The notes under the pieces were generated by a model that saw only the letters and a program-made list of their open reading frames with translations, searched no databases and was not told where the DNA came from. Of a stretch of DNA of 47,522 nt, positions 1-47,522 are shown piece by piece. The position numbers and the translations under genes are program-made. The DNA is from Isohypsibius dastychi. Lineage: Eukaryota; Tardigrada; Eutardigrada; Parachela; Isohypsibiidae. The stretch is taken from the NCBI GenBank assembly GCA_034696485.1, contig JAQIWT010000043.1:1-47522 (forward strand), written 5' to 3'. Numbering within the stretch: the first letter of the stretch is position 1; each line of letters begins with the position of its first letter.

Positions 1-581
1 ACGGCTCAGTGAAGTCACGTGCACATGTTAATCTACGGCGTCCCATAAGTGTCCCTCTTGCAGGTCTTTTCTGGTAGTTTCCTTCTCAAGCATTCGGTAG
101 TAACTTCTCAGTGAATTCGATTTGAGTCAGGAATTGATCCGGTCATTTATCTACAACGTGCCGAATTCCTGGTGAGTATCGCAAATTTTACTGGTATTGT
201 TTGAAACAATCAGTACAGGCACCGAAAAGAGACGATTTGTACGAAAAAAAGACACTGATTTGTACGACTACAGACGTCGGATTCCGACAGCAGTTCGGAA
301 GTTCAGATTGGTCTAAACGAAATTAGGAGTTGTGATGAAAGCAGTAATCTGTCAGTTTTTAATTAAACAAAATATATCTTCGTCTGGGATTCCTGATCAG
401 CATGGATTTTCAACTCAAGCTGACGTAATCATTTCCAAAAGAGTGATGCACGGAATGGATACATCGAAATTGAAAACAAAACAGGAATAGCTTGAGCTGT
501 CATCTAATCAAGATCTAATCAAGAAGGATTATGTTGTCATTTGGGGACAAGCTCGCATATCATACGGTTATTTTTACGTAA
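1..581. other. Intergenic sequence, left edge
   Basis: No open frame here has a recognisable domain or a consistent exon structure. The sequence is moderately AT-rich and looks like ordinary intergenic or distal upstream DNA. It ends where the left arm of the inverted repeat begins. Confidence 0.5.
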
Positions 582-702
582 AAATTGCGTAGTGCTGAAT
601 TCCCTGATTTCCAAATCATGTTTGGAAGGTGTGGCAAATTCCGATGTCACCCAATCATCGGTGTCACCCAATCATCGAAGTAGAAGTAGAAGTTGCATAC
701 CT
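582..702 (+). repeat. Left arm of an inverted repeat
   Basis: About 120 bases that reappear as the reverse complement at 1280-1409, with a few mismatches and small indels. The arm carries two tandem copies of a unit containing GTCACCCAATCATCG, where the right arm has one copy. It ends in an AGTAGAAGT-type microsatellite and GCATACCT. The arms flank about 580 bases, giving a foldback or MITE-like structure. No transposase frame and no clear target-site duplication were found. Confidence 0.85.
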
Positions 703-762
703 ACCCCAGCGTGTCCCCAGCCCAGTCAAAGGGCTGGGCTGGCGGGGCAGGGTCGTAACCGC

Positions 763-790
763 GGGGTGACGGGGTAGCGGGGTAGCGGGG
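763..790 (+). other. Potential G-quadruplex
   Basis: Four runs of four G (763-766, 771-774, 779-782, 787-790) are separated by uniform 4-base spacers (TGAC, TAGC, TAGC). Further G runs lie on both sides (about 733-800). This fits the simple G4 pattern on the + strand and lies in the loop between the inverted-repeat arms. Confidence 0.7.
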
Positions 791-1279
791 TTGGCGGGTT
801 TGGTCACCTTTGGCAGTAAGTCACCTTTCCTGGCTTTCCATGTATGCGGATATTTTGCAGCCGGAGATAAAAACTTTTAACTGATTATGGACAGCTCACA
901 ACAGCGATACTTGGCACGATTTCTTAACTACGAGAAGTATAGCAACGAAAGATCTACTACGAAAATTTTGCCTACGAAAAGGTGGCCTACGAAATGTCAA
1001 TTGGCACCGATACACTTAACATACAATCAAAACCAGTACAATAAAATAATGATATTACGAGGTTGCATCTGTTTCCCACAAAAGTTTCCGAATGGAACGC
1101 AGATAGAAACGTAGTGCCACTGGAAGAACATCATCAGATATCTCGCTTTACTCTTGTTGTGCACATGAATAACTTGTCAGAGTTAAACTGGAAATCATGT
1201 TTACTTTTTGGAGTCCTTGTTGACAAAATCTTTGTTCGCCCATGGATCATCGGAATTGCAGTAGATGTAATTTTTCTAA

Positions 1280-1409
1280 AGGTATGCAATTTCTACTTTT
1301 ACTTCTTACTCTACTTCGATAACACCGATGATTGGGTGACATCGGAATTCACCACACCTTTCAAACACGATTCGGAAATCAGGGAATTCAGCACTATGAT
1401 ACGCAATTT
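1280..1409 (-). repeat. Right arm of an inverted repeat
   Basis: Reverse-complement partner of 582-702. Read on the minus strand it runs through AAATTGCG, TGCTGAATTCCCTGATTTCC, a GGTGTGG block, one GTCACCCAATCATCG unit and GCATACCT in the same order as the left arm. The mismatches (for example in AATCGTGTTTG against AATCATGTTTG) show the two arms have diverged, so this is not a recent or assembly-made palindrome. Confidence 0.85.
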
Positions 1410-3014
1410 CCACGTTGGACTGACACAGCCCGTCGAACCATAGATTTAATACGTAATAGAACATCCTTGCCGTCGAACGGGCACAGGTGCGGACGTGCGG
1501 TTACCAGGTATGGAGAGTACGGTAACCAGCGATGCTGGCATCTGGAATTCCATCATCAGGCGAATCTCGTTCGTGCGACAGAAGACAATTATTTGTGTAA
1601 CGAATATATTCCGCTGTCATCTTCCATTCCGATCATAACAGACGATAGACGGCTGACAGTATAATTAAGTCACGTAATAAAATTAACCGTTCATTGCCCC
1701 AACCAGAAACAATGGATATTAGCAGCTGATGGACAGCTTCGTTAAGTACACCCCGGTCTTCCGACAATTCTTGTTAGCATATGATTAATTGATAATGTCA
1801 AATTTTAAATTTCTGGTGCTATCTGAACCACAGTATTTTGTCAGCGTGATTTTTCATTTTCCAAGTAACAGTTAATTGTTGATTAACAGTTTGATTATGG
1901 GAATATTTTGTTCCTCTTTCCTTCTCCCATCATCCCATGAAGCTTCTTGGAAATAAAGCTCCAATTCCAAATGCAAGTCGCGTGCCGCTAATGCTGTATT
2001 TGAATATGCGAACAAAGTCCTGGCCAAGTTCCAACGGATGTGAATGTGCATGCATCGGGATCAGTCATCCATCCAGCTGGACAATGGCTATCTGCCTTCC
2101 AAAAGTACGCTACAGCGCGCTGGCCAAATCAACCGCTGGAATAATTCCTATGGAAGATGGATCGATAGTTCTATCAAAAGTCATTGTCTACATGCATTTT
2201 GAAAATCGAAACTGGATGAAATAAAATTTGTAAATATCAACTTCACGAACTTCCGAACAGATATGGTACCAAAACAAAACAGCAAAAGGAAGAAAGCTTA
2301 ACTTTAGCAAGAACTTGAAAAACAGCGATGATTCCGAGTCCCTCTTCTTTTGTAATTATTCTACAAGCGGGGTACTGTATATCGTACACCAGAGAATTCC
2401 TAATATTATCAGTTATTCCGAATTATTGAAAGAATGGTTGAAATTCCTTAAGAACTAGGTTTTGTGCGAGCAGTTACTGAAAAGAGCTTGTACGAGTCGA
2501 CTGATAAAGTTGGTGAAGAAAAAAGAAAATATGCTCAAGAGGACGGTAAACATTTGTACAAAATAAAAACTCAAATTAAATGCAAAATCATAATTTTTCA
2601 TTCAACACTTCGCGATAAGAAAACCTACTGGAAAACTACTTGAAGAGAAATTATTTGAATGTAGCAGCGATTTGAAAAGGGTTGAATGCAACGGTTTTCG
2701 AACCAAGGTCAGCTCATCGATTTCTTCCTCCGTCCAGGCCAAACTTTTTAATAGCGAAACTGACAGATGAAAAATCACTTATTAAGAATATCGATTCATA
2801 TTCTATCCTGCCGCTCGCCGGGGAGGAGGCGCGGGAGAGAGAGGGTGTTCCTTTCCATTCTCTACCTGCACGCGCGCATCTGTCAAAGAATGCGCTCGTT
2901 ATGTTATGACTTTGGTCGTTCAAACATATCGCCACTGGTCATTCATTCATCCTTCCATATTCTTCCGCCGCCACATGCCTAATTCTCTTCCCTTCTTTCC
3001 TTCCAATTTCGCAG
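1410..3014. other. Intergenic / upstream region of the INSM-like gene
   Basis: No frame here shows a recognisable protein. Around 2800-2860 there is a short GC-rich, GAG-rich patch, unlike the AT-rich surroundings. It lies a few hundred bases before the presumed 5' untranslated exon of the INSM-like gene and may be part of its promoter. Nothing else is supported. Confidence 0.4.
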
Positions 3015-3282
3015 CAGATAAGCTCCATCCGATGTGAATTTAGTTTCATCTTTCAAACTTGCACCAAACCATCTGCCGCTATCATACGGAAAGGTCATTA
3101 TTTTGCCCACCGGAATGTCCCAACTCCATATTTCTCTCCAAAGATCCTCCTAAAAGGTAATTCAATAATCATTGCTAGATCATTCTCCCAACGACTTATT
3201 TCGTCCATATCACTCTGTGCTTGTGCCGATCATGTTCCATAACCTCAGTTATTTCAGTTGATCTCAATTGAAATCCACAAAA
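3015..3282 (+). promoter_or_regulatory. Probable spliced 5' UTR of the INSM-like gene
   Basis: An acceptor-like TTCGCAG precedes 3015, and a donor AAAAG|GTAATT follows 3156. A second acceptor, ATTTCAG, ends at 3257. This gives a non-coding exon 3015-3156, a 101-base intron and an exon starting at 3258. The first ATG in the joined leader is 3283. Splice signals alone support this, so the transcription start is unknown. Confidence 0.45.
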
Positions 3283-4812
3283 ATGCCAAGGAGTCTTCTC
3301 GTGAAACATCGGGTTGTTCAGCTGCAGGATTCCCCATTTCCGCAACAGCCGACGAGAAAAATTATATCCTGGCCACCACAAAATGCCAATTTCTCGCCTT
3401 CCGACGAAGATCGAACAGCTAGCGATTGTAGTTCGGATTCCGGAAGAGAATCTACTCTTCCAGCTGAACCCCGGGGCAGTTCTTCATTTCCATCCGGTCG
3501 ACCATCGTATCTCAATTTTGAATTCGCCAACGTCTCAAGCTCATCCTCCTCCGACAGTCTCTCATCGAAATCCCCAGTCTCCCCATATCCCCTGGGTCAC
3601 ATTTCATTACTGCCCCGCATTCTGGAGAATCTGGCCGTAACACCTCATAATAAGTACAATCAACGGCTTAACTTTGCCTTACCGTCAGATGGGCTACTAT
3701 CCGAGCAGCTGTTCCGGAAAATCGATGTCCCCAAAGAGCAGGTAATAGCCCGGCCAGCAGCCAGTGGTCAACTGCGTCGAGCCGTCGCAGCTGCAGACTG
3801 TGTAGGCGTTAACCCCCAGTCCAGTCCCGATGACCCTCTGCTATCTCCCCAGTCCAGAAAGAGAACCAACAGTATCGAGAACCCTCCAATTGCGACTCCA
3901 GTAAACAACGGTTCCAAAATTCGCAAACCGAAAATCGCTCGTAAAGAGAAAAAGTCAGATGATTTAACCTCTCCAGTTTCCGGGACATTTATTCGTGAAG
4001 AGTCGGACGTGGATAAAGATGTGATCATTATCCGAAGAGGAGATTTGGATCGCTCACTGCATGTTGTCGAGGACACTGAAGAAGCTCGCGCAGAACTGGC
4101 GAAAATCGAAAATAAAATGTAAGAATTAATTTAACTTTTGATTTTGATTCGGTTCGACTTACTTTCGTATTATCCAGTGGTGCATATGATTGCAAATTGT
4201 GCAAGCTGAACTTTCCGGATGCTTTTGGATTGGCTGGTCATAACTGTTCGCGCATTGTTCACATTGAATATGTTTGTCCAGAATGTGGCAAGTCTTTCCA
4301 CTGTCCGGCCAATTTGGCTTCTCATCGACGATGGCATAAACCAAAATCCGAGCCGGCAACTCCCAAGACATCGCCCAAGAAACTAGCGTCAGAAACCGGA
4401 AGTGAGACAACGGTCGCAGAGTCCTTCGTCGAGAAGGATCGGTCCTCCAATATGCCGTTCAAGAAGCGATTTCTTTTCAAAAATATGATCCAGAACAAGT
4501 CGGTCGTCTCCGAGCGTGAAGATGTGAGCGAAAACATCCCGAAGAAGATCGAAAAGGTATGCCCATGATTCCGAAGGTCAACGAGCTGAAATCAATCTGT
4601 TTTAATTTTAACTGAAGGATCAATCGGATAAGAAAGCTGAAATATCAAAAACCGAAATTCCACTTCCTCCCGATGTCCAGCATTTCTTCTGTCACGTCTG
4701 TCACAGTATCATTCCTGGAGCTCAAGCCTTTGCTAAACATTGGCAAAAATGCCTGCTGACAACCGAGCAAGAAACAAAGTTACCCTCTCTATTCAAAGCT
4801 ACGAGATTCTAA
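3283..4812 (+). CDS. INSM1: INSM/EGL-46/nerfin-family SNAG zinc-finger repressor
   Basis: Exons 3283-4118, 4178-4556 and 4618-4812 join in frame to 469 residues. The protein begins MPRSLLVKH, a SNAG motif, which in Snail, GFI1 and INSM1 must sit at the extreme N-terminus to recruit LSD1/CoREST. This fixes the start, since the in-frame stretch upstream has no ATG. A long Ser/Pro-rich region follows. Finger 1 (C284, C287, H300, C302, a C2HC form) is joined by [10 protein letters not shown] to finger 2 (C312, C315, H328, H332). The [14 protein letters not shown] stretch is diagnostic of INSM1. A last finger (C430, C433, H446, C450) lies near the C-terminus. Three fingers match EGL-46 and nerfin, not the five of vertebrate INSM1. 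By family the protein is a nuclear repressor in neuronal or neuroendocrine precursors. It converges on RalGAP alpha. Confidence 0.92.
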
Positions 4813-5352
4813 GCCATCAACTCTTGCGACTCATGAAGGTCACCGTTCTTCCGTGATTTTCAACGTTTTAATTCATCCAGAGAACAACTGGTTCTTCGTT
4901 TTCAATCTAGTCTGTTTTGTGATTTTTCGTTTCTGGTCGATAGACTCATAATCATTCCGTCCTATATAACTTCGGACTTCGAAAGCCTCCGCTGCGAAAC
5001 CAGCAGCAGACAGATTTTAACAACCTGATGACCTTCCCTAGCTGTTCGCTTTGCTAGTCACCAATTCTCACATTCCTAAAAACAGTAGGTACGAAAAAGT
5101 GCTTGAATTTTGAAGAAAATGCGTCGCCGTCAATTCAGTCTCATTCTCACACATTTTTCGACACCGGGACTCAATCGTAATCGGCCTGGAACACGTCCTG
5201 GCTCATGGTAAACTACAGATCAACCACGACTTCAAACGAGGACGGTTACCTGATATCAATAGAAAAACAGCCACATTTTCAAACAAAACTTCAAACAAGA
5301 GGTACACCGAGCTGGCTGATGAGAAATCAGGCAGATAACCACATATCACACA
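4813..5352. other. Convergent 3' gap between INSM-like gene and RalGAP alpha
   Basis: The INSM-like gene ends at 4812 and RalGAP alpha ends at 5353 on the other strand. The 540 bases should hold both 3' untranslated regions. No coding pattern was found. Confidence 0.6.
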
Positions 5353-8300
5353 TTAAACATCCGTCACATTCGGAATCGATCCGAGATGCATGGGGAAGGA
5401 ATACCTTGAGGCAAGTGGAAGTGATTCTGAGGATGCCGCATCTCCAGAACGCGAAACTGCAAGACTTCTCACTCTTTCAGTTGGGCGGACAGCTGGGTCC
5501 TTTGCCGGCCGGAGATGTGCAGAATGGTCCTGAACAACCTGCGTCGCGACGGACTGCTTGGATTGCTGGGGAGAAACGATGTGTGACAGAAACTGCTCGT
5601 AGGTTGTCTCAATGGAATAGTTGAGAATTAGAGACCGGACATAATCAGCTCGTTCTTCGAAGAAATGTTTGAATCCGGTGCGATTCCGCCGACATGCCCT
5701 ACCAGCATTCAGGGCAGTATTCCGTACCAAAACCGCCAGATTTTCCTCTCCAACCACAGCGCCATCGAAAAGTGGTCCAAACGGAGGAATGCTTTCCCGT
5801 TGGAGAATCTGAATCCTGAAGAGCCCTTCAGGTTCATACGGGTAAATGCAGATTATAACATCCCCGAACTGGGTCGGCAGCATTTTTCGATCGTAATCCC
5901 GGTAGTGGTCTGACCATATAATTTGCACTTCATCGTTGCCAATGTGACGCATCTGCAGGCGAGAAGTAAGTCCAAGTCAAGAAGTCCAGTTAGTTAAATT
6001 TCGGGATCAATTCGGCGTACCTTTCTGGTGTGGTCCTCAGTGGAAAGTGCGCCGACCCGGGTAGCAACGTGGAACATCACCTCTTGTGTCGGAGTTGCAA
6101 AATAAAGAGCATTGGTGAACTGCCAGGAGTCCTTGGGTAATCCTCCACGAAAACCAAGATGATTGTTTAGATCAACCTGAAAAGAAAATATTTTAAATCA
6201 ATTCGCTATGATCGATGTTTGATCAGATATGCCGAAATCTCATTCGACGGAAAATCGATGAGGTCACAAACTCACGTTCCATCCCAATCGCGTCAGAAAT
6301 CCCTCGTACTGGCGGCTACCCGTGTTATTTGTCATGATTGACATTTTGTCTTCCTGACCTTTGGCGATGTAGATTACGGCGATTTTTTGCGTATCTCGGC
6401 TAAGGAATTAAATAAACGTTAGACACTTCCAGAAATTCCCGGAAAACAAAAAGTCTCACTTTGGTTGACGATCCAACAGCTTTAAGTCTCTTAACATTTC
6501 AGGGGTGCGATTGATGAGCCAGAGATGTTGCCTGGAACTCAAGTGTAAAACAAATCTGACGACAAAGAAGATGAATCAAAAGCCACCTTTTAGCCGCACC
6601 CATAAAACCGTAATGCGAAAGAAATCGGTAGCAATAGGAATATGAGTTTTCCGGAGGATGCGGCTTGGGACGCTCATAGAATTCCGCGAACATTCTAGAA
6701 AAAGAAACACGTTAAACCTCAGAATGCAGACCGGAATAAAACCAATCTCACTTATTTTGTCTATATTTGTCCTCAACGAATTCGGTCATTTGATCATGCT
6801 GAGTCAACATCATTCGGCTGGTAGCTTCCTCTTGTTCCTTCGATATACCATTCGGAGGCGGACCTGGATTATTCCAAGGATGAGATGCTGACAGACCAAG
6901 GTCAGGCGAAGTGCGATCCACATATCTGAGTATCTGGAACGACATAATCGGTTCAAGAGGGTTACAAAGAAAAACAAGAGCTGATACGTCTAAAACTATA
7001 TCCTCCGAATGCTCTTTGATCAGATCATCAAAAGTCTGCACGGTATCGGGAAGCTCTTCAGACATATCGGGCTGCTTGGGCTTGAGTTTTTCCACTTTTC
7101 TTCCAATGCAGCTTGGAAGTTGTTCAACTAATAAAAGATGGCAGTTTGATCAAAAATTCAAAAGCACCAGACTGACAGCGAACTACCATCTTGATGAAAC
7201 TTTGAGATGACCGATGGCTGACCGAAAAGTGACCGGATATCCAGACTGCATTTGCCGGCAATATCACGAGAAATCACCCTCGTCCTGGGAAACTCGTTTG
7301 GGCTGACTAGTTTAAGTTTCCGGTCTTCAATCTATATCAACAACAGCGAGTTTCCAAGCTGACTGAAAACAGAGGACCAAGACAACACCTCTTTCACGGG
7401 CGTGGAAGAAATCGATATCAAGACGTCATAGATGCAGAAAACCTATGCAAAATCTTTGCTCAATCTGTAGAGCTCTGATGAGGGAAACTAATACCTGGGT
7501 ATCGCGTTCTGAAAAACTTTCGGTGTTCTCGGTTTCATACTCAGAAAAGAGACTAGCCGATGCAGTCCACGCCTTGGGATCTCGGATGTTTTGAAATAAA
7601 TTTGATATCTGTCGAGTAACCTACAAATACTTTTGTGAACATAGAGGTAATCAAACAAAAGAGATCAAAAACCAACGTAACAACCAGCAAGCCGAATGGC
7701 GCGAAAACGGCCTTCTCGGAATAGTGGCTGAACTCTGACATCGATTTTAGCAGTCGGTATCGGTTCTTTTCGCTCCTTGTCCTTGGAATGATCTGTGTTA
7801 GCCCGACCGAAAAAAGCCGTCCCTCTTCGACCCAGGCCTGGTTCCTCTTCGGACTTCATCAAAGCAGCGACATCCATGGAGAGTCGCCGGTCAGGAATAA
7901 AATGCTCAGACAGTCCTCTTTTCTTGCTTCTGGGTTCCATATCTAGCTTCCCGGCCGAGTGATCAAGTTCGAGAAACAAAGCGGTTTCAGATATGGCCAT
8001 CATGGCTTCTAGAACCTAAAAGCACTCGACTGTGTAAAAGGTCACGGAATACTAATAAATCATACTTCAGCAACAGAATGTCGCAAACTGATGGAAGTAT
8101 CATCCGGTGTCGATGGAAATAAAACTTTAGGCACAAGAACCAACCATTCGCATAAGCAAAGAACGATACTGATTGCAGCCTAAAACCGAACAATTCACGG
8201 TTATTTCATGATTGAAAACAGTTAGCTACAAAAATGCAGGGAAAATCGCCAACCTGCTCAATAGCCTTTTCTTCTTCGAAGTTTGCTGGAAGACCGAAAA

Positions 8301-11300
8301 GAACTGATTTCAAGCAGCTGCACAGAACCTGCGACCAAAATATGTAAACATAATTTCAAAACTCGAAACTGAGAAACTCACCTCGATTAAAGTGACGACA
8401 CTTGGAAAATGGACAATCGACAAAGTTTCAGCGTAGTTACTGATCACGAACAGAACACCAACGACGTCCGTGATACAATCTCTGTTTGGTTGTTCCATTG
8501 CCCGAATGAATGGCGATAGTAGGCGAGAAACCGAAGATGTGGATAACCGGCTTGGATCGGCCAGATTTTGACAGACAGTAAATCCCAAAGCATGGAACGC
8601 AGCGACTCTGAAAAGTAACCACAATTCACCTGAAATTCGGCAGAATACTCCATGCTGCATGAGTAGCTGAGGAGATCTTACTGGACACTTGGGATGAACT
8701 CGGAAGTGGTGTAATGCCGCAAGAGCTCATGGATGCTGTTCTCCAAGTCAACCTTGCTACAATTCTTCATCCCAAAACATTCGAGAGTTGGTTGAAAACA
8801 AGAAAAGGAAAGTGGGAGAAGTTCAAGATATGATAGAACAGAGTGAAGCAGTCTGATGCTTTGTAACTGCAGTTCCGGTAAGTTGCTTTTCAGGACGGTC
8901 TCCGATGCACTGACAAGGTCTTGCAAAAGCATGAAAGCAAGAGAAGTCGGAGAGCAGAATAGTTTCATGCCCGCTTTGGTAAATATAACATCGATAATAT
9001 CCTGAAACAAATCCTCATATAAATGGTGTTCAACAAGAATGGGTTAAGTGAAAATAGCAAAACACTTACGCAGTTTCCGGACAATAAACCGTTATGTAGA
9101 ACTTGATAGAAGCGAACTAAATAACTTTTTGGAATCGGATTCGAACGGAATGTGATATCACACAGCATTTTCAAGGCGATCAAATGGCTGGAATGGAAAG
9201 CGGAAGGCAGGCTCATGGTTTGTATCAGAAGAGGAGCCACCAGGGCGATGGGGGAGAAACTTTCAACAGACGTGAGGTTTTCTCGGAAGCTTTGTTCAAG
9301 TGCTCGTTTCTCTTGAATCTAAAAGATAGGCTGTGCAATTATTCAGTGGAAGTATCTATTAAGTAACTCTACCTCATGCAGCATTCCAACAATACGCTGA
9401 ATCGATTCCATAGCAAACTTATGAGCATGAGGACTCTGGATATCATTGATCTTCCCCATGACACCGAAAACACGGAACCACAATGCACATGCCGAATCTT
9501 GTGACCATCCCTGCAGGGATCCACCGGCCATAATACTGACAGACGAGCACGACGATGCTGAAATAAAAAGAGTTGTGCAGTTCATGTTGACCTTTCTTGT
9601 TGTTATTCTAACTGGCTCTGATCCGGCTGCCATCTCGAGAAGGAAAGAACAACGGCGAATTCAGGCTTTCTCTCAGTGAGTCAGGTGTCGACGTGGAGCG
9701 AGAGGTATCCAAGTGCCGATCAGCGGAAACAGTCAGAGCGTCCTCATATTCCATTCCTGAACCTTTGTGCATTCGCTGCAGGGAATCATATCCTGGGAAT
9801 ACGATTTTTATTTCAAAATATTAGAAATACAAAGCAACAAAAATTCAAAAATATTCGAAGTATTTTAAATATTTATCAATTTCATTAATTTTCATTAATA
9901 ATTGTGGATATTTAAGATATAGTTCAATCTAAACATTTAAAATAATATTTATTATCAAATCTTTAATGGATTTCAATAAATCAATTTTTATAAAAATCTT
10001 TAGAAACAAAACAAACTGTATGACTTACCTTCTCCGGGAGTAAGCGTATCACCCTTCCCAGGTTCGCTTTCGTCGGTTTCCGGCAGCTCACCAAGACTTC
10101 CGGAATCAGTAGCACTCGCCTCACTGCGAGTTGAGCTTGATAACATATGAATGGAAAGTCCCTCAGCATCACTCGACGCACTAGATCGAGGTCGAGACTG
10201 ATCTGCTAGCAATGTTCCATCATCGCTCATTGGAGGAAATGCGCTAAACGATGATCCAACCCGTTGTCCAGTTTCCCCTTTGGCCAGGTCAATTCCGAAA
10301 ACTTCCACTGACAGCAATTGCGTAATGAGCTCTAAGGTCTTTTCCCACCGAATTATAAGTTCTTGCCATGATGTCATTCTTGATAAAACACGAGCCAGGT
10401 CATCCCAAAGGCGAACTGGAATGACGGCACTGAGACTCCCTTTAACCCAAGTAACCAACAAAGTCTGAAAATAATGAAATTTGGCTAATTAGAAACAGGT
10501 GTTATTCGAATTTTTTTAACCTGAAACAAGGGTAATGCCAATCTTCCTGAAAGATGTGAAAGCCGGTCTTTTGGTGGATCCGATGGCATCAAAGTTTCCG
10601 TGATGCGTATTAAAGTAACAAGGACGCTTTCCCACGTTGAAAGTGATAAGGGCAACTTAACGACAATAAATCGGTAAAGAATTATAATCTTTTTGCATAA
10701 TTCTTCCTATAAAGGCATAAGTGTCGATGAAAGCGTCAACGACTGAAACGAAACGGGAACCGCAAACCTGTTCGTCCAGCATAGCGTTCCTTGATGCTGG
10801 ATCGCCAGGTGGAAGCTCCGCCGTAAACGGATATAAGGAATTGGTGCAGAAATTCTTCAAAACACTCTGATCGGCGATCATCTGCGTACCGACCTGCAAC
10901 CACCCTCATATAAAGGTCGTTCCAATTTCATTTCCTCCAAAATCTCTCACCTGACGCGGTAAACTGTCAACTGCGTCCGTACCAGCAAATTGACTGTTTG
11001 TATTTCCATATTTGAGCTGTTCCGAAGTCTGCAAGCTCTGTAATAAAGTCAAAAGAACGACAGCTTTAGTAATAACCACTTACTGCAATCCATACTCGGT
11101 AAACATTAACGATCCTTTTAATAAGCGACATTTCTGAGACAGGAAATCTGAAGGCCTGAAAGTCACAATAGCATTCAACAAACTTCATTCAACATCTCAT
11201 GCAGTTCAACCAGGATTTACACTTTCAAACAGCTCGTGTAGAAGTTGCGTATTTGCCGGAACAGATACGAACAACTTCCTAACTAGAAGAACGATGTTCG

Positions 11301-12846
11301 AGGTATATATTTCCTTGTATTTCGGGTCGCTTATTGATGTCGGGACGGACATGTCAAAATGGAGCAAACTTTGCACAGCTGACCCAATGCTGGTGTCTCT
11401 CCCACTATAACGCAAAATAATATTTAGAAAAATCGTACTATGTATTTGTTGTATTATACTAGAATTTTATATTATATTATGAATTCTAACCGTCTTTTGC
11501 TTATGTCAGCAGGCACTTCCGGTCTCACATTTTCCGGAGTTTGAAAGAAGACAACGATCCATTTCAAGGTAGTCACTTGTAGTGATAGTGTAACCGCGTC
11601 AACCGGTTGGGAGGAGATTTCTGCTTCGAAAAGAACTGAATAAACAATGTTGACCTTCATCTCCATTGAGTATATCTTACTCTTTTCGTGATCATGAAGC
11701 GATCTGGCATCCGGAAAAATTCGCGTCAGGTAATCAAATTTGAAGCGATCAAACAGGAAAGCGAAAGACTGTTGGAACTGCTCCGGTGAGTCCCAAGCAA
11801 TTCGGTAAACCTGCCCAGAATCGATTGCAAACGTAAAGCGGAAGCGAAAACCAATTGACTCGCTCACCTGAGTTACGAGAAGATCTATCAATGTTTCGTA
11901 CATATGCCGGGTAACATTTTCCAGTGGCTTCTCGTTGCTCGAAGGCAGCAAAAGAGGAGGGGTTGTTTCGAAAACATCTGAAACCATCATCCCCATAAAC
12001 GCAAAGCTTAAAAAACTTAAAACTTAAAAGTTTTGGAGCTTCACTAACCACTTATAAGCAGCTCATCTTGAATGATGTTCCCAGATCCCAAACCCGGTAC
12101 TAATATGGAAAATAAACGATGGAGATCTTCTGAGCACAGATCGCGAAGTATCTGATAATATATGATCATAGGTCGGACAGCATCTCGTCTCAACTGAAAA
12201 AACGACCCAAGTTAAAAATGAAGAGAATTCTACCAGAAGAGAAATTGAATGGATACCTTCAAAGGGCCTTTCGGATGCAAACATCGTTTTAATATAGTAG
12301 CTGCAACACGGAATTTTGCGGAGCGTTCATGATAAACAAAACTGGGTAAAATTACTTATAACTACAGGCTGAGGCGAGCAGCTGCGGATGTATTCTGGCA
12401 GCAGAATCAAGATTCTCTGAAAATATCACACATCTCAACCGAATCTCCAATTATTATATTCCCGCTTACTTCAATTCCAGATAACACGCTATCCACGTCT
12501 TCCCGGCTGATCTTTTGCCCTGGAGAAAATCAAATTTTAACCACTTCTTTCAGAAAAACAGTCAAGCCACCAACCTTTCTGCTTGAGTGCCTGGTCAAGA
12601 GCATTGTAGTTTTCCACGAAAACGCTGAACACCGAAGATATATCTTCCGTCAAAACCTTTTTGCTTTCCGCTGTAGTCGGGTGGTCTGCAATATACAAGC
12701 ATCATCTTTGCTCTGCACAGGTAACACTCACATCGATACTCACCAAGAATAGTTTTGAGATGTTTATATCTGGCGTGAATATCCCGTTTTGTATCAGATA
12801 ATTTCAGCAGTGATTTGTGCAAATCGGACGTCCTAGACCTGAACAT
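5353..12846 (-). CDS. RALGAPA1: Ral GTPase-activating protein alpha subunit (RalGAP alpha)
   Basis: A large gene of many exons separated mostly by about 50-70-base introns. Exon 1 (12744-12846) encodes MFRSRTSD and [12 protein letters not shown], like the RALGAPA1 N-terminus; the next continues with [21 protein letters not shown] further 29 in-frame codons lie upstream, so the start may be 12933. Central blocks match the family ([20 protein letters not shown] near 10400; [14 protein letters not shown] near 9430). The C-terminal RapGAP domain covers about 5353-6531, with exons 6460-6531, 6276-6399, 6021-6176 and 5353-5952. It contains [14 protein letters not shown] and [13 protein letters not shown], whose HIGND Asn is the catalytic 'Asn thumb'. 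The protein should activate GTP hydrolysis on Ral, in complex with RalGAP beta, which is not here. The largest intron, about 450 bases, lies near 9560-10020. I did not fix every junction; length is roughly 1,700-1,900 residues against 2,036 in human. Confidence 0.9.
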
Positions 12847-14953
12847 GGCAGCATGTTGATCGACATGCAATATTCTGCGAGCTCGTCGCAAAGAGCGAAT
12901 CCTCCAACTTCTGGAATCAGAAACATGAGGCATGATGATTATGATTGAATTTCACTCCAAAAAACAAAGAATAAACAAACACGGGTAACTGAATTACACC
13001 GAAGCTGTTGTTTGATGTTTCAGTGACTCACGTTACCTCTTTCGTCAGAATACTTTCGGATGACTACTGCGAGCGGTCCGAATATGGGGAGAAAGAATGC
13101 AAACAAAAGAAAAAGAATGCATCAATAATAAACAACGTTTTTCAGGAACTAGATGAGTGCAGAGTTTTCAAGTTGGTTGTTATACTGTAGTTGAATATGT
13201 AGACAGCGCAACTCGAACCGACAAGTGTCGCGTCGCGAGCAGTTGGCTAATAGCTCTTAAAGCACTAGACCAAATCAATCAAGTGGTGGTGAATATGCAT
13301 AGTCTGAAAGGTCACAAGGTGAAAAATAATGTCCGGCAACTCTGGTCAATCAGTTCCGCGTCCAGAAAAATACTGGATAATATCACTGCGCCAGAAATAT
13401 TCTCCGTTATGCTTCCACGCTATTGTTCCGATGGATCTGATTCAGCGTTGATCACGATTTGCTCTTCAACGGCGGAAATTGGAAGAAACTTTTCAAATAT
13501 AAACATTTGCAGTGGGCTACCTCGGATTTCGGAAATCAGTATCAAAACGCTGTTTTAGGGTGTCACATTTATAAAGATCCATAAATATATTTATATATAT
13601 ATATATCGTAAAAATCTGTACAAGTTTCGAATTTAATTTTGTTAGAAGCTGCCGGTACACCCTATCCATTTTCCTGACACCGCCGGTTTGTAAAGTTTCG
13701 TTTTGGGCTGATAGCGAGATGGTGTACGAACATAAATGCATGTTTTAAATAGTAAGATGTGATAGATTACTGATTGATTTTTTTTTGTTTATTTAAAAAG
13801 TGTTCTTTTGGTGAAGGATTTCTCCACGGGATACTGTCATCCACAAGACAAACGAATCGTCGGTTTGTTGGATTTTGAACTGTTTGAATCCTTTTCTCGC
13901 ACGCATTTACAGCACACTCTCAGCTCGATGTATTGGCCGACTGAAAATTGATTTTCGGATGAGACATGAGCTGGAATAAAATTGATGTTGACTGGATGGA
14001 ATGGCATAAATGTGAAGGCAAAGGCGGAGAGCTGAATGGTTCATTCCTTCTCGGATTGAAACTGGGTTCACTGGGATCATTCGCCCACGAAAGAATATTA
14101 CATCCTGGTAAAACTGTTTTAATCAGAACTTCCTGCATTCTCTTTCGTGACGCTGGGATAAGTCTGGGGAAGCGAATGCAAAACACTTGAAGGACGTGAG
14201 CTGATTCTCGATTTTCTGATATTTTACTGGATCTTCTTGATGACAGGTACGGATTTTAAAACAAAATTTAGAAATATCGATTTCTTTCAGTAATCTTGGT
14301 TTTAGTACGATTTTCTTAGCTTTGTACGGCTTTGTTCAGGTTTCGTACAGTTCAGATCAGTGCAACAGCTTTGTTGGATGAATTATCTGGAATAGCATCC
14401 ACCGCGGAGAAACTACTCTTTAGCTCAAAAATGCTCTGGAGAGAGCCTGTCCAGCAATTTGACTAGCATTTCTGAGCATTTAAAAGGAACTACTTTGTAT
14501 CGTCTGTATGAAAGATTGATTTGACATTTGATGCGGTAATTAACAGAATGTCCGCCATAAATATATGTATTCTATGGGAAAAAGTTGAAACAGAAACATT
14601 TATTGAAACTCTGGTGAATTGCGAAAAAAAATTGAATTTTATTCAATACGTGTAAAATTTCTGAATATCATAGATCAATATTTTTAGGCATTTTTTTGCA
14701 GCAAACATGTTCCGAGCAAAACTGCTTCGATTTCAAAAACTGACAAGTCAAAGTTGCGTCAAATTTATTGTGCTTGCTCCAGTTTGGCAACTTTGAACAC
14801 CATATTTGTTCCCTTTACAGTGTCCCACAGCTGAATCATTTCGTTTATTGGATTTAGCTTTTGGTTTGCAGGAGATCCGAAATCGGAAACGGAATTAGTT
14901 TTCTAAGTCTTGGTCTCGTTTGGAGCTGACCGCTTGAAGACTTACGTGGCATC
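12847..14953. promoter_or_regulatory. Divergent intergenic region, RalGAP alpha / PKA-RI
   Basis: About 2.1 kb between two divergent start codons, so it should hold both promoters. It contains an AT microsatellite at about 13584-13607 and AT-rich DNA at 14560-14700. Open frames at 13157-13558 and 13966-14190 have no domain or supporting splice structure. I see no clear TATA box or conserved site. Confidence 0.5.
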
Positions 14954-17900
14954 ATGGCTTCACCAAAATCATTAAGCCACAAGGACTACGTTCGTCAGAA
15001 GGAAGTCCAAGACCTACTCAGGGTACTGTGATGAATTTCGAATACTGTACATTATCTGCAACTGTTCGCGATCGATTAATTCACATCAGATTTGTGAGAA
15101 TGCTTATTTTCGTTGTATTAATTTTCGATCTGCGTTTCGGCTCTCACTGTTTTTGACTAAAAATTGAAATTACTAAGGAAGTCAATCCATCAGCATATTT
15201 CAAAGAGAAACTCATTCATTAAAAATCGCTTGAAGATATCACACATATTCGAAAAAGTAAAAGAACTTATTCTGGTTCATTTACGGACATGAAACTGGCC
15301 TGCTACTTTTTCTGCTCTATGTAAAGAATAAATACTGGATCAGGTGCAGATTTACCAAATTTCCTATGTTGTCATGAACAAATTTGAAAGTTTTTTATGA
15401 ACAGGAAACTCGAAACATAAATGAATTAATTTCGTTTAAATGGAATATTGTTCGCCCCACTCTTGATACAGCACACCTTAATGTACTAGTAGATGCTCTG
15501 TTGAATCTACCAACTATTAATAAAACTTCCAGTCTTTAATCCGTTCAGTCTTCTGAAAAGAACAGCTAATGCTTTTCCAGCACGCAATCAATTGAAACCG
15601 CTTTCCCTGCGGAGAAAATCGGTATGACCGTATTATGTTGAAATTGAATTGAAATACAAGAACAGGCGGAGTCTTGTACACAAGTCGGACATCTGATCTC
15701 AAAGCGAGCGAGACAGGCGAGCGCAAAAAGGAAATGCACTGCTCGCTTATTTTAGCTTTTGCAAAATCGCTACCACAACCCTCCAGCTCTTTGGTTTTGC
15801 ATTTTGTTTGTGTCCGCAGCCCCTCGTTTCCGTTTTTTCGTTTGTTTATTCATTTTCCCAGTTGGCAATATATCTGTTGACGCATCTCCAACATTTTCAG
15901 AAGTGTATTGTTCATTTGTGCAAGCATCGGCCGGATAAAGTCGACATCAAATCGCAGCTCATTGCATTTTTATCCACGATGGCTGATAAGAATAACGGGT
16001 CAGCAGACGACGACGTTCAAGAAGAGGAAGACGATCCTATGACTTCGGGAATGGCGACACGGCAGCGCAGACAAGCTATTTCAGCTGAAGCAATCAACGA
16101 TAACGATATGCAGTCTTATATCAAAAAAGTTATCCCAAAAGATGCTCAGACAATGCAGAGACTTACGAAATCTGCTGGGAGGAATTTCTTGTTTCATCAT
16201 TTGGAGGAAGATGAAAAGAGGTAAGGAAATCGGGGTTTCAGTCAGCATCCACTTCCGTTTGATTACGATATCCACGAGACAGCACCTGTTGCCAGCTCGT
16301 CGATTTGAGAAATGTACGATGATCGTTATTGATTCATAGGGATATCTTTGATGCCATGTTTCCGGTGGAGTATCAGAAAGGGGATGTCATTATGAAACAA
16401 GGAGATGAAGGAGACAATTTCTATGTGATAGAATCGGGGGAGATTGACATTCAGGGTAAGTTTCTTCTCCTTCCGTTCCGTAAATTTGTGAGAGTTTTAT
16501 TTTGCTGCAAACGAGGGCAGTCATGCAGAATATACCAGGTCAAAAATGTCAAGCAAAGAATTCAATTACCGTTTGCAAATGAGATGCAGATTTAATTACT
16601 GGCTGATTGCCGATCGGCATTGCTTTGGTTTTTTTGTGACACTTGAATTCTATGTTATTATCCGATGCATTCAGCCATTTTCACTGGAATCGTTTTCTAA
16701 AGTTGGATTGTAAATGATAACGATTACGCTGAGTGCGAATAACGTCACTGGAATACGATTTCGACCGATACAGCCACGCGGAATTCATCCAGCTCGTTGT
16801 TCATTGAGGCGGAAATGCGATATATCGTGTGAATTCCCATCAATCTAATCTAATGATATACGGTTGTTGAATCTCCGCTAGTTTCAGCGAAACAACCGCC
16901 CTACATAAAGAAGAGTATAATTCCATGAAAATAAATATGACAATATCGGTATTTCGTTGCAGTGAATGGGAAATGTGTGAACACTATAACTGATGGCGGA
17001 AGCTTTGGAGAATTGGGTAAGTTGCACATTAGAGAAATTAGTTTAAACGGAGTGATATTTTCCAGTGATCACAAAAAAATGAAACGAACACAAAAAAGCT
17101 GAACCGAATGTTGTTTCTTCAGTATTCATATTCTCCGTCTATAATTTTAGCCTTGATCTACGGGACTCCGCGAGCGGCAAGTTGCATCGCACGTTCTGAT
17201 CATGTCAGGCTTTTTGGCTTGGATCGAGACAGCTATCGCAAAATTTTGATGGGCAACACAATGCGAAAGCGAAAGATGTATGAGGAGTTTCTCAGCAAAG
17301 TTCCGATTCTGAAGAATTTGGACAAATGGTTTGTGTGTTTGCCGGCAAAGTTCTTGTCAGCTGTTACGTCAATTTTTCATCTTTGTCTTTTTTTGACATT
17401 AACAGGGAGCTCCTGACAGTTGCGGACGCATTGGAGCCGCTACCCACATTTGCTGATGGAACGGAAATAATACGCCAGGGGCAACAAGGTTTGTTGAATT
17501 GCTTCTTGGAGCCAGATAAGCGACACTGTCATTAGGAATGCTGAAAGATGATCTCTGCTGTAGGAGACGATTTTTTCCTCATTATCGAAGGCCATGCCAA
17601 AGTTTTGCAGCATCCGGACGGTAAAGAAAATGAAGAGGTTGAAGTCGGCAGGCTGGGTCCTGCAGATTATTTCGGGTGAGTTATATATAAATGGACAGCA
17701 CGTCTTTTACGTTGTTTAAGCATTAACATATCAACGACCAGTTGCGGTGTTTTTTTCTACTTTCGATGAATCAGATCGAAAATGTTTTTGCGTCATCGTA
17801 GAATTGCTTCTCAAGGTTCAATTAAGAATCATAATAACATTTACTTGATCGCATTAGATTTCAATTTCCAAGTCATGATTAAGTTGACATAATTTATCGT

Positions 17901-18151
17901 TTTTTGTTGCTTTGCAGGGAAATTGCTCTACTTTTTGACAAGCCCCGTGCGGCAACAATCCGCGCAGTTGGACCTCTTAAGTGCGTGAAACTGGATCGTT
18001 CTCGTTTTGAGCGGCTGTTAGGTAACGGGATTGTTCAGTTCTCCACATGATTGCTGGTTTCAAGCTGTGTCTATTTCTTATAGGACCAGTCTCGGATATT
18101 TTGAAAAGAAATGTCTCGCAGTATCACAGTTTGATCGAACTGGGAGTTTGA
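14954..18151 (+). CDS. PRKAR1A: cAMP-dependent protein kinase type I regulatory subunit
   Basis: Nine exons (14954-15022, 15901-16220, 16340-16455, 16963-17016, 17151-17328, 17406-17488, 17564-17675, 17918-18021, 18084-18151) give 367 residues. Exon 1 encodes only 23 residues, the first half of the dimerisation/docking helix pair ([13 protein letters not shown]). The second half ([13 protein letters not shown]) lies 878 bases away. R79-RQAI is the pseudosubstrate site with Ala at the phospho-acceptor position, typical of RI. Two cyclic-nucleotide domains follow; both phosphate-binding cassettes are intact ([14 protein letters not shown] and [14 protein letters not shown], each with the key Arg). 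The protein holds PKA catalytic subunits inactive until cAMP binds. The nematode counterpart is KIN-2. AATAAA at 18371 may be its poly(A) signal. The last helix ends IELGV*, the usual RI end point. Confidence 0.97.
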
Positions 18152-19400
18152 AGTTGGTGGTCGATTTTGACCCACCTGAACCCATTGTTTTTGCTCCCGG
18201 TGATAAATATACCTTATTGTTTGGAATATAAATTTTCTTCCTCAAAGTAGAGCCTGACTTTTGTTAGACAATTGATTGCGAATTGTTGCGATCATGAATA
18301 ACCTCTTTTTGGGTAACTCTTGCGTTGTTTGACCAGCACGAAAATGTTAATTTGAAGATATGTTTTTCTGAATAAAATGTTGTGGAGCTAGATATATTTG
18401 AGTGCCGTCACAGAGTTGTATATTGTTTTCGTGGGTTGAATCTAGATGGATACTGTTTCGTCGTGGGACGATGTGATCTACCAGGGAACGCCCAGGGAAA
18501 CACCAAGAAAGTCTTGGCCAAGTTTGTTGTTCATTAAGAGCCGAATGGATTTCTCTCAACCGGAAATGATCAATCGGCTATCACTTCCTGTTTAAGGGCT
18601 GAAAAATCTTTATCAGTGAAGGACGCTGCCTAGAGCCTCAGTTGCGGAAGGATAATCCGAAAGATTCAGTTGCGTCGTTTCTGAAATTATGTTCTTCTGC
18701 GTAAATGACTAATAATCGAGTTTAGCGGATCATTGTTGGTTCTTGATGAACACATAATATTGGTCAGGTTCCAAATTTGTAATGATCAGTTCCGGAAAGC
18801 TGAAATTTGTTCAACTCAAATACCGTCGATCCTTTTGGCCAGCCGGAATTTGGTTTTGGAGCCCTTGTATCCGACAACATGCAAAATTTACCAGCTTCGA
18901 AAAGCAAGAGTAAATACTTTTTGCGTCTCGCAAAAGTTAGAAACAAGTTTTAAGCTTCTCCCGTGATTCGGGTTTTTTGACAAGTGAGATAGCTACTGAA
19001 GCGCCATCTGTCATGTTGACAACAATGACCTGTCTTGCAATGACCCCGTTTTGTCGTATCAATTGTTGGCAATCATTTCGGCTGTTGACCTCATCTGCTA
19101 CACTTTAGTTTCATATCATTCATTTTAGACACGGTCAGGTAAGGACAAATTCCTCATTTACGCATTTTACGATTCTGCCGTTCAACAAGCAAATCCCAGT
19201 TTTATGCCCATTCAGCGTGAAAAGGGACACGTGGAGGTGTGTTTGTTTTGGTTTTCATTTTTCTGTCTTCGACGCTTTGGTATTGATGACGGTTCAGTTC
19301 TTGTTTGTTGACCATCCCGGTATAAGTCAATGCAGTGTTGTTTTTGTAGCAGCCGTTGAAAGTTCCGGAATCGGTTGCATTGCTGACACGCGATTTGACA
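18152..19400. other. Intergenic region, PKA-RI to MFSD11
   Basis: It begins with the PKA-RI 3' UTR (AATAAA at 18371-18376) and ends with the MFSD11 upstream region. Short frames on both strands lack recognisable domains, and no repeats stand out. Confidence 0.5.
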
Positions 19401-21849
19401 ATGGCTGACCAGTCTGTCCGTGAGAATCTGGTTGGAGATGTCATCGTGGAACAAGTCGTTTTTTCTCCTCATCGAAAGCGGTGGTATCACGATGGTCGAC
19501 TCCGAAATATTGTTCTGCTTGGGCTTGCTTTCATGGGACTCTTCAGCGCATTCCAAACATGCGGTATGATTCAGGTAGGTGTGTGTCGTTTGCTCGTTGT
19601 TTGCATCGAGATAGTCAGTTCGTAATCTCTATGCAATGGCGGAATATCTTGCTTTCTTGTTGTTGTAGACTATCGTCCTAAAAAGTTACTTTGGAGCAGA
19701 CGCCTCGACGCTGGGATACATTAGTTTAGCAATATTATATGGTGTGTTTAAAATGTCACCGACGGAATATTTGCCGTATTCTGCACGTGGTCTCTTTCCT
19801 TCACAGCAACGTTGGGAGTTGCGAATTGGGTTTCTCCATACATCGTAAGTTGATTTTATTTATCTATAGTCCGTCGCTTGCTCCCGGTTTAAGATTTGAA
19901 GTCATATCGATTGTAATTGCACTGAAATATTTTCTGTGCTTCAGGTTTCGCTTATTGGACCGAAATGGGGTGAGTAGATTGCAAAACCGAGCAGTCATTT
20001 AATTTGCTGTTACATGATCGGATTACTCTGCAGGAATGATTTTGGGTGGATTGTCATACAGGTAATTTCTGAAGACTACATGTATGTGATCAGTTTTCAA
20101 GATTTTTTTTAGTGCTTTCATCGCTATATTTCTGAAGCCGTTTTACTGGTCGGTCTACACCGGAAGTGTTGTGGTAGGAATTGGGGCAGCCGTTTTATGG
20201 ACCGCTCAAGGTAAAACAAAGGGACACAGGATATGCGGCTAAGAGTGTGTGGAATGTGGCTAATATCCATTTCTTTTTCGTTAAGGTGCATTCCTCACTG
20301 CCAACTCGGACAAAAACACGATGGCTAGAAACTCGGGCCTTTTTTGGGCACTTTTTCAGTCAAGGTAAAAATATCCTTCGCGCTTATTTCTATCGAAAGT
20401 CAGCTGGCCATAATTCGCAGTTATGTCTGGGGGAATCTCTTTTATTTTTTGTACCTGGGAGGAACGTCGATTATCGATGAACATACTCGTTTTGTCATCT
20501 TCATTACGCTCCTTGCGTTGTCTGCTGGCGGAATCGCTGTTATGCTGCTCTTTAAACATCCGGCCCCAGCAATCGATGAGGATGTGACAGTGCGAGACAA
20601 AGATGATGATGTCGTATCACCGTGAGTTGTGAGATGTTTTTCAAAGCAGTTTTCAGTAAACAGCTGGATTCTTGTCGTCCTACATCCAGGGTGTCCCGTC
20701 CGAATCCATGGAAAGCGATTGGTACCGTACAAGAATTCAAAAAATTTCTTACGTGACTTTTTGTTTTCTGTAGTGAAATCATTCCAGATGCTTAAAGGCC
20801 GCGATATGATCCTTTTGTCCCTGACGTTTGCTTATACAGGTCACCCCGTTCTTCTCGCTGTTTCGCTGCTGGAAACTATTGTTTCGTTTTAGGTTTCGAA
20901 CAGACCTTCTACAGTGGAGTGTACGGAACTTGCCTGGGATACACAACTCAATTTGGCGAAATACGGAAGAGCATCGTTGGGCTAAGCGGTGTATTTCTCG
21001 GTCTGGGCGAAGTCACCGGTATGCATCGAATATGCTCTACAAACCGGAAACATGCTCGGCGAAAAACACTTTCCCCAGCCAAATATTCAATTGTTAATAG
21101 GTGGTCTAGCCTTCGGTATTCTTGGAAAACGGACGATCCGTTATGGACGAGACCCGATTGTTGTATTCGGATTCTTGCTGCATCTGTGTAAGTTTTCTAA
21201 AACTTCCCAACCCCAGCTGATGCTTCTGCGATTTTTCGAGCTTGATACGAGGGCGTACTTTCATCGCATCCATTTGGTTTGTGACTCCCATCTGTATTCT
21301 AGGCACATTCTTTCTGATCTTCTTGAATTTGCCATTCGACTCTCCTCTAGGAGAATCCACATTGGATGCTTATTTAACGCCGAAGTGAGGAGCCCGATTC
21401 CATATGATATCACTTAAGGCATCCATAATATCTTTTCTTTTTTAGTATATATCTAGCCATCTTCTGTTGCTTTTTGCTCGGACTAGGTACGCAAGTCTGT
21501 ACTTCGGCATTTTCCACCGACTCATAGTTGCTGTGTTTTCTAGGCGATGCATCGTTCAACACACAGGTGTATTCAATTTTAGGACGGATATATTCGAAAG
21601 AAAGCGCAAGTGCTTTCGCTTTGTTCAAATTCACCCAGGTAATTCATGACGATGAATGTGCTCGCTTCGTCAATTTTCACCGTTGTTTGAATATAGTCTT
21701 TATGTGGAGCGGGAGCATTCTTCTACTCTTCTTATCTTCTACTGCAATATCAGTTGTTGATTTTGGTGATAACAGGTGTCATCGGCACTTTCTCATTTTG
21801 CTTCGTTGAATGGCGACATTCGGCGGAGAACGTTCCCGAACGTGATTAA
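19401..21849 (+). CDS. MFSD11: MFSD11 / UNC-93-like major facilitator transporter
   Basis: Sixteen exons join in frame to 465 residues (human 449): 19401-19574, 19669-19741, 19807-19844, 19945-19969, 20034-20061, 20113-20210, 20286-20364, 20421-20621, 20690-20721, 20774-20839, 20893-21018, 21101-21187, 21303-21384, 21446-21486, 21544-21638, 21697-21849. Family landmarks occur in order: NIVLLGLAFMGLFSAFQTCG (TM1), VGIGAAVLWTAQG, MARNSGLFWALFQS, YSGVYGTCLGYTTQFG, IVGLSGVFLGLGE, FCCFLLGLGDASFNTQVYS and, near the end, FVEWRHSAENVPERD. About 12 membrane segments are expected. The N-terminus is longer than in human by about 20 polar residues. MFSD11 belongs to the UNC-93 branch of the MFS; its substrate is not established. 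Four exons are 25-38 bases. Confidence 0.95.
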
Positions 21850-22164
21850 TTTATTACGAAGTACCTGCAGCCCGTATTCTCAAACCGGTGATTTTGGTTC
21901 AATGCTCATTTTTAAATACGATTCCATTTCTTGTTGGCCACTTGCTCACAGCTAGTTTCTTCAGACTAACGAATGGCCTATGCAAGTTACAATTTTTTTA
22001 TTTAAAGGACTGAAATCCAGAAGATTATCACGTGCATGCACAAAAGAAAACAAATAAAAATTATTCAAACGTAACATTCTGTTCCCACCATTATAGTTTA
22101 GGGTGTGAAATTCAACAAAGATTGAAGAAGAGCAAACTGCAGACAAAGCGACACGGGAACGAGA
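21850..22164. other. Convergent 3' gap, MFSD11 / SCAF
   Basis: Just 315 bases separate two opposing stop codons. AATAAA occurs on the + strand near 22052 (possible MFSD11 signal) and on the minus strand near 21996-22001 (possible SCAF signal). If both are used, the two transcripts' 3' ends overlap by a few tens of bases. Confidence 0.5.
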
Positions 22165-24842
22165 TCAAGAGAACTTACTGACAAAATTCCGTTTCCGGGG
22201 CGGATCACGATCTGATCTCGGCGGTCCATGACTATCTCCGTTACTCGGCTCATCCCTCTTGTTCTGGAAAGATCGTGGTTCCTCAAAGCGACGGTCATTT
22301 CCAGGTCCAGGTGGCCGGAATCTGTTTCCACCAGGAGGTCCACCTCGCGGCCGGAAGTTCCGGTCATCTGAATCAGACCGACGGAAGTCATCTCTTGGGC
22401 GATTATCACGCCAATTATCATTTCGATCACGATAAAAACCATCGCTGGGCTTCGGTTCTTGGCGGTTATGATCCCAGTTACCATCCCCACGACGCTCCTG
22501 GAAATTCGGTCGTTGGTGATCTGGAAATCTTTGGCGATTGTCATTGAAGTGAGGCGGTCTCTGATCCGGAAACCCAGGTCCTCTCGGTGGAAACTGTCCA
22601 GGATGTGGCGGTCGCTGCATGAACGCATTATTCGGCGTCATGAATCTATTAACACCAGGACCGGGATTCATCATATGACCCGGAAGTCGACTTGCCAATC
22701 CCATAACTGTCGCAATGTCACTGGATGATGGTAGCAGCGGTGGAGGAAAATTCGGTGGCAAATTGAAACGCGGATGAAAATTATTGTTTTGTCCACTGGC
22801 CAATGGAATTCCAATCAAGTTTCCATTGACATGTTTCTGGATGCTACTGAGCAAACTGGCCAAAGGATCGGGTGATTCTGGAAGTTTGCCACCTCCAATT
22901 ACCGGATCTGCCCAAGAAGTAGGACCGCTCATCAACGACTTGAGATCGAGTGGTAAGCGGTGCCCATTATTCGGGAACTGAGCTGGGCCTGGTGGCCTTT
23001 GACTTTGAAAGAACGGTGGAGGGACACTTGGATCAAAAATGGCAGGTCCACCAAGCGGCGGGGCTCCGATGCTTTTGGCTAACGGATCCGCCCCACCTGT
23101 AAATATTATTTGAAACCGTTATCAGTCCAAACGTATTGATGTGACACACTTTGCCAAGTAGTCCCAGTTGGATTGAAATTGAGATTCGGTGCACCTTGCC
23201 ATGCTGAAGTATTCCCAAGAGGTACAATTGGTAAAGGTGCTACTTCCGCAACAGGAGGATCTTGGGGTTTCTCCGATTTGGAAAACGTGGCTTTCATGAA
23301 CTGAGGAACTGAGCTTTCATCTAATTCCATTCCTTCTTGGAGATCTTTAACGTTGGTTGGTACAAGATTAAACGGGATACGACAAACGCCGGCATCACCG
23401 TCCCATTCCCATTTCTTGTACCCATCCTTGATACCTTTTCCTGGAAAAAGAGGCAAACTGATGCTAGAAAAACGGTGCATGATAAAAAAACAAGTTACCT
23501 GGACTCCAAGAAGCCTTAACCTTGTCGCCGAAAATATCCCACAAATCGTGCAGGGAATGAGTCGAGATAGCGGACTCAGCATGGCGTCGTTTTTCAAACG
23601 AAACATCTTTGAAAATGAATAAAATATTATAATCTGTGATTAATCATAAAATTAAAACTTACAAGCGCAGCCACGGGATGGAATAATATCCACAGATCTG
23701 ACCGTTCCATGTCGAGAAAATTCTTTTTTCAATTCGGACTCCGTGACATTTTTCGGCAGATGCCCGATCCATATTGTGCAACTTTTCAGAACAATATTGG
23801 TGCTGACGGGCTTGACAGGAATCGACTCGGGTAGCGATTGAACAGACATGGGCGAACCATCAGACACGACGGGCTCATCGGTCACGATATCAGCTGAATG
23901 TTGAGAAGCTCCACGACTCTGCCGTAAACCCATCATGATCTTGTCCACAGCAAATTCTGGCTTCCCGTCTTTCCCCATAGTGAAAAAGTCCTCCTCCTCT
24001 TCGTCCTGTTTCGTTTTGTTACGCTTAGTGCCTCTTTCCGACTGACCACCGTCTTCTTCGTCGCTGTAGTCGAAATCCAGGAGCCGTTTATCGAAACGAG
24101 GAACCCCGGTCTTTTGATTTTCGTCTGGACTTCCTTTGAATGAATGTTCCTGACTTGGTTCACGCCTAGCTGGCGAGCATGGCAATTTGCTATCGTCGTT
24201 GTCATCTGTTTGGCTTTCTTCAACGGCTGAGTCTTTAAACGATTCCACGGCATCAATCTGACTTATTATAGGATCAATAATTTCCGTCGGGAAGAATCCA
24301 GCCTCCTTCCATAATTTGAAACAACGAAATACTTTGGACTTGTCTTCGTCAGCACATTTGGCTGCATTGGTAAATGTTGCCCCCAAGTTTTTAGCAAAAC
24401 GAGTTGTGAAGATATCTGAAGAAATGATAAATGATACTGGGGCGTTATAAAATTCGAAGCTCATGACAAACCTCGATCTTTTCCACCACTTTTACGAGAA
24501 AGTCGTAAGATTGCATCCACAACATAGATTCCTACAGAAAAATTCGTATTAAAACGAAACAAGGCACAAAGATACAAAATACCATACCAGGAAGTTTGTG
24601 CTTTGGTGAGCTGAAAACAATATATTTTCGAATTGCAATGAGTGAGGAAGCGATAGTCGTTTCACCAACCTTTTGCGAATGAAAGTTTCAATGTGCATCA
24701 CAACATGCTTGTAAAATTTCTGCGCTTTGATGGCGGAGTCGGTGATTCCTTGAATTTTCGAGCGCGAAACTGGAGTCTTGCTCTCGTACAGAGCTTTGAA
24801 CGTTAGCTCGAAAGCATACAAGTTTGGATCACTAGCAGCCAT
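22165..24842 (-). CDS. SCAF8: SCAF4/SCAF8-type CTD-interacting RNA-binding protein
   Basis: Exons 24670-24842, 24588-24610, 24472-24531, 23663-24415, 23499-23606, 23150-23440 and 22165-23096 give 779 residues. Residues about 5-130 form a CTD-interacting domain (SKIQGITDSAIKAQKFYKHV, KLPGIYVVDAILRLSRKSGG, FAKNLGATF, DEDKSKVFRCFKLW), which binds phosphorylated RNA polymerase II tail. An acidic/Ser linker leads to an RRM at about 295-365 (TIWIGHLPKN; RGCAYVSFEKRRHAESA). The tail is Pro/Gly-rich and ends in an Arg/Asp/Ser-rich segment. Human SCAF4 and SCAF8 are longer and prevent premature polyadenylation, and a nuclear termination-control role is likely here. The exon 6/7 junction (CAA A|gtgtgt to acag|GT) is the least certain. 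The stop follows AGTAAG, which also resembles a donor, so an extra 3' exon cannot be excluded. Confidence 0.92.
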
Positions 24843-25620
24843 ATCCGGAGACAGCCGCGTCCGATTTACAGATGAATATTCCACCGGTCAAGACCTGATA
24901 ATCCTTGTGACCTGTGAATCCAGAACCGCAATTCCGACAAATTACAGAAAATCGGCAACACAATATATCCGGGCTAGCGGTTCCCTCTACAAAAGATGAA
25001 GATACTAAGAGGGAGATCAGTTTGAATGATGGATCACTTCTTACCATCAGGTGAAACTCTGCATGACATGTGTTCGCGAACAAATTAAGGCAGCAGGAAC
25101 GACCAGATCGCCAACCAGAAAAAAACGGTTTCCTCCCAACGTTGATGTTCGGTATCAAAACGAGTTCCGCACGATTCCGGAGACCAAAACCCATAACCGC
25201 ACCACAGACGGCGGTGAACGCGAAATAAACTTCACACACGGAAGTCGAAGCTACCTTCGTCAACTCGGAAATCAAAGTGGAGATCAAAATGACGAAAAAC
25301 TATTTTCTAGCCGTCATATTTGATGCACAGGCGACAGGACCTCTGTCAGTTTAAGTAGCAGGCATGAGGCCCCTGCCCTGGATAACCCGGGGGGTTTTCA
25401 GTAGCGCCACCTGGACCACAACATTCAAGTCCAAACATAACAAATGGAATACTGCTTTTGTGCTATCTTGTATTTATTGAAATTCGTGGATGAAAATCAC
25501 GGCGGTTCTTCGTGATGGTGATGGCACCAGATATCATTATCAATCAACGAAAGGGGTGTGGATAGAACGGAATTCGTAGTGGACAGAAAGTGGATTATTT
25601 ATGGGAATAACATACTTTGC
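24843..25620. promoter_or_regulatory. Divergent region SCAF / B4GAT1, with probable spliced SCAF leader
   Basis: On the minus strand a strong donor (CCTGATG|GTAAGAAG, exon ending at 25050) pairs with an acceptor (CTTTTGTAG, exon from about 24994 down) across a 50-60-base intron, the usual size here. The downstream exon runs into the SCAF start, so this is probably SCAF 5' UTR. A minus frame across 24832-25287 reads through this intron, contains a hydrophobic stretch (about 25200-25240) and matches no family I know. Both promoters should lie within this region. Confidence 0.4.
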
Positions 25621-27052
25621 ATGGCGCGTTTCAAAACGCGGTTTTTTTGGTTCCTGTTGCTTATTTTCATGGGAACTTTAATCTGGATTTGGTCCCAAAT
25701 TGTTGGTTTCACGATCGATCATGCCTCCATGGATGCAGGAAATTTAGCGCCGTCGAAAACGGCGGAAACTTTTTCGTTTGATTTGGACGCGTCGTCGAAT
25801 TATCGTATACTTCGAAATTTCGTAGTCTCGGATGTTTACTCCAGTTCAGAGCCATCAACAAATTATTCCGTGACACTCGTTTTACATTGCAGCCTGCGAA
25901 ATCTGTATCGACTTCCAGATTTGGCGGCGAGATGGGCCGCTCCAATATCGTTAGCTGTTTTTATTCCCACCGGACCCCTCGAACGTATTTCAAGGCTTCT
26001 CGCAGTTTTCCGGAAATGTCATACATCAGTGCAGCGATATGTCTCTTTGCATTTAGTTATGCTGAATGAAGATTCTAAAACTGTTGATCTCTTCGCCGAC
26101 CGAAACTTTGAGCCAGTGAGTTTTCATTTCCGCCAGTGATCTTCGTTGTGTCTGCCAAATCCGGCCCAGTCTAAACTGTTTTTGTCAGCTAGGTTTGCGA
26201 CTCGCTTGTGGATCTAAAAGATTTCACCAAACAAAAGAATAATTATGAGGGTCTTCCTTATCCCAACAATCTTCTTCGCAATATTGGCCGGAAGTATTCA
26301 CGAACCGATTACACTTTCGTATTGGATATTGATTTCCTACCCAGCTCCAATCTAGCTGCAAATTTTCAACGGCTGCTTTCCAGTCATCGAACTGGACTGG
26401 ATGTGAAAGAAGTCTTTATTGTACCGGCTTTTGAGATTCAAAGTTCGATCGAAAAGATTCCGGCTGGTAAACGTGAGCTGCTGCATTATTTGCACAAGCT
26501 GGCGGTGAGACCTTTCTACTTTGAGGTTAGTCCGCGTGCTCGATTTGGTATTTCGTGTATAATGTAGAGTTTTAAATAATTTATTGCGTTAATTTGCAGA
26601 GTTGTTGGAAGTGCCAGAAATTTACCGACTATGAAAAATGGCAGAATTTACCACTTGAAAATGAGTCTGTATTGGGGGTTGCCTACAAAGTATTATGGCA
26701 AGATCCGTGGGAACCATTCTACCTTTCCAGCAACAAAGCTCCATTTTTTGACGAACGTTTCAAGCAGTATGGATTCAATCGAATCAGTCAAGTAAGTGGC
26801 AAACACTTGAGAAATACAAATAATTTCTGGAGGATGATTTTCTCATAGGTGTGTGAACTTCACGTTGCAGGCTACAGCTTCTCAGTCTTGAATAATGCAT
26901 TCGTCATACACAAAGGATTCAAAACATCGAAGGATTTTCACCCAAACAAAGCCGTGGAGCAGGAAGATAACCGAAAGTTATTCAGGCTTTTCAAAACGGA
27001 GTTGTCCGCACGATATAACGATTCTTCACGACAATGTTGGTACGTCATTTAA
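25621..27052 (+). CDS. B4GAT1: Beta-1,4-glucuronyltransferase 1
   Basis: Four exons in phase 0 (25621-26115, 26193-26525, 26600-26791, 26849-27052) give 407 residues; human B4GAT1 has 415. The start is the first ATG in frame. Residues about 7-27 form a single signal-anchor helix, as expected for a type II Golgi enzyme. The donor-sugar/metal DxD motif is D210-I-D212 in [10 protein letters not shown], preceded by YPNNLLRN. The C-terminal half is closely family-like: [47 protein letters not shown] and VIHKGFK. The family enzyme transfers glucuronic acid to a xylose primer on alpha-dystroglycan, priming LARGE-made matriglycan. LARGE carries a related domain, but the length and the absence of a second glycosyltransferase domain favour B4GAT1. 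The gene converges on the globin gene. Confidence 0.95.
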
Positions 27053-27386
27053 TAATCAGAAGTCACCGATTGTAGAATTAAGTTAGTTAATTAATAATCG
27101 GTGGTTTAATTCTGACTATAACCTGGTTGATATTCGAACCGAATGTTTCTCAGTAGCGGTTTTTCGCATCATTTTTGTTGGATTAAGAGGACTATTCTCA
27201 GAATTAATCAAACGATGCTAACAAGGAATGCTCAAAAACCAGTCAGGCAGCTCTAGCAATTAAATGTGGAAACAGTAGAATGATGATGAGAGACATCTGC
27301 ACAGAAAAGGTGAACCATCAAACAAACGCTTCATTGTCGAAAGAAGTAAGAAATACTCGGACTGAGTGAATGAGGATAATTGTTCA
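27053..27386. other. Convergent 3' gap, B4GAT1 / globin
   Basis: The 334 bases between opposing stop codons are AT-rich. No coding signal is visible; these are presumably the two 3' UTRs. Confidence 0.55.
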
Positions 27387-29778
27387 TCATGACCGGAAAC
27401 CCTTCTGCATGGTCTGTGTCGTCCAGCTTATCCATTGCCTGTATATCCTGTCCATATTATCCGTATAAGCATCTCCGAGGGTAGTTTGTAGCGCAAATAT
27501 TAAACATTTCTCCATGCGGACGAAATATTCTTCTCTGAATCCGGGGAATTTCTTGTGTTTTTTTCCAACGGTTTCCAAATTGGCAATCAAATTATCGACA
27601 AGATCCGTTTCTTGAATCGCTTGATCGTATGTAGATATATGGGTCATAGCTACTTCTTCGAACTGAAATAAGATTAAATTGTGAGTTAGATTATCGAAAT
27701 TCATAGTTCAGAAGAATATGGCGTTTCTTACATCTTCGTCACTGCGCAGTTGATCCGGTGTTTTGTCTTTGAATTTAGGGAAAAATTGTTTCATTTCTTC
27801 ATCCTCGAAGAGTCTGTGGAAATGTTATCATTCAAGTCAATGCACTGTAAAGTTCCAGAAATGTGACTTACTTTATCAGAAAATCTTTCCCCGTCGACTG
27901 TTGAACAATGAATTGTTATATTTCTCGACATTTTACGTGAAGTATGAGAGACCGCTTACCTCCAAATTTCGTCCGACATTTTTCCAGCTTTTCACAAGGG
28001 AAAATTTATCTCTGTAAACAGAAAATGTGGATTATGATATCTCGTCAGCGATTGAGTTATCCTTCGTTTTGAACATCCCTTTACATTTGAAATAAGTGTG
28101 TCGAGCCGTGCTTTGTGGGTCGTCTCGCATGCCTTATTTATTTGATTGGGATTCATGCGGTAATTGACTTGCGATGTCGGGATTGAATAAAATACTCTCC
28201 CTGATTTTCACATGCAGAAATGGAACAGTTTCTGGAGGAACGAAATTAATATTTTGCTTTTTGTTGTGGACAGTGATCTATTTGAGGGGGAAGGGGTGTG
28301 GATCCATTCATTCCTTCAGTAAATATCTTAGTGCGGAAATGGCATGGGAAGGCTTTGCGGAAGACATATCTGTAAAGGCTGAGAATAAGGAAGATTTATT
28401 GATACTAGAGTCTCTGCCATCTATCCTTCGTGGTTGCCGGAATATCCCTGCATGCACGCGAATTGCGGCATCATAAACCGACGTCAGTCATAGAACGGCA
28501 AAAATAATATCGCTCTCCATGATTATTCATTGTTCGAACACTAGCTGTTATTTATAAACAACTGCATTTTGTAACTGTCTCGGATACCTTGAGATTTTCA
28601 AACTATTTAGCTCAGAAATCATATGCTTAATATATGCAATTTATTATTGTTTGCCGGTGCTACAATTTATATTTTCTATGTATAGAAGTACGCTCATGGT
28701 TATTTGCGTTCGTGGTTGGATTGGGTTTACAGAGGGTGCATTTACCCAGCGTGTATCGACGCTCTTTTGTCAGGAAGTTAATTTGGGAGCCCTGAATAGT
28801 TGGATCATGTTAGTAATAGAATGAAGAAACCATTTGGTGAGAAATGTTGAGAGAGCGGCAAGTGCCACAACTGGGACGAGTCGGTAATTAAATTAGAAGT
28901 TTGAAAAATTGCGGTCTAGCTAATAAGAGGAGATTGCATCATGTCAGATTGCTGTCGCGAACAGAAATCTTTGTGGCAACTTATGACTAATTACGATTCA
29001 ATAAAAGAGCATGATCCAGCTTTCTGCGATCCTGAAACGATCATCCTGATTTAGGCATTTCGTGATCTTCGATATTTCGTGCTAGCCAAATTATGTGTTT
29101 TTATTCCACTCCTCTTCGGTTCAGATACTAATTTTATTGTTGATTTTTCTAGATCACTTGGCACTTGGACTGAAGGCGGAAACGCGGGAGGGCAACTGAG
29201 ACGGAAATCGACTGGCTATTTTGAGTCCAACAATAGATGAATGACATAATCCTACGTCACGAATACCGGGCTGCTGAGAACATTTTCTTGGATCCATCTT
29301 ATGTCGAATTTAATGTTTTTAGCAAGAGTCCCCAGAACTGTGGCATTTACGGCAGCGCAGTTGGTTTATGGTAAAAGAGTGTGTTAATCGCACTTCACCC
29401 CATTTTGCCCTTAATATTGCTCCCAGCGGAAGGGTAAAAGGTGCTTCCCTTTCATGCTGCTTTCAGCAAAAGAGTCAACATGGCTATTTATGTTGATTTT
29501 GACTTTGGCTAGTAGTTTTCAAGATGGCAAACAATCCGTTCGTGAGAAAACGCTTGATTTTTTCGAAGTTTATCATTGTCACTCTTTAATGGCAGAAGAA
29601 CTGCCATTTTAGTGTAGTTAATTTAACGACAGTTCACGTGAACGCACCTGGCTGTGAGCGGAAAACGTGGATCAATAGCAGGGACGGCTGGTTGTGGCAG
29701 CGAATTTGCAGCTCCTGCTGCACTTTTCGAGTCGTTCTTCCCCTTGGATTTGTCAGACTTTGACGGTTTGGAACCCAT
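27387..29778 (-). CDS. N-terminally acylated, globin X-like globin
   Basis: Exons 29648-29778, 27960-28011, 27872-27897, 27732-27813 and 27387-27662 give 188 residues. Exon 1 encodes MGSKPSK (Gly2 and Ser6 fit the N-myristoylation rule), a Lys/Ser/Ala-rich arm and DPRFPLTAR. Its phase 2 donor fits only the acceptor before 28011, giving LTARDKFSLVKSWKNVG, the usual globin A helix. The intron after residue 70 is phase 2 and falls at the ancient B12.2 globin position; the G7.0 intron is absent. F81 is the CD1 Phe and H133 the proximal F8 His. Counting back 32 residues from H133, as in neuroglobin and globin X with no gap, puts V101 at E7 and H105 at E11. It is probably a haem protein on a membrane face. 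Whether it binds oxygen, signals or handles redox is unknown. Confidence 0.9.
28012..29647 (-). other. First intron of the globin gene (1.6 kb)
   Basis: Most introns here are under 120 bases, so this is exceptionally long. A frame at 28174-28476 on the opposite strand is unsupported. There is also a false first-exon candidate at 28085-28130, which would need a weaker acceptor. I see no nested gene. Confidence 0.75.
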
Positions 29779-31002
29779 GCTGTAATGAACCGGGCATACT
29801 GAATTTGAGCTTGCCAAAAAGAATCCAGCCAGTTCCGAATAATTTGAAGCGAAAATTCCGCCTAACACGAATATCCGGAAACAATACTGTGAGCCGCCAT
29901 TATTCTAAAAGAGTATTTGTGCAAAGCGTAAGATAAGCGTGGAGAACGGATTTCAAGACAGCAACAGCATCTGCGTTTGATGGGAGATATTCTGGGAATG
30001 TCGCATCCTACCTGAACCGCGACAGCATTGGTGATGGAAATCAATAATCCTTGCAAAATGAAACGAGGATGACCCCGCGATGCTGAAGCACAGAAAATAC
30101 GTTCAGATGGAAAACATTTCCCTGACCAGCGCGAGTATAAGAGAATATTGAAGAAAGAAGGAAAAATATTGATCGAGTCGTTTGGAAGCTAAATTTTGAA
30201 ATTGCGATAAACCCAAGAGGAAGGGGAAGAAACGAGGAATCTGCCGGAGCGAACGAGTGAGCCTTTCAGAGTTGCCGTTTTCTTGTGCACTGGGCTGCGT
30301 GAGGCTACTGAAAAAGCCTTGTGTCTCTTGATGTGGGAGAAAAAACGGGAGTGGTGCTACAAACAGCGATTGCAGCCTGAGCAGGAAAAAGGGAAGACAG
30401 CATTCTAGCCAGCCAGCAGAGACGACGACGACGACAGGACTAATCATCCTTTCTGTTAGAGCTGGGGATTTCTTGAGAGCTCAATAGAAACCGAATGGCA
30501 CAACACAATATCAGATTGATATTTAGCCACCCGGCTCAATTTCTTGTTCACTGTGTAACGTCTACGAAGGAGCTTAATATATTCGGGGCTTTCAATATAC
30601 CATCCGGGAATATTGATATTCAGAAACCCCCATCAACCGACAAACTAACTAATTTATGTACTTGTACGCTACCTTCAGCATAGAAGGGATTTCGCTGCAT
30701 GCCACGTAAGACATTTTGGTGATGGCCGAACTGATTTCTGACTGCGTATTTATGCATTTCGGAACCAAAGAGACGAACAAGCACTGGTTGAAAGGTCATC
30801 CGGTTCACTGACAGCGCCATCTATAACCTAGTTTCAAATGGTGGGGGGGGGGGGGGGGGGGTTTTAAATAAGTTTTAGTCGTCTTTCAGTGTAAACATTT
30901 GTATATTTTTACGTATCCTTCGTTGCCGCACATAAGTTCGTGTTTCTTGGCAAGGATTTCCCAGTACTTTGTCGTCGATGGTTTTTTCATAAACTGGAAA
31001 AG
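29779..31002. promoter_or_regulatory. Divergent region, globin / NELF-B
   Basis: The 1.2 kb between divergent starts must hold both promoters. It contains a run of 19 G (30843-30861) about 140 bases before the NELF-B ATG, and a GACGAC repeat near 30420-30435. A minus frame at 30620-30820 has a donor-like end but no continuing exon I could find. Confidence 0.5.
30843..30861 (+). repeat. Homopolymer G tract (19 bases)
   Basis: Nineteen consecutive G followed by TTTT lie 142 bases upstream of the NELF-B start. Long G runs are rare in intergenic DNA. It could be a slippage-prone repeat or a G4-like element; read counts at such tracts are often unreliable. Confidence 0.9.
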
Positions 31003-33104
31003 ATGCCTGCAAAGCGTGAACGGAGGAATAACAGTAAAGCCTCGAAGAAGGCCAGCAGTCCATCAAGATCCAAGTCACCGAAAAAGAAACCCGTCAGCAA
31101 GCCTGTCTCTAAGAAGAAATCGGTGGATTCTAAACGGAAAACGAAAGAGAAAAAGGAAAAGAAGCCGAAACAGGTTTCAAAAAGCCCCATCGAGGATGAT
31201 GATGATGCTGTTGTTGTTCCTGAAGTGGAGGCAGAGTCTGTTTCACTTTCACCAAACCGAATTTCGAAGGTTTGTGGGGTGTTTTTTTATTTCGCGCTCT
31301 TTTATCGAATGCCTTTTTAGGAATCTTTGAACAATTTAGAAGAGATCTATGGACTTCGTGGACCTAAATACTTGCACAAAGCACTGACCACTTGCCAGGA
31401 TCCTCAGGAAATGTTGCAGCACTTTCGAACAGAAGAAGGGATTCTGGTTCCCACTCTTCGTCCAGCTGTGGCAATGCTTGATTTGATGGAAGTTACGCGG
31501 CAAGAATTCCACATTCGCTGCGCGGAGCAGCTTCGTCAGGAGTTGATTGATCGTATTAATTCGATTGCTCATGGACCAAAAACTGAAAATCGCCAGTCCC
31601 GTCTTCAAGAGCTCCTTGATAAATGTTATACGGGATTGAATCTGCCTTTGGTTCGCCCGGTTGTATTACAGGTTCTGAAAAGTCTCAGCTCGGTGGACGA
31701 GAAATACAAGAAGCAGATCATGGAGAACAAGGAATTATACGACGTTTGCGAAATTCCATTGAAACGGCAGATTTGGATTGATCGGAATGATTTATTCGAA
31801 ACTGAGATGACTCCTCTTATAAATTCGTGGATCGCAAACCGGAATCGGAGTCTGTTCGAAATCAGCCCAGCAAATAGCCTTTACACGATCCAAGGAAATG
31901 TTCGACGACAAGATGCTTCTCTTCTGAAAATTATCGAAAGCGTCGGGGAGAATGCGATTTTGTACGAATTATTCAAGAAATTCGTGAAGAAGCGATTTCT
32001 GGAGAATACAAGTCCCCATTACGGAACATTGCGGCTGGATTTTCTCATCCTAATGCATGAGCGCCATCCGGAACTTGTGACCTCAACGGACAACCAATCG
32101 TACAAGTTCGCGTTTTTGATGGACGCTTCCGTGCGAGCTCGACATGTGGATTCCAAGCGCAGTAAAGAAATCACAGCAGTCCTTGATAGTCTGAAGAAAA
32201 AAGATGGCTCCACCTTTCAAGACGTCGCGATGATTGTGAGTGACCCCCAAATTACTTATTTCAATGCAACCAGTGCGATGCGACTCGTTCAAGCTGTTGT
32301 GAATCAGGATGGATTGCCGAGAGATAATCCCATGTTGCTCTTCTTTCTCCGACTATTGAGCTTTAGTGTCCATGCTTTGGAGTATGTTGGTGAGAAAGTA
32401 CTGAAGGAAGCCAAATTTCCCTCGAAAATTCTCTGTGATTTTATTCCGGATCTGTGTGCCTTGATGGTCTCCATTTCCGCCAGAAGTCACAACCACGAAA
32501 AGCCGAAGTTGGCAAGTGCCCGTCTGGAATGGCTGACGACGCCCTTGAAGCAAGACCCCATTGCGGTATGGCTGATCACCCAGTGGATCGCTTATTTGTT
32601 GCGGCAGAATGATCAGGAAGTCATCGTCGAACTCATCCGGATGTTACCTCAATTTCATAACGAGATGTTGACTAAAGAAGACCATCTGGTTCATAATATG
32701 GTCATTCAGTTGGCCCATACTCCACAGGAGCAACGCTGGACGGTCAAATTTGCGGATTGCATTTTTCGGGAATATCTTCATGCTGAAAAGCCGAGCGTAC
32801 CGGAAGCCAAGCATTGCCTTCGGTTGATGTACTACGTTTACGCCAAACTGGAACCGCTGTATCGAGATGAGATTTTGTCTTCCTTAGCTAAGGTATCATA
32901 AAATCAATAATGCAGTTCGACTTATTAGTTGTTATTTAATTTTCCGATTTTCAGGTTGAAGATCCGGAAGTACGAATAATGTTCACCACCGTTCGGTCCC
33001 GAATCGCTACATCCGTTCCAGTGAACCCTTTGTTACAGAAGGACGGTGCTACACCCATGTCGCCAACTAGCAGTTTCGCTTCGTCATACCGACCTTTTAT
33101 GTGA
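31003..33104 (+). CDS. NELFB: Negative elongation factor subunit B (NELF-B/COBRA1)
   Basis: Exons 31003-31269, 31321-32892 and 32955-33104, all phase 0, give 662 residues (human about 580). ATG 31003 is the first in frame. Residues 1-75 are a highly basic Lys/Ser/Arg extension (KKPVSKPVSKKKSV) absent from human NELF-B and likely nuclear-localising. The body is NELF-B-like throughout: ALTTCQDPQEMLQHFRTEEG (human LTNCTEPLKAIEQFQTENG), EIPLKRQIWIDRNDLF, SPHYGTLRLDFLILMHERHP, DASVRARHVDSKRSKEI and VVNQDGLPRDNPMLLFFLRL. It is an alpha-helical scaffold of the NELF complex that holds RNA polymerase II at promoter-proximal pause sites. C. elegans lacks NELF, so its presence helps to limit the source organism. 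AATAAA at 33271 is a likely poly(A) signal. Confidence 0.94.
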
Positions 33105-34019
33105 GCAGTTTTCGAAGATTTTTCGCACAGTATGCTGTTTCAGCATAATGACGTGTTTATATTTGAAACCGAAGACGCTTTCGCGCGTCGTCGGTTTCCG
33201 TTCAGTATTTGTTTCCGTAAGACTGTGTATTACATGTTTTATCCGAGAGAAAAAAATCAAGATATAACCCAATAAAAATTGATACGAATATTCTTTTTTC
33301 TGCTGAGCACAATTATTCAAGCTGACTACTCCGGTATGCATAGTTGTCGAATATCTGATCATAACAGATTGAGTCATAACTATATGGTCAAGATATGATA
33401 TGATCATTCATTTTACACCAGCATGCATGAGCGCTTCACCGAGCCGAAGCAGCTGCCCTTTCCTGTTTCCCGAGAGAAGGAATGAGTGAGTCACTGGCGA
33501 GTGGCCACCGGGCAGTCAATGGTCATCCAAATACATGAGTCAGTCTTCCCGCATGAATGAATACTCCTGCACCGGCTGTTGATATTTATCAGCGGCTTTG
33601 TCAGGCTCCTAGTGAGTCATCAAGTCGACCTTTGTCCAGAGAATGAGTAAGCACCGTTTATTCATTTCATAGGGAACAATATACAAGTCTGATTAACCGG
33701 TTTCGTTTGTACCAATAGGTATAAATAGCGAAAATCAAAAGCCGAATATAACAACAAATGTGAGATCATGATTGGAGATCCAGAGTGCCACGCTAGTTAC
33801 GCTAGACGGAAACGCCAAAGATGGTTAAGAGTGTCACGCTGACGAGCCCACGCTTGAACATCATCAGCTTCAGACTTGGCACAACTATAAGAAACACGAC
33901 ACCCATTTTGTAAGAGACGAAATTTGAAAAGGAACTTTGAAGGTATCAACAGTCCAGGGTGTTGCGCGTGACGGACGGGGAAGATCTTGGAAGATCGTTT
34001 TTTCGGTTTCCGTTTCTAT
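33105..34019. other. Convergent 3' gap, NELF-B / DUSP10-like
   Basis: The NELF-B 3' UTR probably ends after AATAAA at 33271-33276. The remaining 750 bases carry no supported frame, RNA gene or repeat. Confidence 0.5.
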
Positions 34020-36462
34020 TTACAGACTAGTTTCCATGCTGACAATCCTTTGTTGTGATGATGATGTTGTCGAATCAGCTTGATGACTTCCACCCGAGGA
34101 ATCCAGTTTAGCGAGTGCTTGCTCGTATTCCAACAGCTGGCCCATAAAGTTGAAATTGGGTGATATCACAGACCTTTTATCTTTCACGAGTTTATAAGCA
34201 TCATTTAGGGTCATACTGCAATGATGCATCAAATAAGCCACAACGATGGTTGCCGACCGGGAAACTCCTGCTTGACAGTGAATCAAAACATTGCAGTCGG
34301 ATTGGCGAGCTTCCTCTGAAACAAAACCGCCATGAAGAAATCTGAATTAAATTCGAGAAATTCATAAACTCACCTATAAACTGGAACGCTTCGTTAAAAT
34401 ACTGGATCAAATTCTGCTGTCCGCTATCCGAAGCCGGCAATCGTTTGTACTTCATTCCGTCTTTTTCGTAATAACAAGGAGTGTGAGAAGTCACGTTGAG
34501 AATGTAGGAAACTCTGAGGTCTCCAAGACGTTTCATATCGGATGCATCACGTTCATTTCCCAAATAGAGAAATGGTAGCACCTGTGACGCTTCGACTTTT
34601 TCCAAATCCACGTCACTGGGGGTCCTCGTCGGACTGACTAACGGACCGGAAGGAATAATGTTTGTACTTTTGACTGCAGTGCCATCGCAGGATGCCGGAT
34701 ATTGACTTTGAAAATCGGAAAATCCACCTAGAAAACGAAAGTGGCGTGAGTAATTTCCCATACATGGTAATACTCCACTCGAAATACAGATCACATCCAA
34801 TTTTAGTACAACTTGAATACCAATAAGTCAAAAATATGACGAACCATAATTTCTGCACATCTTGACTCCCAGAAAAAAAGACCGACTTTTTGAAACTACT
34901 AAAGTTGACATGGAAAACAGAACAGTCTCGTGGTTACAAAACGAGGCAACTGATTTAACGACACACCGAGTCAAGCGTTCAAGTCACGGAAATATTCGCG
35001 GTTTGAGGGGCGGAACTTGGACTAGAATTAGCAGACGATATATGGGGTTGAAGGTTGGAGCACGCTTTTTACTACACGACAACTGTTTATTTACGTTGTG
35101 TACAAAATTAGCAATTCGATGAGTCAGTCAAACTACCAATGAATTCGGTAACGATAAAACGCGGTACGAATTCCAACATGACTGATCGTCATCGTGTCAC
35201 GAAAATATGAATATCGGTAATCAGTCGATGCTATCGGAAATAGCGCTAACTAAAGGCAGACAGTGCAAAACTCAAAATGTGTGATTTCATGACCAAATAA
35301 TAAGATATTGAGTGGCTTAGTTGCAAAAAATGGTTCCTGTCAATTTCATTTTTAATCAACAGAAAAAGTAACGAAATACTGTAGATATGTTGGTGCTATC
35401 TGCGTCAAGCAATTCAGTATCTAAGATCGATTGAATCATGAAGGAAACATCGAAAAATCACGCCGATTTATGGAACGATAACAAAGTAATGATATCTTCC
35501 GCCGGCTGCACTTTCCTAAATGGGAAAGATAATTCGATAACCGATTCAAACTCGCCAGGCCTACTAGACTCAAAGTGGGCTAAAAAGAGAATGATGCATG
35601 GAAATAGCCTGCATATCCATGTAAATAAATATGGCAAAAATGACACAGTGTATATTGGTTCGGTCAGCACTCTTAGATGACTCATGCTGGAGTTGCGAAA
35701 CGGAAACAGTTTGCGCCAGATTCTAATCGATCATTACTCCAAAGAAAACACCGCAACTTTCGACTTACCTATTAGCACAGCTGGATCTTTCCCATCTTTT
35801 CTTAAAGATGAAAGTAACATCTGCAACGGATGCTGAGGTGGCAAACCGGTCCAGTCGACGGTGTGTTCGTCATACACCACAACTTCCTTCAAAGCACGTT
35901 TTCGATACAGCACTTTCGCTTCCTTGCTTTTCAGCATATCATAAACCGAGGCTTTTCCAGATAACAAAATCCGGCGCACAGAACGATTGCTGAGATTCAG
36001 ATTATAAGCGCCATAGATGCAACTCATTCGATGCATAAATTCGGGTCGACAATCCAACAAAATAAACGGTTTTGGCCGGCGCATTCTGCGATCCAACTCT
36101 TCAGGCAAGATATCTTTCAGACTCCCATGTGGCCGAGTGCTGGAAGAACCCGCCGCGGAATATTCAGAGAAATTCAAAGACGCAATGGAATCGCCGGTCG
36201 GAGTTCCGGTCGGTGTGCGGTTTTTCAGGGTTAATTTTTGCAGAATGTCCAAATGAGTTGATGGGCTGATTGGAGTATTTGCAGTCGACAAGCTCAGCGG
36301 GAACATGCGACTGGGTCCAGGAAATGGACATGCTCCAGCAGAAACAGGTGTTGTTGATGCAGACTGCGACCATGACGGCTCCTGCAAAGTCAGCCTCAAT
36401 TCCTTCAGCTTTTTACGTTGATTCATCTCGATGTGGCCCGAGTGGGAATTTGCCAAGCGCAT
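34020..36462 (-). CDS. DUSP10: DUSP10/MKP-5-like MAP kinase phosphatase
   Basis: Exons 35769-36462, 34374-34727 and 34020-34315 give 447 residues. An N-terminal rhodanese/MAP-kinase-binding domain (about 130-260: [61 protein letters not shown]) carries basic RR and KR pairs. The dual-specificity phosphatase domain follows: [26 protein letters not shown] (general-acid Asp) and [11 protein letters not shown] with catalytic Cys363, then [37 protein letters not shown] and the C-terminal ME(T) motif point to DUSP10 more than the ERK-type MKPs, so JNK and p38 are the likely substrates. The start is provisional: this exon begins at 36475 after a clear acceptor. Splicing from a weak donor near 36525 would add an in-frame ATG (36529) or more residues. 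Confidence 0.92.
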
Positions 36463-38679
36463 ACTCCAGTTCCCTCTGCAATTAGAATAAATGTCAGAAT
36501 CAGGTGAATTCAAGGGATGAACACCCCATCGTCAGAAGACAGTCCATAGAATAAATCAATGTTTCAAGAATTTGTTTCGTTTCCGCTGCGTGCAAAAACG
36601 TCTGAGAGTGACTGTTGATGCCGATGTCAGCATAAACGCTCTTGAACTGGTCAAGGCATTCTAACAAACTGCCGATTAGTCGCCTATCCACATGGGGGCA
36701 TTACCGGTTTATACTTCTTGATTGAATGTCAATTGTGCTCCATTCTTCTGTCCCACTTCCGGTCATGATAATCGGCATGAAATCTCCTTGCGTGAAGTAA
36801 GTAAACAAGATCAATCTCCGCAAGATGTCGAAATTACAAGTACTATTTTTAACCAACGGCAAGCAAGCCAAGCGTTGAATCGGTTGATGATTCAAGCAAC
36901 TCGTTGACTCGCACGTGAGGAATTACAACTTTGTCGCGAGAATTTAGCAAGACTCGCAGTACAAAATGTTGCCGCTGGTGGTTAGAAAAAATCCCATTTG
37001 TCAGTCACAACACACTTTTGGACATCCACGTCAACCAAATCTGTTATGCGCCTCGAAAAAGAAGATGCCTATAGGCAGCCAATCTCCATTGCAAGAAATC
37101 AATTTCCAGATAGGAACCACCAGGGCTTATCAACTATATTAGTTCACAGTGGTGAGTTATGCAGTTAACCTGCAGTTCACAAGATGACTAATACCATGTC
37201 TTGCTACATCAAGGCATTTATTTGTACTCACCATGAACTACAAAATGCTGTGATCAACACGGATATCACTGCTGCGTCAGGTTAGAAAGTTGTTTCCTCT
37301 TTCCAGCATCACTGAGTAAGCGCTGCTGACGAAATAAACAGATGTAGATCATGCGGAAGATCCTATATAGGAAATATTCTGCGTCAATCATGAAACTCTG
37401 CGGAGAATCTTTTTCCAGATTCTACGGGATTAAGGTCTAAAATGAGAATCAAATTTTGATTTCAATACGCATATCGAATGCAATCCACGGCAAATGCAGT
37501 TTACGTCAAAGGAGCGGGGTGGTCGGCTTCTGGGCGTAGTCTTAGCACATTGAATCAACCCCAGGCGGGATCCCGCGTATCCGGCACAGCGCAGGCTGGA
37601 TGAAAAGTAGGACGCTCTGGAATAACTGCAGCCTTCACAAGCACTGGGTTGACGTCGGACCGGTGACTCATCCGCTGGATATAAAGGATTCGATCATTCC
37701 GTTTTTCGATTCCATCCGTTTTAGGAACGCTGGGACCGTCCCTGTAAAAGCAAAACCATGCCGCATGTAGAACAGAGCTGCTTGAGCACGATAATAAGAA
37801 ACCAAATTCATCCAAAAGCCGAAGCTTTTTAGCTGCTTGAAGCTGGTGACCTTTGCACGTTGAGACCGGAAACATTTTTTAAATTAAACCTGATGCTCAC
37901 GGGTATTCCACGCTACAAATTACAGAGCGTTCAAAAAAATGATGATTTCTCCCGGTGCAGTTTGATCTTATATTTCAGCAGGCTTACCGAATTATAGTAC
38001 CCGAACAGAACTAGTAGAGTGCGGATACAGTATAGGGAATAAAATTGTGCGGGATCACCTCCGGTTTTCTAACAAATACTAGTAAGGTTCACTGACTAAT
38101 GGCGGGATGTGGTTTGCTCAATTTCTGCCTTTTCCGGGTGGAAAAGCAATCTGTCAGAGAAAACAGCGCCATCTTCGGAATGGCAGAAGTTGTGCCGCAC
38201 AACATCCGCGAAAATCAGCGGCCTTTTCGTGAACAAAAACTCGTCACTACACTTGACGATTTTGCCCCCATCTGTGTCTGCGTGTGATCAGTCCTGCATC
38301 TGCGGCCTTGATGAGCGGTGCTAACGAACCAACCTGCTTTCGGTGTTATTGATTGAAGTCTCGGTTTGGCGAGCTAGCTGCAAAGCAAAACAGCAGAGCA
38401 CTCACCAAAGGCAAGCGACTGATCCAAAAGCTCAGACAGCAGCGCATTTTTATCTCAAACATGCGCTTGCAGGCGGACCAAATCCATATATATAGTGGGC
38501 TGGTCCTCGTTAGTTGGCAAGATACAGAAGGTCCATCAACAACACGGTTCAGGTGTATTACCATTATAGGACCGGCACATGCGGATTTATGCTGTAAAAC
38601 GGATTTGCAGACGAGAGAATTTAGAAATTAGAAACAACTTAACTCGAATTCGAGTCGCATGAACGAACGAACACTGACC

Positions 38680-38728
38680 TCCAGCCACTTGTCCCACTTG
38701 CCACTTGCACCACTTGCCCCCCCCCCCC
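38680..38728 (+). repeat. CACTTG-type short repeat ending in a C12 tract
   Basis: Four imperfect copies of CCACTTG(C/T)(C/A) follow one another and lead into 12 consecutive C (38717-38728). This looks like slippage-generated simple sequence. No link to a gene function is visible. Confidence 0.75.
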
Positions 38729-39032
38729 TTACATAGAGCAAGCTAACGAGGGGTGCGGTGTTAGCCGCTGTCTAGGGCTCTGCCGTCTTCTGCCACAAAG
38801 TGAAATGTTGGTGTTTTTTCCTGTCTTTGCAGGTACATCGGCACACAAACACTCCAAAATTCCTAAAACTCTTCCAGTTATTCATCCTCCCGGTTCGTTC
38901 TCTGCCAGTTTGTTTTCCATTTGAGCATTCCGAGCCTGCTGCACGATGTTGATGGACCTGTGACGTGTGGAAGGCGTTGACAAATTCAGCGTCGGAGGCC
39001 AAAAACGACAGGCAAAAGCGAATGCGTCTCCC

Positions 39033-39040
39033 TATAAAAG
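39033..39040 (+). promoter_or_regulatory. TATA box candidate for the TFIIA gene
   Basis: TATAAAAG lies 84 bases upstream of the TFIIA start codon, a sensible spacing for a start site near 39065 and a 5' UTR of about 60 bases. It is a full consensus match, but 8-mers of this kind occur by chance, so support is moderate. Confidence 0.5.
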
Positions 39041-39123
39041 CTCAGTCTAATCATTTCTGCTTTCGACTTGCGATTTGAAATCGCACAGTCCCCTGGTCAG
39101 GATCCAGGAAGATCGAGAAAAGC

Positions 39124-41514
39124 ATGAGCTCCAATGCTGTGGTAAGTCGAGTATATGAAAATAACCATTTAGTTTTCAGTGTCTTCTGGACGGAAGATGT
39201 AATCATATCGTGAATGCATTGGGATTACTGAGGTTGAATTTTACCTGTGGTAGCTGATTTGTTATTCCGCTCGTGCCGTTTGCTGACGACATGGTTTAGC
39301 TTGGGTCACCCATTTGATATCGATGATATTTTCTGTATTCACAATGGTCTTACTTGTCCTCAATGCAACGATTGTTTTTTAGATATTTTTGCTCTGGATT
39401 ATATCGCAGTTAGTGGGACAATTCATATTTTGTGGTTTTCGATAATTTGTTGATATAACTGGAGCCCGAAAATATATTTTAACAGAGGGTTGAATGTGAA
39501 AAGGAATTGGATGTTGAACTCAGCAGAGATGTAGCGCCACCGGAAGTAATAACCATTTTCTTCTAGTTTTACACTTGCAGCGACTTGCTTCGTCTTAGGA
39601 CCTTGGTCCCTGCTGGTTGTTTGAATAGTTTTCATTGTAGAAAAAATTCTACTTGGATGTCGTGGAGCAGTTATTCGAACAAAGTCGAACTTTCTGGGAT
39701 GAAGAAGGACTCGATGAATCTTCGATGGTTGACCTTCGGCAGGTATAATTTAATCGTCTTATGACTTGTTTTCTGTTAGTCTGTAATTATGACTCTATTC
39801 TAGCTCTGGGAAACCAAGCTGGGTGAATCTGGTATCGATCTCAATAAAGACCTTTCCGGCGCAGCCGACGAAGAACGAACGGCAACCACTTCGAAATCTT
39901 CGCGGGCTGCAGGAGGAAATAGAGCTAGAAATGCCAGTGCCACATCAAATCCATCCATGATGCCGTCGACTTCGAAAGCTCCCCAGTATCAAGCAGGCCC
40001 TTCCCAATCACTCCTTCAGCAGCCGCAATATATGCAGCATAGTCAGCTTTCTCACGGGCAACATCATTTGATGACCAACCAGAACGCCCAGAACTCGGCC
40101 ATGTCGATGAATCAATCCAGTTTTAGCAATAGTATACACAGCCAAAGCAATGAAAGCAACCCCGGAAGTATCAGGCTAATACCGTTCAACGTTCCAATTT
40201 CCGGTCCTGTGGTCCAGATTTCCCCACAAGGCGTTCCTACCAGTTCCACAATGCATCGTCAGCCGCTTTCGGCGCAATCACATTTGAACCAGCAACCACC
40301 AATGGTCAGTGCCGTCGAATTACAAAGAATGTTCTCAAACAATCCTCAAGATGGTTCAGGTATGTTACGACTTTAACTTTGGATGTTCATTTTGCTTTTT
40401 TAGTTGTGTACCGATATGATACTTGATCACTTTTTTCGCGAAATCTATCTAAAACAACTATCTAAATAATTCTGAATAATTTTGCAGGCCATGTTCAAGC
40501 AATGGATCGATTGAGTCAACGTGGTTTGTCCGGAAATGACCAGCAGCATCAGCGATCATGGAATCCAAGACCGCTTGGCCATAATATGCAGCAACAGGCG
40601 ATGACGGCGCAGCAAGTTGCACTTATGCAAGCTCAAGCTATGAAGAATCAGGGGAGACAAACCAATGCACCTGGTGGTAGTCATCAGAATCAAGTTAATC
40701 AACCGGGCATGGTTTCCCAGAATCAGAACCATACTGGTAGGCAGTTTTTGTGAATTAATTTCCCCGTTGAAATGATGTGATGTTTCACGATTATTTCAGG
40801 GTTTCCGACTGGGCACCAGATGAATTTTCATCAGCCTGGGGTTGCCGGGTCAAGTCATGCTTCTGTAATTCACGTAATGGACAGGTCCGGGAACCAGTCA
40901 GCTTTGCCTGTTGGAAACGGCAATATTGTTTCATCTGCGGAAAGCCTTGGGAATGCTGGCGGTTTTTCTACACAACTTGCTCCAAATAATGCCAGAAAAC
41001 CAGGTCACCCTGTCGCAGTGCAGCTCGACGGCCTTGATGACGATAATAACTTTGAGGATCTCAGTGACGATGACAATGATTCGAATATACGGAGTGTTGG
41101 ACATGTGGCGAAGAAAGTGAAGACATCTTTGAAAACCAGTTCAGAGAGACTTGAAGAAGTATGTTTCAAAATGCGCATATCCGACTTGGATTAATTGGGA
41201 GTTTATTTTAGTCCGATCTGGATTCGGAAGATGATGACGATGATGAACCAGCGAATGTTGAAATGGTTGATAATGTCGTCGTTTGTCAGTATGAAAAGGT
41301 TGGTGTTTTGGCGGTGTGTCGCTTCTGAAAGTGACTATGTTCTTCCGGTTCACAGATAAGTCGGACCAGGAACAAATGGAAATTCCATTTAAAAAGCGGC
41401 ATGTGTAGTCTGAACGGTAAGATTCTCGGTTTGAGGTTGTTTGATATCTGAAGGAGTTGCTTTGTAGGCAAAGAATTTATTTTTCACAAAGCTGTCGGGG
41501 ACGCCGAATTTTGA
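39124..41514 (+). CDS. GTF2A1: Transcription factor IIA large subunit (alpha/beta precursor)
   Basis: Eight exons (39124-39141, 39641-39742, 39804-40359, 40488-40736, 40800-41158, 41212-41298, 41356-41416, 41468-41514) give 492 residues. Exon 1 encodes six residues only. The N-terminal helical domain (VKKFYLDVVEQLFEQSRTFW) leads to a long Gln/Asn/Ser/His-rich spacer, the typical variable region of TFIIA-L. Near residue 383 the sequence QLDGLDD matches the Taspase1 cleavage consensus, followed by an acidic stretch with SEDDDDDEP. The C-terminal beta-barrel is nearly invariant: NVVVCQYEK, SRTRNKWKFHLKSGMCSLNGKEFIFHKAVGDAEF. With the small gamma subunit it stabilises TBP on the TATA box in the preinitiation complex. 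The gene converges on FIBP. Confidence 0.96.
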
Positions 41515-41996
41515 ATTCCGGGATCACTGTTGTTTTTCGTTTAAATACCTCCACAGAGCACTCTGGAAATACCTTATGGTAGGAACAACTCCTACATGAT
41601 TTTTGTGAAAATTCGTTTTATGCCACTTGTACTGCTTCTTACAAATCCGGTTTTTCTTGCTGTTGTATCATATCACTGTGAATTCTAGAGCTGGTAGTGG
41701 TGGCCAGAGTTATGTTCGAAGTTTCTTCTCTGTTTTATCGTTGTAAAGGTCCGCCTTATGAACAAGTGGGCGAAAGAATACCTGAATAATCTATGATGCA
41801 TTCTTTTCTAGAAATGGCCGGAAATTTACGCTTCGAATTTGACCGGTCTAGCCGGTGTATCTCGCACTGGATCTCGATAAAGTCTGATCACACAGCTGTT
41901 GAAAACAGTGAAAAACCGCCTCCACATGCTGGACAGGCGAGGATCTCGGCTAAAAATGCAGAAAAAAATATAGCGCAGCAAAACAACAAGTATCTA
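41515..41996. other. Convergent 3' gap, TFIIA / FIBP
   Basis: The 482 bases between opposing stop codons show no recognisable protein. An open frame at 41793-42101 on the + strand is mostly the antisense of the last FIBP exon. Confidence 0.55.
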
Positions 41997-43691
41997 TCAT
42001 CCGCACCTTTTAAATTCGTTGAGCTCTTCGGCACTTTTAAGGAAGACATTCAGAAAGTGGGTTACAACGTCAACACGCCATGTCTTCCATACAACGAATA
42101 ACTAGAAGTCAAAAATTATAATGGAACACAAAAAAGCAACAACATCGTACTTACCTTTTCAGCAATATCTTCGAAAATGAGACGAAACTGCTTCGAATGA
42201 TGCACATTTATGGCAATGGAAAGCATGGTTCGCGTGACTTCCTACAAAAGTCAGCGCTTGTAATGCTTTTCATTTTCAGTCGCGAAACACGCAATATGTA
42301 GTACCCTCACAGATTCCACGGATGGCTCCTCTGCAACACTCTGATTCCAGTTCCGAGAAACCGCCCTAAATGAATCAACCGAGACTAACTTCCACGTTTT
42401 GTTAAACTGAGAGGCAAAATGTTCGAACCTTCGCAAATTGTCCGCCGTTTCCCTCTCAAGAAGAAAACGAAACTCCTTTATCGAGTAGAAAAAATCTCTG
42501 TCAATCCGCAAGTCTGATGACCCTGTAATGATTTCGGCTTACTTCGAAGTGTATAATATTACAAACGGATACTTACCATCAGAGGAAGTTGTTAATGACT
42601 CAGCGGTTGTCTTCTGATTTGTTGATTGTGCACGATGAGTCCAACTCCGCATTATTTCCCCGGCACAAAACGAGAAATCGTCGACCGAATAATCGGCCAA
42701 TTTTTTTGAGGAAAGGTCAAACTTGTAAAGGGCCATGAATATCACACAAGCGTAATCCCTGCAGAAAACAATTTCTACATCATATGTAACGCTTTTCGTT
42801 TCGATCGAAGGCTTAACCAAATGGAGAGCTGAGGAAAGAACGCACCTGGCAAGGCCGTCCGACAGGACATACATCGATTGAATGTTTTTCGAAGTGATGC
42901 CGGACACCGCGGTAACAGCCTTGAATATTCTCCGCAGGTTTTCGTGCTGCCAAGCAAATCGAAAGTCGAAATATGCCGAATAGACCGAAGTGTATTTTTA
43001 CCTGCCGATAACAACTATTCAGTTTCGTTCCAGTTTTATGACTTGCGTCGTCAAATGCCTTCTTCGATTTGTGGGTGATTTTCTTCCCGAGTATCTCCCT
43101 TACGAAAGACTTGTCCAGCGCATAATAACTGAAATTGCCGAATATCAAACCTCGAAATTCCTCGCATATCCGAGCAGCAAAATAAAGAAAAACACGGACA
43201 CTCACCGTTCTAAAAGCACCGCTCTGCATGTTTCAGTCAGTTGGAATACGGGTTGATCAGCTAACTCCGGCGGGTAATATAACCATTTTTCCAGCATATG
43301 ATAAGCCCGAATTTGATCTTCTATGAAGTGCAGAAACGTTAACTGTTTCATATCATTCCACGCATTTTATATTGCAAGGAGACATGAAGCCTCAATCAAT
43401 TTGTTTACTAACCAGCGTAGCTTTGAAGGATTCGCTTGCTGTCTGGAGCATCATCTAAATACTCCGTGAAAGCGGGATGGGACGATATTTCTTCAACTGG
43501 AAAAAATTGTCGAAATTGTTGGAGAAAAACTCAAATGCATCTACAGTGTATATGCAAACAAAAGAACCTTGATATCCATCCAGCCAGAGCTGATACACCT
43601 CGGCGTCCAAATATGCCTCGTTAGTAGTCCAGCAATCCACGGACGAATTTTCTGGAACAAGATTAAGAGGCGCTCGAGATGCAGTAGCCAT
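41997..43691 (-). CDS. FIBP: Acidic FGF intracellular-binding protein (FIBP)
   Basis: Nine exons (43568-43691, 43413-43496, 43206-43320, 43002-43128, 42846-42946, 42577-42758, 42311-42522, 42155-42241, 41997-42101) give 378 residues; human FIBP has 364. Matches run in order: DAEVYQLWLDGYQ (human DEDVYRLWLDGYS), LQSYAEDQIRAYHMLEKWL, YYALDKSFVREILGKKI, KTGTKLNSCYRQ, NLRRIFKAV, YVLSDGLARDYACVIFMALYKFD, DFSFCAGEIMRSWT. Exon 3 must begin at AAGATC (acceptor CTTCATAG), because the earlier AG at 43343 breaks the phase. The C-terminus stops about 20 residues short of the human W-x-x-Y tail. FIBP binds internalised FGF1 in vertebrates; its ancestral role is not known. Start to STK19 stop is 472 bases, same strand. 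Confidence 0.95.
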
Positions 43692-44163
43692 TTTATAGTC
43701 CGGAAAAACGAGCAAAACTATGAATTTCAGAAGGGGAAGGCAAATCCATATCTTAGAGCACCAGCGGGCCGCTCAAAGAATGCCGAACAAGGCCCGCTGA
43801 AGCGTGCTGCTTGACGGGAAATTGATCGCCAGATCGTATGGCAGATTGCGATAAAGGTCATGCAGTCGTATGCAGCTCATGATATTTACCCTTCAACCCA
43901 TTCTCACACACCGTATGCACACAATGCGCAGATACGCGTTATTGTTAAAACAGAAATAAAAAGTCGGTAGAAGAAAAGGAATTGAGATCTAATTATTAAG
44001 AACACAAAGCACCGGGCATATAGATTGTAGACAAATATGAACATGAAATAAATAACAGAACTCGCAATTCACCGGTGTCTTAGCAGTCTTCCTGAGGTCG
44101 TATCATGCCTGATGAGCAAACATTCTTGATAAACCACGTGCTTTGAGAAAGTCAGTACAAATA
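43692..44163. other. Intergenic region between STK19 and FIBP
   Basis: The 472 bases separate two minus-strand genes in tandem. They hold the STK19 3' UTR and FIBP promoter. AT-rich, with no coding signal. Spacing is too wide for a typical nematode-style operon gap of about 100 bases. Confidence 0.5.
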
Positions 44164-45254
44164 TTACGTTTCAACCAATTCGCTCCCAATAACATCGTGT
44201 ACATGGTATTCAGTTCCCAAACATCTTTTCGGCAGCGACCGAGCTATCAAATCCTGCAAAAGAACGTTATTACACTAACCTTGATACAACTTCGACCAGC
44301 GAAACACCCACCGATTCCAAAACACTGGAATATTTGCCCTTCTTGATCATAGTTAGAACTTTCTCTCGTCCGCTCGTAAACGCTTTCATAAATTGACCGG
44401 CTCCCGGAAACGAAACCCACCACCATCCAACATCTTTCACAATCAAAGTGCCAATACTCACTAAGGATCTGCCATAAACAAAGTTACCGAAACGCGGGAA
44501 TAATACTAAGGACCGCGAAATGAAGTTATGACTCACTGAATATCTTCGTCCGAGAACATCCGATCTTTTTTCAGGTCCGCGGTGGATATACAAATATCGT
44601 GTCCTTCAATCAAATCCAGAAACTTCTCTACGTACAAAGACTGTTAGTGATGGCCGAGTACTGAAAGCTCAATCGTATTACCGACTACCAAAGGATTCTT
44701 CAGGCGATAATCCCTCGCAAATCCTCGAACATGTTCCCGGAAGTCATCTGTTCTAACGAGAGCGAGTTCGTCCCCTCTCAAATCCAGCTTGAAAGATTTT
44801 AAGGCATGCGACTGTCTAAGAACATTCTGGGAATAAAAAAGAATGATATCACAATCCAACACCGCGATCTCACTACTCACTATCTGACGATCAATTTCCG
44901 TTCGGGATTTGTTGCGTACAACGCTGTACAACTGGTGCCTGAGTATCACAGGTGGAAAGTGATGCTGAAATCGTCCCAAAGGGAAAGAGAGGCGAATTAT
45001 TTCGAAAGCAGCAGCCACTGCATCATCTGCAAAGAAATGACAAGAACTGGCATGCAAAAAGAAATACTACAGAACTCAAAAAAACAAATTACGCTTCGTT
45101 ACGTGTTTGCAAAAAAATCACCAGAACCTTTTTGGTTTACAAATTGTAGCTGGCTTTTCTCACCTTGACCATTATTATCAGGTCGAAACTTTTTCCCATC
45201 GGTGCCATTTTGCCATGTTGAATCTGGTACACGTTTCTGACTACTTCTCTGCAT
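44164..45254 (-). CDS. STK19: STK19 (winged-helix transcription-coupled repair factor)
   Basis: Six exons (45164-45254, 44881-45026, 44689-44826, 44537-44640, 44312-44468, 44164-44253) give 241 residues (human short form 254). Exon 1 encodes MQRSSQKRVPDS, a basic arm. The core matches STK19: FPPVILRHQLYSVVRNKSRTEIDRQI (human LPPICLRHQIYSLV), GTLIVKDVGWWWVSFPGAGQ and FMKAF..GREKVLTMIKKGKYSSVL, then GTEYHVHDVIGSELVET. Two introns are easily missed: a 54-base, stop-free, in-frame one (44827-44880) and a 58-base one (44254-44311). Skipping the latter would lose the conserved C-terminus. Although named a kinase, STK19 has no kinase fold. It is a tandem winged-helix DNA-binding protein, acting at stalled RNA polymerase II with CSA/UVSSA/TFIIH. 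The adjacent FIBP gene has the same strand. Confidence 0.93.
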
Positions 45255-45757
45255 TCCAGTATTCCCAAGAGCGAAAACGCGACAAGATAATGGTTTTTAG
45301 CCAGGTACTGTATTCGGATCTGGATCGGAGCCAAATCCTTGTGTACCAATAGACAATTAATGAGTACCAGATTACTTCGCGTATATCCGTCCCACGGAGG
45401 GATTACAAATACAGATTCAGACGTGTGCCGTACTACATGACAAAGAAATGGCGTTCAGATTCCAAAACAGGCCAGAAATCCCGAGAATAAGAGATGAAAT
45501 GATTTAATAAAATTTATATTCCTGGCGAAACCGAAAGTTCAATCAACCGTAAGCGTAGAGCTTGGGGTTGGATTGTCTTGGACCCCAAACTTCGCTTCCC
45601 CTAAACTCTCGCCACTGAAGTTTTGGTCTTGCTCGGTAATTCTGATAATCACAGTTTCAGAAGTTTCAAGAGATCGGAGATCCTGATCTTGAATTTATGT
45701 TTCGGACTGCATCACAATAACTGGTTAATCTGCGAAATACCTTGGCGTCACACGATC
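45255..45757. promoter_or_regulatory. Bidirectional promoter region, STK19 / PYM
   Basis: Just 503 bases separate divergent ATGs of two housekeeping genes, so a shared or back-to-back promoter is likely. No TATA box is evident near either start. Confidence 0.55.
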
Positions 45758-46327
45758 ATGGCCGCGGACCCTGCAATAAAACCTCTTCAGAAATATGATC
45801 GAGACCAAAGCGGTAAAGAAACGTTTGACGAAATGGTAGTTTGTTGGCTGATAGATAGTTATCGTTTTTTTGGCAGTGTCGACTAATCGATTGATTTGTT
45901 TAATTTGAAACTATGTGTTTTTTCAGGATCTACCGTTATTCCTCCATCCCTTCGACCCGACGGTTCCGTGAGAAAGGCCATCAGAGTGAAAGATGGATTT
46001 GTTCCTCAGGATGAAATTCCAGCGTAAGTGTTATTAATTCTGTTTTGTCGATGATTTTGTCGATGCCTCTCTTTCTTTTTATTTTGGACCCCCATTCAGA
46101 ATTGGTGCTTTGTTTGTAGATTCAAGACGAGGCAGGTCGTACAATTCACGATGCCAAAAGCTGCGGTTCCAGTCGGCTTTGATCCAGTGGTAAAAGATGA
46201 CGAAAAGAAAGAACCGTCGAAATCAGCCATCAAAAGAGCTCGACAAAAAGCCAAAAAAGCACAAGATGCGTCTGTGTCTGAGGCTGCCGATAAGATGAAT
46301 AAACTATCAGTGTCAAAGGGTAGCTGA
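45758..46327 (+). CDS. PYM1: PYM (partner of Y14-Mago), short form
   Basis: Exons 45758-45812, 45927-46023 and 46120-46327 give 119 residues; human PYM1 has 204. The donor after AGC G (45812) is needed for phase, giving QSGSTVIPPSLRPDGSVRKAI. The diagnostic N-terminal block (RPDGSVRK, RVKDGFVPQDEIP) matches human [23 protein letters not shown], which binds the Mago-Y14 heterodimer and strips exon junction complexes from translated mRNA. After a Lys-rich segment (SAIKRARQKAKKAQ) the protein stops at LSVSKGS. The C-terminal coiled part that contacts the 40S ribosome in other animals is missing. A stop follows directly with no donor candidate at the end, so truncation looks genuine. AATAAA near 46574 may end the transcript. 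Confidence 0.9.
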
Positions 46328-47051
46328 AATATGTGGAATTCGAGATTGGAATGCTCTCACATTATTCAGTTTTATTTTAGCTTTTGTACTCTGCTTGGCT
46401 CTTTTTTAATACATTTTAACTTAATTCTTTGATCGATAGCCATGTTGTGTAACTTCCATCGGCGTTGCGGATGTTTTCATGAGCTGAAAGTATTTTGGAG
46501 ATGCTTGGCTCTGTTCTGATTCTGAGTCCAGATAGGAAGGCCGATGATTACTCCTTACTGTATTGTTCGGTTTAATAAAAGTTGAAGTTAACTCGTGAAC
46601 GTAACGGTTCGGAAAGAACAAAATCATAGAAGATGGAAAGGTCACGATGGGTTCAGTGTGCGTGGCCTCGAGGTGCATGCATGCATGCACGCCGCCTGGC
46701 AGCGGCAATGAGAGTAATATGGGAAGGAGGGACAGGGGAGACCCAGCATTTCGAAGGTTCATTGACCACGAGAATGCTTTCAGTCTGCCTGGCTTATCAG
46801 TTCTTGTTTGGGTTTTCGGCGTCGTTTTTTTGGGGACTTGATAATTGTTTCTGACTCGGTTGAGTCAGGTAAAACACGGTGAATACCTCAGGATTAGTCG
46901 CTTCTCATGGTTTTATGATTCTCGGTTGTTGGCCTGCGACAGGGACCTTTCGGAAATATTTGTTTTGGAAGAACTGTTCCTTGATTGATTATGATCGAAT
47001 TGGAATACCAGCCGATGTAATTCGTCAGCGTCGTAACTTATTTGTTTCCAG
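46328..47051. other. Intergenic region, PYM to right-edge gene
   Basis: It begins with the PYM 3' UTR and includes an alternating TGCATGCATGCATGCA palindrome at 46674-46689. No recognisable protein was found on either strand; frames at 46421-46762 and 46633-46854 lack domains. Confidence 0.5.
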
Positions 47052-47522
47052 GTTCGAGAACCGTTGCTCTGTGAAACGAACTAAAACGGAAGTACCACAG
47101 TCGCCATTCCCAGTTTGTCTCCGCTTTGGAATAAGAGACGTTCGTTTCCGGGACATCTTTTGAATATCAGGTATGTATTACAACTGTGACCGTTCAATTT
47201 TAATCGCCATAACCGTATGTCGGTAGAAATATCAACAGCTATTCGTGACAGGAATTTTCAGAAGTTTTGTCGTTCGTTGAGATTGTTGCTCCCAAAAGAT
47301 GGTTTGGTTTATGTGGCTTGTCTTGACATTTATTCCCCAGTGGAGCATTGTACCAATATCAGACTTTAGAACTCTATGATGAATTACCGGGTTTTTCTTA
47401 GGTGAACCATGCTTTTCTCTGGAAATATGAAAGTGAGTCCCTGGACACAACCTCCTGCTCCGGTTCGACCTCATCAGCTTCCATATCAGCCTGTGTTTGA
47501 AAAGAAAGGTTTCGACGTTTAT
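47052..47522 (+). CDS. 5' end of an unrecognised gene, cut by the window edge
   Basis: An exon 47052-47170 (acceptor TTTCCAG, donor ATCAG|GTATGT) has no long frame and looks like 5' UTR. It joins across a 231-base intron to 47402. The first ATG there is 47409 and opens a frame to the end of the window (38 codons), reading MLFSGNMKVSPWTQPP, then APVRPHQLPYQPVFEKKGFD. The Pro/Gln-rich start is not enough to name a family. AAA|GTGAGT at 47430-47435 resembles a donor, so the true exon might end there and the later residues be intronic. Confidence applies to a gene being present, not to its function. Confidence 0.5.

Follow-up and report, generated by a model that had tools for sequence, protein, structure and literature searches.

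A kumaglobin orthologue in the tardigrade Isohypsibius dastychi with histidine at E11 and a putative N-myristoylation site

The globin gene and its neighbours

The gene described here lies in a 47,522-nucleotide stretch of the Isohypsibius dastychi genome (contig JAQIWT010000043.1), the whole of which is referred to as the window. Ten neighbouring open frames in the window were scanned; eight have a Pfam match to common animal domains (one of them below the cut-off), and two have no Pfam match. The plus strand carries exons of a Glyco_transf_49 gene of the dystroglycan glycosyltransferase type (25522–26567), which is convergent with the globin gene, a COBRA1 homologue in one long open frame (31321–32898; Pfam 4.7e-66), COBRA1 being another name for NELF-B, and a C2H2 zinc finger (4116–4565; 25.8 bits against a Pfam cut-off of 25.2). 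Pfam matches on the minus strand include a Rap/ran-GAP domain (5356–5976; 2.5e-23), CID and RRM domains within a single frame (23655–24491), the arrangement of SCAF4/SCAF8-type proteins, and two separate frames with a DSPc phosphatase match just below the cut-off (34204–34827) and a Rhodanese-like match (35737–36531). The last two frames are possibly parts of one phosphatase gene.

The globin gene occupies the minus strand from 29778 to 27387, where five joined exons (567 nt including the stop codon) encode a protein of 188 amino acids and all four introns follow the GT...AG rule. Exon 1 (29648..29778) supplies the start codon, residues 1–43, and two bases of codon 44; it is drawn from its frame, its GT donor, and a start and junction that recur in an orthologue from Paramacrobiotus metropolitanus (P0001). 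The globin core begins in exon 2 (27960..28011; residues 44–61), placed by alignment to the sequence of PDB entry 5ziq, and continues in exon 3 (27872..27897; residues 62–70, with codon 70 split in phase 2), placed by alignment to orthologues. Exon 4 (27732..27813; residues 70–97), based on frame and alignment, includes Phe81 at CD1. Around residues 73–75, this exon encodes one residue fewer than P0001, the 5ziq sequence, and the Hypsibius protein. Exon 5 (27387..27662), based on the alignments and on Pfam family PF00042, runs from the E helix to the C-terminus and stop codon and contains Val101 (E7), His105 (E11), and His133 (F8). The complete protein matches the Pfam Globin family (PF00042) at 1.6e-13 (51.6 bits; cut-off 22) and has the phenylalanine at CD1 (F81) and the histidine at F8 (H133) expected of the globin fold.

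The membership of exon 1 in this gene, proposed from the sequence alone in the first-pass annotation, is borne out by protein evidence. P0001, which begins MGSKPSKSASKSKDKKDSK, has the same MGSKPSKS start and is continuous across the junction of exons 1 and 2 (DPRFPLSARDKFSL vs. DPRFPLTARDKFSL), passing it in step with the window protein and thereby supporting the gene model, which is established by protein homology; the same match makes a wrong first exon unlikely. Exon 1 encodes an N-terminal extension that opens with MGSKPSKS, includes a putative N-myristoylation site at Gly2, and leads into a lysine-rich stretch. The rule for N-myristoylation calls for Gly2, a small residue at position 6, and allowed residues at positions 3 and 7. 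By inspection, MGSKPSK fits this rule, as had been proposed for the first exon. The eight residues MGSKPSKS are identical in the window protein and P0001; this conservation covers two species, and the records from Ramazzottius varieornatus and Hypsibius exemplaris do not contain a native N-terminus.

Orthologues and other globins of the genome

In a phmmer search of PDB sequences, the top match is a globin from R. varieornatus (5ziq/5zm9) at 4e-70 and 238.5 bits, and the next PDB sequence reaches 43.1 bits. A four-sequence profile matches the same entries at 9.9e-100, although the profile itself includes that sequence. Both entries, deposited at pH 7 and pH 4, are titled “hexacoordinated heme protein from anhydrobiotic tardigrade,” and the agreement of titles and species identifies them as kumaglobin, the R. 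varieornatus protein that, judging by title, was reportedly described by Kim, Fukuda and Inoue (FEBS J, 2019). Among solved globins, kumaglobin is thus by a wide margin the closest to the window protein.

Structure comparison used an AlphaFold2 model of P0001, calculated without haem and of modest confidence (mean pLDDT 60.4, pTM 0.48). The Foldseek search with this model places 5zm9 (6.9e-11) and 5ziq (8.7e-11) at the top, ahead of the first other entry at 7.2e-4, and the 5ziq sequence (P0002) was itself one row of the model's input alignment. In the best 50 rows of each structure search, the non-tardigrade entries are ordinary globins. The VIA-align Z scores for kumaglobin (13.7) and cytoglobin (12.9) are not clearly separated.

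The protein search returned three named relatives, from P. metropolitanus (P0001), R. varieornatus, and H. exemplaris. Searching with an alignment as the query gave eight hits, five of them beyond those three, and a looser limit returned the same eight proteins. The alignment of eight sequences consists of the window protein and seven of these hits; P0008, whose frame ends before the E helix, was omitted. The N-terminal residues of P0007 match no orthologue. Histidine occupies both E11 and F8 in all eight aligned sequences and E7 in none, and the window protein shares this kumaglobin-group pattern (H105 and H133, with V101 at E7). The E7 residues are V, L, A, M, M, T, M, and V, where two of the methionines (P0004 and P0006) are the first residues of fragments and may be start codons read as Met. 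Its five residue types put E7 in joint third place for variability, together with two others, among the 64 columns in which all eight sequences are represented. Since 26 of these 64 columns are invariant, an invariant E11 histidine is by itself unsurprising at such divergence. P0001 has only two histidines, at E11 and F8, and the crystallised part of 5ziq, its tag apart, has three (near the C helix, at E11, and at F8).

By sequence, the window gene is orthologous to kumaglobin, whose PDB entries describe it as a hexacoordinated haem protein. The arrangement with histidine at E11 is therefore real and not peculiar to this gene, being common to the tardigrade globin with a solved structure, and the orthologues rule out a lone oddity or an annotation artefact. 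Annelid globins have been described as the closest relatives of kumaglobin (PMC12403961, in part); no such annelid globin is among the hits of the three protein searches.

A globin-family search of the genome assembly (30.4 Mb, 1648 contigs) gave nine matches on six contigs, the window gene (L003) among them; the five further contigs carry L001, L002, L004/L006, L005/L007, and L008/L009. Apart from the window gene, four loci have an E helix that can be read (L001, L002, L004, and L005), and by eye all four have HisE7 together with Val or Ile at E11. L006–L009, whose matched stretches do not contain the E helix, fall outside this count. An E11 histidine as a habit of all globins in this genome is ruled out by these four loci. 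The matches on contigs C1281 and C588 resemble one another by eye. The reverse strand of L002 has, starting at base 611 of the reversed locus and upstream of the globin exon, an open frame that begins MGVKYTK, and this start also fits the myristoylation rule.

Haem ligation and membrane attachment

The best reading of these data, with a probability of about 0.85, is an orthologue of kumaglobin that is a bis-histidyl E11/F8 redox globin with a likely myristoylated N-terminus and an association with membranes. The haem would be bound through His133 (F8), and His105 (E11) would close the sixth site, leaving E7 free to vary (Val, Leu, Ala, Met, or Thr). The window protein has no histidine besides H105 and H133, and P0001 likewise has exactly two, at E11 and F8, so neither protein offers another route to bis-histidyl ligation. 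In kumaglobin, we infer E11 His to be the sixth ligand from the titles, the sequence, and the histidine count. The first-pass annotation suggested that the distal ligand might come from E11 in a hexacoordinate haem; this part of its proposal is favoured indirectly, through an orthologue that was deposited as hexacoordinated and has its histidines at E11 and F8. A closed E11/F8 haem without a free site is expected to transfer electrons rather than carry O2, and reversible O2 transport is unlikely because there is an internal ligand and no polar residue at E7. By analogy with GLB-6 and GLB-26 of nematodes, the haem most likely cycles between Fe(II) and Fe(III) with outer-sphere electron transfer, as in bis-histidyl nematode globins. 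The most likely fate of Gly2 is N-myristoylation, whereupon the acyl chain and the lysines would hold the globin at a membrane.

Two alternative readings concern the pocket itself. The only histidine ahead of F8 is H105, where an E7 histidine would be expected, so that a slip of one helical turn would make H105 the true E7 and the protein an ordinary distal-His globin; the helix register leaves this the slimmest of chances. E7 and F8 are 32 residues apart, and E11 and F8 are 28 apart. In the phmmer alignments to PDB sequences, lamprey haemoglobin V and fish cytoglobin align without gaps from E7 to F8, with gaps further upstream, and V101 falls opposite the target histidine at E7, while H105 falls opposite Ile or Val. 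The four-sequence profile gives the same register, and a four-residue slide is absent from the five alignments shown for each search and is rejected on that evidence. A102, next to E7, is invariant in all eight sequences and lies opposite Ala in both targets, and the four other readable globin loci of this genome show H-[GA]-x-x-[VI] at the matching place by eye. F81 (CD1), V101 (E7), H105 (E11), and H133 (F8) accordingly stand as first assigned. If the register is kept, H105 might merely line the pocket of a pentacoordinate or water-ligated haem, giving a gas-binding globin in which E7 is apolar, and some animal globins are indeed described with Leu or Ala at E7 (PMC7457136, in part). This is nonetheless quite improbable, as the orthologue was deposited as hexacoordinated at both pH 7 and pH 4 and the E11 histidine is invariant in the eight sequences.

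The membrane anchor admits a further alternative, which leaves the core unchanged but makes the N-terminal stretch a disordered cytosolic tail with no lipid attached. The anchor is argued from the motif only, and residues 1–41 of the P0001 model have a pLDDT below 50. The window protein has Ser at residue 3 and a sole cysteine, C150, which makes palmitate at Cys3 impossible; of the Globin X motif (Gly2 with a palmitoylatable Cys3), it has Gly2 only. A palmitoylatable Cys3 is described as typical of other metazoan globin X, but it is a weak criterion for Globin X because most arthropod members, too, are described as having no palmitoylation site (PMC7457136, in part). The identity of MGSKPSKS in two species, against several differences in the stretch behind it, argues for an anchor, as do the myristoylation motifs said to be widespread in arthropod globins (PMC7457136, in part). 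Of the acylated C. elegans globins, GLB-12 left the membrane once its acylation sites were deleted (PMC4686822, in part), and GLB-26 is reported to be membrane-attached by myristoylation (PMC3520999, in part). An unanchored tail is thus the less favoured interpretation and rather unlikely, and a myristoylated, membrane-associated window protein remains the preferred one, as predicted from sequence.

The window gene adds a new sequence to the kumaglobin group, in which the E11 histidine is retained while E7 drifts (eight sequences), and it adds no new kind of haem ligation. Residues in 5zm9 are numbered from 37 to 190 and start with the DPRF that the window protein shares, which suggests that the construct omits a native N-terminal stretch of similar length. 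The MGSKPSKS start of two species, outside the crystallised Ramazzottius construct, offers a straightforward way to test whether kumaglobin is anchored at a membrane. As a speculation to which we would give little weight, a globin tethered to membranes, its haem permanently sealed by the E11 histidine and its E7 no longer under selection, may be maintained in tardigrades to serve as a redox relay, or to supply or remove superoxide, at the membrane during drying and rewetting.

Comparison with known globins

The closest known system is kumaglobin (5ziq, 5zm9), which is 69% identical over 81% of the window protein. Both have histidine at E11 and F8 and none at E7, and in both the core starts with DPRFPLTARDKFSLVKSWK. 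They differ at E7 itself (Ala in kumaglobin, Val here) and in the segment before CD1, where the window protein has one residue fewer; the native N-terminal stretch of kumaglobin is outside the crystallised construct. The P. metropolitanus protein P0001, annotated as globin-3-like, is 70% identical and shares both the MGSKPSKS start and the restriction of histidine to E11 and F8, but has Leu at E7.

The first-pass annotation knew of no well-studied example of the E11 swap, a view that does not hold. The kumaglobin orthologue has two crystal structure entries, and the title of the paper by Pesce et al. (2009) on the structure of the Geobacter sulfurreducens globin-coupled sensor (GCS) states HisE11/HisF8 ligation. 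E11 ligation is published both for that protein and for C. elegans GLB-6 (PMC3287990 and PMC3106018, in part). The Geobacter sulfurreducens GCS globin resembles the window protein by description in being bis-histidyl through HisE11 and HisF8 as axial ligands (PMC3287990, in part), although it is a bacterial globin of a sensor family.

C. elegans GLB-12 and GLB-26 are described as bis-histidyl globins that are acylated and bound to membranes, and redox roles have been proposed for both, that of GLB-12 being superoxide signalling (PMC4686822 and PMC3520999, in part). In contrast to the reading preferred here, the sixth ligand of GLB-26 is assumed to be the E7 His (PMC3520999, in part), and GLB-12 also has a predicted palmitoylation site (PMC4686822, in part). 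GLB-6 is described as strongly hexacoordinated and rapidly oxidised by O2, with the distal residue displaced to E11 and N-myristoylation predicted; it differs from the window protein in being described as without a D helix (PMC3106018, in part). The combination of an E11 distal residue with predicted myristoylation, as put forward for the window protein in the first-pass annotation, therefore already has a described animal example in GLB-6.
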